From Anaerotignum propionicum DSM 1682 (GTDB taxonomy: Bacteria; Bacillota; Clostridia; Lachnospirales; Anaerotignaceae), in contig NZ_CP014223.1 of the NCBI RefSeq assembly GCF_001561955.1, forward strand, positions 3,038,001 to 3,102,000: 64,000 nt of DNA, read 5' to 3'. The notes under the pieces are model-generated. The model ran no database searches. It was not told the DNA's origin and worked only from the letters and a program-made list of their open reading frames with translations. The position numbers were made by a program, and so were the translations under genes. Shown in pieces: positions 1-64,000 of this stretch; within the stretch, counting starts at the first letter, position 1, and each line of letters begins with the position of its first letter.

Positions 1-1049
1 TCTGCTAAAATTTTTGCCAATGGCTTCATGGCATTTATTGCTTCTTGTTTTGTGTTGGTCTGTGCCCCTACCTCAACCAAGGCAGAACGGGGCATATAGT
101 GCAATATAAAGCGGTATGGGTTCAGATAAATCCTTCGGATAAAATCAGGATATTCTTGCCCAGCCAAGGTTTTCATCTGCAAGCTAAAGGCTAAATTTTG
201 CTTTATATATTTATTCTCCAGCCACGAAACAGGCTCTGCATGCCCATCCTTATTTAATCGGCAAATGCCGTTTACAAACATTACTTGTGCTGTAGATTTT
301 CCATCAATATTTGTAACCAGCCTTAAGTTCTCAGCAATACCATCTCTATGCAGATCAATACAAACCTCAATAGACGGATATTTTTTTAATATTTCCTCCA
401 CCGCCGGCCCACTGCGCTCATATGCGCCCTCTCTTTTCAAGGAGCCGTTTACAGAGTCATATACAGTCATATCATGGAGTACACTGATTCCATAGTCTTC
501 TTCTAAAATACGCTTTAATTCCTCCCCAACACCACATATCCCCTCTTGAAGCCCCTTGGACATATCACTGTCGGCAAAATCCTCATGAGTATGGGTATGA
601 AATATCAAAATTTTAGGTTCCTTCATCGTTGGTTTTATAGAAAAATCCATGGAAAGGGCTTCATCTACATTGATATCTCCCTCCAGCAGAGCCGTTCTGC
701 TATCCACAGTGTAAAAAGTGCTTTTTAAATAAGAAAAGTCCTTCATTTTATTCAGGACATCTGCCGTTATATGTAGGCTCTTTTGATTGCTGGAGATTTC
801 GTCCTTCTGCTGAAATTCCACATCTTTCACACCCCAGACGGCAACATCATCATGGCCATCCTCAGCAACTTTCTGCCCAGTCGTAAGGCCTTGCGAAGAC
901 AGTTCCCCATGGGATACTTGTCCCGGTAGTACTTCCGCCAAAAGCCATCGTCCGCCGCCCATCTGCAAAAAAAACGGCAAAAACAGCAGAAAGACGAAAA
1001 GTCCAAAAAGGCTTAGACCCAGTTGTCTTCCGGCACCTTTTTGTTCCAC
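1..1049 (-). CDS. spoIIP: Stage II sporulation protein P (SpoIIP), 3' end cut off by window edge
   Basis: SpoIIP is a peptidoglycan amidase/endopeptidase that works with SpoIID and SpoIIM in engulfment of the forespore. The reading frame is open from a GTG at 1049 to base 1, so the C-terminus lies outside the window. The N-terminus has one hydrophobic segment (about residues 11-29), expected for a membrane-anchored mother-cell protein. Family motifs are visible: HTHTHEDF about 130 residues in, CIDLHRDG in the middle, and LVEVGAQTNTKQEA near the window edge. The start is chosen because GGGAGG lies 8 nt upstream; a second in-frame GTG two codons earlier (1055) is possible. A gpr gene often precedes spoIIP in related genomes but is not next to it here. 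Confidence 0.93.
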   Translation of the reverse strand, partial: MEQKGAGRQLGLSLFGLFVFLLFLPFFLQMGGGRWLLAEVLPGQVSHGELSSQGLTTGQKVAEDGHDDVAVWGVKDVEFQQKDEISSNQKSLHITADVLNKMKDFSYLKSTFYTVDSRTALLEGDINVDEALSMDFSIKPTMKEPKILIFHTHTHEDFADSDMSKGLQEGICGVGEELKRILEEDYGISVLHDMTVYDSVNGSLKREGAYERSGPAVEEILKKYPSIEVCIDLHRDGIAENLRLVTNIDGKSTAQVMFVNGICRLNKDGHAEPVSWLENKYIKQNLAFSLQMKTLAGQEYPDFIRRIYLNPYRFILHYMPRSALVEVGAQTNTKQEAINAMKPLAKILA

Positions 1050-1409
1050 CGGCACCGCCTCCCTTCATACAAAGTTTATGCCCATAAAAAGGGGCATAGA
1101 ACTAAATATGTAGTGAAGCACTTCACTTTTTTACCGGGGGTCATGCCAAGTTAATCCCAAAATTTGACTAGTTTTATCCCCCCCCTCTTCCAGCCTTATT
1201 CCTTATAAATGGGAAGACAATCCCTTGAAATTCTCCAGATTAACTATAAGGTGTGTAAATCCTCCCCCAGAATTCCCAATTGTTCCAATTTGACACCACA
1301 GAAGCCGAGCCTTTCCCTTGTATATGCAAAAATGAAATTGCTTATTCCGGAAAAACCAAAAAAAGCCTTTGTTATTTTAACAAAAACTCTTTTAAAATTC
1401 TTATAAAAA
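1050..1409. other. Intergenic region upstream of spoIIP
   Basis: No credible gene is visible. It holds two short inverted repeats. ATGCCC/GGGCAT at 1078-1097 would lie in the spoIIP leader. AGTGAAG-CA-CTTCACT at 1112-1127 is followed on the plus strand by six T. The second could be a weak terminator or a protein-binding palindrome ahead of spoIIP. No clear sigma-E promoter could be assigned by eye. Confidence 0.5.
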
Positions 1410-1441
1410 CATAAAACCCCCGCAGAGGTAGCTGCGAGGGC
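1410..1441 (-). terminator. Intrinsic terminator of first aminotransferase gene
   Basis: A GC-rich hairpin (CCCTCGCAG pairing with CTGCGGGGG) lies on the minus strand 45 nt after the stop of the aminotransferase at 1486 and is followed by TTTTATG. Confidence 0.8.
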
Positions 1442-1485
1442 TTTACGCATATGGAGTTATGGTTTGTATGTTCAAAGGAACAAGA

Positions 1486-2670
1486 TTATCTCAAGTTCGC
1501 TTTGATAACTTCTCCAATACGCTTGATGCCTTCTTCAATTTTTTCTTCAGGCATACAAGAGTAGTTCATACGGAATGTATTTTCGTGTCCTCCATTGGGG
1601 AAGAAGCTACCGCCGGGAACATATGCAACCTTCTTTTCCAAGCACTGTGTTGCCATTTCCTTTGCGTTGATGTATTCAGGCAATACAACCCATGTAAATA
1701 AACCACCATCGGGATGTGTCCATGTGCATTCCTTAGGGAAGTGTGCATCCATTGCCTTTAACATACAATCACGTCTTTTGCCGTACACTTCTTTGATTTT
1801 GTTCACGTGTTCGTCCAAATCATACATATCCAAGAAAGTATTCGTTTCCATTTGGGCAACAGTGGACGCCTGAAGGTCAGCAGCCTGCTTCATAAAGTTA
1901 TATTTTGCTAAAATTTCTGCTTCTGCGCAAACCCAGCCAAGTCTGTATCCGGGAGCTAAAATCTTAGAGAATGTTCCTAAGAAAATAACAAGGCCCTTTG
2001 TATCCAAAGACTTTAAGGAAGGCATGTTTTCGTTTTCAAAACGCAATTCGCCGTAAGGGTTATCCTCAATTACAGGAATTTCATATTTTGTGATGATTTC
2101 CATAAATTTATGACGTCTTTCCAGTGTCCATGTTCTGCCGGATGGATTCTGGAAATCAGGAATTACATAAATCATCTTTACATTTTCTGTCTTTGCAAGA
2201 ATTTTTTCCAATTCTTCCATAATCATACCGTTGTTGTCGGTAGGAACTTCAATAAATTTAGGTTCGCAAGCCTTAAACGCATTTACCGCACCTAAGTAAG
2301 AAGGGCTTTCCAATAATACAACGTCATCTTTATTTAAGAAAACACGAGCGGAAAAGTCCAAGCCCTGCTGAGAACCGCTGGTAACCAAAACATGATCAAC
2401 ATCTGTGTCGATATTGTTTTTTGCTTTCATTCTAGCTACAATTTTTTCTCTCAAAGGTACAAAGCCCTCAGTGGTAGAATACTGCAAAGCAGCCCGTCCC
2501 ATTTCATCTAAAGTCTTCATGGATGCTTCCTTCATTCCCTCAACAGGAAATAATTCGGGTGCAGGCAAACCACCTGCAAAAGAAATAATATCAGGCTGAG
2601 CAGTGAGCTTAAGCAACTCTCTAATTTCGGAGCCTGTTAAAAGATTCATTCTGTCTGCAAAACGTACCAT
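1486..2670 (-). CDS. PLP-dependent aminotransferase, fold type I (2-aminoadipate/aromatic/branched-chain type)
   Basis: A 394-residue class I/II aminotransferase of the group that includes LysN-like and MocR-derived aminotransferases; it probably moves an amino group between an amino acid and 2-oxoglutarate, substrate unknown. Visible features are FAGGLPAPELFP near residue 31, TSGSQQGLD (97-105) for phosphate/cofactor binding, IEDNPYGELRF (201-211), and the PLP lysine in GTFSKILAPGYRLGW (Lys236). The start MVRFADR is preferred over upstream codons because AAGGAGG sits 9 nt before it and it aligns with the start of the neighbouring paralogue. The upstream extension to 2802 overlaps a promoter. 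The gene forms a tandem pair with 3207-4391 but has its own promoter and terminator. Confidence 0.92.
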   Translation of the reverse strand: MVRFADRMNLLTGSEIRELLKLTAQPDIISFAGGLPAPELFPVEGMKEASMKTLDEMGRAALQYSTTEGFVPLREKIVARMKAKNNIDTDVDHVLVTSGSQQGLDFSARVFLNKDDVVLLESPSYLGAVNAFKACEPKFIEVPTDNNGMIMEELEKILAKTENVKMIYVIPDFQNPSGRTWTLERRHKFMEIITKYEIPVIEDNPYGELRFENENMPSLKSLDTKGLVIFLGTFSKILAPGYRLGWVCAEAEILAKYNFMKQAADLQASTVAQMETNTFLDMYDLDEHVNKIKEVYGKRRDCMLKAMDAHFPKECTWTHPDGGLFTWVVLPEYINAKEMATQCLEKKVAYVPGGSFFPNGGHENTFRMNYSCMPEEKIEEGIKRIGEVIKANLR

Positions 2671-2773
2671 TGGTCTTTTCCTCCTTAAGATCTGAAAATA
2701 ATTTGATGTCCTACAAGTTAAGTATTTATTCTTGTACATAGACAATTTAATTAAAAATATGCTTTTCAAACTA

Positions 2774-2802
2774 ATTAAAACACAAATAATTAACAAAGTC
2801 AA
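2774..2802 (-). promoter_or_regulatory. Probable sigma-A promoter of first aminotransferase
   Basis: On the minus strand, TTGACT (2797-2802) and TTTAAT (2774-2779) are separated by 17 nt. This gives a leader of about 100 nt before the start at 2670. Confidence 0.5.
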
Positions 2803-3125
2803 TGCAATTTCATGAAAAGTCTTCCTTAAAAATGACTTAAAACAATTTCTTACACTTAATCTTTTTTGTATAAAAAATAAAACAATTTAAAACAATACAA
2901 TCCATTCGAAACCTTAATTGTTTCTATTCAAAAACATTTCAACCAAAAAACGTATGGTGCATAAAGTTACTTTTTGTACGTATTTTTGTACAAACATTTC
3001 TTGCACTTTTACTCCAATTAAATCTATTTCATTCCAAAATATACCATTCCCCATTTTAATCTGCTTTATCCATAAAAATTAGTATCCCAACCAAGAATCT
3101 TTACAAATCATGCTCCAAAAAATTC
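2803..3125. other. AT-rich intergenic region between paralogous aminotransferase genes
   Basis: The stretch is strongly AT-rich and has no plausible coding frame on either strand. I see no riboswitch-like or repeat structure apart from the terminator at its left-hand neighbour (3126-3173) and the promoter at 2774-2802. Confidence 0.5.
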
Positions 3126-3173
3126 ATAAAAACCCCCGTAGCACATCCACCTTTGGATGCCTTTGCGGGGGTT
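3126..3173 (-). terminator. Intrinsic terminator of second aminotransferase gene
   Basis: A long hairpin with a CCCCCG/CGGGGG base and an inner GCATCC/GGATGT arm follows the stop at 3207 on the minus strand and is succeeded by TTTTTATG. Confidence 0.82.
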
Positions 3174-3206
3174 CATTTGTATCATGAAATATATTTAGGA
3201 AATATT

Positions 3207-4391
3207 TTATTTCAGGTTTGCCTGAATTACTTCTGCCAAGGCTTTAACGCCTTCTATAATTTTCTCATCCGACATACAGGAGTAATTCATGCGGAAACAG
3301 TTATTCTTACCACCATTGGGGAAAAAGCTTCCCCCGGGAACATAAGCAACTTTCTTCTCCAAACACTGCAAAGCCATTTCTTTTGTATCAATATAATCAG
3401 GAAGCTCAACCCATGTAAACAAACCACCATCAGGATATGTAAACTTGGCCTCTTTGGGGAAGTATTCCTTCATGGCCTTCATCATCACGTCCCGTCTGTG
3501 CTTGTATACTTCACGAATCTTATTTACATGCTCATCCAAATTATTCATGTCCATATATTTGTTAGCCTGAAGCTGTGTCAAAGTAGAAGTCTGCAAGTCG
3601 GCGCCCTGCTTCATGGTATTAAATTTTGAAAGGATCTCGTCTTTAGCACAAACCCAGCCCAAACGGAATCCGGGAACCATAATTTTAGATAATGTACCCA
3701 GATAAACCACAACCCCCTTTGTATCCAAAGACTTTAATGCCGGCATAGTATCGTTTTCAAAGCGCAGCTCCCCATAAGGATTATCCTCGATGACAGGAAC
3801 TTCATATTTATTTACAATCTCCATGAATTTTGTTCTTCTCTCCAAAGACCAAGTACGTCCTGTGGGATTCTGGAAATCAGGAATCACATAAATCATCTTC
3901 ACATTTTCTGTGGTAGCAAGAACCTTCTCCAATTCCTCCATCACCATACCGCCATCATCCGTGGGCACTTCAATAAACGTAGGTTCACAAGCCTTAAAAG
4001 CATTGATTGCACCTAAGTAAGAAGGGCTTTCCACCAAAATCACGTCGCCCTTATCAATAAAAACTCTTGCGGCAAAATCAAGTCCCTGCTGAGAACCACT
4101 GGTAATTAAAACCTGTTCAGGCGTGGCATGAATATTATTTTTTACTGCCATTCTTTCCACAATTTTCTCTCTTAGCTGGGGCAAGCCTTCGGTAGAGGAA
4201 TATTGACAAGCAATTGTACCCATTTCCTCCATGACCGCAAGACCAGCCTGCTTCAACGCTTCTACTGGAAACAACTCCGGTGCGGGCAACCCGCCTGCAA
4301 AAGAAATAATATCGGGTCTGGCAATGAGTCTTAAAAGATCTCCAATATCCGAACTATCCAAAAGGTCTAATCTTTTTGCAAAACGTACCAT
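3207..4391 (-). CDS. PLP-dependent aminotransferase, paralogue of 1486-2670
   Basis: A 394-residue fold-type-I aminotransferase, identical in length to its downstream neighbour and very similar throughout, so the two arose by tandem duplication. The same motifs are present: FAGGLPAPELFP, TSGSQQGLDF, IEDNPYGELRF and GTLSKIMVPGFRLGW with the PLP lysine at 236. The start MVRFAKR (4391) has AGGGG about 10 nt upstream and matches the paralogue. An ATG three codons earlier is too close to that site. It lies divergent from the XRE-cupin/pot operon. Differences between the copies are scattered, which fits divergence in substrate preference rather than decay. The substrate cannot be inferred from sequence alone. 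Confidence 0.91.
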   Translation of the reverse strand: MVRFAKRLDLLDSSDIGDLLRLIARPDIISFAGGLPAPELFPVEALKQAGLAVMEEMGTIACQYSSTEGLPQLREKIVERMAVKNNIHATPEQVLITSGSQQGLDFAARVFIDKGDVILVESPSYLGAINAFKACEPTFIEVPTDDGGMVMEELEKVLATTENVKMIYVIPDFQNPTGRTWSLERRTKFMEIVNKYEVPVIEDNPYGELRFENDTMPALKSLDTKGVVVYLGTLSKIMVPGFRLGWVCAKDEILSKFNTMKQGADLQTSTLTQLQANKYMDMNNLDEHVNKIREVYKHRRDVMMKAMKEYFPKEAKFTYPDGGLFTWVELPDYIDTKEMALQCLEKKVAYVPGGSFFPNGGKNNCFRMNYSCMSDEKIIEGVKALAEVIQANLK

Positions 4392-4907
4392 AAACTTCAT
4401 TCCCCTTTCATTTGTTTTTTTAAACGAACATCTTATGTATTGAAATAAAGACATGTAACTATTAAGCCATAAAAACGCCTTAGTGTCAATGTAATTCAAA
4501 AAAAATTGTACAGCATTAAAAACATTGATACTAGTGATATTCAGGCACTTTCATGACCAAAACTCATGGGAATTTTATGACAAAATAAACCCTACAGATT
4601 ATAGGCTTTATCCTCCTTGGGCAAAACAACAATGACAGGGCATGAAAACAAGAAAAATTTCATCATTTTTTTCTAATAGCACTCAAGCTTATGCTCAATT
4701 ACCCCATTTTTTTGTGTTTTCTTCGTCTTGTTTATAGTAGTGCCCCTTTAAGTTTTGTAATAGTAAACCGTTAGAATTATAGGCAAATTGCAAACACCCA
4801 TATTCTCTTGCTATCAGCGAAGAAACTAAAAAAAATCATAAAAACTTGCAAAATTTATTACATTTTGTCAAAAAGTTTTATATATCGAATTTTTTGTTTT
4901 ATTTTTA
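4392..4907. other. AT-rich divergent intergenic region
   Basis: About 500 nt between the divergent aminotransferase and the pot regulator, with no credible ORF. It must hold the promoter of the aminotransferase, but I cannot place it confidently. No riboswitch signature was recognised. Confidence 0.5.
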
Positions 4908-4980
4908 TTGCAATCCCAACAATATGCTGTATAATAATTGAGGTTTAGTAAAAATAATAGAAAAGTTTAGTAGTGCTAAA
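4908..4980 (+). promoter_or_regulatory. Promoter and candidate autoregulatory repeats of the XRE-cupin/pot operon
   Basis: TTGCAA (4908-4913) and a perfect TATAAT (4930-4935) are separated by 16 nt. Just downstream are two direct copies of GTTTAGTA (4943-4950 and 4965-4972), 22 bp apart, or two helical turns. The second also forms the inverted repeat TTTAG-tagtg-CTAAA (4966-4980). Position at and after the start site fits an operator for the regulator encoded next, which is an inference. Confidence 0.6.
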
Positions 4981-5000
4981 TATGATAGGAGTTGTTCAGC

Positions 5001-5534
5001 ATGGATATCGGACATAAAATCAAACAGCTTCGTGTGCAAAAAGGTCTGACTTTAGAAGAGTTGGCAAGCCGCAGCGAGTTGACAAAAGGTTTCCTGTCGC
5101 AGATGGAAAGAAATTTGACGTCTCCTTCCATTGCAACTTTAAATGATATTGTTGAAGCCTTAGGCACCACTTTAGCCGAATTTTTTAAAGAGGAAAAAAA
5201 AGAAAAATTGGTTTTTCATAAAAAGGATTTTTTCGTAGATGAAAGAGGGCATTATACCATCCACTGGATTGTACCCAATACGCAAAAAAACGAAATGGAA
5301 CCCATTCTCTTAGAATTACCCCAAGGGGGAGAATCCTTTCAAATGGATCCTCACAGTGGTGAAGAATTCGGTTATGTTCTTGAGGGCAGCATTACCCTTG
5401 AGTGTGGTGATGAAAGCTTTATTGTACACAAAGGAGAAACCTTCTACCTTTTAGGTAAAACAAGCCACTTGTTAAGAAACGACAAAAAAACGACGGCAAA
5501 AGTTCTGTGGATTTCCACGCCGCCGTTATTCTGA
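5001..5534 (+). CDS. XRE-family regulator with C-terminal cupin domain (PuuR-like)
   Basis: A 177-residue transcription regulator. Residues 1-60 form an HTH_3 DNA-binding domain (LTLEELASRSELTKGFLSQM is the helix-turn-helix) and residues about 105-170 a cupin_2 ligand-binding barrel (GEEFGYVLEGSITL, then GETFYLLG). This architecture is that of PuuR-type regulators, often tied to polyamine genes. Its position 17 nt before potA supports control of polyamine uptake, possibly with a polyamine as ligand. The ATG at 5001 is chosen for the GGAG 9 nt upstream. The direct repeats at 4943-4972 are candidate operator sites. Confidence 0.9.
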   Translation: MDIGHKIKQLRVQKGLTLEELASRSELTKGFLSQMERNLTSPSIATLNDIVEALGTTLAEFFKEEKKEKLVFHKKDFFVDERGHYTIHWIVPNTQKNEMEPILLELPQGGESFQMDPHSGEEFGYVLEGSITLECGDESFIVHKGETFYLLGKTSHLLRNDKKTTAKVLWISTPPLF

Positions 5535-5551
5535 TATGTTAGGAGGCAGAC

Positions 5552-7120
5552 ATGAAAAAGCTTATACAGTTTAAAAATATTGTCAAAGATTTTGACGGTA
5601 AATTGGTTTTAAAGGGTATCAATTTGGATATCTATGAGAACGAATTCGTTACACTCCTTGGCCCCAGCGGTTGTGGCAAAACAACCCTTCTGCGTATTTT
5701 GGGTGGATTTTTAACGCAAAATGAGGGAGAAGTGCTTTTTGATGGGGAAGAAATTACAAAAGTACCTCCATATAAAAGGGAAATCAACACAGTATTTCAA
5801 AAGTACGCCTTGTTTCCTCACATGAATGTTTATAACAACATTGCCTTTGGCCTGAAAATTAAAAAAGAGCCCAAAGATATTATAGAGCAAAAGGTGAAGC
5901 GTATGCTCAAGCTGGTAAACCTTGAGGAATATGCAGACCGAAACGTTACCGAAATGAGCGGTGGTCAGCAGCAGCGTGTTGCTATAGCCCGTGCCTTGGT
6001 AAATGAACCAAACGTACTTCTTTTGGATGAGCCTTTGGGTGCGCTGGATTTAAAGCTCCGTAAAGAAATGCAGCAAGAATTGAAGAAAATTCAGCAAGAA
6101 GTAGGCATCACCTTCATCTATGTTACCCATGATCAAGAAGAGGCCCTTACCATGTCCGATAAGATTGTGGTCATGAAGGATGGAGAAATTCAGCAAATCG
6201 GTTCCCCCACAGATATCTATAATGAGCCTGTCAATCAATACGTTGCCAACTTTATTGGCGAAAGCAATATCATAGATGGGGTTATGCTAGAGGACTACCT
6301 TGTTATGTTTGAGGATAAAAAATTCAAATGCGTGGATTTTGGCTTTGCATCAGGTGAAAAAGTAGATGTTGTCATCCGCCCAGAAGATTTGGATATTGTC
6401 CCTAGGGCAGATGGCAAGCTAAAGGGCATTGTAAAATCTGTGTTATTTAAAGGGGTACATTACGAAACCATTGTAGAAACAAAAGTAGGTACTTCTATTA
6501 CCGTAAAAATGATGGTTTCCGATGACCGTCCTGTTTATAACGAAAGTGCCAACGAGAAAATTTCTGCCAACGATTTTTATTTGGATATGGAAGACGTGGA
6601 AACCTTAGACGAGGGTACCATTGTTGCCCGTGCAGATGCCCAGGCGTGGAATCCTGAAACGGATGAATACATCTCCATTAAGGAAATCAGTTATTCTATA
6701 AAAAAAGAAAACGGCAGCTATCCAGTAACCTTCTCCACCGCCGCAGGCACCTCTGTTACGGTAAATATGATTGTGAAAGATGAAAACCGTATCGCAAACA
6801 AAGAATATCAAGAAGAAATCTTTGCAGTAAATTTCTTTAAAAAGGCGGATGAGATTCATGAATCCATTGCCTTGGAAACAGATTTGAAAACTTGGGCAAA
6901 TGCCTCCGCTTGGAGCCTAGAGGATGGTACTTCCGTTGAAATTACCAATGTAAAATATGATTTTGACCCAGAAACCCTAACCCCTGGCGTTTATGAGGTT
7001 ACCTTTGCCACAGAAGGCTATGAGTATAAAGTTGATACCACCGACCGCTATGAAATTGGCAACGAGGTAGGGCTGATTTTCCAGCCTGAGGACATTCATA
7101 TTATGTCAAAGCAAAACTGA
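5552..7120 (+). CDS. potA: Spermidine/putrescine ABC transporter ATPase PotA with a TOBE-domain insertion
   Basis: ATP-binding subunit of the polyamine importer. Residues 1-240 are a standard ABC domain: Walker A GPSGCGKT (37-44), signature MSGGQQQR (135-142), Walker B VLLLDE (155-160), switch His193. At 522 residues it is about 150-170 longer than usual PotA proteins. The extra length lies inside the C-terminal regulatory TOBE domain: its first strands (about 289-313) and last strands (about 489-519, ending FQPEDIHIM) are separated by two tandem repeats of about 90 residues (about 312-400 and 399-490). Each repeat begins GTSxTVxMxV and contains an xAxAWxxE core. The repeats look like beta-sandwich modules more typical of surface proteins. 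Start ATG with AGGAGG upstream. First gene of potABCD. Confidence 0.94.
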
Positions 7121-7134
7121 AGGGAGGGTGTTCA

Positions 7135-7977
7135 GTGAAACAATTTAGAAACATGGCACTGCCCTATATTGTTTGGATGGGAGCTATGATTGTGGTTCCC
7201 ATGCTGTTGATTCTCCTTTATGCCTTTACCGATAAAGGAAATGACGTGGCAACCATACGCTTTTCACTAGAAAACTTTGCCCGTTTTTTCAGTGATACCG
7301 TATTTATGAGTGTTTTGAAACGCTCCTTGTATATTGCAATCATTACAACAGTGATTTGTATTTTGTTTGGCTATCCCATTGCATATGTCATTGCCACCAG
7401 AAGTGAAAAAAGCAAACTGTTTTGGATCCTTTTGATTACCCTGCCCACATGGATTAATATGCTGGTGCGTACTTACGCATGGATGGGCATTTTGCAGGAT
7501 GAAGGAATCATCAATCGAATGCTGGGCTTTTTGGGAATCGGCCCTGTCTCTATGATTCACACAAGCTTCGCCGTTGTTTTGGGTATGGTCTATAACTTCA
7601 TTCCCTTTATGATTCTGCAAATATATACTGCGTTGACTAAAATGGATAAAAGCTATTTGGAGGCGGCTAGCGACCTTGGTGCCAATGCCATACAATCCTT
7701 TTTAAGGGTGACTTTGCCCCTTTCCATCCCTGGGGTAATCAGCGGCATTACACTGGTGTTCTTGCCAGCGGTATCCAGCTTCTTCATTCCCAAGCTTTTG
7801 GGCGGCGGACAGTATGTTTTAATTGGTAATGTTATTGAAACTGAATTTTTAACTTCGGGAGACTGGAACTTTGGTAGTGCCATTTCCCTAGCAATGGCAG
7901 CCATTATCATGTTTTCCATGTATATTACAAAAAAGGTTGATAAAGACCCTGCCGCTAACGGAAGGGAGGATAACTAA
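7135..7977 (+). CDS. potB: Spermidine/putrescine ABC transporter permease PotB
   Basis: A 280-residue inner-membrane permease with about six membrane segments and the BPD_transp_1 EAA loop (YLEAASDLGANAIQSFLRVT at about residues 178-197), which docks on PotA. The GTG start at 7135 is supported by GGGAGG 7-8 nt upstream and a 14-nt gap from potA. It ends directly against potC (the potC ATG is the next base), so translation is probably coupled. With PotC it forms the channel for polyamine import. Confidence 0.95.
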   Translation: MKQFRNMALPYIVWMGAMIVVPMLLILLYAFTDKGNDVATIRFSLENFARFFSDTVFMSVLKRSLYIAIITTVICILFGYPIAYVIATRSEKSKLFWILLITLPTWINMLVRTYAWMGILQDEGIINRMLGFLGIGPVSMIHTSFAVVLGMVYNFIPFMILQIYTALTKMDKSYLEAASDLGANAIQSFLRVTLPLSIPGVISGITLVFLPAVSSFFIPKLLGGGQYVLIGNVIETEFLTSGDWNFGSAISLAMAAIIMFSMYITKKVDKDPAANGREDN

Positions 7978-8775
7978 ATGGAAAAGAAAAAAAGACGCCT
8001 GTTTTCTAAAATTTTGTTGGGCTTAACAGCGGTTTTCTTCTATGTACCTATTTTGTATATTATTTTGTTTTCCTTCAATAGCTCTCGATCCCTAACAAAG
8101 TTTGAAGGATTCTCCCTACGCTGGTACGAGAAAATGTTTGCAGACTCCACCATGATGCAGTCTGTGGCTTATACGGTCATCATTGCACTTTTAGCCACCA
8201 TTGTTTCCACAATTGTGGGCACACTAACGGCAATCGGCTTATCAAAATCGAAAAAGATAATGAAAGGCATTGTAGAACAAGTGAATAACTTACCCATTCT
8301 GAATCCGGAAATTGTAACGGGTATTGGTTTATTAATGTTTTTCAGCGCCTTAGGGGTAAGAAAAGGTTTTTTAACCCTGCTTCTTGCTCATATCATGTTT
8401 TGCATTCCTTACGTAATTCTCAGCGTAACGCCAAAGCTGCGTTCTCTTGATCCAAATTTGGCGGATGCCGCACTAGACCTTGGCGCAACGCCCATGCAGG
8501 CTTTGTGGAAGGTCATTGTTCCTCAAATTAGACCGGGCATTATCTCCGGCGCACTGATTGCCTTTACCATGTCCTTTGATGATTTCATCATCTCCTACTT
8601 TGTAACAGGCAACGGCGTAAACAATATTTCTATTTTAGTCTATACCATGAGCAAACGTGTGAATCCGTCCATCAACGCCTTAAGCACCTTGGTTATTCTG
8701 TTGATTACGGTGGCGTTATTCATTGTAAATATTATCCCTATTCTAAAAGAAAAGAAAGGAAGTAAACTGACATGA
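7978..8775 (+). CDS. potC: Spermidine/putrescine ABC transporter permease PotC
   Basis: A 265-residue permease with an N-terminal membrane segment (about 10-32), five more hydrophobic segments, and the EAA-type loop (LADAALDLGATPMQALWKVI, about residues 161-180). The motif FSFNSSRSLTKFEGFSLRWY after the first segment is typical of PotC/YdcV proteins. It begins immediately after the potB stop and overlaps potD by 4 nt (ATGA). Partner of PotB in the polyamine importer. Confidence 0.95.
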   Translation: MEKKKRRLFSKILLGLTAVFFYVPILYIILFSFNSSRSLTKFEGFSLRWYEKMFADSTMMQSVAYTVIIALLATIVSTIVGTLTAIGLSKSKKIMKGIVEQVNNLPILNPEIVTGIGLLMFFSALGVRKGFLTLLLAHIMFCIPYVILSVTPKLRSLDPNLADAALDLGATPMQALWKVIVPQIRPGIISGALIAFTMSFDDFIISYFVTGNGVNNISILVYTMSKRVNPSINALSTLVILLITVALFIVNIIPILKEKKGSKLT

Positions 8776-9848
8776 AAAAAATGATTGCATTGGCTGTTAG
8801 TGGAGCATTGTTGCTGTCCGGCTGTGGCGGTGGTTCTTCTGCTTCTGACGCGGCGGAAAAATATGGCTCTTCCACATTAAAGCTCTATAACTGGGGGGAA
8901 TATATGGGTGCAAACCTGATTTCCGACTTCGAGAAAGAATATGGCGTAAAGGTGATTGTGGAATACTTTGATTCCAACGAAATGATGTACACAAAATTGC
9001 AGGCAGGTGACGCTTATGATGTCCTTGTGCCCTCTGACTATATGATTGAACGTTTGATTAAGGAAAACATGCTGCAAAAACTGGATCTAACCAAGATTCC
9101 AAATATCTCAAATTTGGCTGAAGGCGTGAAGCATCTGCCCTATGACCCCGATAATTCTTACTCTGTGCCATATTTCTGGGGTAACGTGGGAATTGTTTAT
9201 AACCACAATAACGTAAAAGCCGCAGACGTGGAAAAACTGGGCTATAATATCCTTCAGGATACCACCTATAAAGGACGCATCTATGTATATGACTCCGAGC
9301 GTGATTCCTTTATGATGGCATTGAAGGCATTGGGCTATTCCATGAATACAGAGAACGAAAGCGAGGTTCAAGAGGCTTATAACTGGCTCCTTCAAATGAA
9401 CGATACCATGGATCCCGCTTATGTTACCGATGAAGTAATCGACGGCATGATTAATGGAAATAAAGATATTGCCGTTGTTTATAGTGGTGACGCCGCAACT
9501 ATTTTGAACGAAAACGAAGATATGAGCTTTTTTCTACCTACAGAGGGCACAAACCTGTGGAGCGATTCCATGGTTATTCCTGCTAACGCAGAAAATCCCC
9601 TCTTGGCTCATGAATTCATTAACTATGTATTAACCCATGACGCTTCCTACGATAACTCCGAAACTGTGGGATACCCTTCTTCTAACCAAGAGGTGTTGGA
9701 TGAAATGTCTGGCTCTGGTGGAATTTATGCAGAAAATGAAGCATATCTGCCCAGAACAGATTATGCCAAGGACGAAGTATTTAAAGATAATCCTGTTTTA
9801 AAGCAGAAACTTGCTGAGCTTTGGATTAAAGTAAAGGCTTCTCACTAA
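8772..9848 (+). CDS. potD: Polyamine ABC transporter substrate-binding lipoprotein PotD
   Basis: A 358-residue extracellular binding protein. The signal peptide ends in the lipobox LLLSGC, so Cys18 is lipid-anchored outside the membrane, as usual in Gram-positive bacteria. The mature part begins with the PotD/F hallmark LKLYNWGEYMG and continues through VPSDYMIERL, YSVPYFWGNVGIVYN and VYSGDAATIL. It binds spermidine or putrescine and delivers it to PotBC. The start overlaps potC (ATGA). The operon ends at the terminator at 9861-9900. Confidence 0.95.
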   Translation: MKKMIALAVSGALLLSGCGGGSSASDAAEKYGSSTLKLYNWGEYMGANLISDFEKEYGVKVIVEYFDSNEMMYTKLQAGDAYDVLVPSDYMIERLIKENMLQKLDLTKIPNISNLAEGVKHLPYDPDNSYSVPYFWGNVGIVYNHNNVKAADVEKLGYNILQDTTYKGRIYVYDSERDSFMMALKALGYSMNTENESEVQEAYNWLLQMNDTMDPAYVTDEVIDGMINGNKDIAVVYSGDAATILNENEDMSFFLPTEGTNLWSDSMVIPANAENPLLAHEFINYVLTHDASYDNSETVGYPSSNQEVLDEMSGSGGIYAENEAYLPRTDYAKDEVFKDNPVLKQKLAELWIKVKASH

Positions 9849-9860
9849 ATCACATCATAA

Positions 9861-9900
9861 AAGCCCGTATTGTTGGATTATAGCAATCGGGCTTTTTGTT
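9861..9900. terminator. Terminator of pot operon, probably bidirectional
   Basis: AAGCCCG pairs with CGGGCTT around a 19-nt loop, with TTTTTGTTT on the plus side and TTTTATG on the minus side. It sits between convergent potD and the small gene at 9903. Confidence 0.8.
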
Positions 9901-9902
9901 TA

Positions 9903-10145
9903 TCAAATTTTATATATTTTTTTCCACCAATCATTTGGAGATATAAAAACCAAACCTGTAATCACAATACCTACAGTAATTAAAAATGAAAAAGTTATGA
10001 AAGGTTCACCAAAATAGTCCCATGGATTTTTATTAAGATTCTTTATCTTGTCCAAAAACTGTAAAATAATTAAACCAAATAATTGTAAAGACAATTGGCA
10101 AAAACCAACCAAAATAAATATGTAACCTAAAAATTTTCTATTCAT
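9903..10145 (-). CDS. Small hypothetical membrane protein
   Basis: I do not recognise this 80-residue protein. It has two hydrophobic segments (about residues 5-28 and 48-67) with a lysine/asparagine-rich stretch between them that contains NPWDYFGEP. The latter half ends FISPNDWWKK. The ATG at 10145 is preceded by GGAG at 7 nt. Base composition is more AT-rich than the pot genes, and the gene stands alone, convergent to potD. No function can be proposed. Confidence 0.55.
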   Translation of the reverse strand: MNRKFLGYIFILVGFCQLSLQLFGLIILQFLDKIKNLNKNPWDYFGEPFITFSFLITVGIVITGLVFISPNDWWKKIYKI

Positions 10146-10454
10146 GTTCAAACTCCAATCTATTTAAGAATAATAATTATTTCAATATCATTTTGCTCAA
10201 TTTCAGAAAACAAGCCCCTCATATAAGAAATATTAATAAAATACCAACTAGAAAAGCGATATTCAACTTTATTCCAATATTTTCCATTCTAGTATCCTTT
10301 CTATAATTTGTCAATATCTGTATGTTTCTTGTTTTTTCCTCTTTACTTATAATTTCATTAAGAACCAGTACCTTTTTTCTATGTGATTATTTTGACACTG
10401 TCGTAACAAGGAAGTATAATGGATTTTAGATTACATTTTGAAAAGGATAATACC
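10146..10454. other. Intergenic region with a possible micro-ORF
   Basis: There is no clear gene. On the minus strand 10219-10287 could encode a 22-residue hydrophobic peptide (MENIGIK then a run of aliphatic residues) with GGAT 8 nt upstream. This is too little to call. On the plus strand an ATG at 10419 is in frame with the LRR gene but lacks a ribosome binding site. Confidence 0.3.
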
Positions 10455-11636
10455 ATGAAGCCAACAAAAAAGGTTATATTATATTATAAAGTCTCTGCCA
10501 AGGGCGTTACCATCTTGGGCATCAAGGGCAGAGCAAGCCAACTGCATATTCCGGAAACTATTGATGATATGCCTGTGGTGGCCATTGAAGATTTCGCTTT
10601 TTCCATTGAAACGGAGCAACCTCAGCTAGAGGAAGAAAACTTGGGAGAGATATTTCTTTGCTTATCAGCAGACAAACGCACTGCCGTTCCCAAAGAAGAT
10701 GATGGAGATGCCATCTTACGTATCATCCTTCCTGATACTATCCGCCGTATTGGTGCTTATGCCTTCTCAGGCTGTAATGCCTTGGGTTCTATTGTTCTGC
10801 CTGAAGGGTTGGAGGAAATCGCCCCCTATACCTTTTCCGGATGTTCCGCCTTAGAGGCTTTGACACTGCCCCAAAGTATACAAAAAATAGGTAGCTATGC
10901 TTTCTTCGATTGTCATAGTCTCAAGGCTCTTACCATCCCAGACAAGGTAACTGCCATAGAGCGCTATGCATTTTATAATTGCAGATCCCTTTACAAAATC
11001 AATATACCGAAAAATACAGAGCATCTGGAAACAGGCTTATTTTTGAATTGTGACAGCCTTTACGATATTTATTTCGGACAATGCAAGCATATTTCCGACT
11101 TAATCGCAGTTCTAAACCATGAGCTGTTGCTTACCATAGATTTTCCCGATGCCAGAGCGAAATTGCTCATCCCCGATTTTCAATATGAATACATCGAGGA
11201 TACCCCTGCACGGCAGTTTCATCAGGTAAATTACGGCACAGGCCATTTATTTCGCCAATGCATTCGCAATTCTGACATTGATTTTCGCAGATACGACGAA
11301 CTGTTTTATCTTACTCGAAGGGAAGATGCGGCAGTTTTGGTACTGCTTTTGGCGGTATATCGTCTGTCCTATCCCTACCGCCTGGTAGCTGAACGTAGGG
11401 AAACCTATCTTTCCTATGTGCGAGAGCATTTGCTGTTTGCGGCGGATTATTATATCCAAAACAATGATCTGGAGGTTCTGCGTCAATTCGCCCAATGGGG
11501 ACTTTACACCAATGAGGCTTTGCCAAAAATGATAGAAATGGCACAAAAAAAAGGAAAAACTGAAATTCTTAGCTTTCTTATGGATTACCAACATAAAAAA
11601 AGGAATCCCATAAAGAAAAAAAGCTTTGATTTGTAA
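10455..11636 (+). CDS. Leucine-rich repeat (BspA/LRR_5) protein, first gene of LRR-VWA-MoxR operon
   Basis: A 393-residue protein without a signal peptide. After a short N-terminal beta region come four consecutive LRR_5 units of about 23 residues (IRRIGAYAFSGCNALGSIVL and three similar units, about 95-200). The rest (about 230-390) is mostly alpha-helical and ends in an ankyrin-like segment (LEVLRQFAQWGLY, KGKTEILSFLMDY) with a basic tail. Start ATG 10455 follows AGGA at 8 nt; an upstream ATG (10419) lacks one. It overlaps the region before the next gene, whose ATG is 10 nt past this stop. LRR units suggest a protein-binding adaptor, which is inference; the cytoplasmic location follows from the missing signal. 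Confidence 0.87.
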   Translation: MKPTKKVILYYKVSAKGVTILGIKGRASQLHIPETIDDMPVVAIEDFAFSIETEQPQLEEENLGEIFLCLSADKRTAVPKEDDGDAILRIILPDTIRRIGAYAFSGCNALGSIVLPEGLEEIAPYTFSGCSALEALTLPQSIQKIGSYAFFDCHSLKALTIPDKVTAIERYAFYNCRSLYKINIPKNTEHLETGLFLNCDSLYDIYFGQCKHISDLIAVLNHELLLTIDFPDARAKLLIPDFQYEYIEDTPARQFHQVNYGTGHLFRQCIRNSDIDFRRYDELFYLTRREDAAVLVLLLAVYRLSYPYRLVAERRETYLSYVREHLLFAADYYIQNNDLEVLRQFAQWGLYTNEALPKMIEMAQKKGKTEILSFLMDYQHKKRNPIKKKSFDL

Positions 11637-11646
11637 AGGAGGGCTT

Positions 11647-13029
11647 ATGAACGAAAATCATCAACGTCTCATACAAATCGGCAATGCTATTTTAAATGCC
11701 TCCCGCAATGAATTATACTTATCCTTGCGGTTTTTGGATATTGCTTTAAGCGGACTACGCTATGAAATGAACCTTTCCTCCCTTTATGTGGGAACGGACG
11801 GAGAAAAGGTGCTGTTTAACCCTCGATATTTGGTAGAGCGGTACCAATCCGACCCCGTTTTGGTAAACCGCCTTTATCTGCATATGCTTTTGCATTGCAT
11901 TTTCCGCCATCCTTTTCACATGGGAGAACGGGATGAGGCTCTTTGGGGCGTTTCCTGCGATATTGCCGTAGAGTCCATTATTGATTCCCTGCCTCTAAAG
12001 GCCACTCGCTTGGTAGTTTCTGATCGCCGAAATGAAATGTATGAGTCCCTGAAAAAGGATTTGAAAGTTCTTTCTGCCGAAGGTATTTACCGCAAGCTTT
12101 CAGAACAAAAGTTGACCGATAAGGAGTTTGGCAAGCTACAGCTTGAATTCTGGGTGGACGATCATGTTTTTTGGGAGCATAAAAAAGAAGAGAATCAGAA
12201 TAACGATAATCAAAATGACAATAATTCTGAAAATCAAGACCAAACGGAACAAGAACAAAATCAAGAAAAGCAGAAACAACTTGAAGAAAAATGGCAGCAA
12301 ATCGGAGAAAAAATGGAAACCAATTTGGAATCCTTCTCGAAAGAGATGGGAGAAAATGCGGGGGATTTGTTGCAGCTTTTGAAAATCGAAAATAGAGAGA
12401 AATACGACTATCGTCGGTTTCTTGAAAAATTTGTGACCCTAAAAGAGGACATGCGGGTGGATGACGATGCCTATGACTATATCTTTTACACATACGGACT
12501 GACGCTTTACGGAAATATGCCCCTCATTGAATCCTTGGAGTATAAGGAAGTAAAAAAAATAGAAGAATTGGTTATTGCCATTGATACCTCAGAATCCTGC
12601 GAAGGGGAAACCATTCGCCGTTTCTTGGAAGAAACCTACGCAATTCTTAGAAACAGTGAATCATTTTTCCATAAAACAAATATCCACATCGTCCAATGTG
12701 ATGCAAAGGTACAACAGGATACCATCATCACTTCCACGGAGGAATTGGCACAATACATGGATAACTTTCGCATCCTAGGCAGTGGCGGCACCGACTTCCG
12801 CCCTGTGTTTGAATATGTAAATAAGCTCATTAACGAGAAGGCATTCCATAACCTAAAGGGACTGATTTATTTTACCGATGGTTACGGCACCTTTCCCAAT
12901 GGCAGACCGCCCTATGAAACTGCTTTTATCTTTTTTCATGAGGACTATTTAGATTTAAATGTACCCCCTTGGGCAATGAAGGTTGTCCTAGGGCCGGAAG
13001 ACCTATCAATCTATGATAAGGAGAAATGA
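11647..13029 (+). CDS. DUF2201-type putative metallopeptidase / VWA-like protein
   Basis: A 460-residue cytoplasmic protein. The N-terminal half is DUF2201_N-like with a zinc-peptidase-like HMLLHCIFRH motif (HxxxH, about residues 79-88). A charged, Asn/Gln/Glu-rich linker covers about 180-220. The C-terminal half is a VWA-like domain with an intact metal-ion-dependent adhesion site: DTSES (from Asp313), GGTD and TDGYG. Such proteins usually work with a MoxR ATPase, which is encoded next and overlaps its stop. The start ATG follows AGGAGG at 4 nt. Whether the peptidase-like motif is catalytic cannot be told from sequence. Confidence 0.88.
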   Translation: MNENHQRLIQIGNAILNASRNELYLSLRFLDIALSGLRYEMNLSSLYVGTDGEKVLFNPRYLVERYQSDPVLVNRLYLHMLLHCIFRHPFHMGERDEALWGVSCDIAVESIIDSLPLKATRLVVSDRRNEMYESLKKDLKVLSAEGIYRKLSEQKLTDKEFGKLQLEFWVDDHVFWEHKKEENQNNDNQNDNNSENQDQTEQEQNQEKQKQLEEKWQQIGEKMETNLESFSKEMGENAGDLLQLLKIENREKYDYRRFLEKFVTLKEDMRVDDDAYDYIFYTYGLTLYGNMPLIESLEYKEVKKIEELVIAIDTSESCEGETIRRFLEETYAILRNSESFFHKTNIHIVQCDAKVQQDTIITSTEELAQYMDNFRILGSGGTDFRPVFEYVNKLINEKAFHNLKGLIYFTDGYGTFPNGRPPYETAFIFFHEDYLDLNVPPWAMKVVLGPEDLSIYDKEK

Positions 13030-13031
13030 CT

Positions 13032-14570
13032 ATGAATATAAAACAAGCAAAGGAAGAAATTCAAAAAGCCATACAGGCTTATTTGTTGAAAAATGAGTTT
13101 GGTGAATACCTGATTCCCCGGGTGCGTCAGCGCCCCGTTTTGCTTATGGGGCCTCCTGGAATTGGCAAAACCGCCATTATGGAGCAAGTGGCAAGGGAAT
13201 GCGGCGTTGCCTTAGTATCCTATAGCATCACCCACCATACCCGCCAAAGTGCCATCGGTCTGCCCTTTATCAACCATAAAGAATACGGAGGCAAGGAATA
13301 TGCCGTAACGGAGTATACCATGAGCGAAATTATTGCCTCTGTTTATAACAAAATGGAAGAAACAGGTCTTTCAGAAGGCATCCTTTTTATTGATGAAATC
13401 AACTGCGCTTCGGAAACCCTAGCCCCTGCCATGCTGCAATTTTTACAGGCAAAAACCTTTGGTGCCCATCGGGTGCCTGATGGCTGGCTCATTGCCGCCG
13501 CAGGAAACCCCCCTGAATATAATAAAAGTGTTCGGGAATTTGACGTTGTGACCCTTGACCGTGTGAAAAAAATTGATGTTGAGCCTGATTTTAAAGTTTG
13601 GAAGGAATATGCTTATAAGCATTCCGTTCACGGCGCAATTCTTTCCTATCTGGAAATCAAGAAAAATCATTTTTACGCCATGGAAAACACCGTGGATGGG
13701 AAACGGTTTGTAACCCCCAGAGGCTGGGAAGATTTATCCACCATACTTAAAGTATATGAAACAATGGGCATCACTGCGGATGCAGGCATGATTTTACAAT
13801 ATTTGCAGCATCAAAAAATCGCCAGAGATTTCGCCAATTATTTGGATTTATATCATAAATATAAAACAGATTATCATGTGGAGGATATCCTAAACGGTAC
13901 CTTTACGGAACAATCTGCGGCAAAATTATCTTCTGCAGCCTTTGACGAAAAGCTTAGCGTTCTGGGTCTATTGCTTAGTCGTCTTTCCGATGATTTTCGG
14001 CTGGCTTATGAAGGGGATTTATTTACCACAGAACTACATCAAGCCCTTGTGGAACTGAAAGAACGCTTCCAAAACCCTTATTGCAAGGAAACACCTTGGG
14101 ATAAGCTTTTTGAAGGCTTGATTGAGGAAAAAGAAAATTCCTTTGTTAAGGAGCAGAAAGCCGACCTTTTGGATCAAAGCACCAAAAAAAGCCGCCGCAT
14201 GACCATAGAACGGCTCTTTGCATTGGAAAAAGAAATAAAAGGCCTTGGCATTCAAGAAAAAGAGGCTGTTTTTGAAAAAATCAAATCCTCCTTTTCCAAG
14301 GATGTTACCCATAGGGAACAGCTTATTGAGACAGGTGCAAAAGAATTGGGAAATGCTTTCCTCTTTTTAGAGGAGGCCTTTGGTGCAGGGCAAGAAATGG
14401 TAATTTTCATTACAGAACTAACCACTAATTTCTACAGTGTAAAATTTATCAGCGAAAATGGCAGTGAAAAATACTATCAATATAATAAAGAATTGCTGTT
14501 TGACGAAAAACAAAAAAGCATTTTAAAAGATATTGCATCCGCAAAGGCTGAGGGGGCTCTTTTGTTTTAA
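13032..14570 (+). CDS. MoxR-family AAA+ ATPase
   Basis: A 512-residue ATPase with Walker A GPPGIGKTA (about 37-45), Walker B ILFIDEIN (about 117-124), a sensor-type AAGNPPEYN and an arginine-containing DRVKK segment. MoxR ATPases act as chaperones that remodel or activate partners together with VWA proteins, and the VWA gene lies directly upstream. The C-terminal 200 residues are helical and not recognised. ATG 13032 is preferred, with GGAG 8 nt upstream; ATG 13026 would overlap the previous stop and sits only 2 nt from that site. Last gene of the three-gene unit. Compare RavA-ViaA in enteric bacteria as an architectural analogue only. Confidence 0.9.
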   Translation: MNIKQAKEEIQKAIQAYLLKNEFGEYLIPRVRQRPVLLMGPPGIGKTAIMEQVARECGVALVSYSITHHTRQSAIGLPFINHKEYGGKEYAVTEYTMSEIIASVYNKMEETGLSEGILFIDEINCASETLAPAMLQFLQAKTFGAHRVPDGWLIAAAGNPPEYNKSVREFDVVTLDRVKKIDVEPDFKVWKEYAYKHSVHGAILSYLEIKKNHFYAMENTVDGKRFVTPRGWEDLSTILKVYETMGITADAGMILQYLQHQKIARDFANYLDLYHKYKTDYHVEDILNGTFTEQSAAKLSSAAFDEKLSVLGLLLSRLSDDFRLAYEGDLFTTELHQALVELKERFQNPYCKETPWDKLFEGLIEEKENSFVKEQKADLLDQSTKKSRRMTIERLFALEKEIKGLGIQEKEAVFEKIKSSFSKDVTHREQLIETGAKELGNAFLFLEEAFGAGQEMVIFITELTTNFYSVKFISENGSEKYYQYNKELLFDEKQKSILKDIASAKAEGALLF

Positions 14571-14672
14571 GCAGTGTTTGGGGAAACTTGTTTTACGCAA
14601 TTTTCCCCTTTTTTTGACTTCACTATTGAAACATTCCATAAATTGGTATACCATCCATATTAGGAGGTGTAC

Positions 14673-15170
14673 ATGATGAATATAGTTTTTGAAAAGCTTG
14701 GAATGGAGCACCAAAAATTGGTTATGGAAATTTTTAATTACTACATTGCCACTGGTACTGGCGCTTTTCCGCCAACGCCCTTACCAGAACAGTTTTACCC
14801 CATGCTGATGAAAAGATCTGAGGATTTATGTGCCTATGCTGTGGTTGATGCAGATATAAACAGAACTGTAGGCTTTTGTTCTCTGTCTCCCTTTCATCCC
14901 TTCTCCACCTTTCAGAAAACTGCTGATGTCTCTTATTTTATTGCTGAGGACTACACCGCAAAAGGAGTCGGTGCAAAATGCCTTTCCTTATTGGAACAGG
15001 AAGGAAAAGTCCTCGGAGTACATCACCTTATCGCGGAAATTTCCTCTGAGAATGAGCCCAGTATTCAGTTCCATATTAAAAATGGGTTTTCAAATATTGG
15101 GGAGTTTAAAAATGTGGGAGAAAAATTGGGGCGTAACTTTGGTATCGTACTAATGCAAAAAACGCTATAA
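14673..15170 (+). CDS. GNAT-family N-acetyltransferase
   Basis: About 165 residues of the PAT/phosphinothricin-acetyltransferase-like GNAT branch. Visible elements are a YYIATGTGAFPP segment near the N-terminus, the beta4 strand VSYFIAEDYTAKGVGAKCLS, in which residues after the strand bind acetyl-CoA (Q/RxxGxG/A-like AKGVGA), and the ENEPSIQFHIKNGFSNIG acceptor-side motif near the end. Substrate unknown. AGGAGG lies 5 nt before ATG 14673 and 8 nt before the adjacent ATG 14676, so either start is possible. Stands alone between the MoxR gene and a convergent exporter. Confidence 0.85.
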   Translation: MMNIVFEKLGMEHQKLVMEIFNYYIATGTGAFPPTPLPEQFYPMLMKRSEDLCAYAVVDADINRTVGFCSLSPFHPFSTFQKTADVSYFIAEDYTAKGVGAKCLSLLEQEGKVLGVHHLIAEISSENEPSIQFHIKNGFSNIGEFKNVGEKLGRNFGIVLMQKTL

Positions 15171-15173
15171 AAG

Positions 15174-15213
15174 AAAAAGGGACGCCTGCACGAATATGCT
15201 TGACGTCCCTTTT
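15174..15213. terminator. Bidirectional terminator
   Basis: AAAAAGGGACG pairs with CGTCCCTTTT between the convergent GNAT and TauE/SafE genes. T-runs are present on both strands. Confidence 0.85.
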
Positions 15214-15216
15214 GTA

Positions 15217-15996
15217 TCATACTAAAAAATCCACACCCATTTTGATGAATAATAACACAATAACCACCATTAACATGTATTGAATGGCTTTTGCGCCTTT
15301 TTTTATGGCAAAGCCTGCTCCGAAATAATTTCCTGCAATCCCAAATACGGCCGCAGGAATTGCAATTTTAAAATACACGGTTCCTTCCAAAAGAAATACT
15401 GCCAGAGCTGCATAATTGGAAGCCAAATTCAAACATTTTGCATTTCCCGAAGCAGTACGCAAATCATATTTCATAACAAAACAAAAAGCCATCAAGGCAA
15501 ACGTTCCTGTGCCAGGGCCAATTAAGCCATCGTAAAATCCAATGACTCCGCCAATCAGTAACGCCAGTACAATCTTCTTCTTCTTAGTATAAGAATCCGA
15601 ATGATTCTCCTCCCCCATATTTTTGTTTAAAACCGTAATGATTCCAACTATGGGTAAAATGACAAGCATCATGGCCTTTAAGGTGCTGTCACTGAAGTAA
15701 AGCACCACCTTCGCCGCCAAAGCGGATGCTGCAAAAGCACCCATTGCCGCTAAGATTCCCACTTGAATATCCAGCATTTTATGCTTCCAATACCGTAACG
15801 TGGCTATGGTGGTTCCGAAGGCAGCAGAGAACTTGTTGCATCCATAAACAAAATGCATAGGGATTCCTGTCAACGTATAGGCAGGTAAAGATATGAGACC
15901 CCCACCGCCGGCTATGGAATCTAAAAATCCTGCCAAAAAACTGGCTCCCATTAACATCAAAAAATTTGGAACTGAAATCACAAATTCTCCACCCAT
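15217..15996 (-). CDS. TauE/SafE family anion exporter
   Basis: A 259-residue integral membrane protein with about eight hydrophobic segments. It carries the two family repeats: SFLAGFLDSIAGGGGLISLP near the N-terminus and GFYDGLIGPGTGTFALM in the second half. Members export sulfite, sulfoacetate or related organosulfur anions, and the substrate here is unknown. The start ATG 15996 has AGAGG about 9 nt upstream and gives MGGEFVIS. It ends at the shared terminator. No sulfur-metabolism gene is adjacent. Confidence 0.9.
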   Translation of the reverse strand: MGGEFVISVPNFLMLMGASFLAGFLDSIAGGGGLISLPAYTLTGIPMHFVYGCNKFSAAFGTTIATLRYWKHKMLDIQVGILAAMGAFAASALAAKVVLYFSDSTLKAMMLVILPIVGIITVLNKNMGEENHSDSYTKKKKIVLALLIGGVIGFYDGLIGPGTGTFALMAFCFVMKYDLRTASGNAKCLNLASNYAALAVFLLEGTVYFKIAIPAAVFGIAGNYFGAGFAIKKGAKAIQYMLMVVIVLLFIKMGVDFLV

Positions 15997-16059
15997 TTCA
16001 TTTCGCCTCTTATACTTTCTCAAAAAAAGTCTGTGTTACCCATTCACTATAGACTTTTC

Positions 16060-17394
16060 TTACAATTCAACCACCACGTCAATCTCCTCTATGCCATAAA
16101 GGAAAAACAACCGGATCATCTCTTCTGTAATTCTCTCACCGCTTATAGCTATGGGTATGGCAGGGGGACAGGAAACAGCAGGTGTTGCACAAATCCGTCC
16201 CAGGGCTTGCTCCACCTTCACGGTGCATCGCCTTGCAAACATGGCCTCACGAATGGACATTACTTGCTCTCCTCTGAAAGGCAGAGTAGTCCTTTCTCCC
16301 TCAGTACTCTTAGCAATCATAGGAGGTAATGCATTTTCAATTCTTTTAAAATCCACTTCTCCATTTTCTGTGGAAAACATCATAACAAGGTGGTCTGCAT
16401 CGGCAAACTCCGGCTCAATTCCACTTTCTCGGAGAAATTTAGCCAAATCATATCCTGTTATGCCCATTTTTGCCCCTTCCAGCACAATCTTTAACGGTTC
16501 ATAATTCTGCAAAAAGTAGCCTTTCTCCCTTAATTGCACGGCAAGCTGTTTCACTTTCTCACAGACACCATGCATTTTCTCTCTATACCCTTCTGCCAAT
16601 ACTTCATTGCACAAATCTAAAGATTGCAGCGTGAGGTAAGAGGGACTTGTAGAACCAAATAGGGCCAATGCATTTTTTCCATCTTTCTCAAAGGGCAAGG
16701 CATCCCTTCCAATATGTAAATATGCCCCTCCTGTTAAAACCGGTAAGGTTTTATGGGCAGAATCGCAGCACATATCGGCACCCAAATCCATAGGATGCAA
16801 AGATTCAGGTAAAAAACGCAAATAAGCCCCATGGGCATTATCCACCAATAGAGGAATGCCATATTTTCTGCAAACCTCAGAAAGCCCTTTTATATCTGCC
16901 ATCCCACCCAAATAATCAGGGGAAGTAATGTATAGGGCAAAGGGCAGAACCTCCATAGATTTCAGAATACTCTCCAACTGTTGGGTTAAAATGGGACAAC
17001 TGCAAAGAGATGCTTCCTCCTCAGGATAAATCCACACTACCTCCAAATCCAATAAAGCACAGGTATGTAAAAATGCCTTATGAGCATTTCTGGCCGCTAA
17101 AATAGGCTGTCCCTTTTTTCCACGGAGCATAGCCAAATAAACCATAGCACCAATGCATTGTGAGGAACCTCCAGTGGCATAGAACGTTCTTTTTGTGCCA
17201 AATAAACGAGTGGCATTGTTCTCACTTTGCCGAATAATCCCCTGGGCATGATATAAATCGTCAGCCCCTTTGATTTCTGTGATATCTAAGGCCTCACAAC
17301 CCAAAAGGGGGCTGCCCTTATGCCCCGGCATATGCAGGCGGACAGTCCCTTTCTCCAAATATTCCTTCACAAAATCATAAATCGGTGTATCCAT
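16060..17394 (-). CDS. Orn/Lys/Arg decarboxylase family protein (PLP)
   Basis: A 444-residue fold-type-I decarboxylase of the SpeA/Cad/YaaO type. HMPGHKGSP (21-29), FYATGGSSQ (71-79) and the PLP lysine in DSAHKTLPVLTGG (Lys215) are all present, as is the C-terminal domain with PPAIPIAISGE. The substrate may be arginine, lysine or ornithine, giving a polyamine or cadaverine. It is the third gene of the SCIFF operon, starting 5 nt after the maturase stop with AGGAA 8 nt upstream. That linkage is worth noting because the decarboxylase has no known role in peptide maturation. Slightly shorter than the usual 470-490 residues. Confidence 0.9.
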   Translation of the reverse strand: MDTPIYDFVKEYLEKGTVRLHMPGHKGSPLLGCEALDITEIKGADDLYHAQGIIRQSENNATRLFGTKRTFYATGGSSQCIGAMVYLAMLRGKKGQPILAARNAHKAFLHTCALLDLEVVWIYPEEEASLCSCPILTQQLESILKSMEVLPFALYITSPDYLGGMADIKGLSEVCRKYGIPLLVDNAHGAYLRFLPESLHPMDLGADMCCDSAHKTLPVLTGGAYLHIGRDALPFEKDGKNALALFGSTSPSYLTLQSLDLCNEVLAEGYREKMHGVCEKVKQLAVQLREKGYFLQNYEPLKIVLEGAKMGITGYDLAKFLRESGIEPEFADADHLVMMFSTENGEVDFKRIENALPPMIAKSTEGERTTLPFRGEQVMSIREAMFARRCTVKVEQALGRICATPAVSCPPAIPIAISGERITEEMIRLFFLYGIEEIDVVVEL

Positions 17395-17399
17395 GACAA

Positions 17400-18785
17400 T
17401 TATTCCTCACTGCTTTCTGCAACTTTCATCATGATGGCACATTCAATACGCTTTTTGAAAAGTCTACAGCCGTACTCATAAATACCCTGAATACTGCCTG
17501 TTGCGTGGTAAGCATTGGCAGCACAACCGCCTGAACAGTACATCTTCGCCCAACAATTTCTGCAATCCTCTCTTGCATAGGCATTGCAATGACGGAATTC
17601 GTCCTGAACCTCAACATTTTTTACGCCGTCCCAGACGTTGCCTAAGCTGTACTTGTCATCTCCAACAAATTGGTGACAGGGGAATAACTCACCCCAAGGG
17701 GTAACTGCCATATATTCCGTGCCTGAGCCACAACCTGTAATTCTCTTATAAACACAAGGGCCGTTTTCCAAATCCAAAATGTAATGGTAAAACTCGAACC
17801 CATTTCCTGCTTTTTTCCGTCTAACCATTTCCTTTGCCAAAATTTCATATTGTTCAAACAGCTTTGGCAAATCTTCCTCCGTTAAAGCATAAGGGTCGGA
17901 AGGGTCACAAACCACAGGCTCCATGCTCAATTCTTTAAAGCCCATATCTGCCATATGGAAAATATCGTTGGTAAAATCCACATTGTTGTGGGTAAAGGTT
18001 CCTCGCATGTAGTAGCCTTGTCCACCTCTTTTTTCAACAAACCGCTTGAACTTTGGCAAAATTGTTTCGTAACTGCCCTCACCCCCAACGGTTTTACGCA
18101 AATGGTCGTGGACTTCTTTTCTGCCATCTAAGGATAATACTACGTTGTGGATTTCCCGATTAGAAAATTTAATCACATCATCATTGATGAGCATTCCGTT
18201 TGTAGTCAATGTAAAACGGAATTTTTTATTATGGATAGGTTCCTGCTCCCTTGCATAAGCAACCAATTGCTTAATGGTATCCCAAACCATCAAAGGTTCG
18301 CCACCGAAAAAATCAACCTCCAAATTTACTCTGTTTCCAGAATGGGCAATGAGAAAATCTAAGGCCTGTTTACCAACTTCAAAGGTCATTAAGGCACGTT
18401 CCCCTTGATATTGTCCTTGTCTGGCAAAACAATAGCTGCAATTTAAATTGCAAGTATGGGCAACATGAAGACAAAGTGCTTTTATCACATTACTGTTGTT
18501 TTTGAAATCATAAGCAAGATTTTCATATTCGTCCTTGGTGAATAGTCTGTCTCCTTCCACTAGGGCTTGAATATCCTCAATGCATAGTAAAATTTCTTCC
18601 TCAGTTACGTCGGGTCTATCTTTATATTTTTCTAATATTGTCTGGACGATTTCATCCTTGCTGCCGGTTTCAAACATTTCAATAATGTCATACGCCACCT
18701 CATCCACCGCATGAACAGAACCGCTGCAAGTATCCAGAACAATGTTATAATCGTTTAATTTATATTGATGTACCAATCTATTCAA
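17400..18785 (-). CDS. scfB: SCIFF peptide maturase (radical SAM/SPASM thioether-forming enzyme)
   Basis: A 461-residue radical SAM enzyme that installs thioether cross-links between cysteines and other residues of the SCIFF peptide (ranthipeptide class). An N-terminal RiPP-recognition-like region (about 1-100) precedes the radical SAM core with CNLNCSYC (Cys112, 116, 119) and DFFGGEPLM. The C-terminal SPASM region holds clustered cysteines (CGSGTEYMAVTPWGELFPCH, CRNCWAKMYCSGGCAAN) for auxiliary iron-sulfur clusters. ATG at 18785 with AGGA at 8 nt. The substrate gene lies immediately upstream, separated by a hairpin at 18841-18864, and a decarboxylase follows after 5 nt. Confidence 0.96.
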   Translation of the reverse strand: MNRLVHQYKLNDYNIVLDTCSGSVHAVDEVAYDIIEMFETGSKDEIVQTILEKYKDRPDVTEEEILLCIEDIQALVEGDRLFTKDEYENLAYDFKNNSNVIKALCLHVAHTCNLNCSYCFARQGQYQGERALMTFEVGKQALDFLIAHSGNRVNLEVDFFGGEPLMVWDTIKQLVAYAREQEPIHNKKFRFTLTTNGMLINDDVIKFSNREIHNVVLSLDGRKEVHDHLRKTVGGEGSYETILPKFKRFVEKRGGQGYYMRGTFTHNNVDFTNDIFHMADMGFKELSMEPVVCDPSDPYALTEEDLPKLFEQYEILAKEMVRRKKAGNGFEFYHYILDLENGPCVYKRITGCGSGTEYMAVTPWGELFPCHQFVGDDKYSLGNVWDGVKNVEVQDEFRHCNAYAREDCRNCWAKMYCSGGCAANAYHATGSIQGIYEYGCRLFKKRIECAIMMKVAESSEE

Positions 18786-18834
18786 TCCTTTCTAAAACAA
18801 AGGGTAACACCCCTTGCAGAAATACCCAAATACG

Positions 18835-18864
18835 AAAAATGCCGCCCTACTGAAAGCAGGCGGC
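18835..18864 (-). terminator. Attenuator-like hairpin between SCIFF peptide and maturase genes
   Basis: On the minus strand GCCGCC...GGCGGC forms a strong stem followed by ATTTTT. It sits between the peptide stop (18890) and the maturase start (18785). Partial read-through would give much more peptide than enzyme, which is a common arrangement for RiPP loci. Confidence 0.65.
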
Positions 18865-18889
18865 GGATTCGTTGTCAATCCTTTTGAGC

Positions 18890-19036
18890 TTACTTCTGTT
18901 TGTTCTCGCAGGGCTGATTTGCTACGCCACAGGAGGTTTTGCAAGCAGACTGGCAGGATGTCTGGCATTCGCCACAACCACCAAAAGCTACGCTCTTTTT
19001 CAGGTCACGAGTTTTAATTGTCTTAATTCTCTCCAC
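18890..19036 (-). CDS. scfA: SCIFF (six cysteines in forty-five) ranthipeptide precursor
   Basis: A 48-residue precursor peptide in a short GTG-started frame that is easy to miss. Residues 1-20 are a basic leader (MERIKTIKTRDLKKS). The core has six cysteines at 21, 24, 28, 32, 36 and 43, with GGCGECQTSCQSACKTSCG as the hallmark region. GGAG lies 8 nt before the GTG. The peptide is matured by the adjacent radical SAM enzyme. Its conservation in nearly all Clostridia suggests a housekeeping or signalling role, which remains unclear. A good sigma-A promoter lies about 100 nt upstream. Confidence 0.95.
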   Translation of the reverse strand: MERIKTIKTRDLKKSVAFGGCGECQTSCQSACKTSCGVANQPCENKQK

Positions 19037-19132
19037 GGTTTCATCTCCATTCTAATTTATGAAAATTCTATGCGTTTTCTATTGCCTGTAAGAGAAAAAC
19101 TCTTCCGCTGAAAATCGCTTATATACTGAAAA

Positions 19133-19161
19133 AGTATATAACAAGTACCCTAAATTGTCAA
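19133..19161 (-). promoter_or_regulatory. Sigma-A promoter of SCIFF operon
   Basis: On the minus strand, TTGACA (19156-19161) and TATACT (19133-19138) are separated by exactly 17 nt, giving a leader of about 90 nt before the GTG of the peptide gene. Confidence 0.75.
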
Positions 19162-19461
19162 GGCGTATCCTTAGGAAATCAAGGTTTCCTCCTTCCCCTA
19201 TTTCATCCTGTTTACGCAAATTTGCAGAAATCTGATTTCCTGTCTTTTTTGGTTTTACATCAACATCAGCATCTCCTAAAATGCTTTTATTGTGGGGATT
19301 TTATGGAACTGGACTTTCCATAGGAAATGTGTTAGAATGCATTTTAGTATTTGGGTAGTAGAAAAAATCCTTGACAAAAATAACGGGTTCAATGATCTCA
19401 TGTTGAAGATTTTTTCCAGTTTACATAGTAAAAATATTATAAAATAAAGTGGTGTAAAATT
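19162..19461. other. Intergenic region between divergent SCIFF operon and BusR-like gene
   Basis: No coding frame is supported. It contains the upstream side of the SCIFF promoter and must contain the promoter of the gene at 19462. TTTCCA followed at 16 nt by TATTAT, just upstream of that gene, is only a weak match. Confidence 0.4.
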
Positions 19462-20100
19462 ATGAAAGAAAAAATCAGCCCACCCGTTTACTCACAGATT
19501 GCCCTTGATATTGCTTTGCGTATCTCAAGAGAAGAACTGAAGGAAAACACAAAAATTTATGGTCGCTCCGTCATGTCCTCAGAATATGGCGTATCCCCTG
19601 AAACCATCCGCAGAGCATTAAAGCTGTTGGAAGATGTGGGCATTGTTGAGGTACGAAAAAATAGTGGCGTGGTTGTTCTTTCCGTAGAAAAGGCAAAGGA
19701 TTTTGCCCAGCGCTTCAGTGAACAAAACGATACCCGCCTCATTGAGCGTAATCTTAGAAGGCTTTTGGATCAACAGCTGAACTTAAATGAGCAAATTCGG
19801 GAAATGGTTTCTCATTTGGTACGCACCAATGATAAATTTTCCAAAAGCAATCCTTTTCAGAATTATGAAATTGATGTTCCCGGGGATTCTCCCCTTATTG
19901 GAAAGAGCTTGATGGAACTTATGTTTTGGCATAAAACCAGAGCAACTATCATCGCCATTCGCCGTACAGATAAAGTCATTTTGTCCCCTGGGCCTTATGC
20001 TGTTTTGCTGGAAGGAGACACAATTATCTTTGTTGGAGATATCTCTACCATCGAATCTGTCAGCAACTATATTACAAAAGCCCAGCAAATATCAGAATAA
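19462..20100 (+). CDS. BusR-like regulator: GntR-type winged helix with RCK_C (TrkA_C) domain
   Basis: A 212-residue regulator. Residues about 8-75 are a GntR winged helix (IYGRSVMSSEYGVSPETIRRALKLLE). Residues about 85-125 are probably a coiled coil. Residues about 138-207 form an RCK_C domain (IDVPGDSPLIGKSLMEL, ending with LLEGDTIIFVGD). This is the architecture of BusR, the c-di-AMP-dependent repressor of osmolyte uptake in Lactococcus and streptococci. The next operon encodes an Opu osmolyte transporter, and c-di-AMP synthase is encoded at 33.6-34.5 kb. So c-di-AMP-controlled repression of opuC is a well-founded inference, not shown directly. The ATG has only a weak AAGTGG ribosome site. 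Confidence 0.86.
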   Translation: MKEKISPPVYSQIALDIALRISREELKENTKIYGRSVMSSEYGVSPETIRRALKLLEDVGIVEVRKNSGVVVLSVEKAKDFAQRFSEQNDTRLIERNLRRLLDQQLNLNEQIREMVSHLVRTNDKFSKSNPFQNYEIDVPGDSPLIGKSLMELMFWHKTRATIIAIRRTDKVILSPGPYAVLLEGDTIIFVGDISTIESVSNYITKAQQISE

Positions 20101-20110
20101 AAAACAATGC

Positions 20111-20149
20111 AGACCTCCCATCATTCGGAAATGACGGAGGTCTTTTTTT
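20111..20149 (+). terminator. Intrinsic terminator after BusR-like gene
   Basis: AGACCTCC pairs with GGAGGTCT, with an inner TCAT/ATGA extension, followed by a run of seven T. It separates the regulator transcript from the opu operon. Confidence 0.88.
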
Positions 20150-20402
20150 ATGTGTAAAAGATTTGGAGAGTATTAGAATCATGTCCTTTGGTCTTTGTTG
20201 CACATGGATCAAAATAATTAGTAATCAAAGTGTAATCTTAGATGAATTTGAGCATCCTAAAAATGCCTCAAAAGTTATCTACTTTCCTTCCAAAAAAAAT
20301 AAACACTAATTCGAAAATTTTTTTAAAGAGTGTTCCTTTATCTAACCTCAAACTCTTTTTTTTCCTGAAAGACGGGGATTTTTCTGTGGAAAACTGGGTT
20401 TC
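20150..20402. other. Intergenic region upstream of opu promoter
   Basis: AT-rich sequence without a coding frame. I looked for, and did not see, a ydaO/yuaA-type c-di-AMP riboswitch. Confidence 0.4.
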
Positions 20403-20439
20403 TTGACAACTGACAACTTAATATGTATAATAGAGTTGT
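20403..20439 (+). promoter_or_regulatory. Consensus promoter of opu operon with overlapping inverted repeat
   Basis: TTGACA (20403-20408) and TATAAT (20426-20431) at a perfect 17-nt spacing. ACAACT (20413-20418) and AGTTGT (20434-20439) form an inverted repeat that brackets the -10 box, a natural position for a repressor. The BusR-like protein upstream is the obvious candidate, by inference. Confidence 0.85.
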
Positions 20440-20474
20440 TACTTTCGACAAAAAAGAAAGGAGATTCAAACTTT

Positions 20475-21602
20475 ATGATTCAATTTCGAAATGTAAGTAA
20501 GCGCTATGGTAAGAAAATAATTTTAGATAATCTTACTCTAGATATAAAGGCTGGTGAATTTGTTATTCTCATCGGCCCCAGTGGTTGTGGTAAAACAACC
20601 ACACTGAAAACAATCAATCGTCTGATCGAACCGGATTCCGGTGAAATCATAATTGATGGTAAGGATATTACCAAGGTAGACCCCGTTCAACTGCGTCGTA
20701 CCATCGGCTACGTCATTCAGCAAATTGGGCTTTTTCCAAATATGACTGTGGAACAAAATATTGCCGTTGTTCCAAAGCTTCTGAATTACAAAAAAGAAGA
20801 AATCGACGAAATCGTACATCGTTTATTAGATTTGGTAAATATGCCTTATGAGGAAAATGCAAAAAAATACCCTTCGGAGCTTTCGGGTGGACAGCAGCAG
20901 CGTATTGGCGTATTACGCGCCCTAGCGGCATCCCCGCCTATTGTTCTAATGGATGAGCCCTTTGGTGCTCTTGACCCAGTAACAAGGGATTCTTTGCAGG
21001 AGGAAGTTAAAAAAATACAGAAAAAGTTGGGTAAAACCATCGTTTTTGTAACCCATGATATGGATGAGGCCATTCGCCTTGCAGATACCATTGTTTTTAT
21101 GAATGAGGGTAAGGTTTTACAGGTTGCTTCTCCAGAGGAAATGCTGCAAAACCCCGCTGACCCCATTATTAAAAGCTTCCTTGGTAAGCATATGAATAAT
21201 GGTAACACTGCCAATAACATGGTAGCCTCCGACTTTATGCGCTCAAAAGTTCTGACTGTATCAAAAACGAAAAAAACCTTGGAATGTATTGAGCTGATGA
21301 GCCGAAGAGATGTATCCTCCCTGATTGTGGTGGAGGATGATGATACCTATTTGGGAACTGTCTCTGTAGATAAAATCAAAGCACAAGGTAAGGCAGGTAA
21401 AGAAATTGCAGAACTAATCACCGTAGAGGCTATGACGGTAAACCGTAATTCCAATGCCCAGGAAGCCTTTGAGCTATTAATCGCTTCACCCACCGGTTAT
21501 GTTATCGTACTAAATGATAATAATACGGTTGCGGGTCTAATTACAAAAACCAGTATGGCAAAGGCCATGGGCGAAGCTCTTTGGGGGGAGATGACGCAAT
21601 GA
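20475..21602 (+). CDS. opuCA: Glycine betaine/carnitine/choline ABC transporter ATPase with CBS pair
   Basis: A 375-residue ATPase energising osmoprotectant uptake. The ABC domain has Walker [10 protein letters not shown], signature LSGGQQQR, Walker B IVLMDEP and the switch His in VTHDMDEA. After it comes a tandem CBS pair (about 255-370, MVASDFMRSKVLTVS and ITVEAMTVNRNSNAQEA). In other Firmicutes the CBS domains of OpuCA bind c-di-AMP and inhibit transport. The ATG at 20475 is used; upstream in-frame TTG 20403 is inside the -35 box and cannot be the start. The stop overlaps opuCB (ATGA). Confidence 0.93.
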   Translation: MIQFRNVSKRYGKKIILDNLTLDIKAGEFVILIGPSGCGKTTTLKTINRLIEPDSGEIIIDGKDITKVDPVQLRRTIGYVIQQIGLFPNMTVEQNIAVVPKLLNYKKEEIDEIVHRLLDLVNMPYEENAKKYPSELSGGQQQRIGVLRALAASPPIVLMDEPFGALDPVTRDSLQEEVKKIQKKLGKTIVFVTHDMDEAIRLADTIVFMNEGKVLQVASPEEMLQNPADPIIKSFLGKHMNNGNTANNMVASDFMRSKVLTVSKTKKTLECIELMSRRDVSSLIVVEDDDTYLGTVSVDKIKAQGKAGKEIAELITVEAMTVNRNSNAQEAFELLIASPTGYVIVLNDNNTVAGLITKTSMAKAMGEALWGEMTQ

Positions 21603-22240
21603 GTTATATGGAATTTTTTACAAAGCATTCCAATGAAATTCTCAAGGCCGTAATTACCCATATTGAGCTTGTACTCATTTCCGTTGGCATCGGTGTCATT
21701 GTGGCAGTACCCATGGGTATACTCCTTACCCGTCATAAAGCAGCGGCAAAATACATTTTATCCGCTGCAGGTGTGATTCAAACAATCCCTGGTCTGGTGT
21801 TATTGGGTATTATGCTGATTTTAATGGGCATCGGCAAGCCTCCGGCAATTGCCGCCCTTTCTCTTTATGCCATACTTCCAATTTTAAGTAATACTTATAC
21901 GGGTATTTTGGAAGTAGATAGACATTGCATTGAAGCCGCAAGGGGTATCGGCATGAGCGGTATGCAGACTCTCTTTAAAGTGGAGCTGCCCCTAGCCATG
22001 CCGGCAATCATCGGTGGCCTACGCCTATCCACAGTTTATATTATCAGCTGGGCAACTCTGGCAGGAATGATTGGCGCAGGTGGTTTGGGTGATATGATTT
22101 GGACGGGACTTTCTACCTATGAAACAAAATATATTCTTGCAGGGGCAATCCCCGCTGCAATTATGGCTCTTGTGGCAAATGCATTGATTGGATTCCTCCA
22201 ACGTGCAATGACGCCCCGCGGCCTAAGACTTGGGAGGTGA
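21599..22240 (+). CDS. opuCB: Osmoprotectant ABC transporter permease OpuCB
   Basis: A 213-residue permease with about five membrane segments and the BPD_transp_1 loop (CIEAARGIGMSGMQTLFKVE, about residues 108-127). The family stretch TIPGLVLLGIMLILMGIGKPPAI is visible after the second segment. The start overlaps the opuCA stop by 4 nt, with GGGGGAG at 8 nt. Pairs with the second permease at 22245 to form the channel. Confidence 0.92.
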   Translation: MSYMEFFTKHSNEILKAVITHIELVLISVGIGVIVAVPMGILLTRHKAAAKYILSAAGVIQTIPGLVLLGIMLILMGIGKPPAIAALSLYAILPILSNTYTGILEVDRHCIEAARGIGMSGMQTLFKVELPLAMPAIIGGLRLSTVYIISWATLAGMIGAGGLGDMIWTGLSTYETKYILAGAIPAAIMALVANALIGFLQRAMTPRGLRLGR

Positions 22241-22244
22241 AAAA

Positions 22245-22844
22245 ATGACTGATTTATTTTCCCTGACAATACAGCATATGGTTCTTGTTCTCATTGCCAT
22301 AGGATTTTCTACAATTATCGGGATATTCCTTGGTATTATTTCCTATTGGGTGCCCTATCTGGATAAGGTAATCCTTTGGGTTGTGGATTCCTTACAGACC
22401 ATTCCCTCATTGGCACTTCTAGCCATCTTGATGATTTTCTTCGGCCTTGGCAACGTAACCTTAGTGGTGGGACTCATTTTGTATTCCCTTCTGCCCATTG
22501 TTCGTAATACTTACCTTGGGTTAACGGGGGTACCTCTTCACTTAAAGGATGCGGCAAGGGGTATGGGTATGTCGAAACTGCAACGTATGATTAAGGTGGA
22601 ACTGCCCCTTTCCTTTCCCCTGATTTTTTCAGGAATCAAAATTGCCACTGTGACTGCATTATCCATTGCGGTAATCGGGGTTTTAATCGGCTCCGGCGGT
22701 CTTGGTTATCCCATTTATCGTGGAATTCAAACCATGAACTTCTCCGCAATTATGAAGGGAACCATTCCGGTGGTGGTTATGGCAGTTTTATTTGACTTAA
22801 TCATGTCTAAATTTGAGCAGAAACTCGTGAAACGAGCAAAATAA
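22245..22844 (+). CDS. opuCD: Osmoprotectant ABC transporter permease OpuCD
   Basis: A 199-residue permease paralogous to OpuCB, with the EAA-type loop LKDAARGMGMSKLQRMIKVE and the membrane region DSLQTIPSLALLAILMIFFG. ATG 22245 follows GGGAGGTG at 5 nt and lies 4 nt past the opuCB stop. Order ATPase-permease-permease-binding protein, slightly different from the Bacillus opuC order. Confidence 0.91.
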   Translation: MTDLFSLTIQHMVLVLIAIGFSTIIGIFLGIISYWVPYLDKVILWVVDSLQTIPSLALLAILMIFFGLGNVTLVVGLILYSLLPIVRNTYLGLTGVPLHLKDAARGMGMSKLQRMIKVELPLSFPLIFSGIKIATVTALSIAVIGVLIGSGGLGYPIYRGIQTMNFSAIMKGTIPVVVMAVLFDLIMSKFEQKLVKRAK

Positions 22845-22865
22845 TATTCAAAAGGAGGATAATAT

Positions 22866-23759
22866 ATGAAAAAAAAATTACTATCTTTGGCAGTTGCCGC
22901 TACAGCTGTTTTTTCCATGGCTTTGACAGGTTGCGGCAGTAAGGATACTGTTGTCATCGGTTCTAAGGATTTTAGCGAGAATATCATTCTTGGTGAAATT
23001 CTTTCTCAGCTGATTGAAAACAAAACAGAATTGAAGGTGGAACGGAAGCTGAATATGGGTGGCACCTTTATCAATTTTGAAGCACTGAAAAAGGGCGATA
23101 TTGATATTTATTCCGAATATACTGGCACTGGTCTGACTGCCCACTTAAAAATGGATGTCATAACCAATCCCGAGGAAGCCTATAACGTGGTAAAAGAGGA
23201 ATTTAATAAACAATTTGATATCTCTTGGTTGGAACCTTATGGCTTTAATAATACCTACGCCATCGCTGTTACAAGGGCAGTGGCTGATAAATATCATTTG
23301 GAAAAAACCTCTGATCTGAAGGGTGTTTCCGAAAATCTAGTATTCGGCGGTGAAAATGAATTCTTCAATCGTCAAGATGGGTTTGAAGGCTTCTGCGATT
23401 TGTATGGTGTCACCTTTAAGGGCGACCCTAAGATGATGAATGTATCCTTAAAATATCAAGCCATTGGCAATAATGATATGGATGCTACCGACGCCTTTAC
23501 CACCGATGCAGAAATCAAAAAGTATGATTTAAAAGTATTGGAGGATGATTTAAACTTCTTCCCCCCTTATTATGCAGCTCCCCTGGTGCGTAATGATACC
23601 CTGAAAGAACACCCTGAGCTTAAGGACGTTCTGAACCTATTGGCGGGGCAAATTAGTGATGAGGAAATGACAGAATTGAATTATCAGGTTAATGTAGAGC
23701 AGAAAAAAGTGGAACAAGTGGCCACAGATTTCTTGAAAAGCAAGGACTTGCTGAACTAA
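22866..23759 (+). CDS. opuCC: Osmoprotectant ABC transporter substrate-binding lipoprotein
   Basis: A 297-residue extracellular binding protein of the OpuAC/ProX type. The signal peptide ends in MALTGC (lipid anchor at Cys23). The mature part starts with the hallmark VVIGSKDFSENIILGEI and contains DIYSEYTGTGLTAHL, typical for quaternary amine binders. It probably binds glycine betaine, carnitine or choline. Lies 21 nt after opuCD with AAGGAGG upstream and ends the operon at the 23832-23875 terminator. Confidence 0.93.
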   Translation: MKKKLLSLAVAATAVFSMALTGCGSKDTVVIGSKDFSENIILGEILSQLIENKTELKVERKLNMGGTFINFEALKKGDIDIYSEYTGTGLTAHLKMDVITNPEEAYNVVKEEFNKQFDISWLEPYGFNNTYAIAVTRAVADKYHLEKTSDLKGVSENLVFGGENEFFNRQDGFEGFCDLYGVTFKGDPKMMNVSLKYQAIGNNDMDATDAFTTDAEIKKYDLKVLEDDLNFFPPYYAAPLVRNDTLKEHPELKDVLNLLAGQISDEEMTELNYQVNVEQKKVEQVATDFLKSKDLLN

Positions 23760-23831
23760 ACCCCTTTTTTCGATTCATTTTGAAACACTACAACTTTAAA
23801 ACATAAAGACCCTTTAATCTGCAAAAGAAAC

Positions 23832-23875
23832 GCCCGTTGCTGTGATTTGCAAATCACTACAACGGGCACTTTTTA
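23832..23875. terminator. Strong hairpin terminator between convergent opu operon and methyltransferase remnant
   Basis: GCCCGTTG/CAACGGGC with a long inner TGTGATTT/AAATCACT arm is followed by TTTTTATTTT on the plus strand. It overlaps the 3' end of the minus-strand frameshifted gene, so it may serve both. Confidence 0.85.
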
Positions 23876-24558
23876 TTTTCCCTTTACACATGTGAAGGAG
23901 GCCATGGCTCTCACACAATTCAATTGTACTTGGTCATACATTTCATTCAATCTGGCTTCTAAGCTTTGCTTCGTCTCAAAGGGCGGGGTAAAAAATCCCT
24001 TTGGTACATAGAACCTTTGAATAAACCAATCTGTACGTTTACTCTCTTCTTGCACATAAAAACAACCGCAAAAATACCCCCGGGCTTTAGTACCCGAAAA
24101 ATCTCTCTGTATGCATCCTCTTTGTCTGGAAAAGCATGAAACCCATTGAGGGATAGCACCAAATCAAAGGTTTTATCAGGAAAATCCAATGCACCCACAT
24201 CCCCTTGACAAAAGGTAACATGGTGAAGGTCCATAGCATCCCCTCTGCCCTGCGCTCGTACCATCATTTCCTCGGAATAATCCACGCAAGTGATTTCGGC
24301 CTTCTGTAGGTTTGTATATATAGGCATAGTCAATATCCCTGTACCCACAGGTACTTCCAGCATTTTACCTGAAAAATCAGAAGGAATTCCCTGCAGTGCA
24401 AATTGCAGATACCGATTATTTTCATCTCGATTCATTCCCCAAATGATTTTGCATACAGCCTTTCCCAAAAAAGTATAGCAGGTAATCATTCCATCATAAA
24501 AGGTATGCTCTCCCCCTATGGTTCTATAGGCATTTTGTATTTCATCATTTCTTGGCAA
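23873..24558 (-). pseudogene. Class I SAM-dependent methyltransferase, frameshifted
   Basis: The N-terminal part (TTG start 24558, AGGAGG at 7 nt) encodes a Methyltransf_11 domain: MLEVPVGTGIL (motif I), ITCVDYSEEMM (motif II) and FDLVLSLNGFHAF. After RVLKPGGIFAVVF the frame runs into an unrelated tail. The expected continuation (YVQEESKRTDWFIQRFYVPKG, ending CVKGK) is in another frame ending at 23873. Adding one T to the T5 run (complement of 24058-24062) restores a single protein of about 228 residues. So it is a one-base deletion in a homopolymer, from a real mutation, phase variation or sequencing error. Substrate unknown. Confidence 0.85.
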
Positions 24559-24587
24559 TTTTCATTCCTCCTTTGGCTCGTATTTTA

Positions 24588-25364
24588 TCAGCCCAACGCC
24601 ACATCCAATACCATCATCAGCGCAAAACCTAGCGCTGCACCAATTGTCCCTATGTTGGAATGCTCCCCCGCTTGTGATTCGGGTATCAATTCCTCAATCA
24701 CCACATAAATCATAGCCCCTGCGGCGAAGGAAAGAAAATAGGGCAATATGGGCATTACTTGCTTTGCCAACAAAATGGTAATCACCGCACCCACAGGCTC
24801 CACAACGCCGGAACCCACACCATATAAAAACGCCTTTTTCTTGCTGGCACCTTCATTGCGCAAAGGCATAGAGATGATTGCCCCTTCTGGGAAATTTTGT
24901 ATTGCAATGCCCAAAGCCAAAGCAAAGGCAGACATCATGGTAATATTACTGCCTCCCAACATGGCTCCTGCAAAAGTTACACCAACAGCCATACCCTCGG
25001 GAAAATTATGTAGGGTTACGGCAAGCACTAACATTGATGTTTTGGAAAGCTTGCTGGGTACACCTTCCGGCTTATCACTGTCCAAATGCAAGTGAGGTAT
25101 TATGGTATCTAATATCAATAAAAATCCAACACCTAATAAAAACCCAATCAACGCAGGCAACCAAGAAGGGCCCCTTTGCTCTCCGGCCAAGTCAATAGCC
25201 GGAATCAACAATGACCACACTGAGGCGGCAATCATAACGCCTGCCGCAAAGCCTAAAAGCAATTTTTTTACCTTTTCATTCATTTCATCTTTCATAAAAA
25301 ACACCATTGCAGCACCTAATGAGGTTCCGACAAATGGAATCAGTAAAATCATAAATTCTTTCAA
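24588..25364 (-). CDS. ZIP family divalent metal transporter
   Basis: A 258-residue ZIP transporter with eight membrane segments. Metal-site motifs HNFPEGMAVGV (segment 4) and QNFPEGAIISMP (segment 5) are intact, and a His-containing loop IIPHLHLDSDKPEG lies between segments 3 and 4. It probably imports zinc, iron or manganese. A TTG at 25364 follows TAGGTGA closely; an ATG at 25352 is the alternative start but sits too far from that site. It lies 21 nt downstream of a TetR regulator in the same operon, which may control it. Confidence 0.91.
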   Translation of the reverse strand: MKEFMILLIPFVGTSLGAAMVFFMKDEMNEKVKKLLLGFAAGVMIAASVWSLLIPAIDLAGEQRGPSWLPALIGFLLGVGFLLILDTIIPHLHLDSDKPEGVPSKLSKTSMLVLAVTLHNFPEGMAVGVTFAGAMLGGSNITMMSAFALALGIAIQNFPEGAIISMPLRNEGASKKKAFLYGVGSGVVEPVGAVITILLAKQVMPILPYFLSFAAGAMIYVVIEELIPESQAGEHSNIGTIGAALGFALMMVLDVALG

Positions 25365-25385
25365 ACTATCACCTACCCATCTTTT

Positions 25386-26000
25386 TCACTTATCTTGCAG
25401 TAACTGATTCCAACAAGCCACCATGCATGCGACCATCGCTTCCAAATTTCTCCCCGCATTCTCCTCAGATTTTTCATGGGAAACCAAGTGTACAAAAAGA
25501 TTCACTTGGGTATGGGCAAACCAGTGAAGCATATAGTCTGCTGGTTTTGACAGATTTCTTTGTAAACAAATCCGCTCAGCCATAAGACGATATTTTTTTT
25601 CTGTCATCTCCACAAATTGCTCCTCTGTATGCTCGAACTTGGAGCCTCTGGATTTTGTTAACAACAGATGGAATGCGTCATAATTTTGGTAAATGCAATG
25701 GAGCATTTCTTTTGCACATGCCAAGTCCTCCATATCCTCTTTTACCTGATTAAGGTATTCCTCCTGATATAGCTCTTTGTCAAAATGCTCATCCAAAATC
25801 TGATTTAGCTCTCTTAAAGGCTCTTCCACAATGGAAGCAAATAAATCTTCCTTATTTTCAAAGAAAAAATATAAGGCACCTGTGGTGACCCCTGCATTTT
25901 TGCAAATATTTCGTAGGGAGGCTTGGGCAAAGCCTTTTTCCAAAAATTCTTTTCTGCCCCACTGAATCAACTGCTCTTTCGTTTCTTTCTCGTTTTTCAA
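25386..26000 (-). CDS. TetR/AcrR family regulator
   Basis: About 204 residues. The HTH (FLEKGFAQASLRNICKNAGVTTGALYFFFENKEDLF) is near the N-terminus and the rest is a helical ligand-binding domain. The TTG at 26000 is preferred because AGGAGG is 6 nt upstream. The ATG at 26021 has no ribosome site and would place the site within the coding part. It precedes the ZIP transporter, so metal- or stress-dependent control of that gene is plausible but not shown. Confidence 0.87.
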   Translation of the reverse strand: MKNEKETKEQLIQWGRKEFLEKGFAQASLRNICKNAGVTTGALYFFFENKEDLFASIVEEPLRELNQILDEHFDKELYQEEYLNQVKEDMEDLACAKEMLHCIYQNYDAFHLLLTKSRGSKFEHTEEQFVEMTEKKYRLMAERICLQRNLSKPADYMLHWFAHTQVNLFVHLVSHEKSEENAGRNLEAMVACMVACWNQLLQDK

Positions 26001-26047
26001 AGGATACCTCCTTCTCAACATAACACCGTTATCTATTTTCTATTATT

Positions 26048-26076
26048 ATAGTATGTCGTATTTATTTTTTTGTCAA
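26048..26076 (-). promoter_or_regulatory. Sigma-A promoter of tetR-ZIP operon
   Basis: TTGACA (26071-26076) and TACTAT (26048-26053) on the minus strand, spaced 17 nt, about 50 nt before the TTG start. Confidence 0.65.
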
Positions 26077-26196
26077 TATACATCTCAGTAACCCACCGAA
26101 ACATGACCAACACATTAACTGACGAAAATAAAGTTAATACAGGTTAAATAATTTTTTTAGCCTTTAACAGTAATAACCCTTAATGTAATTTTAGAT

Positions 26197-27072
26197 TTAA
26201 TATAACTTGATTAAATGTTCCATAAAATGATTCATTTTTTGTGTGATAAATTTCTTCTTATGATAGGCAATTTTGAATTGCCGAATAAACGCTATTCCTT
26301 CTATTTGAGAAGAAAATAGAGTCTTGTTTTCAAGCTCTTTTAAAACACTTTTCTGGGAAATAACAGAAATACCCAAATTGTTTTCTACGGCATTCTTAAT
26401 GGTTTCCGAATTATTGCAAACCCATGATGCAGACCAACTGACATTGTTTGCCGCCATTTTTATTTCAAACAGCTTTCTGGTGCCACTACCCTTTTCTCGG
26501 ATGATGAAATTCTCTTTTTCAAGTTCAAAGGGAAATACCACTGCCTTTTGTGAAAAGGGATGCTCCTTCCCACAGATTAATATTAGTTCATCCTGAAGAA
26601 AAGGTTTTATGGTAATATCCGATGATAGAATTTCCCCCTCTACTAACCCCAAATCAACCTCATTGTTTAGAATAAGGGATTCTATCACAGTTGTGTTATC
26701 CTCAATCACCTCAAAACTTGTAGTAGGACTGACATTTTGAAAGGACTTCACCAATTTTGGTAAAATGGCTGAGCCTACCGTAACACTGGCTCCAATACGA
26801 ATCACGCCGCTTTCCGACAAAGATTTTATACTGGCTTCTGCTTCCTCAGTCATTTTAGTGATATGCCTAGCATAGCTCAGCAGCTTTTCTCCTGCATCCG
26901 TCAGATAAATTCTTTTAGAAAGCCGTTCAAAAAGCTTTGTTCCGTAATATGCTTCCAAGTCAGAAATTGCTTGACTCACCGCTGACTGAGAGATATATAA
27001 ACGCTCCGCCGCTTGAGTCATATTCATGGTCTCACACACCTCTATAAAAATTTTAAAATGCCTTAATGTCAT
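26197..27072 (-). CDS. LysR-family transcriptional regulator (YeiE/CysL-like context)
   Basis: A 291-residue LTTR. The N-terminal HTH is MTLRHFKIFIEVCETMNMTQAAERLYISQSAVSQAISDLE (given as residues 1-40 region), followed by the linker helix and a LysR_substrate domain. The ATG at 27072 has CGGAGG 6 nt upstream. It is divergent from a YeiH-type exporter, an arrangement also seen for YeiE-YeiH in Escherichia coli, where the regulator responds to sulfite. It probably activates the neighbouring exporter. The ligand here is inferred only from context. Confidence 0.9.
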   Translation of the reverse strand: MTLRHFKIFIEVCETMNMTQAAERLYISQSAVSQAISDLEAYYGTKLFERLSKRIYLTDAGEKLLSYARHITKMTEEAEASIKSLSESGVIRIGASVTVGSAILPKLVKSFQNVSPTTSFEVIEDNTTVIESLILNNEVDLGLVEGEILSSDITIKPFLQDELILICGKEHPFSQKAVVFPFELEKENFIIREKGSGTRKLFEIKMAANNVSWSASWVCNNSETIKNAVENNLGISVISQKSVLKELENKTLFSSQIEGIAFIRQFKIAYHKKKFITQKMNHFMEHLIKLY

Positions 27073-27193
27073 AAGTAACCTCCGATGCATAAGCTTTTAC
27101 TTATCAATATTATCTTATAATAATATTTTAATTATTATTGTGCAAGAGGTATAATACAATCAGTATAAAACCAAATAAAGGAGAAGAACAAAC

Positions 27194-28174
27194 ATGGTAA
27201 AAAGAAAAATAGGAGGAATCCTTCTTGCAGGGGGAATTGCCATTCCTGCGTGGCTAATTGGTAAGGCATTTCCCATCATAGGCAGCCCTGTCTTAGGGAT
27301 ATTGTTCGGTATGATTCTGGCTTTTTGGAATCGATCCACTCATTTTAACGAAGGCATTCAATTTACGTCGAAAAAAATTCTGCAATACGCAATCATACTT
27401 TTGGGATTTGAAATGAACTTATTTAATATTTTTAGTGTTGGAAAGCAAACCATCTTACTTATGGTATTTACCCTATCCGCAGCATTTATAACCGCATTTT
27501 TTGCAGGAAAACTTCTCAAGCTGGATGGAAATACAAAAACGCTGATTGGTGTAGGCTCTGCCATTTGCGGCGGCTCTGCCATTGCCGCAACAGCCCCCGT
27601 TATTCATGCGAAAGATGAAGAAATCGCCCGTTCTATTTCAACAATCTTTCTATTTAATGTAATTGCGGCGTTCCTATTTCCCGCCTTGGGACACCTGTTT
27701 GGAATGAGCGATCATACCTTTGGCCTCTGGGCAGGAACCGCAGTGAACGATACCTCTTCTGTGGTTGCCGCAGGCTATGCTTTCAGTGATACCGCAGGAA
27801 ATCTATCCGTTATTGTAAAATTGACAAGAACTCTAGCCATTGTTCCCATTACCCTTGTTTTGGCAGTTATTACTTCAAAAAAGAACGCTGGAGAAAATGC
27901 AAATTACAGCATCGCCAAAATTTTCCCATGGTTTGTACTTGGTTTTCTGGGTGCATCTATATTGAATACCTTCCTGACTATCCCAAGCAATGCAACCCAT
28001 TTTCTTGCCCAAGCCGGAAAGTTTATGATTGTCATGGCAATGGCTGCAATCGGTTTAAACACAAATATCATTAAATTAGTGAAAAATGGAGCGAAACCTA
28101 TACTGCTGGGTTTTTTATGCTGGCTTTCTGTCTCCGTTGTTTCATTGGCTGTTCAATATCTTTTTCATATCTAA
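27194..28174 (+). CDS. YeiH/UPF0324 family putative sulfate/sulfite exporter
   Basis: A 326-residue membrane protein of the putative sulfate exporter family (Cons_hypoth698). About ten hydrophobic segments are visible, with the family motifs LIGVGSAICGGSAIAATAP and AGTAVNDTSSVVAAGYAFSD, the latter holding conserved Asp/Asn residues. It probably moves a sulfur oxyanion or a related anion across the membrane, but the direction and substrate are not firmly known for the family. AAAGGAG precedes the ATG. Divergent from the LysR regulator, with a 121-nt AT-rich shared control region (27073-27193) that includes a TATAAT box. Confidence 0.9.
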   Translation: MVKRKIGGILLAGGIAIPAWLIGKAFPIIGSPVLGILFGMILAFWNRSTHFNEGIQFTSKKILQYAIILLGFEMNLFNIFSVGKQTILLMVFTLSAAFITAFFAGKLLKLDGNTKTLIGVGSAICGGSAIAATAPVIHAKDEEIARSISTIFLFNVIAAFLFPALGHLFGMSDHTFGLWAGTAVNDTSSVVAAGYAFSDTAGNLSVIVKLTRTLAIVPITLVLAVITSKKNAGENANYSIAKIFPWFVLGFLGASILNTFLTIPSNATHFLAQAGKFMIVMAMAAIGLNTNIIKLVKNGAKPILLGFLCWLSVSVVSLAVQYLFHI

Positions 28175-28236
28175 ACAAACATGATGATATGAAAACTTGC
28201 TGCTAATTCATTCCATAGACATATCAGCAATAAATA

Positions 28237-28265
28237 AAAGGAGCTGAGAAAATTCCAGCTCCTTT
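28237..28265. terminator. Bidirectional terminator
   Basis: AAAGGAGCTG pairs with CAGCTCCTTT between convergent yeiH-like and RidA-like genes; the minus side is followed by TTTTATTTATT. Confidence 0.75.
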
Positions 28266-28322
28266 CTTATTCATTCAGTTAGGCACGCAAGTACCTTATC
28301 GATAACCCTATTTCTTTAAAGT

Positions 28323-28718
28323 TTATCCTGCCGCCCATATTTCTATTTCTATTTTTATTGAATCCAAACCTAAGGCGTTCACATAGGCAATTGTCATTGA
28401 AGGAGAAATTTCTCCAAAAAAATCACAATAAATCTTATCGAAATACTCCCAGTCGATTTCTACTATGGACCATATATTTACCTTAATCACATTATCTGGT
28501 TCCAAATCCACACTTTTCAATAAATTTGATATATTTATAAATGTATTCTCTACTTGCTGATTAAAATCATTAGGAATATCTCCACCTAAATCTGCTCCAA
28601 TTTGGCCTGAAAACGTATAAAAAGTTGCATTAGGCTTTATTTTTGTGATATGGGTATAATGCCCCACCTCTTTACTCACTCCTGATGGAGACAATCTGGT
28701 AACTACATGATTTTTCAT
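28323..28718 (-). CDS. RidA/YjgF/YER057c/UK114-family protein
   Basis: A 131-residue Rid-family protein. Typical members hydrolyse reactive enamine/imine intermediates from PLP enzymes. Visible are FYTFSGQIGADLGG, the segment VENTFINISNLLKSVDLEPDNVIKVNIW and the C-terminal KIEIEIWAAG. The usual catalytic arginine motif (near RxxxxV) is not obvious here, so it may belong to a non-catalytic subgroup. ATG 28718 has AGGA 9 nt upstream. A perfect inverted repeat lies about 40 nt upstream (28759-28781). Confidence 0.82.
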   Translation of the reverse strand: MKNHVVTRLSPSGVSKEVGHYTHITKIKPNATFYTFSGQIGADLGGDIPNDFNQQVENTFINISNLLKSVDLEPDNVIKVNIWSIVEIDWEYFDKIYCDFFGEISPSMTIAYVNALGLDSIKIEIEIWAAG

Positions 28719-28758
28719 TTCATAACATCCTTTCTCTATTGGATAAATGATTTCTAAC

Positions 28759-28781
28759 ACTGTATATCTCTGATATACAGT
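28759..28781. promoter_or_regulatory. Perfect inverted repeat, candidate operator upstream of RidA-like gene
   Basis: ACTGTATATC (28759-28768) and GATATACAGT (28772-28781) are perfect complements with 3 nt between. Ten-bp arms with a 3-nt centre suit a dimeric regulator. No adjacent regulator gene is obvious. Confidence 0.6.
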
Positions 28782-29134
28782 TATCCTCTGCTAGAAATTT
28801 ATTTATCAAAAATAGAGATGGAATGTTCGTTTTTTATAAGACTACAACTAATAAAAATTAATATCATTCCCTTCCCCCCTTTCAAAGTATTATATGGATA
28901 ACCGCGCCTACAGTCAAGTAAGCAATTATGAATGAAAAAATAGTACTCTAACCTTTTTTCATCCATTGTAAAAAACATGCAGTTTTTTCGTAACCACGTA
29001 TCTTAATTAAAAACACAATCAGGACTAACACAAAATGTATATCTTATTTCTTAGTATTTGTTTACTTTCCTCAAGAAAAATTTAAGATAACATTGTTGAA
29101 AATATGGTAATATATAGAAAAAGGAGTGTTTAAA
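28782..29134. other. AT-rich intergenic region
   Basis: About 350 nt between divergent RidA-like and WG-repeat genes, without a plausible coding frame. Apart from the inverted repeat at its left end I see no defined structure. Confidence 0.4.
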
Positions 29135-30556
29135 ATGAAGAGAAAGAGTGTAATTCAGTTTTTAATTGTAAGCCTGCTATTACATAGTGGATGCAGTTTA
29201 TTGAGTGAAAAAAATATATACGCCAGCAAAATTGCTAAATATGAGACAAATTTCAATACAAATTACAAAACTTTACATGGCTTTTCAGAAAATTTAATAC
29301 CTATTGAAGATAAAAATGGAATTGGATTTATTAACACAAAAGGGAATATAATTGCTTCTCCATCTTGGGAAAGTGTGATGCCTTTCAAAAACGAACGTGC
29401 TATTGTATCTAAAAACAGAAAATATGGCCTTATAAATACTGAGGGGAAAATAATTGTTAGTCCTCAGTATACTTTTATGGAAGATTGCGAGAATGGATTG
29501 TTTGTCGTTGCCAAGGATAAAGAATTTGGATTAATAGATACAGACGGGAAAATGGTATTAAATTTAAATTACCAGTGGATATCAACTTTTAATGATGATA
29601 TGGCTATGGTAAAAAAAACCGGAAAATATGGATTTATAGATAAAACCGGAAAACTTACTATACCTATAGAATGGGATTGTCTTGGAGTTTTTGAAAATGG
29701 ACTTGCTCCGGCTGTTAATATAAATAAAAATATATGTGGATTTATAGATAAAAATGGAATTGTGGTTACAAAAGTTGAAGATTATTATTTTGATGACCAA
29801 GCCAAGAAAAATAAAATAACATATTCACAGTTATTTATGCCATCAGAAGGTGTAGCTATTTATAAAACTGTGGAGGGTGATAACGGATATGTTGGAATTG
29901 ATGGAAAGATTATTTCACCTCCCCAAAAAAAGACTTTATCTTCTTTTAAAAACGGAATTGGGGTAATTCAAAAAAGTAATGGCACATCAACTATGATTAA
30001 TAAACGCGGAAAAGTAATTGCTAATATTGATGGCTATATCCTAAATAGTTTTAGTTGCAATATGGGCTTTGCAGAAAAAAATAAAAAATATGTCGCGGTT
30101 AATACAGAAGGTAAATTAGTAACCGGTTATGTTTTCACCGATTTTAAAGATTGCACAGAAAATTTGGCTGCAGTAAAAACCGAAAAAGGGAAATGGGGTT
30201 TTATTAATTCAGAAGGTAAATTGGTAATTGCTGATAAATGGGATTATGTTACACAATTTAATAACGGAACCGCCATAGCAGAATCAAGTACAGCGGGAAT
30301 AACAAAATATGCTATTATTGATAAGGATGGAAAGCTTGTTGGAAATAAAACTTGGGACTTTGTAGGAAAATATGAATACGGTGAAAATGCAAATAAGTTC
30401 ATCCTGGTTAGTGAAAATAAAAAATTTGGGTTGCTTGATCATGCGGGAAACATTTTAATTCCCCCTCAATGGGATGGTATATCCGGTGGATATGATTACG
30501 GAAAATTTCTATTACAAGAAAAAGATACATATTATGCAATATCAATAGCTAACTAA
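29135..30556 (+). CDS. WG-repeat (KWG) lipoprotein
   Basis: A 473-residue secreted lipoprotein. The signal peptide ends LLLHSGC (Cys20 lipid anchor). The mature part is a series of about ten WG/KWG repeats of roughly 35-45 residues, each with a core such as KYGLINTEGKII, KYGFIDKTGKL or KWGFINSEGKLV followed by a W/Y-containing strand. These fold into beta structures thought to mediate binding. The function is unknown. ATG 29135 follows AAAGGAG at 8 nt. Codon use is AT-rich compared with neighbours and the gene stands alone, so recent acquisition is possible. Confidence 0.88.
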   Translation: MKRKSVIQFLIVSLLLHSGCSLLSEKNIYASKIAKYETNFNTNYKTLHGFSENLIPIEDKNGIGFINTKGNIIASPSWESVMPFKNERAIVSKNRKYGLINTEGKIIVSPQYTFMEDCENGLFVVAKDKEFGLIDTDGKMVLNLNYQWISTFNDDMAMVKKTGKYGFIDKTGKLTIPIEWDCLGVFENGLAPAVNINKNICGFIDKNGIVVTKVEDYYFDDQAKKNKITYSQLFMPSEGVAIYKTVEGDNGYVGIDGKIISPPQKKTLSSFKNGIGVIQKSNGTSTMINKRGKVIANIDGYILNSFSCNMGFAEKNKKYVAVNTEGKLVTGYVFTDFKDCTENLAAVKTEKGKWGFINSEGKLVIADKWDYVTQFNNGTAIAESSTAGITKYAIIDKDGKLVGNKTWDFVGKYEYGENANKFILVSENKKFGLLDHAGNILIPPQWDGISGGYDYGKFLLQEKDTYYAISIAN

Positions 30557-30762
30557 AATTAAATAAAGTAATTTTCACGTTTCTTTAAAAGCATTAGGGT
30601 CAAAGAAAATTTGAGGTTAGCAGTTTCAACTTAAAACATCTTCAAAATATTCACCAGGAGCGCCCTATTAAAATTCCCCTTTTAAAAATTAATAGAAAGC
30701 AAATGATATTTTTAAGTACAACGTATAAAGTATCAATCTGCTAACATAACCTTAAGTCAACG

Positions 30763-30807
30763 AAAAAGGGCTGAAAACCCAAGAAACCTTGAATTTCCAA
30801 CCCTTTA
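30763..30807 (-). terminator. Terminator of tRNA-Arg transcript
   Basis: Downstream of the tRNA on the minus strand, AAAGGG...CCCTTT with additional pairing forms an imperfect stem followed by TTTTTCG. Confidence 0.6.
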
Positions 30808-30810
30808 TGA

Positions 30811-30884
30811 TGTCCCAGACAGGAGTCGAACCTGCGACCTTCCCCTTAGGAGGGGGACGCTCTATCCAACTGAGCTACTGAGAC
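30811..30884 (-). tRNA. tRNA-Arg (anticodon CCT)
   Basis: A 74-nt cloverleaf on the minus strand. The acceptor stem is GTCTCAG/CTGGGAC (one G-U pair), the D arm GCTCAGTTGGATAGAGC, and the anticodon stem TCCCC/GGGGA with loop CTCCTAA, giving anticodon CCT, which reads AGG. The T arm is GCAGG TTCGACT CCTGT. CCA is not encoded. A promoter (TTGACT/TAAAAT) lies about 50 nt upstream. Confidence 0.97.
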
Positions 30885-30938
30885 AAATTATAATATAGAA
30901 TATAGATAGCTAAGAGACTCTCAAAGCAGTCCTTTTCT

Positions 30939-30967
30939 ATTTTATGCGTATCCCCTGCCACAGTCAA
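30939..30967 (-). promoter_or_regulatory. Promoter of tRNA-Arg gene
   Basis: TTGACT (30962-30967) and TAAAAT (30939-30944) on the minus strand with 17-nt spacing. It lies inside the 3' region of glmM, overlapping a CCCCTGC/GCAGGGG inverted repeat (30952-30990) that may be the glmM terminator or attenuator. Confidence 0.65.
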
Positions 30968-30997
30968 GTAGTTTTATGCCATAGCAGGGGAATTTTT

Positions 30998-32347
30998 TTA
31001 TTGAAGTTTTTCCTCAATGAAAGCCGCTAACTTCATGGCTTCCTTTTCCATTGCTTCTTTGTCCTTGCCTTCAATCATTACTCGTACCAAAGGCTCCGTA
31101 CCGGAAGTGCGAATCAGCACTCTTCCGTCAGAAGAAAATTTTTCCTGCAAAGCCTCAATCGCAGCTTTTATTTCAGGAACCTCCATATATTCATTCTTCC
31201 GTGCATTGTTCACCCGCGCATTTACTAAAACCTGAGGCATAACTTCCATGGTTTTTCCCAATTCAGAGGCCTTTTTCCCACTGCGATTCATGACAGATAA
31301 AAGCTGAATTGCAGTCAAAACACCATCCCCTGTTGAGTTGTAATCCAGAAAAATAATATGACCGGATTGCTCTCCCCCTAAGTTATAGCCTTCTGCCAGC
31401 ATACTTTCCAGAACATACCTGTCGCCAACATTAGTTTGCAAAACAGAAATTTCATTTTCACGCCCCATCATTGTTAGCCCTAGGTTAGACATGACCGTAC
31501 CAACAATAGTGTCTTTTTTCAATTCTCCCCTTGCCTTCATATCACACCCGCAAATTGCCAGAATCTTATCTCCGTCAATCACTTGGCCATTTTCATCCAC
31601 CGCCAAGCAACGATCTGCATCTCCATCAAAGGCAAAGCCTATATCAGCGCCATTTTCCTTTACCAATGCCACTAAATCCTCCATATGGGTTGAACCGCAC
31701 TTATCATTAATATTGGTTCCATCAGGCTCATTATGTATGATGCAAAGTTGGGCTCCCAACTCAAGCATCGTAATCGGTGCCGCTTTATAAGCAGCTCCAT
31801 TGGCACAATCTAATGCCACCTTTATCCCTTGAAAACGCTCCGTTGTACTGTTTCTAAGGAATGCAATGTAATCATCCAATGCTTCTTCCGCATAACCTCT
31901 GGTTCCAATCCCATTTCCTGTGGGGCAAGGCAAAACCTCCATACGACTTAAAACGATATCCTCTATTTCATCTTCCAATTCGTCACTCAGTTTATAGCCT
32001 TGATCACTAAAAAACTTAATGCCATTATATTCAACCGGGTTATGGGATGCAGAAATCATCACCCCTGCGTCCAAACGATAGTGACGCACCAAATATGCCA
32101 CAGCAGGTGTGGGAATTACCCCCGCAATCACTGCATGGGCACCAACGGAGCAAATACCTGCAACCAAAGCAGACTCCAGCATATCACCACTGATTCGTGT
32201 ATCCATTGCCACCAAAATACGGGGTGCATGCTTCTTTTCCTTCGTTAAAACATATGCCCCAGCCCGGCCAAGCTGATACGCCATCTCTCCAGTCAATTCC
32301 GTATTGGCAACGCCTCTAACCCCATCAGTACCAAATAATCTACCCAT
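30998..32347 (-). CDS. glmM: Phosphoglucosamine mutase
   Basis: A 449-residue enzyme converting glucosamine-6-phosphate to glucosamine-1-phosphate for peptidoglycan synthesis. It has the phosphoserine loop ISASHNP (Ser101), the magnesium loop FAFDGDADRC, the sugar loop GGEQSGH and the C-terminal phosphate loop RTSGTEPLVRVM. ATG 32347 follows GGAGG at 8 nt. Third gene of cdaA-cdaR-glmM, a widely conserved order. GlmM can interact with and inhibit CdaA in other Firmicutes. Confidence 0.97.
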   Translation of the reverse strand: MGRLFGTDGVRGVANTELTGEMAYQLGRAGAYVLTKEKKHAPRILVAMDTRISGDMLESALVAGICSVGAHAVIAGVIPTPAVAYLVRHYRLDAGVMISASHNPVEYNGIKFFSDQGYKLSDELEDEIEDIVLSRMEVLPCPTGNGIGTRGYAEEALDDYIAFLRNSTTERFQGIKVALDCANGAAYKAAPITMLELGAQLCIIHNEPDGTNINDKCGSTHMEDLVALVKENGADIGFAFDGDADRCLAVDENGQVIDGDKILAICGCDMKARGELKKDTIVGTVMSNLGLTMMGRENEISVLQTNVGDRYVLESMLAEGYNLGGEQSGHIIFLDYNSTGDGVLTAIQLLSVMNRSGKKASELGKTMEVMPQVLVNARVNNARKNEYMEVPEIKAAIEALQEKFSSDGRVLIRTSGTEPLVRVMIEGKDKEAMEKEAMKLAAFIEEKLQ

Positions 32348-32367
32348 TTATATTTCCTCCAAAAAAA

Positions 32368-33639
32368 TCATGATTCACTATCGGATGCGTCCGCTTCTTG
32401 GGAAATGGCAACATCAATATATGCATACCCAGCGGTAATGCCGTCTGCTAAATTCAAGGTAATCGGCACCTTGTGATGCCCCACAGAAAGTCCGCTTACA
32501 TCCACAGTACCCGTAAGAGTACTCTCATCTATATTATTAATCAATGTTTCCTCACCTGTTATCACAACTTTGGCACTGCCGCTGATTTCATAACTCATTC
32601 CGCTTACACCTTTTAGCACAGTCAGCTGGTTTGAACGAACCACAATCTCACGGCTGTTTGCAGCCAATACTTGCACATTTACCTGTATGGTTGGGCTGCT
32701 GCCATCTTTAATGGCTATCCCCTCAGGAAGATAATCCGCCACAGCGAAGCTCTTTCGAAGGGTAGCACCGCTTCCTGAAATATCAATATCCGGTAATTGA
32801 AGATAGATAAAATCTTTCAAAATTTCAGGGTTTGCAACAACTTCTATGGTTTGAGGTGTACAAGTTGTTTCCCCAAATTCAAAGCCATCAGCAGGGGTAC
32901 CTGAAATATTCACCTTAATAGGAATGGATTTTAAACCCAGTGCACCGTAAATCACCGTAACTTCAGATGTGCCTAGCTTTACACCCTTCACTTGCGTCCC
33001 ATGGGAATCATAAGGAACCAGCTTGGCGTTAAGCTGCACATCCCCTTGAACATCCTGCGCGTTAATCATTCCTCGTACCGCAATAACCCGCTCCACTGAC
33101 GACGCAGGCCCTTTCACCCAAACAGTATTTGCACTCAATACAGGGGCAGAATACAAAGCATTCTTGGGAAGCTCGCCATTTAGAGTGATTTCAATAGGAA
33201 GCTCCTTACTTGCCAATCTTTCGATACTCACCTGAATATTTGCAGGGGCCTTACTCACAATGGTATAGCCACTGTATCCCCCAAGCATTTCTACCTTCAC
33301 AGGCAAGGAAACCGTGTCTCCCGCCATAGCATTTTTCAGCCCAGAAAAATCCACAGAAACTTGCAGCCAATCGTTAGACTGGTTTAAACGATCCAAGGAG
33401 GTACGCTGTGCCTTGATTTTAATATTCACCTTTGTTGCAGCGATATCCTCCGCATTTCTTGCCGTCAGGCCACGGTCTGTTAAGACCTCCATATTGTCTA
33501 ATGTAATATACTTGGAATAGGTTCTTGTGTCAACAGGCTGATTGATATTAATTACCATGAACCACATGATTGTGGCAATGCCTATGGAAAGCAGCTTCCA
33601 TCCCAAGTCTTTCATCAGTGTTTCTTGAAATTTTTTCAT
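32368..33639 (-). CDS. cdaR: CdaR, YbbR-domain regulator of diadenylate cyclase
   Basis: A 423-residue extracytoplasmic protein with an N-terminal membrane anchor (WKLLSIGIATIMWFMVIN) and four YbbR domains making up the rest. CdaR binds the membrane cyclase CdaA and adjusts c-di-AMP production, perhaps in response to cell-wall state. It overlaps cdaA by 4 nt (ATGA) and is followed by glmM. Confidence 0.94.
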   Translation of the reverse strand: MKKFQETLMKDLGWKLLSIGIATIMWFMVININQPVDTRTYSKYITLDNMEVLTDRGLTARNAEDIAATKVNIKIKAQRTSLDRLNQSNDWLQVSVDFSGLKNAMAGDTVSLPVKVEMLGGYSGYTIVSKAPANIQVSIERLASKELPIEITLNGELPKNALYSAPVLSANTVWVKGPASSVERVIAVRGMINAQDVQGDVQLNAKLVPYDSHGTQVKGVKLGTSEVTVIYGALGLKSIPIKVNISGTPADGFEFGETTCTPQTIEVVANPEILKDFIYLQLPDIDISGSGATLRKSFAVADYLPEGIAIKDGSSPTIQVNVQVLAANSREIVVRSNQLTVLKGVSGMSYEISGSAKVVITGEETLINNIDESTLTGTVDVSGLSVGHHKVPITLNLADGITAGYAYIDVAISQEADASDSES

Positions 33640-34490
33640 TTATCCTGCCTTCCTTTCCAAAAAGAGAGTTTCTTCTTGCCAACTTTCTTGGTTTGTGAAA
33701 GCATTGTTCTCAATTGATCAGCAGTTAAATCTCGGTAAAGAACACCACCTCTGGCCACGGAAATAGACCCTGTTTCCTCAGATACAACAATAACATAAGC
33801 GTCTGAAACCTCACTGGCACCAATGGCCGCCCGATGTCTCGTGCCCAATTCCATGCTGATTTCATTGCTGTCGGTTAAAGGCAAAAAGCAGGTGGCTGCC
33901 GCAACCCGATTTCTGCGTATAATTACGGCACCGTCATGCAACGGCGTGTTATGCTCAAAAATATTGATTAATAACTGACTGGATATTAATGCATCAATGG
34001 GAATCCCAGTTCTCTCCAAATCCCCCAAGGGCACCTCCTGCTCAATCAAAATTAAGGCACCGGTCCTTACCGCCCCCATTTTGTCTGCGGCCTTGATGAT
34101 TTCGTCCACTGTTCTTGTGGAAGCCTTCTGACTGTCTTCCTCATCAGTACGAATGAAATACGAAAAAAACCGCCCCTTTCCCAGCTGTTCCAAAGCTTTT
34201 CTAAGCTCTGGCTGAAACACAACAATCACTGCAATGATACCAACAGAAATGGTGTTTGACAATATCCAAATAATTGTGTGCAGCTGCAAAATGGCAGCGA
34301 TGGCTGCCAAGGCAAGAATGACCAATATACCCTTAAACAGCACCCATGCCCTTGTTTCTTTAATCCAAAATATAATTTTATAAATAATATAGGCAACAAT
34401 CAGAATATCTAAAATATCTGAAAATCCAATGGATGGCCGAACAAAGCCTGTTACCCCCAAATTGTCAAATAAACCTTTTAATGCCTCCAT
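33636..34490 (-). CDS. cdaA: Diadenylate cyclase CdaA (DisA_N domain)
   Basis: A 284-residue membrane enzyme making c-di-AMP from two ATP. Three hydrophobic segments (about 22-42, 50-70, 74-92) precede the DisA_N catalytic domain with both signature motifs, DGA (186-188) and RHRAA (218-222). ATG 34490 is chosen over GTG 34499 because of the GGG spacing of about 8 nt. First gene of cdaA-cdaR-glmM. It supplies the likely ligand for the BusR-like repressor and OpuCA CBS domains encoded elsewhere in the window. Confidence 0.95.
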   Translation of the reverse strand: MEALKGLFDNLGVTGFVRPSIGFSDILDILIVAYIIYKIIFWIKETRAWVLFKGILVILALAAIAAILQLHTIIWILSNTISVGIIAVIVVFQPELRKALEQLGKGRFFSYFIRTDEEDSQKASTRTVDEIIKAADKMGAVRTGALILIEQEVPLGDLERTGIPIDALISSQLLINIFEHNTPLHDGAVIIRRNRVAAATCFLPLTDSNEISMELGTRHRAAIGASEVSDAYVIVVSEETGSISVARGGVLYRDLTADQLRTMLSQTKKVGKKKLSFWKGRQDK

Positions 34491-35024
34491 AAAATACACC
34501 CTACCCCTTGGAAATGTGACACTATTTCCATTATATCATATTAACGTGCCATAAATTCTTAAAAAAAAGAGAAAAATACTCGTCCAAGTTTCTGATACCG
34601 AAAAATTGACTCTTGAAAAAGACTCTGTTTTTTAAGCCTTCAAGCTTGCATATAAAACCTGAAAATCCAATTCCTTTACATTTCAGAAAAAGATTCTAAA
34701 AATCAAAATGAATCCAAGTTCTTGATCTCCTATTTCTTTTAAAAAAGCCATGAAAAAAAGACTTATTGAGTCTTTTTTTGCAATTGTATCTATTATAACA
34801 TAAATCCATAGAAATTGTGAAACAAAGTCTATGAAAAAGACTTGGTAGGAAAAAAATTCATGTTAATGTTTTATATCTTGAATATTTGTTCTTCATGAAA
34901 TCAATATTCAACAAAAATTAGCAGATACTCATAACGCCCCATGAAGTATTGAAAGCTCCACAACTAAAAAGAAGGAGCTTAAACATCTATATCTTATAGC
35001 TGTATTCCAAAGAAAAGGTATAAA
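34491..35024. other. AT-rich intergenic region with hairpin and degenerate repeated words
   Basis: About 530 nt without a supported gene. It holds an A/T-sided hairpin (AAAAAAAGACT/AGTCTTTTTTT, 34753-34779) that could terminate in either direction. It also has repeated words: GAAAAAGACTC-like four times between 34614 and 34843, and a TCCAAGTT-TTGAT-like word twice, about 130 nt apart. These may be remnants of a duplicated leader; none matches a known RNA. Confidence 0.4.
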
Positions 35025-35066
35025 AAAAGCACGGAAATCCTGAGTTTTGATTACCGCGCTCTTTCA
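35025..35066 (-). terminator. Terminator of lysS
   Basis: Directly after the lysS stop on the minus strand, AGCGCGGTAATC pairs imperfectly with GATTTCCGTGCT, followed by TTTTTTT. Confidence 0.75.
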
Positions 35067-35073
35067 TTTTCAT

Positions 35074-36582
35074 TTATTTATCAAGGGGTCTCATAGTAGG
35101 GAATAAGATTACGTCCCTAATAGAAACTGCTTCTGTCAACAACATAACAAAACGGTCAATACCTACACCCAAACCACCGGTAGGAGGCATGCCATATTCC
35201 AATGCAGTTAAGAAATCCTCATCAATCATATTGGCTTCATCGTCCCCAGCTTCACGCAACATTTCCTGATATTCAAAACGTCCACGCTGGTCAATGGGGT
35301 CATTCAGCTCGGAATATGCATTTGCATATTCACGGCCTACAATAAATAATTCAAAACGGTCTGTATAATCAGGGTTCTCTGGCTTTCTCTTTGTCAATGG
35401 AGATACCTCAACGGGATAGTCAATAACAAAAGTAGGCTGAACCAAATTCTTTTCTACAAATTCTTCGAAGAACAATAACAGAATATCCCCTTTTACATGA
35501 CGGTCTTCAAAAGCAATATGGCGTTCCTTTGCCAATGCCTTTGCTTCCTCTGTATCCTTTATTGCATCAAAGTCTACACCGGTATATTCTTTTACCAAAG
35601 AAACCATGGTTTTTCTTGCAAAAGGCTGACCTAAATCTAATTCGTGACCACCATACTGTACCTTTGTTCCACCCAACACATTTTGTGCAACAGTGCGGAA
35701 CATTTCCTCAGTAATATCCATCATGCCATTATAGTCTGTATAAGCCTGATATAGCTCCATCAATGTAAATTCAGGGTTATGTCTTACAGAAATCCCTTCG
35801 TTACGGAATACACGCCCGATTTCATAAACTCTTTCAAAACCGCCTACAATCAGACGCTTTAAGGGCAGTTCAAGGGCAATACGGCAGTACATATCAATAT
35901 CCAGTGTATTATGATGTGTGATGAAAGGTCTTGCGGATGCACCACCTGCAATGGTCTGCAATACAGGGGTTTCTACCTCTAAAAAGCCCTTTCCATCTAA
36001 AAATCTTCTGATTTCGCTAATAATTTTGGAACGCTTAATAAAAGTATCCCTTACCTCAGGGTTTACAATCAAGTCCATATATCTTTGGCGATAACGCATT
36101 TCCTGATCTTTTAAGCCATGGAACTTCTCAGGCAGAACCTGCAAGCTTTTGGAAAGAAGGGTAACCTCCTTAGCATGCACAGAAATTTCCCCTGTCTTTG
36201 TACGGAAAACAAAGCCTTTGATTCCCACAATGTCGCCAATATCAAACTTTTTGAAAGCGGCATATTCCTCATCTCCAATATCGTTACGGCTCACATAGGA
36301 CTGCATATTACCGTTACGATCTTGAATATTGCAAAAGGATGCCTTCCCCATAATACGTTTGCTCATCAAGCGGCCTGCAATTGCCACATCCTTGTTTTCC
36401 AACTCGTCAAAAGCATCTCTGATTTCGTCGCTATGATGGGTTACATCAAATTTTACAATTGCAAAAGGATCCTTCCCCTCTGCCTGTAATTGTGCCAGTT
36501 TTTCACGTCGGATGAGAATCTGCTCACTCAGCTCCTGCTGGGTCAATTCCTTCTCCTGTACGTTTTCGTTTTGCTCTGCCAC
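35074..36582 (-). CDS. lysS: Lysyl-tRNA synthetase, class II
   Basis: A 502-residue enzyme that charges tRNA-Lys. The N-terminal OB-fold anticodon-binding domain (about 60-170) precedes the class II catalytic core with motif 2 ([18 protein letters not shown]) and motif 3 ([12 protein letters not shown]). The GTG start follows GGAGG at 7 nt. It is 53 nt downstream of greA, as in many Firmicutes where greA-lysS are cotranscribed. Two AspRS/AsnRS-like alternatives are excluded by the lysine-specific motifs and length. Confidence 0.97.
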
Positions 36583-36635
36583 GTTTCTTCCTCCATTCCC
36601 TTTTGGCCTTTGTATTCTGCCAACCTTATAGTGTG

Positions 36636-37112
36636 TTATCTTTTAATCGATACTATTTCAAAAACAGCTTCTCCGTCAGGTGTTTCAATGCTGATTCTTT
36701 CCCCGGTGGAATGACCCAAAAGCGCCATGCCAACAGGGGATTCATTGGAAATGCGTCCATTCATAGGGTCTGCTTCTGCAGAACCAACAATGGTATAGGT
36801 CATCACCTCATCAAATTCTATATCATGAAGCTCTATCGTTGAACCAAGGCTTACCACCTCGTTGGATACTTCTTCATCATCAATGACCTCTGCATTACGC
36901 AGCATTTTTTCTAGAACAACAATTCTTGCTTCAATTTCAGCCTGTTCTTCCTTTGCAGCATCATACTCCGCATTTTCAGACAAGTCTCCCTGTCCTCTTG
37001 CTTCTTTAATCTTTTCTGCCACTTCTTTTCTTTTGACAGTTTTCAAATTTTCCAGCTCTTCCTCCAGCTTTTTCAAACCATCATAAGTCAAAACAACCTT
37101 TTTCTCAGCCAT
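36636..37112 (-). CDS. greA: Transcription elongation factor GreA
   Basis: A 158-residue factor that rescues backtracked RNA polymerase. The N-terminal coiled coil ends in the acidic tip [18 protein letters not shown] and the C-terminal FKBP-like domain includes [24 protein letters not shown] 37112 gives the standard length; the ATG four codons upstream abuts the AAAGGAG site. Precedes lysS. Confidence 0.96.
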
Positions 37113-37254
37113 GGTCGTTGTCATCTCCTTTTTCCCGGAACTCTCCGCTTTTTTTGCTTCTCCTTGTCAAAATCGCACAAACAAGGAAAAAAGAGGGCCT
37201 TGACCCTCAAAATTCATTGATAAATTATATAATACTTAAAGAAGAGTGTCAATG

Positions 37255-38208
37255 TTAATCCCCCAAATTGTCCAAATCCTCTTTGATTTTGCCAATCTTC
37301 ACCCGCTTACCCAAAGCAGAAAACCCACAAACGGAAAAATCGTTCTGTTTTAAGGCATGAAAAACCTCTTCTGCTTTTTCAGACGGATAATTATCCAGCC
37401 AAAATCCTTGAAAATCCATGTTTTGCGTAAACGCCCATGCCTCTGCCCATCTTCCCTCCACTTGTTTTTCTGCGTAGGTAAAATAAAACCCTTCTGCCGC
37501 CGCTGTATCCCACCGTCTTTGCAATAGTCTGCGCAAAACGGGACGATTCCCCACAGCATCGATGAAAACAGCATATCTTTTTATAATGTGCTCATAACCC
37601 GTTTGCTCCATGCCGCAAACAATTATGGCATCCGCCTCGGAAAACAACGGGTTTTTTGGAGAAGAAAACACCTCGGTGCGCAAGCCTTTTTCCGCGAAAA
37701 GCTCCTCTTGTATTTCTTCCAGCTCCTCCATAGTATCTGCAAAAAACGAAAGATGATTCACATAATCTCCCATTCCCGCCAAAACCAAGGGCAGTATTTC
37801 CGAATCCGTACCGGAAATCAAAAAATGTGCCTCCTCAGGATTTTTTCCCTGCCGCCGTAATGCCTCTGCCGCCCCGTCAAAAGCAAACAATGCCGCCAGA
37901 ACCCGCCCTTTGGCAATGGGTAGAATCTTTTGGGGAAACTCCCCTTCCGTGGGTGCAATAATAATTCCGGCACCCTCTGCCGCCAAAGTTTTTACCAATT
38001 CCTCAGCTTTGGTTCGCCAAGGCACAGACAAACCCTGACCATCAGAAACGGATAGTATCCCTTGTAATATGCCCTCTTTTTCCTGAATAGTAAAGGGCTT
38101 TTTTGAAAGAATGTACTTATTGCGTAATTTTTCCGTTAAAATATTCGTCCAACAAGGTAATGTTACCCGTTCTTCTTTTTCCAGAAAACGGACCTCTGCA
38201 ATTTTCAT
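37255..38208 (-). CDS. Conserved hypothetical protein upstream of greA
   Basis: A 317-residue protein I do not recognise. No signal peptide or membrane segment is seen. The C-terminal half has Rossmann-like features: LVLAGMGDYVNHLSFFADT and SEADAIIVCGMEQTGYE, with a glycine-rich IDAVGNRP, which distantly recalls shikimate/quinate dehydrogenase-type NAD(P) folds. The N-terminal part is mixed alpha/beta (VRFLEKEERVTLP). ATG 38208 follows AAAGGGGG at about 7 nt. It precedes greA-lysS by 143 nt and may be in the same transcript. No function is proposed. Confidence 0.75.
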   Translation of the reverse strand: MKIAEVRFLEKEERVTLPCWTNILTEKLRNKYILSKKPFTIQEKEGILQGILSVSDGQGLSVPWRTKAEELVKTLAAEGAGIIIAPTEGEFPQKILPIAKGRVLAALFAFDGAAEALRRQGKNPEEAHFLISGTDSEILPLVLAGMGDYVNHLSFFADTMEELEEIQEELFAEKGLRTEVFSSPKNPLFSEADAIIVCGMEQTGYEHIIKRYAVFIDAVGNRPVLRRLLQRRWDTAAAEGFYFTYAEKQVEGRWAEAWAFTQNMDFQGFWLDNYPSEKAEEVFHALKQNDFSVCGFSALGKRVKIGKIKEDLDNLGD

Positions 38209-38522
38209 ATGATATCCCCCTTTTCGCAATATTTATGTATTTCTTGTCATACAATTTGACCGTCTTGTGATTTTTCAAATACCCTGTCATTCACTGCAAT
38301 CAACCCCTTTTCTCTCAAAAATAGAAATTGTATATATTTTTGAACAATTTTTTATACCTATTTCCTGCTACTTTTTGGAATATAAAATCATAAATAATTT
38401 TCTATTTTAATATAATTATATATGTTTTTAATTCAATACAATTACTATATAGTAAAAATAAACAAAAAAATGCTTTTATTAAGGATTTACCCATTTTTCC
38501 AATAAATATTATTGGTGAAATA
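38209..38522. other. AT-rich intergenic region upstream of nifJ
   Basis: About 310 nt of very AT-rich sequence between divergent genes, with no coding frame. The upstream edge must include the promoter of the gene at 37255-38208, not placed. Confidence 0.4.
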
Positions 38523-38551
38523 TTGACAATGATATTTATATTCATTATCAT
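38523..38551 (+). promoter_or_regulatory. Sigma-A promoter of nifJ with overlapping inverted repeat
   Basis: TTGACA (38523-38528) and TATCAT (38546-38551) spaced 17 nt. ATGATA (38529-38534) and TATCAT (38546-38551) form an inverted repeat filling the space between the boxes, in a sequence rich in GATAAT-like words that resembles Fur/PerR-type sites. The regulator is unknown. The start codon is about 96 nt downstream. Confidence 0.65.
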
Positions 38552-38646
38552 CAGCTTAGCAAAGTTTTTTATCCTGTGCCGGCCAAGCTGGATGCAGGCT
38601 GTATTTTATTCGTGTTTTGTATACTGTATATGAAAGGAGCCTACTC

Positions 38647-41600
38647 ATGAGCGCAAAAATCATGAAAACTATGGATGGTAACGAAGCTGCTGCGTATATT
38701 TCTTACGCTTTTACAGAAGTTGCAACCATCTATCCCATTACACCTTCCTCCCCTATGGCTGAGCATGTTGATACTTGGGCGGCTAATGGCAAAAAGAATC
38801 TTTTCGGCCAAACCGTTCGCTTGGTGGAAATGGAATCTGAAGCAGGTGCGGCAGGCGCAATGCATGGTGCATTGGAAGCAGGCACGCTGACAACAACCTA
38901 TACTGCCTCTCAAGGGCTTTTATTAATGATTCCACCGATGTATCGTATTGCAGGGCAATTAAAGCCCGGCGTATTTCACGTTAGCTCAAGAACCGTTGGT
39001 ACCCACGCCTTCTCCATTTTTGGCGACCATTCCGACGTTATGAGCTGTCGTCAAATCGGCTGTGCTATGCTCTCCTCCGCTTCCGTTCAAGAAGTTATGG
39101 ATTTGGGCGGTGTTGCCCATTTAGCAGCAATCAAGGGCAGTGTTCCCTTTATTCATTTCTTTGATGGCTTCCGCACCTCCCATGAGCTGCAAAAAATTGA
39201 AGTTATGGATTATGAAAAAATTGGAAAGCTGATGGATCAGGATGCCCTTCGTAAATTCCGTAAAAACGCATTGAATCCCGAACGTCCTGTACAGCGCTCT
39301 ATCGTACAGAATCCTGACGTTTTCTTCCAAAACAGAGAAGCGTGTTCTCCTTTTTATAAGAACCTTCCTGCAATTGTGGAAGAATACATGAACCAAATCA
39401 ATGAAATCACAGGCAGAAATTACAAGCTGTTTAACTATTTTGGTGCGGCTGATGCAGAGCATGTGATTATTGCTATGGGCTCTGTTTCCGGTGCTATTCA
39501 AGAGGTTGTTGAGCATCTGAACGAAAAAGGCGAAAAAGTTGGTTTCTTGCAAATTCATTTGTATCGCCCCTTCTCCATGGAGCATTTTATGGCGGCTCTA
39601 CCTGAAAGCGCAAAAATCATTACTGTAATGGATAGAACCAAAGAACCCGGTGCTTTGGGCGAACCTCTTTACGAAGATGTTTGTTCCGCTTTGATGGAAA
39701 AAGGCAAAATGCCATTGGTGCTTGCAGGCAGATATGGTCTTTCCTCAAAGGATGTAACCCCCGCTCAAATTGTCTCTGTATTTGACAACATGAAGGGTGC
39801 ACGTAAAAACCACTTTACTGTGGGTATTAATGATGATGTCAGCATGACCTCCCTCACCGTAGGTGCAGAACCTGAGGTAACAGATGCATCCACCATCGCT
39901 TGTAAATTCTGGGGCCTTGGCTCCGATGGTACCGTTGGCGCTAACAAAAACTCCATCAAAATCATTGGTGACCATACCGATAAATATGCGCAGGCATACT
40001 TTGAATATGACACTAAAAAATCAGGCGGTATTACAAAAAGCCATTTGCGTTTTGGCAATGTGCCCATTCGCTCCAGCTATTTGGTTTTTAAGGCAGACTT
40101 TGTTGCTTGCCATCAGCAGTCTTACATAAGCAAGTACGATATTGTTTCCGAAATCAAACCCGGTGGCACCTTCCTTTTGAATTGTGGTTGGAAACCCGAA
40201 GAACTGGATGCACACTTGCCCGCTGACGTAAAGAAATATATTGCGAACAACAATATCTCTTTCTATACCATTGATGCTGTAGAAATTTGTCGTGAAATCG
40301 GTTTGGGCAACAGAACAAACAGCGTGTTGCAATCTGCTTTCTTTAAGTTGGCAAACATTATTCCTGCGGAGGATGCTCTTGGCTATATGAAAGCCGCAAT
40401 TGAAAAATCCTACGGAAAAAAAGGCGAGAAAATTGTAAATATGAACTATGCCGCTGTAGATGCAGGTTTAAGCGGATTAGTAAAAATAGATGTGCCTGAA
40501 AGCTGGAAAAATGCAACAGAAGTGAACAAAGAAGATTTGAAACGCATTTTGCCCGAATATATTGAAAAGCTTTTGATTCCTATGAATGCACAAAAGGGAG
40601 ACACTCTGCCCGTTTCTGTATTCTTAGGCAGAGAGGACGGCACCGCCCCTTTGGGTACCTCCGCTTACGAAAAGCGTGGTGTTGCCATTGATGTGCCTGA
40701 ATGGAATATCAGCAACTGTATTCAATGTAATCAGTGCTCCTATGTTTGCCCTCATGCTTGTATCCGCCCCTTCCTGTTAACTGAGGAAGAAGCAAAAAAT
40801 GCACCCTATGGCTATGAAACAAAAAAGGCCAACGGTGCCGGAGAAATAGCAAACTATCAATACCGCATTCAGGTAGACCCTCTGGATTGTCAGGGCTGTG
40901 GTGCATGTGTTGTGGCATGTCCCGCAAAAGAAAAAGCATTGACCATGAAACCTTTGGATTCTCAGTTGGGAGAAATGACAAATTGGGATTACTCCTTGTC
41001 TCTTTCCTATAAAGAAAATCCTCTGGATAAATATACTGTAAAAGGCAGTCAGTTTGAACAGCCTTTACTGGAGTTCTCCGGTGCTTGTGCCGGCTGTGGT
41101 GAAACCCCTTATGCAAAGCTCATGACACAGCTCTACGGCGACAGAATGTATCTTGCCAATGCAACAGGCTGTACTCAAGCTTGGGGTGCTGCCGCTCCTT
41201 GTGTGCCTTATACAACAAATAAGGATGGCTGGGGCCCTGCATGGAGCAACTCTCTGTTTGAAAACAATGCACAGTTCTCCTTAGGTATGGTTTTGGCTGT
41301 TGAACAGCAAAGAGAACGCTGTGCAATGCAGTTAAAAGAATTGTTAGAGCTTAGCAACGACGAAGCTTTACAGACCGCCGCAAAGGTTTGGTTTGAACAC
41401 TATGACGATGGTCACAGAAGCAAAGAGGATACCCAAGCCTTGATTATGGCATTGGAAAAAGCAGCCGTTCCTGCTGAAGGTGCAGAGTTGAAAGCTTTCC
41501 TTTTAGATAACAAAGAGCATCTGGCGAAGAAATCCATGTGGATGTACGGTGGTGATGGCTGGGCATACGACATCGGTTATGGCGGTTTAGACCACGTATT

Positions 41601-42180
41601 GGCTTCTGGGGCAGACGTAAATGTATTGGTGGTAGATACTGAGGTATACTCCAATACAGGCGGTCAGTCCTCCAAAGCAACACCTATTGGAGCAGTTGCA
41701 CAGTTTGCCGCAGGCGGAAAACCTACAGTGAAGAAGGATTTAGGCCTGTTAGCAATGAGCTACGGCTATATCTATGTTGCACAGGTTGCCATGGGTGCAA
41801 ACCCTGCTCAGCTGATTAAAGCAATGAAGGAAGCTGAGGCATACAAAGGCCCTTCCTTAATTATCGCTTATGCTCCATGTATTAACCATGGCATCACAAA
41901 GGGCATGGCAAATGCCCAAGTAGAAAGCAAAATGGCAGTAGACGCAGGTTATTGGTTCTTGTATCGCTATAATCCCGAGTTGAAAAAGGAAGGCAAAAAT
42001 CCGTTCATTTTAGATTCCAAAGAGCCAACCATGGATTATAACGACTTTATTATGGGCGAGGTTCGCTATTCCTCTTTGGTTCGTACCTTCCCAGAAACAG
42101 CAAAAGTTCTGCTCAAAGAAGCCGCCGAACAAGCAAAAGAAAAATACCAGACCTATAAGAAGATGGCAGAACATGATTAA
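38647..42180 (+). CDS. nifJ: Pyruvate:ferredoxin (flavodoxin) oxidoreductase
   Basis: A 1177-residue single-chain PFOR that oxidises pyruvate to acetyl-CoA and CO2 while reducing ferredoxin, central to clostridial fermentation. In order: domain I with YPITPSSPMAEHVD, domain II/III, two 4Fe-4S clusters in a ferredoxin-like insert (CIQCNQCSYVCPHAC and CQGCGACVVACP), the CAGCGETPY cysteines of the third cluster, and the TPP site (GGDGWAYDIGYGGLDH, DTEVYSNTGGQSS). ATG 38647 with GAAAGGAG upstream. It is transcribed alone and followed by a strong terminator. All ligands are present. Confidence 0.98.
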   Translation: MSAKIMKTMDGNEAAAYISYAFTEVATIYPITPSSPMAEHVDTWAANGKKNLFGQTVRLVEMESEAGAAGAMHGALEAGTLTTTYTASQGLLLMIPPMYRIAGQLKPGVFHVSSRTVGTHAFSIFGDHSDVMSCRQIGCAMLSSASVQEVMDLGGVAHLAAIKGSVPFIHFFDGFRTSHELQKIEVMDYEKIGKLMDQDALRKFRKNALNPERPVQRSIVQNPDVFFQNREACSPFYKNLPAIVEEYMNQINEITGRNYKLFNYFGAADAEHVIIAMGSVSGAIQEVVEHLNEKGEKVGFLQIHLYRPFSMEHFMAALPESAKIITVMDRTKEPGALGEPLYEDVCSALMEKGKMPLVLAGRYGLSSKDVTPAQIVSVFDNMKGARKNHFTVGINDDVSMTSLTVGAEPEVTDASTIACKFWGLGSDGTVGANKNSIKIIGDHTDKYAQAYFEYDTKKSGGITKSHLRFGNVPIRSSYLVFKADFVACHQQSYISKYDIVSEIKPGGTFLLNCGWKPEELDAHLPADVKKYIANNNISFYTIDAVEICREIGLGNRTNSVLQSAFFKLANIIPAEDALGYMKAAIEKSYGKKGEKIVNMNYAAVDAGLSGLVKIDVPESWKNATEVNKEDLKRILPEYIEKLLIPMNAQKGDTLPVSVFLGREDGTAPLGTSAYEKRGVAIDVPEWNISNCIQCNQCSYVCPHACIRPFLLTEEEAKNAPYGYETKKANGAGEIANYQYRIQVDPLDCQGCGACVVACPAKEKALTMKPLDSQLGEMTNWDYSLSLSYKENPLDKYTVKGSQFEQPLLEFSGACAGCGETPYAKLMTQLYGDRMYLANATGCTQAWGAAAPCVPYTTNKDGWGPAWSNSLFENNAQFSLGMVLAVEQQRERCAMQLKELLELSNDEALQTAAKVWFEHYDDGHRSKEDTQALIMALEKAAVPAEGAELKAFLLDNKEHLAKKSMWMYGGDGWAYDIGYGGLDHVLASGADVNVLVVDTEVYSNTGGQSSKATPIGAVAQFAAGGKPTVKKDLGLLAMSYGYIYVAQVAMGANPAQLIKAMKEAEAYKGPSLIIAYAPCINHGITKGMANAQVESKMAVDAGYWFLYRYNPELKKEGKNPFILDSKEPTMDYNDFIMGEVRYSSLVRTFPETAKVLLKEAAEQAKEKYQTYKKMAEHD

Positions 42181-42260
42181 TACCCAACAAAAAAAGAGAA
42201 GCGTATTTACCTTACAATTTTAATCATAAAAAATAAGCCCCCAATGCAGTGGGGACTTAA

Positions 42261-42291
42261 AGAGAACCGACTTTGTCGGTTCTCTTTTTTT
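42261..42291 (+). terminator. nifJ terminator
   Basis: AGAGAACCGAC pairs with GTCGGTTCTCT around a 3-4 nt loop and is followed by TTTTTTT. A smaller CCCC/GGGG hairpin lies just before it (about 42237-42257). Confidence 0.93.
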
Positions 42292-42450
42292 AACAGAATG
42301 GAAAGTCAAACCTTGGAGCTTTTCCCTCAATCACCATAAGGATTTTACCTGCCATAAGGGGAACCTTATTTTATATCTAATTTATAATTTTATTATAAAA
42401 CGTTTTTTCTATCTCAATCAATGCCTTTGCTTCTCCAAAATAGGCATGTT

Positions 42451-42660
42451 CTATTTTATCTTATTTTTGTACATGGCTTTGTCCGCAAGATCCAAGATAT
42501 CCTCTATCGTCTTTCGTTTCTTGTCATGGAAATCCCATATGCCAATGCTCAGAGATAATTCCGTCCCCTCCACATCCCATGCATTATATTTCTGCACAAA
42601 ACGGTTAATCCTTCGAATATTTTTTTCTTTACTGATTGTTTCAAATAATTCGATCTAAAT
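42451..42660 (-). pseudogene. Remnant of a GGDEF (diguanylate cyclase-like) domain
   Basis: The minus-strand frame ending at TAG (42451) encodes the last third of a GGDEF domain: ELFETISKEKNIRR, then ELSLSIGIWDF and DLADKAMYKNKIK, typical of the C-terminus. An in-frame TAG lies just upstream of this (near 42655), and beyond it only a short further similarity (VENGYSVFIVLI) before decay. No GG[DE]EF site or start is present. It is a non-functional fragment next to nifJ, showing past loss of a c-di-GMP-related gene. Confidence 0.7.
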
Positions 42661-42880
42661 CAACACAATAAAAACAGAATACCCATTTTCAACCCTAATA
42701 ACAAGATGTTTTCATAAAGAATAGTAAGATGAGCGTCTGTCGGCTGTGCTACATAATCTTGTTGTTTGGTGCTCGTGTATAGTAATTTCTTAGCTTGCCT
42801 AGGGCAAATAAAATGGACAATCAATATGTATTAAATTCGGCAGGCCTGGCCTGATTTTTTAGATACTACGGAAAGTTAGC

Positions 42881-42909
42881 TTGACATGAAAAAACGTTTG
42901 TGATATATT
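42881..42909 (+). promoter_or_regulatory. Sigma-A promoter of XRE-membrane protein pair
   Basis: TTGACA (42881-42886) and TATATT (42904-42909) at 17-nt spacing, about 40 nt upstream of the ATG at 42951. Confidence 0.75.
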
Positions 42910-42950
42910 AAAAATGTAAAGTATGCTTTCCACTAAAAGGAGATAGGTGT

Positions 42951-43154
42951 ATGAAAAATAGATTGGAAGAATTACGAAAACAGAAAGGTATTAAACAAGA
43001 AGATTTAGCGTCAGTACTGGAAGTATCAAGACAAACAATAGGTTCGTTGGAAAACGGCAGATATAACCCATCAATATTATTAGCTTTCAAAATTTCTCAG
43101 TTTTTTGGCCTGCCTATTGAAGAAATTTTTATATATGAGGAGGAAACGAAATGA
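42951..43154 (+). CDS. Small XRE-family transcriptional regulator
   Basis: A 67-residue single-domain HTH_3 protein (KQEDLASVLEVSRQTIGSLENG as helix 2-3 region) of the YozG/Cro type often paired with a small membrane protein. AAAGGAG lies upstream of the ATG. It overlaps the following gene by 4 nt (ATGA), so translational coupling and a joint function are likely. It probably represses its own promoter. Confidence 0.9.
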   Translation: MKNRLEELRKQKGIKQEDLASVLEVSRQTIGSLENGRYNPSILLAFKISQFFGLPIEEIFIYEEETK

Positions 43155-43579
43155 AAAAAGATATGTTATATAGTGGTTTGGGGTTTATAGCACTTGGAAT
43201 AGTTTTTCTAATCCTTTATATCATAATGAGCGGCGAAGGTATAACATCTAATTTTATGGGATTTTCAGGTGGTTTCACCGCACCGGGAATTATTATGCTC
43301 TATAAATACTTTCATTGGTCAAAACCTGAAAACGAAGCCGCATACGAAGAACTATTAAAAAACCAAAAAATCAATGCAAAAGATGAACGAAAGATTATGA
43401 TTCGGAGAATATCAGGGCATGTTATGTATACGATTACAATTACCGTGTTGGCGTTATTAGCTTTTGTGCTCTCCCTATTTGATGTTGATAAATGGATACT
43501 GCTGTTGATTGCAACTCTTTTGATTTTTGAAATCGCCGGAGGATATATTGTTTATTTACATTATAATAAAAAACTGTAG
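43151..43579 (+). CDS. Four-helix hypothetical membrane protein paired with XRE regulator
   Basis: A 142-residue protein with four hydrophobic segments (about 5-26, 36-55, 88-110, 116-138) and a charged cytoplasmic loop (WSKPENEAAYEELLKNQKIN). No enzyme motif is visible. It starts inside the stop of the XRE gene, a frequent arrangement in Firmicutes where the membrane protein may sense a signal or be the regulated target. The function is unknown. Confidence 0.82.
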   Translation: MKKDMLYSGLGFIALGIVFLILYIIMSGEGITSNFMGFSGGFTAPGIIMLYKYFHWSKPENEAAYEELLKNQKINAKDERKIMIRRISGHVMYTITITVLALLAFVLSLFDVDKWILLLIATLLIFEIAGGYIVYLHYNKKL

Positions 43580-43637
43580 ACACATAAACAACAATCAGTC
43601 TTTGAATCCTCTTTCCAGAATTTATGCACAAAAACAA

Positions 43638-43670
43638 AACCGTGGCTTACTGATAAGGTAAGTCGCGGTT
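43638..43670. terminator. Bidirectional hairpin terminator
   Basis: A 13-bp stem (AACCGTGGCTTAC with GTAAGTCGCGGTT, two G-U pairs) between convergent genes; the minus side has TTTTGTTTTTG. Confidence 0.75.
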
Positions 43671-43734
43671 TATGCTTAAAATCCTATGGATATCTCTAAC
43701 ACTTAAATAAAATACGCACTATCTCATTTTCATT

Positions 43735-44208
43735 TTAATCATGGCTTTTCTGGGCAGCTTGCTTTGTGGCATGAACTGTGCCCTTGGGGTGATGAGGCGG
43801 CGCATAAATTGTATATACCTTTAAAGGTCTATTGCCAATATTAATTACATTATGCCAAGTTCCCGCAGGAACGAAAATTGCATACTGACTATCAACATTA
43901 CGCTGATAATCCAGTTTATCCTTACTGCTCCCCATTTGAACAATGCCCACTCCGTCCTCAACACGAATAAATTGATCCACATCGGGATGCATTTCTAAAC
44001 CAATGTCACCGCCTGAAGGAATACTCATCAGTGTTAGCTGTAAATGTTTACCCGTCCATAGTGTGGTACGATAATTCTGATTCTGTTTGGTTACCTTATC
44101 AATATTGACCACAAAGGGCTCAGGACCACAATCAGTAATATCAGACATTCGGTTCATGGGTTTCCTTCCGGTATTTCTCATATTATTTTGCAAGTTATTT
44201 GGATACAT
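43735..44208 (-). CDS. Cupin-domain protein
   Basis: A 157-residue protein with an Asn-rich N-terminus and a single cupin_2 barrel: EMHPDVDQFIRVEDG (motif 1, with a His and Glu/Asp metal candidates) and PAGTWHNVINIG (motif 2 His). The C-terminus, APPHHPKGTVH, is His-rich and may add a metal ligand. It could be an isomerase, a dioxygenase or a storage-type binding protein; the substrate is unknown. ATG 44208 has AGGGGA at 7 nt; an upstream TTG is less likely. Confidence 0.85.
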   Translation of the reverse strand: MYPNNLQNNMRNTGRKPMNRMSDITDCGPEPFVVNIDKVTKQNQNYRTTLWTGKHLQLTLMSIPSGGDIGLEMHPDVDQFIRVEDGVGIVQMGSSKDKLDYQRNVDSQYAIFVPAGTWHNVINIGNRPLKVYTIYAPPHHPKGTVHATKQAAQKSHD

Positions 44209-44376
44209 TTTCAATTCCCCTTTTTCATTTTATCCTATATATTTTATGACATAGAAAGGGAAAATAGAAACCATCTTACAAAATGATGGCTGTACCTTAA
44301 AATAATCCTAAACATTTCATACTTTCTTGGGATAAGAATATCTATTACCCGAGCTTTATATATCTTCTTCACATTA

Positions 44377-45189
44377 TTATTTTTTCTCGCCAATTGCCTT
44401 ATCTTTTGCCAGAACTGCATCAAAGGCCTTTACCAATACAGATTCAAAGCCTCCTCCTTGCAATGCACTAACCCCCTCAATGGTAGTCCCGCCCGGAGAG
44501 CACACTTGATCAATCAACGGCCATGGCGCTTCCCCACTTTCCAGTACCATTTTTGCACTGCCTAAAACCGTTTCGGCAGTAAGCTGTAACGCTTGCTTTT
44601 TGGGCATTCCCGCCTTAAGGGCAGCATGAGCCAAAGCATCCATGTATAAGTATGCAAAGGCAACCGATGCACCGCCAATAACACTGAAAATAGAAAATTG
44701 ACTTTCTTCTATTTCCGCTACTGTGCCTATTGTCTCAAAAATTTCTTTTACCAGCTGCTTCTGCGGAGAGCTTACAAATGAGTTTACACAAAGTCCTGTG
44801 GTTGAGGCGCCGATTTTTGCATTAATATTTGGCATTACTCTAACAATCGGTGTCTCTTCAGGAAAAAAATCCGCCAGATATTCTAAGGTTTTTCCTGCGG
44901 CGATAGAAACAATCAGGGGCTTTTTTTCCTGAAAATCCGCTTTTAGCTCTGGCAAAAGAACCGATAATACATTTGGCTTCACTCCAAGTATTACTACGTC
45001 GCTGTTTGCAATCACCTCTTTTGAGGATTGACAGGCATTTGCACCACATTCCATAGCCAATGTTTGTGCTGAGGCGACGCTTTTGCTGCTAAGATATATA
45101 TTTTTTCCCTCAAATACCCCTTCACCTAAAGTCATGCCCTTCACAATTGCACCCACCATATTTCCTGCTCCAATAAAACCAAATTTCAT
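44377..45189 (-). CDS. proC: Pyrroline-5-carboxylate reductase
   Basis: A 270-residue NAD(P)H-dependent reductase for the last step of proline synthesis. The N-terminal Rossmann motif is GFIGAGNMVGAIVKGM (residues 4-19), followed by VILGVKPNVL and SIAAGKTLEYL, and the C-terminal dimerisation domain has EAPWPLIDQVCSPGGTTIEG. ATG with GGAGG 7-8 nt upstream. Stands alone. Confidence 0.96.
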   Translation of the reverse strand: MKFGFIGAGNMVGAIVKGMTLGEGVFEGKNIYLSSKSVASAQTLAMECGANACQSSKEVIANSDVVILGVKPNVLSVLLPELKADFQEKKPLIVSIAAGKTLEYLADFFPEETPIVRVMPNINAKIGASTTGLCVNSFVSSPQKQLVKEIFETIGTVAEIEESQFSIFSVIGGASVAFAYLYMDALAHAALKAGMPKKQALQLTAETVLGSAKMVLESGEAPWPLIDQVCSPGGTTIEGVSALQGGGFESVLVKAFDAVLAKDKAIGEKK

Positions 45190-45347
45190 GTTTCATTCCT
45201 CCTATCTGCCTACGTATGGTTTTTCACTCCTGAAATTGTATACAAACTTTTTTCTCATTTTACAGCCGTTCCCTTCAAAATGCAATCCTATCTCATCTTG
45301 CCCATTGGGCGGGTACGTATTATACTATTAGAAAAAGGAGGTGCGAG

Positions 45348-45707
45348 ATGAGTCTCGTTTTTTTACATTACCCAAAATGCAGTACCAGCAACAAAGCAAA
45401 AAAATGGTTGGATTGTGCTAATATAGAATATTTTCAGCGTCACATGGTTGAACAAAACCCCTCCGCAGAGGAGTTGGAATTTTGGTGGAAGTTAAGCGGC
45501 TTACCCTTAAAGAGATTTTTCAATACCAGCGGTCTTTTATACAAGGAACTGAATCTAAAGGATAAACTCCCTCAAATGAGCGAAGAGGAGCAGCTTGAAC
45601 TTTTAGGCACAAACGGTATGCTGGTAAAACGCCCTCTGGTAATTGGAGAAGATTTTGTGTTGGTAGGTTTTCAGGAAAAGGAATGGGAGAAATTAAAGAA
45701 TAACTGA
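45348..45707 (+). CDS. ArsC/Spx-family thioredoxin-fold protein
   Basis: A 119-residue member of the ArsC/YffB/Spx family. The N-terminal site HYPKCSTSNKAKKWL has one cysteine (Cys11) in a CxxS arrangement, and the C-terminal VKRPLVIGEDFVLVGF includes the arginine loop typical of the family. It lacks the second cysteine of Spx, so it is more likely a YffB-like thiol protein or an arsenate-reductase-type enzyme than a transcription factor. GGAGG precedes the ATG. No arsenic-resistance neighbours. Confidence 0.86.
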   Translation: MSLVFLHYPKCSTSNKAKKWLDCANIEYFQRHMVEQNPSAEELEFWWKLSGLPLKRFFNTSGLLYKELNLKDKLPQMSEEEQLELLGTNGMLVKRPLVIGEDFVLVGFQEKEWEKLKNN

Positions 45708-45751
45708 TAGCATAGAAGCATGTATCTTCCAATATTGAAATAATTGAAAAA

Positions 45752-45790
45752 AAGAGCTTATTTCCCGCTAGTTTGGAAATAAGCCCTTTT
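45752..45790 (+). terminator. Terminator of ArsC-like gene
   Basis: GCTTATTTCC pairs perfectly with GGAAATAAGC and is followed by CCTTTT; preceding A-run makes the minus side usable too. Confidence 0.78.
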
Positions 45791-45883
45791 CATTCTTCAA
45801 ATCCTCTGAACCTTAATATAATCGCCCTTATCCCGTATGAATTTCGAGAAACCCCTATTGCAAACAAAAAAATATCCTTAAAA

Positions 45884-45923
45884 TGAAAAGCATCCGTTGT
45901 GCAAAATACAGCAAAACGGATGC
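45884..45923 (-). terminator. Terminator of flavodoxin-SDR operon
   Basis: GCATCCGTT pairs with AACGGATGC just after the SDR stop; the minus strand continues with TTTTCATTTT. Confidence 0.8.
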
Positions 45924-45927
45924 TCCA

Positions 45928-46635
45928 TTACTTATCTAAGCTCCAACCATAGTCATTATGATAAACCATTTGGCGGGACATGCCACCATCAATACAAATG
46001 TTTTCCCCTGTAATAAACCCTGCTTTTTTACTGCATAAAAACAGAGCCATTTCAGCAATATCCGAGGGGTTTCCCACCCGCTTCACAGGGTGCTGCTCCG
46101 CATCCCCACCGTCATAGGTGGTATACGCTGTGTCAATCCAACCGGGAGAAATAGAATTCACCCTTACTCTGCCGCCAAGGCTGATGGCCAGAGCATGGGT
46201 CATGGATGAAAGCGCCCCTTTTGCCGCAGTATAGCTTTCTGTATTCGGCTGGCTCATGCGGTCTCTTGTGGAAGAGATATTTACAATTGCCGCCTCCGGG
46301 GTAAAATAGGAAAGAAAAAGCTTTGTCAGATAGTAAGGCGCAACCACGCCAATTCGCAAAGCATAATCAAAAGCCCCATATCCACAGGCATTGATGCCCC
46401 CCATGGAAATCATTGCATTGTTAATTAAATAATCCACCTTTCCATGCTGGTCAATCACCTTTTTTACAAAGGCCTCCAGCGTTTCCCGATCTCCAATATC
46501 TCCTATAAAATAAGGATTTTCCTCTCTGTCAATGATACAAACAGTAGCTCCCTCTCTAATAAATGCCTGAGCAATGGCTTTCCCTATGCCATGGACGCCG
46601 CCGGTAATCACTGCAACTTTTCCTTCAAATTCCAT
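45928..46635 (-). CDS. Short-chain dehydrogenase/reductase (SDR) family oxidoreductase
   Basis: A 235-residue classical SDR: cofactor motif TGGVHGIGKAI (residues 11-21), NNAMISMGG where NNAG is usual, catalytic Ser in NISSTRDRM and YTAAKGAL with the catalytic Tyr and Lys, and the C-terminal GENICIDGGMS. Substrate unknown. It starts 4 nt after the stop of the flavodoxin gene, so they form an operon. The NNAM variant of the NNAG motif is a minor oddity. Confidence 0.92.
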   Translation of the reverse strand: MEFEGKVAVITGGVHGIGKAIAQAFIREGATVCIIDREENPYFIGDIGDRETLEAFVKKVIDQHGKVDYLINNAMISMGGINACGYGAFDYALRIGVVAPYYLTKLFLSYFTPEAAIVNISSTRDRMSQPNTESYTAAKGALSSMTHALAISLGGRVRVNSISPGWIDTAYTTYDGGDAEQHPVKRVGNPSDIAEMALFLCSKKAGFITGENICIDGGMSRQMVYHNDYGWSLDK

Positions 46636-46639
46636 ACAT

Positions 46640-47170
46640 TCAATCCTTTATATATAATATTAATCCGTCTGCTTGAGTGGTATCCACAAAATTCGCAGGG
46701 GTAACCTGGGTTTGAAGCATCGCCTCTTCCTCAAGGCTGCGTTCTTTTTTATGTTTCAAAATTTGAAATAGAACTTTCATCATTCCTTTGTGAGCGAATT
46801 TCAAATGTTGATAATCCAATGCTCCATGAAAACAAAAGATTTTTGCGTGATCCATGAGCATTGGGGAAAGGCACTTATCTAAACCCTCTCTGATATATTT
46901 TGTGTTTCTTGCTATTTGAGGATCTGAAAAGCTGCAAGTAAAAATCACCAATTTTTTATTGCATAACGTCTCTTGGTTTTTTTTCAACCACTCATTGCCA
47001 TTTAAAGACCCTGCATAAATGCCTCCGCCGTAAATAACGGTATCATAGGGGGATAAATCCTTTGCTTGTGCTGTACTAAGAAGATCAGCCTGTAATTTTT
47101 CCGCAATATATTCTGCATATTTTTTTGTACTGCCGTATTCGGAACAAAATATCACTGCTGTTTTTGCCAT
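46640..47170 (-). CDS. Flavodoxin-domain protein (HemG-like)
   Basis: A 176-residue protein of the flavodoxin_5 type. The FMN phosphate loop is CSEYGSTKKYAEYIAEKL near the N-terminus, then YGGGIYAGSLNG and TCSFSDPQ for the isoalloxazine-side loops. Related proteins include menaquinone-dependent protoporphyrinogen oxidase HemG, but in anaerobic Clostridia they are generally of unknown function. ATG with GGAGG-like upstream. Cotranscribed with the downstream SDR. Confidence 0.87.
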   Translation of the reverse strand: MAKTAVIFCSEYGSTKKYAEYIAEKLQADLLSTAQAKDLSPYDTVIYGGGIYAGSLNGNEWLKKNQETLCNKKLVIFTCSFSDPQIARNTKYIREGLDKCLSPMLMDHAKIFCFHGALDYQHLKFAHKGMMKVLFQILKHKKERSLEEEAMLQTQVTPANFVDTTQADGLILYIKD

Positions 47171-47231
47171 TCATACCTTCCTCCTTACATTACATTGTTT
47201 GAAATCCATCCCTCAGAACCCATTTCTATTT

Positions 47232-47813
47232 CTATAATGTTACCAAAAAATCCTTTAATGTTACCAAATCCTCCTGATAAACCTGGGTTAAAGCCCTATT
47301 ATAAATGATTGCCGCAGGATGATATAAAGGAAATAAAATCCTACCATCTGTAAGGGTGTAGGGCTTGCCATGAACATCCCCGATATTCATACTGTTATCC
47401 CCAGAAACCGCCTTTAGAGGCACATTGCCCAATGTAACAATCATTTTTGGAGCAATCAACTGGATTTCATCCATCAAGTAAGGCAGAAAAAATGCAATTT
47501 CATCCTTGGAAGGTGGACGGTTAACCTCTTTTCCCGTTTTCGGGCTACTTTTTGTGGGACGCAATTTCACCACGTTGGAAATATAAATTTCATCCCGCTT
47601 TAATCCAATTACTTCTAAGAAAGCAGATAGATTTTTTCCCGCTTTACCCACAAAGGGCTTGCCCTGTTTTTCCTCGTCCCCTCCCGGTGCTTCTCCAATC
47701 ATCATCAAAATAGGCATCTGAGCCCCTTCTCCAAAAACCAGCTTTTTTTCACCAAAGGCAGAACACTGAAAATTCTTTTGCAATTTTTCTTGAAAATCTT
47801 TTTGCTGATTCAT
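47232..47813 (-). CDS. Uracil-DNA glycosylase, family-4-like without the Fe-S cysteines
   Basis: A 193-residue base-excision repair glycosylase of the UDG superfamily. GEAPGGDEEKQGKPFVGKAG (motif A, starting about residue 40) and LYHPAAIIYN (motif B) are intact. Family 4 enzymes have four cysteines binding a 4Fe-4S cluster, two near the N-terminus and two in the KCRPPxNRxP...C segment. Here that segment reads KLRPTKSSPKTGKEVNRPP and FFLPYL without cysteine, and only one Cys (17) remains in the whole protein. So it seems to be a cluster-free variant. Family assignment is firm, activity inferred. Confidence 0.88.
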   Translation of the reverse strand: MNQQKDFQEKLQKNFQCSAFGEKKLVFGEGAQMPILMMIGEAPGGDEEKQGKPFVGKAGKNLSAFLEVIGLKRDEIYISNVVKLRPTKSSPKTGKEVNRPPSKDEIAFFLPYLMDEIQLIAPKMIVTLGNVPLKAVSGDNSMNIGDVHGKPYTLTDGRILFPLYHPAAIIYNRALTQVYQEDLVTLKDFLVTL

Positions 47814-47836
47814 CTACATTTCCTCTCCAAACAGAG

Positions 47837-48039
47837 TTATCCACAATTTCATGACCTTATCCACAGCTTTTTTGTTGATAACTTTTTATGTATACCCCAA
47901 TATATAGTGTTAAATTTCTCGATTCGACAATTTAACATGGAAAATTCGTTGTAAAATAAGGAACGATTATTATTCATCTAGTGTTGCATATTTTAAAAGT
48001 GGATAACTTCCACATTGTCCACAGAAATCATGTGGATAT
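47837..48039. promoter_or_regulatory. DnaA-box-like cluster I, downstream of rhomboid gene
   Basis: TTATCCACA (perfect consensus) at 47837-47845 and 47857-47865, same orientation and exactly 20 bp apart. Near matches are TTATCCACT (minus, 47998-48006), TTGTCCACA (48015-48023) and ATATCCACA (minus, 48031-48039, which overlaps the rhomboid stop region). The spacer is AT-rich. Confidence 0.6.
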
Positions 48040-49056
48040 CTCCTTCTGTTTTCTATCCAGCTTTCGATAGATTAAGAATACCAGACTTCCACCAATAAAG
48101 CCACCAATATGGGCAAAATTATCTATGCCCATATCCAAAAAACCAAAGCCTATGGAAGTAACTACCAATAACAGCATGGTGGCATAATTCATTCCCGTAT
48201 ATCTGGGACCGTATAATTTTGTCAGCACAAACATAGCCCCCATTAGTCCATAAATTGCTCCCGATGCACCAATTGCCAACACATCATGAAATAAAATGCT
48301 AAAAAGGCCCCCACATAAACCGGAAACCAAATACAAAATGAGAAAGCGTTTACTGCCTAATAGATACTCGGCTTTAAAACCGAAATAATATAAAAAGATA
48401 CTATTTGACAACAAATGCATGATGCCACTGTGTAAAAACATAGACGTTATGAAACGGTAATATTCCCCTTGCCAAATACCGCTTCTGCTGATCCCATAGG
48501 CTCGAATCATGCTTCCACCCCTAGCGGATAAGGTGGTATCAATCAACAGCACTACGCAAAGCAGAAATATGAAAATACATGCCCATGGCAACCCACTTTT
48601 CATCTCTGGTTTTGGGGGCACCTCAGGTACCTTTCCCTCTGCCGCACGAAGCAACAGCTTTTCTATGCCAAAAAGACGGTCTGGTTCCCCTGCACCGGCA
48701 AAAACCTTTTTCTTTTCAATGGAATAACGCCAATTCACAGCATGAATCCGTTCATCAAAATAAACGGGAGCAGGGAATCCCCCTTCCTCCTCCGATAAAT
48801 AGATACCAAGGCTGATAATATGGGTACAGCGCATCTCTTCAAGGTCTTGAGACATTTCCTTTGTGTATGTAGTTAAAATTTCTGGAAATTCTTCCTGATT
48901 ATCTTTTTCAAATACTCCAATAATATATAGAACAGGATTTTCTATGCGTAGAAAAATTCCCGGTACCTTTTCTCCGTTTGCAGTTCTCCCTTCAAAAAAG
49001 CTTTGGGACAATAATTGTTCATTAAATTTTTCTATAAATTTTATTAAGTTATCCAC
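48028..49056 (-). CDS. Rhomboid-family intramembrane serine protease (YqgP/GluP-like)
   Basis: About 342 residues. The N-terminal 150 residues are a soluble domain, as in YqgP. Then come a membrane segment (WACIFIFLLCVVLLI) and a six-helix rhomboid core with FLHSGIMHLLSN, catalytic Ser in GASGAIYGLMGA and catalytic His in NFAHIGGFIGG. It cleaves membrane proteins; the target is unknown. The frame is open from GTG 49095, but that codon lies between the promoter boxes (49086-49114), so the start must be further down; GTG 49056 is the first reasonable one, though its ribosome site (GTGG) is weak. DnaA-box-like repeats cover the start region. Confidence 0.87.
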   Translation of the reverse strand: MDNLIKFIEKFNEQLLSQSFFEGRTANGEKVPGIFLRIENPVLYIIGVFEKDNQEEFPEILTTYTKEMSQDLEEMRCTHIISLGIYLSEEEGGFPAPVYFDERIHAVNWRYSIEKKKVFAGAGEPDRLFGIEKLLLRAAEGKVPEVPPKPEMKSGLPWACIFIFLLCVVLLIDTTLSARGGSMIRAYGISRSGIWQGEYYRFITSMFLHSGIMHLLSNSIFLYYFGFKAEYLLGSKRFLILYLVSGLCGGLFSILFHDVLAIGASGAIYGLMGAMFVLTKLYGPRYTGMNYATMLLLVVTSIGFGFLDMGIDNFAHIGGFIGGSLVFLIYRKLDRKQKEIST

Positions 49057-49081
49057 AATAATATCCACAACATTATCCACA
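49049..49081. promoter_or_regulatory. DnaA-box-like cluster II at rhomboid transcription start
   Basis: TTATCCACA at 49049-49057 and 49073-49081 (perfect) with ATATCCACA at 49061-49069 between them, all in one orientation with 12-bp periodicity. They begin at the predicted start site (about 49079) and cover the leader of the rhomboid gene. Confidence 0.65.
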
Positions 49082-49085
49082 CAAA

Positions 49086-49114
49086 AATATATCACATTCC
49101 GTTGTAATTGTCAA
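49086..49114 (-). promoter_or_regulatory. Sigma-A promoter of rhomboid gene
   Basis: TTGACA (49109-49114) and TATATT (49086-49091) on the minus strand at 17-nt spacing. It decides that the GTG at 49095 is not the start codon. Confidence 0.75.
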
Positions 49115-49129
49115 ACAATTACATTTCTT

Positions 49130-49372
49130 TTACAAGAAAAAACTTAAGACAATTAACCCTAAAAAACCCGGTGCCCCCAATAATCCTACCGTAAAAAGCG
49201 TTGCTGGATTTACTCCCACCGGAAGCCCGAAGCGATTACACAGCCACAGACAACAGCCGCCGACAGCCGCCGATAGTATAAACCGCAATACAATTCTTAA
49301 TGGTTTTGCCACTGCCGTCAATATCAAAATAATCAGACAGCTGATAATCATAACCGATAATACCTCTGTCAT
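49130..49372 (-). CDS. bofA: BofA-family protein (inhibitor of pro-sigma-K processing)
   Basis: An 80-residue membrane protein with two or three hydrophobic segments and the family C-terminus NPATLFTVGLLGAPGFLGLIVL. In Bacillus BofA holds the SpoIVFB protease inactive until the sigma-K checkpoint; in Clostridia its role is less clear. ATG with GGGGAG at 9 nt. It follows a yaaL-type gene, the same order as recR-yaaL-bofA in Bacillus, but recR is not adjacent here. Confidence 0.9.
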   Translation of the reverse strand: MTEVLSVMIISCLIILILTAVAKPLRIVLRFILSAAVGGCCLWLCNRFGLPVGVNPATLFTVGLLGAPGFLGLIVLSFFL

Positions 49373-49399
49373 GGTTCTTTTCTCCCCCTTCTGTACCTT

Positions 49400-49639
49400 T
49401 CAGCCTATTTTTAGAAAAGGCCCCGTCAACCCCATTTCCTTTGCTGTTTTTATAAAATAATCATACTTTTTTTGCAAAGCCGTAATTTCAAAAATATAAC
49501 TGTCAACCAAAGCCTCATCTGTAGCAGCCTCAAATCCCTGTCTTGCGCAAATCAATCTAGTCTGAATGTCTTGAATGGCAAGTAGTATTTCATCCCCTTC
49601 AGTAAGCACACTTCCCACCTTTTGCTTGCCTATATTCAT
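49400..49639 (-). CDS. yaaL: YaaL/DUF2508 family protein
   Basis: A 79-residue protein of unknown function with the family features EILLAIQDIQTRLICARQGFE and LVDSYIFEITALQKKYDYF, mostly alpha-helical. AAGGAGG precedes the ATG. Its place before bofA matches the Bacillus layout, which supports the assignment. Confidence 0.86.
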   Translation of the reverse strand: MNIGKQKVGSVLTEGDEILLAIQDIQTRLICARQGFEAATDEALVDSYIFEITALQKKYDYFIKTAKEMGLTGPFLKIG

Positions 49640-50021
49640 CCGCTTGCCTCCTTCCTATTACCCTAAATATAAGCAAAAAAAACCTGTTTTATTCCTTTTG
49701 CAAAGGGTTTTCCAAAAAAGAAAGGCATGTTTTATGGTTTTTTCTATTTTTAGCTGGATTTGAGCTTTTTTACAGTAATAAAAACTTTCTCTTACTTAAC
49801 TTTAACATTAAAATAACCTCCGGCCTTTGGACGGAGGTTAAAGTTTGAATCATATAAACCATTATTGAAAAAACATTATCTTGAAAAAATTTTTCATTAT
49901 ACAAGAACAAATACAAGTATTCAAAAGCACAAAATAGCTTCCTTCACTTTGCCTATCATATCTTTGTTTTGCCCTGCGCTTTTGCTTTCGCAAAACATGG
50001 CTAGCCCCCTAATAGCATTCA
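49640..50021. other. Intergenic region with a hairpin
   Basis: No gene is supported. TAACCTCCG pairs with CGGAGGTTA at 49814-49840 and on the minus strand is followed by TTTTAATG. It could terminate the lipoprotein transcript, although it lies about 180 nt after that stop. Confidence 0.5.
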
Positions 50022-50450
50022 TTAAGCGCCGGTAAATTCCACGGCAACTGGGCTTTCATTCACAAAAATAATCAGACGGTATTGTTCGCCTTTTGTAGTA
50101 TTACCACAGAAGGTCTTCCAGTTATAGCTTAACTCCGTGGAAGCTCCACTTTCCAGGGCAACCTCTTCATCACTCCAATTTGCCTGGGCAGTTCCCGCAA
50201 ATTCCTGCCACTGGCCATCCTTCATTTGTTCAAAGTGATATTCCTTGGCACCATAGCTTACTGCTTCCTTCGTATCATTGGTAAGGATAAACGTACCTGC
50301 GGAACTTTTTAGTGTATCCTCTTTTAAGGAAAGAGTAATTCCCTCCTGTGTATTCACTTCTGTGTAAGCAGTACCTTCACTATTACTACTGCCACAGCCT
50401 GTGAAAAGAAACATCAATACTGAAATCAAAAAAATCAAACACTTTTTCAT
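50022..50450 (-). CDS. Lipoprotein with Ig-like (Big_14-type) domain
   Basis: A 142-residue secreted lipoprotein. The signal peptide ends MFLFTGC (Cys19). The mature part looks like a single beta-sandwich domain with GTFILTNDTKEAVSYGAKEYHFEQ and YNWKTFCGNTTKGEQYRLIIFV, resembling the immunoglobulin-like lipoprotein domains common in Firmicutes. The family name is tentative and no function can be given. AAAGGA-like site upstream. Stands alone before dapH. Confidence 0.78.
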   Translation of the reverse strand: MKKCLIFLISVLMFLFTGCGSSNSEGTAYTEVNTQEGITLSLKEDTLKSSAGTFILTNDTKEAVSYGAKEYHFEQMKDGQWQEFAGTAQANWSDEEVALESGASTELSYNWKTFCGNTTKGEQYRLIIFVNESPVAVEFTGA

Positions 50451-50542
50451 TTCTTTTCCTATCCTTCCTGTTTCTATTTTAATTGAAAAGAATTAATCTT
50501 ATATTGCCCTAATTGATTTCATTTAACAGTAAAAATAAACCA

Positions 50543-51253
50543 TTACTTTCTCAAATCTTCCAAAATCTGTGTTTTTCCTTCTGTTTTTTCATCCTTCATT
50601 TTAATTACCTTTGCAGGGGAGCCGGCAACCACCGCACCGGCAGGAACATCCTCTGTCACCACCGCGCCTGCCGCTACAACAGCATTGGCACCAACCTGAA
50701 CGCCCTCCAAAACAACAGCATTGGCACCAATCAGCGCACCATCTCCAACCACAACAGGTGTTGCACTGGGTGGCTCTAAAACTCCTGCCAATACGGCACC
50801 GGCACCAACGTGGGCATTCTTTCCTACCGTAGCCCTTGCACCTAAAATTGCGTTCATATCAATCATTGTACCATCGCCAATCTCCGCTCCGATATTAATG
50901 ACAGCACCCATCATTACAACTGCATTTTTGCCGATTTTTACACGGTCACGAATAAAACAACCGGGCTCAATACGAGCTTCCAAATTAGTAATATCCAGCA
51001 TAGGAACTGCAGAATTTCTTCTGTCATATTCCACATGGGTTTCCTGAATATCCCCAGCCTTTTCTTCTAAAACATCTTTAATCAAGGCATAGTCACCAAT
51101 CATAATCCAGAAGTTACCTTCGCCGAAAATTTTTACATTTTCTTTTTCTACACCCTTCAGATCACCCTTTACGTAAACCTTCACAGGTGTAACCTTCTTG
51201 GCATCCTTAATATACTTTGCAATCTCATAAGGATTTGTCATATCATAATTCAT
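50543..51253 (-). CDS. dapH: Tetrahydrodipicolinate N-acetyltransferase
   Basis: A 236-residue left-handed beta-helix acetyltransferase of the acetylase branch of lysine/diaminopimelate synthesis. An N-terminal DapH_N domain (about 1-85) is followed by hexapeptide repeats ([36 protein letters not shown]) and the tail [14 protein letters not shown] 51253 follows GGAGG at 7 nt and gives exactly the usual length. Divergent from the M20 deacetylase gene, which likely acts two steps later. Confidence 0.95.
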
Positions 51254-51436
51254 TTTTGCTCCTCCATTCATAATTATATAGGTCAACCCTACCAAACTTA
51301 CGGACATCCAAGCATGGAACCCATGATTTTTTGACCCTTGTATGGTATTATAAATGAAAAAAAAATATTTTCCAAGGCTCTTTCACAGTTTTTATGTTAC
51401 AATAGAAAAAATTGTGTTTAAAAAGGAGGGCTTTAT

Positions 51437-52585
51437 TTGCGTGAGGATATTTTAAAGATGGAGGATGCGCTTAGGCAAATACGTCGGGATCTGCACCGAA
51501 TTCCAGAGTTAGGGCTTTCGGAACACAAAACCGCCGCTTACATAGAGCATATGCTGAAAGAATTGGGCGTAGATGAGGTTACTCGCTGCTTAGAAACGGG
51601 AGTCATAGGCATAATCAAAGGGCAAGGTTTGGAAAAACCCATTGCCTATCGTGCGGATATGGATGCGCTGACTGTAGAAGAGTCTCCCCGTCCCTATGCC
51701 TCCTGCCATAAGGGTTTGATGCATGCCTGCGGGCATGACGGCCACATGGCCATTTTGTTGGGCTTCGCCAAATATCTCATGTCAAAAAAAGTGCGTCCTA
51801 AGGGAGATGTGATTCTGATTTTCCAGCCTGCCGAAGAAGGCCCCGGTGGTGCAAAACTGATGGTTGAGGCGGGAATTATTGAAAAATACAACATTTCCAA
51901 GGTAATCGGCTGTCATATTTTCCCCGATGTTCCCCAAGGCAAGATTGCCTGCAAAGCGGGCGGCATGATGGCACGAAACGGAGAAGTCACAGTGCGTATT
52001 CTTGGAAAAAGCTCCCACGGTGCACAACCCCACTTGGGCGCCGATGCTCTTTTGGCTGCAGGAGCAGTCATTTGCGGCATACATACTATTTTATCCCGCA
52101 ATATTTCTCCTTTAGACAGTGGCATTCTCTCCTTTGGCACCATACAGGGAGGCGAAGCCTGCAATATTGTGGCAAAGGAAGTTCGTATAGAAGGAACCAT
52201 GCGTGCCTTTTCTGATGAAGTTTATGAAAAAATGGTTTCTAGGGTGGAGGAAGCCGTAAGTTTTATTGCCAAAGGCTATGGTTGTGAAGGAACCGTTGAA
52301 TTCCGACATATGTACCGTGTGGTAAATAACGATGCTGCTTTGGTTAGTGCATTAGAGGCGGCCTGTGGCGACAACTATATAACCACACAGCCCTATATGC
52401 TTGCCGAAGATTTTTCCTTTTTTCAGCAGGCAGTCCCTGGTTTATTCTTCTTTTTAGGCTCCGGAAACCCCGAAAAAGGTTTCGTTCACCCCCTCCATAG
52501 CGCAGAATTTGATTTTGACGAAAAAATTTTATGCCACGGTGTAGAAGCATATATCTCATTATTAGAAAAGCTAGGGCTGTTTTAA
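51437..52585 (+). CDS. M20-family amidohydrolase, probable N-acetyldiaminopimelate deacetylase
   Basis: A 382-residue M20D-type metallohydrolase. Zinc-site motifs are HACGHDGHMA and AEEGPGGAKLM, with the lid/dimerisation domain holding GKSSHGAQPH. The family includes DapL/YkuR-type N-acetyl-L,L-diaminopimelate deacetylases and hippurate hydrolase-like enzymes. The divergent neighbour dapH makes the first role likely, as in Bacillus dapH-ykuR. The TTG start has GGAGG at 7 nt. About 183 nt separate the two starts. Confidence 0.9.
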   Translation: MREDILKMEDALRQIRRDLHRIPELGLSEHKTAAYIEHMLKELGVDEVTRCLETGVIGIIKGQGLEKPIAYRADMDALTVEESPRPYASCHKGLMHACGHDGHMAILLGFAKYLMSKKVRPKGDVILIFQPAEEGPGGAKLMVEAGIIEKYNISKVIGCHIFPDVPQGKIACKAGGMMARNGEVTVRILGKSSHGAQPHLGADALLAAGAVICGIHTILSRNISPLDSGILSFGTIQGGEACNIVAKEVRIEGTMRAFSDEVYEKMVSRVEEAVSFIAKGYGCEGTVEFRHMYRVVNNDAALVSALEAACGDNYITTQPYMLAEDFSFFQQAVPGLFFFLGSGNPEKGFVHPLHSAEFDFDEKILCHGVEAYISLLEKLGLF

Positions 52586-52882
52586 TAACCTATGCCATTC
52601 AAATTTGTCATTCTGAAAAAGTGGTAATGCTTGAAAAAAGGATATTCCATAATGAGCCGATGGCCTCACGGGATATCCTCTTTTTATGGGACGATTCTGA
52701 ATTTCATCCGAATTTTAACCAAAAGGTATTTCATATATAATATTATTAAGAATCTATAAAATTTTTTTCCCCTCTTTAAACACTATCTCCATTCAAATAA
52801 CCTCGAAATGTCCAAAAACAGTTCTATAATCACAACAAATCAAAACTGTCAAAATCTTTAAAATTTCTTAATGAAAATACAA
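52586..52882. other. Intergenic region with terminator
   Basis: GGATAT.../ATATCC hairpin with inner TGAG/CTCA pairing at 52634-52685 is followed by TTTTTATG and terminates the M20 gene. The rest is AT-rich without a coding frame. Confidence 0.6.
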
Positions 52883-52918
52883 TTGACACGAAATTAGTTT
52901 TATCATAAAATTAATTTC
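52883..52918 (+). promoter_or_regulatory. Promoter and palindromic operator of MarR-RND operon
   Basis: TTGACA (52883-52888) and TAAAAT (52906-52911) at 17 nt. Positions 52890-52918 form a 29-bp inverted repeat centred on 52904, starting GAAATTA and ending TAATTTC, with 13 of 14 base pairs matched. It covers the spacer and the -10 box, as expected for MarR-type autorepression. Confidence 0.85.
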
Positions 52919-52948
52919 ATGCAAAATAGGAAAGAGGAGGAAGGATGA

Positions 52949-53428
52949 ATGGCCGAAGTAAGTGGTCAAAAAATTGCCGAGCTTTTTTTTGATCTAAGAG
53001 TAAATATGTCTTTTTGGAGTAAACTTCACTTAGAGCAGGTATTCAGTATAAATGGTAAGGGAGAAGAAGAGAAGCTCACGATGCAGCAATTTCATTTTCT
53101 GCTTTGTATTCGTGATTTAGGCTTAGATACCGTTTCTAAAATATCAAACTCCCTCTACCTTAGTAAAAGCAGTGCCTCTTTGAGCATTGCAAAAATGGAG
53201 GAAAAAGGATTTATTCAAAAACAATCCCCCAGCAAAGATGATGATGGCCGCAAAATTTATCTGCGTTTGACCGAAAAGGGGGAATCTGCTTTAAAGACAA
53301 CGGAAAACTCCCTTATGGGAATTACCAGCGGCTACTTTGACTCGTTTGCCGAGGAGAAGAAGCAAGCCCTATGTCATCACCTAAAAGCAATTAATCAACT
53401 AATATTATCAGGAGGAACCATAAAATGA
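52949..53428 (+). CDS. MarR-family transcriptional regulator
   Basis: A 159-residue regulator. Winged helix: TMQQFHFLLCIRDLGLDTVSKISNSLYLSKSSASLSIAKMEEKG with wing KDDDGRKIYLRLT (approximate residues 40-110). It probably represses the operon by binding the palindrome at 52890-52918 and is released by a toxic compound or metabolite. ATG with GAGGAGG upstream. Overlaps the adaptor gene by 4 nt. Confidence 0.92.
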   Translation: MAEVSGQKIAELFFDLRVNMSFWSKLHLEQVFSINGKGEEEKLTMQQFHFLLCIRDLGLDTVSKISNSLYLSKSSASLSIAKMEEKGFIQKQSPSKDDDGRKIYLRLTEKGESALKTTENSLMGITSGYFDSFAEEKKQALCHHLKAINQLILSGGTIK

Positions 53429-54531
53429 ACCAAAAGCTAATACTTTTTAGTCTATGCGCTGTGCTCTTGACCGGTTGCGCCAAGGAAGCACCCGAAGAAA
53501 AACCCGCATTGCGCAGCGTTGAGGTCACAACTGTTGGCAAGGACGCAATTTCCAGCAGCTTCTCTTATTCTGGCAAAGCTGCTGCTTCCAAAGAAATTTC
53601 CGTTGTACCCACCATCCCCGGGAAAGTTATGGGTTATCACTTTGAGGTTGGTGACACTGTTAGAGAGAATCAAGTGCTTTTTAGCGTAGACTCTGCAACA
53701 TTAAATGACCAATTACGCAGTGCAGAGGTAAACTATAATGCAGCAAAGCTAAGTCTGGCAAACACAGAAAAAACCTATAATAACAATAAGGTTCTGTTTG
53801 AACAAGGAATTATTGCCGAGGCAGAAATAGACCAAATGAAGCTTGGATATGAATCCGCCAAAGCAAATATTGAAGCCCTTGAAGTAAACATGGACATATT
53901 GAAAAAACAGATTGGAGATTGTACCGTAACCTCACCCATGAGCGGTGTTATTGTAAGCAGAAACATAGAAAGAGGCAGCTATGCAAGCCCTTCTATTCCC
54001 GCTTATGTAATTATGGACCTATCTACAATTAAAGTTGAGGTAGGCGTTTCCGAGCAGGCAGTAAACAACATTAAACTGGGAGATGAAGTGCAAGTAAATA
54101 TGTCCGCCGCTTCTGATACTCCTTTGATTGGAAAAATCACCACCATTAGCCCTGCATCCAGCCAATCTGGTACATATACTGTAAAAATTGAGCTTAACAA
54201 CAAAAACGGAATCATTAAATCAGGCATGCTGGCAGATGTAAGCTTCATCAGTAAAAAAGCTGTTGATGTTGTAGTGCTGCCTATCAGCACAGTTATTACC
54301 AAAGACGACGAAAACTATATTTATACTGTTGAAAACAATGTTGCAAAGAAAACACCGGTTACCATTGGTATTAAAACAGGAGAAGCTGTGGAAATAACCT
54401 CAGATTTGGCTGTGGGTACACAGGTTGTTACCCGTGGTCAGACTTACCTTTCCGACGGTGAGCAGGTCGAAATTGCAAATCCTACTACTCCTGCTAAGGG
54501 TAGCAAAGAAGATACGGCAAAGGAGGAATAA
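53425..54531 (+). CDS. RND efflux periplasmic-adaptor-type lipoprotein (HlyD/AcrA family)
   Basis: A 368-residue adaptor anchored outside the membrane through Cys18 (signal peptide ending CAVLLTGC). Barrel-sandwich halves (VVPTIPGKVMGYHFEVGDTV and CTVTSPMSGVIVSRNIERGSY) surround a coiled-coil hairpin (about 90-150), followed by beta-barrel and membrane-proximal domains. It works with the RND pump encoded 3 nt downstream. The organism looks monoderm, so no outer-membrane channel is expected. Confidence 0.93.
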   Translation: MNQKLILFSLCAVLLTGCAKEAPEEKPALRSVEVTTVGKDAISSSFSYSGKAAASKEISVVPTIPGKVMGYHFEVGDTVRENQVLFSVDSATLNDQLRSAEVNYNAAKLSLANTEKTYNNNKVLFEQGIIAEAEIDQMKLGYESAKANIEALEVNMDILKKQIGDCTVTSPMSGVIVSRNIERGSYASPSIPAYVIMDLSTIKVEVGVSEQAVNNIKLGDEVQVNMSAASDTPLIGKITTISPASSQSGTYTVKIELNNKNGIIKSGMLADVSFISKKAVDVVVLPISTVITKDDENYIYTVENNVAKKTPVTIGIKTGEAVEITSDLAVGTQVVTRGQTYLSDGEQVEIANPTTPAKGSKEDTAKEE

Positions 54532-54534
54532 ATT

Positions 54535-57500
54535 ATGTTATCCAGACTTTGCATTCGAAAGCCAGTTACCACCATCATGGTAACATTAATGGTGTTCATT
54601 GCCGGTATCGTAGCTTACAGTGGCCTAAACCTATCATTGATGCCTAACGTAGATATCCCAGTCGTGCTAGTCAGCACCAGCTATGTGGGTGCCGGTCCCG
54701 AGGAAATTGAAAATCTTGTCTCAAAACCCTTGGAAGATGCTTTGGGCACAGTAAATAACGTGGATACCATTACCTCCATATCAAACAGCAATGCTGCCCT
54801 TGTTATGGTACAGTTTGTCGATGGCACGGATATTGATATGGCAGCCATAGATTTAAGGGATGTTTTGGATCGGGCAAAAAGCAGCCTGCCCTCCAATGCG
54901 GATGACCCCGTAATTTTTAAAATAGATATGAACGCCATTCCCATTTATTTGGGAGTTACTGCGGATAATTTGGATTTAAACGCACTGAATAACCTTCTGG
55001 AGGATGATATTCTTCCTCGTTTAGAGCGTATTGAGGGCGTAGCTTCCATTGATTTATCAGGTGGTATTGAAAAAGAGGTACGCATTACCGTTGATCCTAC
55101 CAAGCTTACAGGATACGGCCTAAACGTAAACACGCTTTCTCAGATATTAGCGGCAGAAAATATGAACCTGCCCTCCGGCTCTCTTACCCAGGGGGAACTA
55201 AAGGTGCCCGTACGTACCATCGGACAGTTTACCTCCGTGGAGGAAATCAAAGATCTGCCCATTGCTACACCCACGGGAGCAATTATTCACTTGAGTGACG
55301 TAGCCAACGTTGAGGAAGTAGACAAAGACCAAACCAATATTGCTTATCTTGATGGGGAACGTGGTATCATGATTTCCGTCAATAAGCAGTCTACCGCTAA
55401 CTTGGTTAAAACAAGTGAAAAGCTTCAGAAGGAATTGGACGCAATTACAGCCCAATATCCTGAACTGCATATGAGTATTGTTATGGATACCTCAGACTAT
55501 ATTAAGGATTCCCTTTCAAATATCACAGAAACAGCGTTCTTAAGTGCTTTGATTGCGTTCTTTGTATTGCTGGCGTTCTTGAAGAACCCCATTACCTCTG
55601 CAATTATTGCAATATCAATCCCCACCTCCATCCTGGCGACCTTTGCGCTGATGTATCTGGCAGGAATGTCGTTGAATCTTATTTCTATGGGTGGTGTGGC
55701 CATTGGTATCGGTATGTTAGTAGATAACTCCGTTGTTGTTCTGGATAGTATTTATCAGTATTATGAGCGGGGATATAGCCCAAAAGAAGCCTCAGAAGTA
55801 GGTGCAAAAGAGGTTACCATGGCAATCACTGCCTCTACGTTAACAACTGTGGCAGTTTTCCTGCCCATTGCCTTTGTTAAAGGTTCCGTAGGACAGCTTC
55901 TGCAAAACCTGTCCTTTGCCATCACCTTTTCCCTTGCAGCATCTCTCGTAGTTGCAATTACCTTTGTTCCTATGGCTTCTGCTCTGCTTTTGCAAAAGAA
56001 CAAAAAGACGAAGCTGCATAAATACAAGAAATTCTCTTCTGCGATTACCATATGGGATAATGCTTTAGACCGCCTTACACAATGGTATGAGCGGGTAATC
56101 CGCTGGGCACTGTCCCATCGTAAAACAACTGTGCTTACAGTATTGGCAGTCTTTGTTGCCAGCCTGATCACCGTGCCTATGACAGGTATGGACTTTATGC
56201 AGGAGTCGGATGAAGGCACTGCCAGTGTTGAAATATCTCTGCCTAACGGAACTGCACTGGAAACCACCGACGAAGTTGCGTTAGAGGCAATGTACCGCCT
56301 CCAGACCATTCCCGAGAACGAAACGGTTTATGCAATTATCGGTGCAGACTCTATGTCCAATAACAGTGCAAAAGCAACCGTTTATATGAACTTAATACCA
56401 AAAAATGAACGCTCTCGCACCACTGCGGAGGTATGCGAAGAAATCAAGACTTTATTGGGGGATATTCCGGGAATAGAGCTTTCTGTATCCGCATCCCAAT
56501 CCTCCATGGGCAGCACAAGCGGCGGCGACGTAACCTTCAATGTTTATGGCTATAACAATCAAACCTTAATGAGTGTTGAAGATGAAATTGTTAATATTAT
56601 CAGCAACATTGATGGCTTTACCGATGTGGAAGGATCCACCGGAAATACGGTGCCTGAGGCCATGGTTAAAATTGACCGTAGCAAAGCTTCCCATTATGGC
56701 GTAACTGCAGGTAGCATTGCAAGTGCTTTAAGTGCCGCAATTTCCGGTACAACCGCAACTGAGTATAAAGTAGATGGGTCCGAATTGGATGTTGTTCTTC
56801 GTTATAACACTGAAGAGTTGAATTATTTGACAGACTTGAATAATCTGACGGTAACCTCATCGACGGGCGCGCAGATTCCACTTTCTGCCGTTGCAAACAT
56901 AGAAATCAGCGAAAGCGCAACCTCTATTACTCGAGAGAACCAAAAGAATTATATTTCCATCAGTGCTAACACGCCCAACTTAAGCGGAAGTGAAGCACAG
57001 AAGCTGATTGATCAGGCCTTGTCAACCTATGATTTCCCCGAAGGTTGTACATATTCTTACTCGGGAAATATGGAAATGATGATGGATGCCTTCAGAAGCT
57101 TGATGATTTGTATGGTCATCGCAGTACTTTTGGTTTATATGATTATGGCTTCACAGTTCGAATCCTTGCGCTATCCGTTTATCGTTATGTTCTCCATGCC
57201 TTTGGCAATTACAGGCGGTATCCTCGGTTTGTTCATAACAGGTCATACCGTTACCATGCCTGCTCTGATGGGCTTTGTTATGCTGGTGGGTATGGTTGTA
57301 AATAACGGTATCGTTTTGGTTGACTATGCAAATCAGCTAATGGGAAGAGGGTTAAACTGCCATGATGCTTTGGTAACAGCAGGCCCCAGACGTTTACGTC
57401 CCATCTTGATGACTACATTAACAACGATTTTAGGTATGATTCCTATGGCGTTAAGCAAAGCCGAGGGCAGTGAAATGATGCAAAGCTTGTCCATTGGCGT

Positions 57501-57654
57501 TATTTTCGGTCTTGCCTTCTCTACCGTTGTAACATTGGTATTCATTCCTGTTCTTTATCTTTGGATGAATGAAAGAAAAGATAGAAGAATACAAAAGAAA
57601 GAAGCACGAAAAGAGAAAAAAGCATTGAAGGCGAAAAAGAAAGTAACTGCATAA
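54535..57654 (+). CDS. RND-family efflux transporter permease
   Basis: A 1039-residue proton-driven pump of the HAE1/AcrB group with 12 membrane segments. N-terminal IRKPVTTIMVTLMVFIAG, two porter/docking loops, the proton-relay segment GIGMLVDNSVVVLDSI with conserved Asp, and a C-terminal MPLAITGGILGLFITG and MVGMVVNNGIVLVDYAN repeat. It exports drugs, bile compounds, fatty acids or similar, substrate unknown. GGAGG precedes the ATG. The Lys/Arg-rich C-terminal tail is long. Last gene of the operon. Confidence 0.95.
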   Translation: MLSRLCIRKPVTTIMVTLMVFIAGIVAYSGLNLSLMPNVDIPVVLVSTSYVGAGPEEIENLVSKPLEDALGTVNNVDTITSISNSNAALVMVQFVDGTDIDMAAIDLRDVLDRAKSSLPSNADDPVIFKIDMNAIPIYLGVTADNLDLNALNNLLEDDILPRLERIEGVASIDLSGGIEKEVRITVDPTKLTGYGLNVNTLSQILAAENMNLPSGSLTQGELKVPVRTIGQFTSVEEIKDLPIATPTGAIIHLSDVANVEEVDKDQTNIAYLDGERGIMISVNKQSTANLVKTSEKLQKELDAITAQYPELHMSIVMDTSDYIKDSLSNITETAFLSALIAFFVLLAFLKNPITSAIIAISIPTSILATFALMYLAGMSLNLISMGGVAIGIGMLVDNSVVVLDSIYQYYERGYSPKEASEVGAKEVTMAITASTLTTVAVFLPIAFVKGSVGQLLQNLSFAITFSLAASLVVAITFVPMASALLLQKNKKTKLHKYKKFSSAITIWDNALDRLTQWYERVIRWALSHRKTTVLTVLAVFVASLITVPMTGMDFMQESDEGTASVEISLPNGTALETTDEVALEAMYRLQTIPENETVYAIIGADSMSNNSAKATVYMNLIPKNERSRTTAEVCEEIKTLLGDIPGIELSVSASQSSMGSTSGGDVTFNVYGYNNQTLMSVEDEIVNIISNIDGFTDVEGSTGNTVPEAMVKIDRSKASHYGVTAGSIASALSAAISGTTATEYKVDGSELDVVLRYNTEELNYLTDLNNLTVTSSTGAQIPLSAVANIEISESATSITRENQKNYISISANTPNLSGSEAQKLIDQALSTYDFPEGCTYSYSGNMEMMMDAFRSLMICMVIAVLLVYMIMASQFESLRYPFIVMFSMPLAITGGILGLFITGHTVTMPALMGFVMLVGMVVNNGIVLVDYANQLMGRGLNCHDALVTAGPRRLRPILMTTLTTILGMIPMALSKAEGSEMMQSLSIGVIFGLAFSTVVTLVFIPVLYLWMNERKDRRIQKKEARKEKKALKAKKKVTA

Positions 57655-57713
57655 AAATATTCTCATTCGGTATTGCTTTTCTCATCGAAAAGGCACTATA
57701 CTGAAAGAAGGGT

Positions 57714-57766
57714 AAAAAGCCCGTTTTGCAATGCATATCTTTAGGGAGGCAAGCGGGCTTTTTTCT
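57714..57766 (+). terminator. Terminator of MarR-RND operon
   Basis: AAAAAGCCCG pairs with CGGGCTTTTTT with an inner GC-containing arm, followed by TTTTCTTTT. Confidence 0.82.
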
Positions 57767-57834
57767 TTTGCCTGACGAAAAAGGTACTTGGCTTTTTCAA
57801 AGCACTTATTGAATTATGAGAAAGGAAATACCGT

Positions 57835-58557
57835 ATGAAGCTTTCAAAAATATCAGAACATATTTATTATATGGAACATGATCCCGAAACAGATCGCCCT
57901 GCCCTGGGGTATATCAAAGGAAAAAAAGGCGGCTTTATGATGGATGCAGGAAACTCTGCTGCCCATTATCAGCTTTTCATGGAAAAATTACAGGAAAATC
58001 AACTTCCATCTCCTCGTTATCTTTCAGTGACTCATGCCCATTGGGATCATACCTTTGCCCTTTGGGCAACGGATGCTGTTACCATTGCTGGGGGTAAAAC
58101 CAATAAGGAATTGGAAAAAATGTCCCACTGGACATGGGATGATGCCTCCATGGAAAAACGTCTGGAAACCGGTGAGGACTCAGATTTTTCTGACACACAC
58201 ATTCGTAAGGAATATACCCATCGCAGTGATATCAAGGTAAAAACTGCTGAAATCAGCTTTAATGGTTCCATGACCATTGATTTGGGGGATATCACCTGTA
58301 TCCTGCGGGAAATTGTTTCCCCACACTGCAGGGACTCCGTCATTTTTCTCATCCCTCAGGATGAAGTTATTTTTCTGGGTGACTCCTATTGTTCTGTTCC
58401 CAAAGGAGAAGAATGGGTCTATGATAAAGTATTACTGACTGCATACATTGATGAACTGGAGAGAATTGATTTTCGCCATGCCATTAAGGGGCACCATCCT
58501 CCTCAGACGAAGGAAGCTCTTCTGGCAGAATTGCGGGCAGAATGGAAAAGGTTATAA
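57835..58557 (+). CDS. MBL-fold metallo-hydrolase
   Basis: A 240-residue metallo-beta-lactamase-fold hydrolase. THAHWDHTFAL is the HxHxDH metal motif (the first half reads HAHWDH), GDSYCSVPKGEEW contains a metal-bridging Asp, and KGHHPPQT supplies the last His. No specific subfamily can be assigned; glyoxalase II-like or lactonase-like activity is possible. ATG with AAAGGA upstream. Transcribed alone after the RND operon. Confidence 0.88.
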   Translation: MKLSKISEHIYYMEHDPETDRPALGYIKGKKGGFMMDAGNSAAHYQLFMEKLQENQLPSPRYLSVTHAHWDHTFALWATDAVTIAGGKTNKELEKMSHWTWDDASMEKRLETGEDSDFSDTHIRKEYTHRSDIKVKTAEISFNGSMTIDLGDITCILREIVSPHCRDSVIFLIPQDEVIFLGDSYCSVPKGEEWVYDKVLLTAYIDELERIDFRHAIKGHHPPQTKEALLAELRAEWKRL

Positions 58558-58751
58558 GCATAAGGAGCTTTTTTGTGTGTTTAAGGCATGAAAAAATCAT
58601 CATCCTTTGAAAAACCCCCATTTTCTAAGAAGTTCTTTCAAAATCCATGAAAAAAAATCCGGAAAATCCATTAATTTCTCAGACCATATTTAAATTTTAT
58701 AGACAGACTGACACACCCATTTTGGATGTGTTTGTTTCTTGTCATATAAAA
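58558..58751. other. Short intergenic stretch
   Basis: Nothing is recognisable before the terminator at 58752-58781. Confidence 0.3.
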
Positions 58752-58781
58752 AAGCAGAAAAACAATTCTGTTTTTCTGCTT
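58752..58781 (-). terminator. Terminator of copper-amine-oxidase-stalk protein gene
   Basis: AAGCAGAAAAACA pairs with TGTTTTTCTGCTT, followed on the minus strand by TTTTTTATATG. Confidence 0.9.
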
Positions 58782-58819
58782 AGACCGTCAATACCATCAC
58801 TGGAAAATGGAGGGTTTCA

Positions 58820-59860
58820 TTATAAATCATACTTTACGGTAAAAGAGATTATCCCTGCCTCATTGGGCGCAATGGTTTCAGGAGGTAAATAAAACCCTAG
58901 GCCGTCTTTTGTGACATAAAACCCGACTATATCCAAGTTTTTTTCCAAACGTGCCTTAGCATTGGAATAAAAACCAGCTGGTTTCTCATCAATAAGGGCA
59001 CCAAAGGAGGTCATCCAAAATGCCTGAAGTTCCTTTTCGCTATCCCCTATGATATCGGAAAGGGTAAGTTCCTTTCCATTTTTCGCTGAAAACGTATGTG
59101 AGGTACAGCCTCTTTGACCCTGCATTTCACCTGTATATTGGGTACTTGTTCCATAAAAGGATACAAATTTACTGTCTTCCCTTGTTATTTCATAAGAACC
59201 TACATAGTAGTAAGGGGAAAAGGATATTCCCTTTGCCTTGGCAGCCTCATACTCGGTTTTTGCTTTCTTCCCATAGGTATCCACATAAGCCTTTGCTAAA
59301 GCTTTAGCCTCTTCATTCAACGTTTTTTCCATTTGGCTTGCATAACTCCCTTTGCTTTTTGGAATATCCATACGGAAAGATAAAACAACGGTTCCATCAT
59401 CAGCCTTTACTGAAGTGGTATCATTATTCTCTCCACCTGATTGGGAAGAAATCACAGTCACCACATACCCTTGGGGATCCCATCCTACCTGTGCATCAAA
59501 GGCCTCTGCAACGGCACGCAAAGGCACTAAGGTTCTGCCGTTCATGATACGGGCAGGTACTGCCATGGTATATTTCAATTGCCCGTTTTTATAAAGGCCT
59601 GCATCGCCAATTTTAAGTACAATCGTATCTCCATTTTTTGTGGAAGTAATGGTTTGGTCAGACTCAGACCAAGCCACCTCACTGCCCAAGGCTTGGAAAA
59701 TTGCCCGCATAGGCACTAACGTACGATCCTCAACGATGACTGGGGGTTGGTCAAAAGTTATCCCCTGTCCATCCACATATACTTGTATTGCCGGATAAGC
59801 AAATACTGTGGTTGTCCATAACATGGCAGCGGCTATGCTTGCCAATAACATCTTTTTCAT
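58820..59860 (-). CDS. Secreted protein with copper amine oxidase N-terminal (stalk) and DUF4163/DUF3298 domains
   Basis: A 346-residue exported protein. A Sec signal peptide (cleavage near AFA-YP at about residue 21) is followed by two stalk-type repeats (IVEDRTLVPMRAIFQALG and MNGRTLVPLRAVAEAFDA, about 40-140), then DUF4163 (about 160-240) and DUF3298 (about 245-345), as in PdaC and RsiV-like proteins. The stalk domain usually binds the cell wall. DUF3298 in related proteins binds muropeptide or lysozyme. Its exact role is unknown. ATG with AGAGGTG-like site upstream; 18 nt downstream of the C_GCAxxG gene, so possibly cotranscribed. Confidence 0.9.
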   Translation of the reverse strand: MKKMLLASIAAAMLWTTTVFAYPAIQVYVDGQGITFDQPPVIVEDRTLVPMRAIFQALGSEVAWSESDQTITSTKNGDTIVLKIGDAGLYKNGQLKYTMAVPARIMNGRTLVPLRAVAEAFDAQVGWDPQGYVVTVISSQSGGENNDTTSVKADDGTVVLSFRMDIPKSKGSYASQMEKTLNEEAKALAKAYVDTYGKKAKTEYEAAKAKGISFSPYYYVGSYEITREDSKFVSFYGTSTQYTGEMQGQRGCTSHTFSAKNGKELTLSDIIGDSEKELQAFWMTSFGALIDEKPAGFYSNAKARLEKNLDIVGFYVTKDGLGFYLPPETIAPNEAGIISFTVKYDL

Positions 59861-59877
59861 GGTTTTTCACCTCTTTT

Positions 59878-60396
59878 TTAGCTTTCCTTCTCAGAAGCTT
59901 CTTTTTCCTTTGCCAATTCTTCCGCCATTAATGCATATTTCATGGCTAAACCACCGCAATAGCCAATAATCTGCATACAGTTCTTCTTTCTTGCCTTTCC
60001 TTCAAACTCACCCATAGGTGCGGAAAGCTCTTTGCAAATCAGAGTTCCGTAATGATCTTCAATTTCACGAACCATCTCCCCAATTAAAACATAAATATCT
60101 TTCAACTCGGCAATTCTCTCCCCTACAGTTTCTTTTTCAAAGGGGTTCTTTCTACCAAGCACACCGCTTAACGCCATCACTGCACCTGTTATTGCGCCAC
60201 AAGTATTTTTCGTGTTGCCCATGCCCGAACCAAAAGCTGTTGCTAATGCAATAGTCTCTTTTGGCAAATCTATCTTGTCCATATCAAAAAAAGTACACAT
60301 AATGCATTCCGTACAATTTAAACCTTGTCGAAAATAATTACTGCTACTTTGTTCTGCCTGTTCCACCAATGTCAATTCGGCCTTTTCCTCATCCAT
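59878..60396 (-). CDS. C_GCAxxG_C_C family (redox-type) protein
   Basis: A 172-residue protein of the C_GCAxxG_C_C family. Cysteines at LNCTECIMC, TKNTCGAITGAVMAL (the GCAxxG-like centre, here CGAITG), LICKEL, KNCMQIIGYCGG are arranged for metal or redox-cofactor binding. Such proteins are usually found near redox enzymes; the function is unproven. ATG 60396 follows GGAGG at 7 nt. Divergent from the ferredoxin cluster that starts at 60624, which supports a redox context. Confidence 0.85.
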   Translation of the reverse strand: MDEEKAELTLVEQAEQSSSNYFRQGLNCTECIMCTFFDMDKIDLPKETIALATAFGSGMGNTKNTCGAITGAVMALSGVLGRKNPFEKETVGERIAELKDIYVLIGEMVREIEDHYGTLICKELSAPMGEFEGKARKKNCMQIIGYCGGLAMKYALMAEELAKEKEASEKES

Positions 60397-60623
60397 CACA
60401 AAACCTCCAAACCTCATTTTATTATTCTGCGTAACAAAGTTACGGAATCTAATCAAAGTCTTATGCTACTATCATACCATAAATCAGAACTGCATCAGCA
60501 AAAAATTTTGTTTTCGACTTATATTTTATAAATATTTACGTAAGTTACCGCCAGTTCTATAGCTCTCTGCCCATTAAAGCATACCATAAAACAACAAATT
60601 ATAAATTGAAAGGATAATTTCGT

Positions 60624-60824
60624 ATGAGAAAATTAGCAAAGATTAATTTAGATAGATGTCCCCAAAATCACAGATGTCCCTCTTTACAGGTTTGCCCCGT
60701 TGGAGCTTTGACCCAAGATAATCCCTATTCTGCTCCCGTTATTCATGAAACCCATTGCATAGGCTGTGGAAAATGCGCCATGGTATGTCCCAAAAAAGCC
60801 CTGTTCATGGTAAAGGAGGGCTGA
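60624..60824 (+). CDS. Small 4Fe-4S ferredoxin-type protein
   Basis: A 66-residue protein. The first site is an unusual CPQNHRCPSLQVCP arrangement (Cys12, 18, 24), with three rather than four close cysteines. The second is canonical CIGCGKCAMVCP (Cys45, 48, 51, 55). It probably carries electrons for the membrane protein two genes downstream. ATG with AGGAT upstream. The next ferredoxin starts one base after this stop. Confidence 0.88.
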   Translation: MRKLAKINLDRCPQNHRCPSLQVCPVGALTQDNPYSAPVIHETHCIGCGKCAMVCPKKALFMVKEG

Positions 60825-60825
60825 T

Positions 60826-61026
60826 ATGAAACGAATTGCAATTGTATCCAAAACAGACTGTGTGTCTTGCGGCTGTTGTGAAAAGGCCTGCCCCAAAAAT
60901 GCCATTGCCGTATACCGTGGCATCTATGCCAATGTAAATCAAGGACAGTGTATTGGCTGTGGTCTTTGCGTAAAAGCTTGTCCTGCCGATATCATCTCTC
61001 TAAAGGAGGCTGATCTCGTTGGCTAA
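60826..61026 (+). CDS. 2[4Fe-4S] ferredoxin
   Basis: A 66-residue protein with two canonical clusters: CVSCGCCEKACP (Cys12, 15, 18, 22 region) and CIGCGLCVKACP. The first site has an extra cysteine. It overlaps the downstream NapH-like gene by 8 nt, so the three genes are translated as a unit. Confidence 0.9.
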   Translation: MKRIAIVSKTDCVSCGCCEKACPKNAIAVYRGIYANVNQGQCIGCGLCVKACPADIISLKEADLVG

Positions 61027-61591
61027 GAAAAAAAACTGGTACGACTACCTTTGGGTTGCATCTTCCCTTTATCTGATTCTGGGATTTTTTAATATATTGT
61101 TTGCTTGGCTTGGTCTAATTTGCTTTCTGGTTCCCCTCATCATGTCTTTCACAGGGGGAGAAAAAGGTTATTGCAACCGCTACTGTGGCAGAGGTCAGCT
61201 TTTATCTATCATTGGGAAACGTTATTCATGGAATCTTCCCATTCCCAAATGGATCTACAGCAAGGCCTTTCGCTACGGCTTTTTGACCTTTTTTCTGGTT
61301 ATGTTTTTCCAAATGCTGTTCTCCAGCTATTTGGTGTTTGCAGGCACAAATAGCCTTAAAGAAGTAGTTACCCTTCTTTGGAGTTTTTCTCTGCCATGGA
61401 GCTTTGCTTCCTCATCCGCCCCTGTGGCAAATTGGGTGAAGCAGTTCGCCTTTGGCTTTTACAGCGTCATGCTGACTTCAACATCATTAGGCTTGATTAC
61501 CATGTTTCTGTTTCGACCCCGCACTTGGTGTGTCTATTGCCCCATGGGTACCATGACACAACTGATATGTAAGGCAAAATACAAAGAGTAA
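61019..61591 (+). CDS. Mini NapH/NosR-type membrane iron-sulfur protein
   Basis: A 190-residue protein with four hydrophobic segments and two Fer4_5-like cysteine motifs: YCNRYCGRGQLL after segment 2 and RTWCVYCPMGTMTQ near the C-terminus. NapH-type proteins pass electrons between quinones and periplasmic partners. Here the C-terminal ferredoxin domain of the full-length family is missing and may be replaced by the two separate ferredoxins upstream. The TTG start follows AAAGGAGG at 9 nt. Confidence 0.83.
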   Translation: MAKKKNWYDYLWVASSLYLILGFFNILFAWLGLICFLVPLIMSFTGGEKGYCNRYCGRGQLLSIIGKRYSWNLPIPKWIYSKAFRYGFLTFFLVMFFQMLFSSYLVFAGTNSLKEVVTLLWSFSLPWSFASSSAPVANWVKQFAFGFYSVMLTSTSLGLITMFLFRPRTWCVYCPMGTMTQLICKAKYKE

Positions 61592-61662
61592 TTTTGTATC
61601 CCTCTTATTTGGGCATCATTTTTTTATGGTGCCCTAAACTATTTCAAATCACACTCTATATT

Positions 61663-62325
61663 TTATTGAAGAAGAGCATAAAGATCTTTTTTGTCTAATA
61701 AATGAATACAGCCACGCCCCACAGAAATCAGCTCTTTTTCCTTCATTCTTTTTAAGGTACGGCTGACAGCCTCTCTGGCACTGCCTATATTCTCTGCAAT
61801 TTCCTCTTGGGTCAAATGCAGAGTATCACTTTTTCTCTGACTGCTTTCGTCCAACAGATAGGACGCAAGCCTTTGTTCCAAATTTAAGAACATCATCTGC
61901 TGTACCCCTTCCACCAAAGAGGACATCCGCTCCATCATCAGCTCAAGGGAGAAGTTTTTCACATAAATATTTTCTTGCTCTACCTTAGCAAAAACATCTG
62001 TGGGCAATAGCAAAAGGCTGCAATCCTCAGAAGCCTCAACCTCGACGTCAAAGGTAATTTGAGACATAGCGCAGGACATGGTCAGCATACAAAACTCGCC
62101 CTCTCTCAAACGAAAAATTGTTGCTTTTTTGCCTTCTTCGGATGTTAAATATGCCCGTACACCACCCTTCAGCACCAACACCATACCCAAGGAGCCTTTC
62201 GCAGGGGTATAAATTAAATCACCAACCTGAAATTCCAAAGTCCGCATATTTTTGCGTAAATAGTCCTTTTCTTCCCCCGTTAAGTTAGGGAAAAACGGAA
62301 GCATTTCTATTTGATTGGGAACCAT
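61663..62325 (-). CDS. Crp/Fnr-family transcriptional regulator
   Basis: A 220-residue regulator with a cNMP-binding-type beta-barrel (about 10-120), a long dimer helix and an HTH_Crp_2 domain (LTQEEIAENIGSAREAVSRTLKRMKEKELI, about 165-195). Cys88 and Cys94 region (GEFCMLTMSCAMSQ) near the effector pocket, plus Cys107, could bind an iron-sulfur cluster or sense redox state; this is a guess. ATG 62325 follows AGGAGG at 6 nt. It is convergent to the NapH-like operon and divergent from the HTH-less Crp-like gene. Confidence 0.9.
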   Translation of the reverse strand: MVPNQIEMLPFFPNLTGEEKDYLRKNMRTLEFQVGDLIYTPAKGSLGMVLVLKGGVRAYLTSEEGKKATIFRLREGEFCMLTMSCAMSQITFDVEVEASEDCSLLLLPTDVFAKVEQENIYVKNFSLELMMERMSSLVEGVQQMMFLNLEQRLASYLLDESSQRKSDTLHLTQEEIAENIGSAREAVSRTLKRMKEKELISVGRGCIHLLDKKDLYALLQ

Positions 62326-62460
62326 AGGAGCCCTCCTTTTCCTTTTAAAAACCATCTACTTTTGATTTTATGTTATTGTTTAAAAATTGTCAACGCCGCT
62401 CCTTGACGGAAAAGCAACTACGTGCTAAAATCCAGCCATATCCAATGGGAGGTACAAAAG

Positions 62461-62829
62461 ATGAATGTAAAATTAGACGCAATACAAGCCTTACCTATTT
62501 TCAGAAACATTACCAAAGAAGGATTGCAAACCATGGTGGATTGTTTCTGTGCAGAATTTATTTCTGTAAAAAAGGGTGAACCCATAAAAACTGAACAGAA
62601 CCGCACCCTCTGCCTGATTGAGGGGGCAGTGACAGGGCTGAAAAAAGGAATCCTTTCCCCTGCACCTACAGAAGAAAATCCATATGTTTCCATTGAAGAT
62701 AGTCAGCTCTTCACTTTGGATAGCCATATGCTCCTCTATCCTTGTTATGGCTGTTGTTTTTTTCATGCCCAGCTTTTGCAAAATATGCGTGAGGATGGAG
62801 TTAATTTGATTGCTTTGGAAAATGCATAG
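62461..62829 (+). CDS. Crp-like sensor-domain protein without DNA-binding domain
   Basis: A 122-residue protein whose start (MNVKLDAIQALPIFRNITKEGLQTMVDCFCAEFISVKKGE) resembles the first half of Crp/Fnr proteins. No HTH follows: it ends NLIALENA within what would be the dimer helix. It has several cysteines (CFCAEF, LLYPCYGCCFFHAQ) that may bind metal or respond to redox change. ATG 62461 has GGGAGG at 8 nt, which argues for a real gene rather than decay. Divergent from the full-length Crp regulator. Confidence 0.72.
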   Translation: MNVKLDAIQALPIFRNITKEGLQTMVDCFCAEFISVKKGEPIKTEQNRTLCLIEGAVTGLKKGILSPAPTEENPYVSIEDSQLFTLDSHMLLYPCYGCCFFHAQLLQNMREDGVNLIALENA

Positions 62830-63173
62830 ATTATTTTATCTATTGATAACTACGGGAAATAAAAAGACATTTCCTTGTCATTCTATTCCACAGAAAGCTT
62901 TAAAAATACATTTCTCAAAAGAAAAACATCTCATACAAATGAGATGTTAAAACAGTGGGTAAAATGAACCTTGAGGGCATTCCCGCAATCACCCTCAAGG
63001 TTTTCACCCTTAACCCACCAAAACCCCCATATCTTTGGAGTTTCATAAATTCTGTTAAGACTATTTCCATTAACAAATTTATAACTTTCTTTACTTTGCA
63101 AAGAATAACTGTTCCGCCTTACCTTGCTTAAAAATGAACAATCAAAAGCGCTTTAAGGTACCCAAAACATATT
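62830..63173. other. Intergenic region with two strong hairpins
   Basis: AACATCTCAT/ATGAGATGTT (62925-62948) is followed by a nested structure at 62955-63018, with GTGGGT/ACCCAC outside and AACCTTGAGGG/CCCTCAAGGTT inside. Both stems are perfect. They probably terminate the convergent Crp-like and histidine kinase genes. Nothing coding is seen. Confidence 0.7.
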
Positions 63174-64000
63174 TTACTTTAAGGTAACAGTAATTTCTAA
63201 CGTGTCCTCACTAGAAGCCATTGCAGAAATTTTACCTTTATGTTGCTCTACAATTGCCTTGGCGATGGAAAGACCCAAGCCGTATCCCCCTGTTTGTCTG
63301 CTTCGAGAGGCATCTGTGCGATAAAACCGCTCCAAAAGAATATTCATATTTCCCGTTTGCTCCAGATAAGCTTTGTTCTTCACCGTCAATTTTCCGTTGC
63401 TATTCCAGTTTACCTCGATGGGAGAGCCTTCCTTTGCGTGCTTTACACCGTTATCCAAAAGGATATAGATTAACTGGCGCAACTGATCCTCATTTCCCAT
63501 CACCATTACATCAGGGTTTACCAAAGCCTGAATGGTTTTTCCCTGTCCTTGGGCAAACGCCTCCATTTCGTCACATACTTCAGTAACAATATTAGAAAAA
63601 TTTAGGTTTTCCATAGATATTGGGGCCTGACCCTCCTCCATTTTTGCCAGAGTAGTCAGCTGATTGGTCAAACGGGTCAACCGTTCCACCTGACGCTTGA
63701 TGCTTTGGGTCCATTGGCTCTCACCATTTTCCATTTCGATGACCTCTGTGTTGGCATCAATAATAGATAATGGAGTTTTCAGCTCATGACCCGCATTGGT
63801 GATAAAGGTTTTTTGCTTTTCATAACTCTCAACCACAGGCCGCACAGCAGTTTTAGAAAATATAATAATCAATAAGCAAACCGCTAAAAAGCCCGCACCA
63901 CCAACATAAAGGCTGTTAAACAAAAAATTATTCATGAAAAACAAATCCTTGGTACAATCCAAGAAAACAATCAAGGTTCCGCCATCAACCTCAGAAATAC
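63174..64000 (-). CDS. Sensor histidine kinase, N-terminus cut off by window edge
   Basis: The C-terminal 275 residues of a membrane histidine kinase. The open frame continues to base 64000, so the real start lies outside. An extracytoplasmic piece precedes one membrane segment (LYVGGAGFLAVCLLIIIFSK). Then come HisKA with the phospho-acceptor His in TNAGHELKTPLSI, and HATPase_c with N (LLDNGVKHA), G1 and G2 (GGYGLGLSIAKAIV) boxes. Its response regulator is probably encoded just outside. Signal unknown. Confidence 0.93.
   Translation of the reverse strand, partial: ISEVDGGTLIVFLDCTKDLFFMNNFLFNSLYVGGAGFLAVCLLIIIFSKTAVRPVVESYEKQKTFITNAGHELKTPLSIIDANTEVIEMENGESQWTQSIKRQVERLTRLTNQLTTLAKMEEGQAPISMENLNFSNIVTEVCDEMEAFAQGQGKTIQALVNPDVMVMGNEDQLRQLIYILLDNGVKHAKEGSPIEVNWNSNGKLTVKNKAYLEQTGNMNILLERFYRTDASRSRQTGGYGLGLSIAKAIVEQHKGKISAMASSEDTLEITVTLK

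Follow-up and report, generated by a model that had tools for sequence, protein, structure and literature searches.

Why does the ATPase of a polyamine importer carry 177 additional residues within its regulatory domain, where did they come from, and what might they do? The question is raised by a potA gene in a 64,000-nucleotide stretch of DNA (referred to as the window) from the genome of Anaerotignum propionicum DSM 1682, which comprises 3.12 Mb in one contig. According to a study on E. coli PotABC, PotA is the cytosolic subunit, and the shut-off of the transporter by its own substrate is still an open question (PMC11414716). A PotA family with and without the 177-residue extension, in the same operon and gene order, provides ready-made pairs for feedback tests.

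The potA gene and its operon

The potA open reading frame lies at window positions 5552–7120 of the plus strand, as do all window features with coordinates in this and the next section; it starts with ATG and encodes 522 residues, with no internal stop. The product exceeds the cut-offs of two curated models (TIGR01187, 389.9 against 355.6 bits; NF043075, 564 against 550 bits) and falls below that of the PRK09452 PotA model (433.6 against 482). Pfam recognizes ABC_tran and TOBE_2. The nucleotide-binding domain (NBD) comprises residues 1–238 (5552–6265), with ABC_tran at residues 20–162 (E 9e-39) and the NCBIfam PotA models as evidence. The TOBE regulatory domain follows in two parts, residues 239–310 (6266–6481) and residues 488–519 (7013–7108). 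The first is marked by TOBE_2, whose best stretch is residues 273–324, and by alignment with insert-free PotAs; the second by the same alignment and by a structure alignment extending to model residue 520.

A gene for a PuuR-like HTH-cupin regulator (4992–5534; NF007408 PuuR, 77 bits, cut-off of 211 not reached) locates 5' of potA, and in many loci the synteny comparison places such a gene 5' of potA, whether long or short. The permease genes potB (7135–7977) and potC (7978–8775) and the substrate-binding protein gene potD (8772–9848) are assigned from synteny and from top NCBIfam matches below cut-off: PotB (235 against 348 bits), MMSYN1_0195 (permease part) and PotC, and PotD (208 against 582 bits), respectively. 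Judged from sequence, the window frame is PotA, the ATPase of a polyamine ABC importer, in one operon with potB, potC and potD. It is 93–95% identical to PotA of A. neopropionicum and of Anaerotignum sp. The NBD, the regulatory domain and the operon resemble those of E. coli PotA (PotABCD; PDB 8y5f, 8zx1). However, the E. coli protein has 378 residues and lacks the insert, whereas the TOBE domain of the window PotA is split by 177 residues.

We take the family sampled here (f1) to be Anaerotignaceae and its order to be Lachnospirales, and we read the class and phylum samples as Clostridia and Bacillota. Erysipelotrichales is the name that we assume for the order of Holdemania massiliensis (G464).

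Two similar units are inserted at a TOBE hairpin

The insert comprises residues 311–487 (window 6482–7012) and locates at a beta-hairpin of the TOBE domain. An insertion at about residues 314–488 had been predicted from the DNA letters; the insertion stands, and its exact span is now refined. In the insert-free PotAs, a sister form whose operon is the same as that of long PotA, ...FKGVHYEIVVET is followed directly by ...IHTTD..VGLxFxPEDIHVM, so that the same TOBE sequence is found on both sides of the junction and the flanking TOBE strands are intact, as had been claimed. These sisters have 346–347 residues, mostly 347; the exception, L208, has 339 and an altered tail.

The insert divides into unit 1 (residues 311–399, 6482–6748), which is in a permuted form, and unit 2 (residues 400–487, 6749–7012). 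The two units share 31% identity along an 88-residue alignment, with an E value of 3e-10 that applies to this one comparison, and each contains an AxAW core, A363-Q-A365-W366 in unit 1 and A451-S-A453-W454 in unit 2. Both the repeat of beta-sandwich-like units and this core had been noticed in the original prediction. The borders of both units draw on the unit-versus-unit alignment, the fold model and comparison with related modules, those of unit 1 also on structure matches.

The insert can hardly be an artefact, an intein or ordinary TOBE variation, and we found no point in favour of such a reading. An assembly fusion or a frameshift is ruled out because many independent genomes share the insert (44 of the 48 family genomes, own included, and 100 of 148 in Erysipelotrichales), in line with the earlier remark that the frame is intact. 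Ordinary variation is ruled out by the insert-free TOBE domain of the sister PotAs. As for an intein, the five weak Pfam matches of the insert (E<=10) include no intein or Hint family, and the fold model is Ig-like. The homology of the insert to modules of surface-type proteins, described below, also counts against these readings.

The units are predicted to adopt an Ig-like fold

Modelled alone, the insert reaches a mean pLDDT of 93.1 and is predicted to form two tandem Ig-like modules. The model of full-length PotA, which the original prediction had called for, aligns to E. coli PotA 8y5f across model residues 2–520 (343 aligned, Z 30.9, rmsd 9.3). Its pLDDT is 81.8 and its pTM 0.45, and because of this pTM the placement of the modules relative to the NBD is undefined.

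Foldseek of the insert model against the PDB gave no match at E<=0.001. A second structure comparison retrieved Ig-like surface domains, led by Internalin K (InlK, 4l3a; Z 8.4, rmsd 1.6, 69 aligned) and followed by ZmpB (7jrl, Z 7.8), a chitinase (7.6), Big_3 (2kpn, 6.6), SlpX (7qfj, 6.3) and Rib (6s5x, 4.7). These matches cover unit 1 alone (model residues of about 21–101), and 2 of 993 chains reach Z 8. The unit 1 model thus has an Ig-like arrangement in common with Internalin K, Big_3, the ZmpB INT region, SlpX domain II and the Rib domains, but none of these has a sequence match to the PotA modules at the Pfam cut-offs or at E<=0.1 in the PDB. The matches show an arrangement of the predicted fold and not membership of a family, and a shared fold is no evidence of function.

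Searches with the insert sequence returned nothing above cut-off in Pfam or NCBIfam and nothing at E<=0.1 among PDB sequences, which agrees with the earlier view that this is not a standard PotA domain. The best Pfam match of the window insert is PKD_4, at 17.0 bits against a gathering cut-off of 27. Among 31 relatives of the insert, the best Pfam E value is 0.0007, and PKD_4 appears in 11 members. Scores thus stay below the gathering cut-offs of the named bacterial Ig-like families (PKD_4, SdrD_B and others), and to judge from these searches the module family is one that none of the searched libraries names. No description of such a PotA insert or architecture was found in the literature searched; the original prediction had likewise known of none.

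Long PotA is common in two lineages and rare in wider samples

Among 79 genomes of relatives, 49 match the insert. It occurs in 44 of the 48 Anaerotignaceae genomes (own genome included); elsewhere in the order, 2 of 31 genomes have strong matches and 3 have weak ones. With the PotA core as query (E<=1e-90), an orthologue is found in exactly these 44 family genomes. In one of them (G008) core and insert lie on two contigs, and in another (G030) the gene is cut at a contig start. Three of the other four have no PotA match, and one has only a 50%-identical paralogue. Three family genomes (G013, G017, G044) carry an additional insert-free PotA paralogue of 52–55% identity. Elsewhere in the order, 17 of 19 PotA-bearing genomes have the short form.

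The insert is rare in the class and phylum samples. At E<=0.001 the insert profile matches 3 of 391 genomes of the class sample, one of them the own genome; every matching frame has 525–530 residues, the length of long PotA, which serves as a control for chance. In the phylum sample it matches 5 of 398, of which three are PotA-length frames (own included) and two are weak others. A tblastn search of a plasmid collection with the insert gave no match.

Of 148 Erysipelotrichales genomes sampled, 109 match; the full PotA insert is found in 100 of these and only other modules in nine. PotA is present in 141 of the 148 genomes: 100 are long and 41 have frames of 251–384 residues, some of which are truncated or broken (G508, G553, G546). 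This non-long set includes every one of the nine module-only genomes. The original prediction had proposed a profile search to see whether the insert is conserved in a clade; it is, with the insert in all 44 Anaerotignaceae orthologues found and 100 of 141 Erysipelotrichales PotAs. Meanwhile, we notice that potA of Holdemania filiformis (L100:4001-5556) is split into two frames within the insert region, by either a sequencing error or a real break.

Related modules occur in surface-type proteins of Erysipelotrichales

A profile built from 31 inserts was used to collect relatives of the modules. In Breznakia pachnodae, modules occur in very large proteins (frames of 5054, 3401 and 3127 residues; best E 3e-12). 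One giant Breznakia protein (L120; L121 is another) contains Bact_surface_Ig-like domains (E 4e-61) besides the module. Other large Erysipelotrichales proteins with a module are found at L158, L159 and L162. By eye, the L158 protein has an LPSTG motif; its anchor match scores 18.5 bits and narrowly misses the cut-off of 20. At L154–L156, L160, L161 and L163 are 220-residue proteins that combine a single module with a signal peptide and a membrane helix at the C-terminus, signal peptides and helices being read by eye. A module is also found at L157, in a 481-residue frame (L157:1829-3271) that by eye has a charged N-terminal part, one membrane helix and a coiled-coil-like tail. This module is near PotA unit 1 (63.6 bits), and a long PotA is encoded in the same genome (G615).

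The PotA insert is almost certainly homologous to these modules (L120, L121, L158, L154–L156 and L161 among them), as sequence scores of up to 63.6 bits indicate. The other family members found thus lie in extracellular-looking proteins, just as the original prediction expected of such modules. The PotA modules themselves would not be extracellular, since by sequence they lie within a chain that starts with an NBD, between the two TOBE parts. Whereas the surface-type modules look secreted or anchored, those of PotA sit in an ATPase, are permuted at the hairpin, are doubled and are about twice as acidic.

In the register of the surface proteins, unit 1 would correspond to residues of about 330–410 and unit 2 to about 417–497, with a TOBE strand as the last strand of unit 2. 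In our reading of the alignments and predicted strands, each PotA unit starts with what is the last module strand in the surface proteins. Both strands of the TOBE hairpin look like those of the module's own terminal hairpin, and we therefore consider that the modules were permuted into the TOBE hairpin.

A module tree (67 rows, 83 columns, midpoint root) separates 22 PotA units from 45 surface modules by a branch with support 99/91. Its rows derive from 67 surface modules, the domain hits (of 80) that span at least 65 model positions, thinned at 70% to 45, and from both units of 11 of 13 chosen PotA rows; the remaining two were absent from the distinct set, and unit 2 was cut to 74 residues. 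The PotA units are closer to one another than to any sampled surface module, and the nesting of PotA units among surface modules depends on the midpoint root. By HMM domain scores, surface modules are nearer unit 1 (best 63.6 bits) than unit 2 (26.0 bits). It is likely, on these sequence comparisons, that one module was captured and duplicated later, which the tree fits; alternatively, two neighbouring modules were taken from an unsampled array. The exchange likely ran from surface protein to PotA, with the Erysipelotrichales surface-type family as the likely donor.

A probable single gain of the insert and an apparent transfer of the operon

A tree of the 310 pre-insert PotA residues (120 rows, 76 long and 44 short) places the change between long and short at a single point (SH-aLRT 92). 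This tree is without L082, L100, L105, L110 and L111, which are broken or truncated, without open-ended or partial frames and without same-form near-copies of at least 96.5%. In the synteny comparison, L082, L105 and L111 are labelled short through truncation and L100 through its broken frame. Rooted on far paralogues, the 120-row tree places the long clade within the insert-free Erysipelotrichales PotAs; the paralogues are not one clade, and 42 of 117 inner branches are open. After removal of eight long-branch rows (120 to 112) and thinning to 64 (29 long, 35 short), one change is again found, with support 95. No short row falls within the long clade in either tree. PotA very probably gained the insert once.

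Forcing together the 31 presumed Lachnospirales rows (17 long, 14 short) costs 103 log-likelihood units (p-AU 3.9e-5), the group having been picked after inspection of the first tree. The trees point to entry of the long operon into Anaerotignaceae from the Erysipelotrichales side, and the resemblance of its other proteins agrees: window PotB, PotC and PotD are 58–69% identical to those of Erysipelotrichales long loci, versus 37–54% to those of other Lachnospirales short loci. Thus the family seems, from sequence comparison, to have acquired the long pot operon horizontally. This refines the original prediction, as the long form seems to have arisen within insert-free Erysipelotrichales PotAs and to have reached Anaerotignaceae with the operon. 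L217, a short Lachnospirales row, is placed beside Erysipelotrichales in the 120-row tree, and short forms may therefore have moved too. In this case one can follow what looks like the single uptake of a surface-protein module into a core cytosolic ATPase, together with the insert-free sisters, the likely donor family and the horizontal spread.

Constraint, charge and conserved residues

The insert is 175–179 residues long in all 94 distinct long PotAs, none of which has one or three units. Its two units show dN/dS of 0.017–0.048 (pairs with computable dS among six congeners), compared with 0.027–0.060 for the TOBE part before it, 0.005–0.039 for the part after it and 0.006–0.013 for the NBD, dS being saturated in some cells and throughout L047. 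Purifying selection acts on the insert as it does on the preceding TOBE part.

Twelve positions are conserved in at least 94% of PotA units and not in surface modules: D345, R360, Q364 and S375 in unit 1, and K430, D433, E437, S438, T443, D444, W448 and D472 in unit 2. A339, F342, A363, A365, G388, Y390 and F394 are conserved in both PotA and surface modules, and much of the conservation of the insert is that of a fold core common to them. One may suppose that a surface module landed once in a permissive hairpin, was duplicated and has since been tolerated, with selection for folding and solubility only. The insertion point at a hairpin tip, which leaves the NBD motifs undisturbed, and the shared fold core fit such a passenger. 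Yet the fixed number of two units, the lack of short rows in the long clade and the PotA-only residues argue against it, and we regard it as unlikely. That the insert seems to have been taken up once and kept suggests a working part.

The window insert has a net charge of −19, and the unit means over the 94 proteins are −10.0 and −11.9. In the surface register, the PotA units average −10.6 and −11.9, versus −4.9 for the 67 surface modules. Per residue, however, the insert (−0.107) does not surpass in acidity the regulatory region of short PotAs from Erysipelotrichales (−0.137, 21 proteins), and acidity may therefore be general to the regulatory domain. Among 766 overlapping 177-residue windows from other frames of the window, 16 are at least as acidic. 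We consider acidity insufficient as proof of polyamine sensing, given short-PotA regions and stretches of other frames that are as acidic or more.

No consistent change of the operon partners accompanies the insert. PotC, PotD and the regulator show no clear change in length. PotB has 260–275 residues in 10 long Erysipelotrichales loci versus 274–297 in 21 short ones; it is not shortened in Anaerotignaceae (277–280, one 179). The potC frame has 623–639 residues in a few loci, long as well as short, which suggests potC-potD fusions like the MMSYN1_0195 family.

A possible role in feedback control

E. coli PotABC hydrolyses ATP less actively in the presence of spermidine; the authors suggest that spermidine binds the strongly negative regulatory domain, calling for further investigation (PMC11414716). 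A review from 2023 covers trans-inhibition through additional domains of ABC ATPases, such as MetN C2 and the C-terminal domain of ModC, regulatory domains that sense the imported substrate (PMC10710835). The likeness to the PotA insert is an analogy only, and these domains are C-terminal whereas the insert lies within TOBE. On the basis of the spermidine effect and of trans-inhibition, we favour a regulatory extension.

Because PotABC contains two PotA subunits, the regulatory domains would carry four acidic modules, and these would extend feedback control of the importer. Cytosolic polyamine might bind the modules, or contacts between modules, or between module and NBD, might form across the PotA dimer; either would favour one arrangement of the regulatory domain, inhibited or active, over the other. 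The original prediction had suggested that the insert might sense an intracellular ligand or partner, and its acidity, purifying selection and PotA-only residues are compatible with that. Its place within the regulatory domain, the single change on the trees, near-constant length, purifying selection, acidic charge, PotA-only residues and the sensor kinases encoded beside some surface-type relatives all speak for regulation. Against it, short PotAs in the same operon do without the insert, the operon partners do not change consistently with it, much of the conservation is fold core, and acidity does not exceed that of the short-PotA regulatory region. On balance, we lean slightly towards a regulatory role of some kind, while polyamine is a tentative candidate for the ligand.

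A scaffold, in which the modules dock another cytosolic protein or the modules of a second transporter and so place or cluster PotABC without sensing a small molecule, seems doubtful to us. Module relatives do form arrays in large surface-type proteins and occur singly beside sensor kinases, and in unit 2, unlike in surface modules, W448 is invariant and T443-D444 is conserved. However, the operon matches that of short potA, a comparison of the six window genes having brought up no additional gene, and a search of the own genome with the insert matched PotA only. Returning to the regulatory extension, we speculate, tentatively, that a surface Ig-like module entered PotA at the TOBE hairpin in Erysipelotrichales and was duplicated there, that it came to act as a brake, either polyamine-responsive or dimer-locking, and that other Bacillota received it with the operon. 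If true, this would clearly exemplify the recruitment of an extracellular adhesion-type fold as a transporter switch within the cell.

Neighbouring observations

The module protein is encoded directly 3' of a sensor kinase in four loci of two genomes, L154 and L155 (G584) and L156 and L161 (G533), at L154:1559-3635, L155:280-2996, L156:643-3485, and L161:102-2677 and 4184-6272. The kinase match is above cut-off in L154 only. A response regulator is Pfam-confirmed in L155 and, on the opposite strand, in L156, and looks present in L161. Module protein, kinase and regulator possibly form a three-part system for surface sensing, in which the module protein would be an undescribed Ig-like accessory. 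LPXTG-type surface proteins adjoin the L154 and L156 loci.

In the window, a 405-residue frame 3' of the pot operon (10419–11636) shows, by eye, leucine-rich-type repeats and no evident signal peptide. The draft genome of A. neopropionicum contains two identical 9,566-base copies of the pot region (L039 and L040) about 154 kb apart on one contig, representing either a recent duplication or an assembly artefact.
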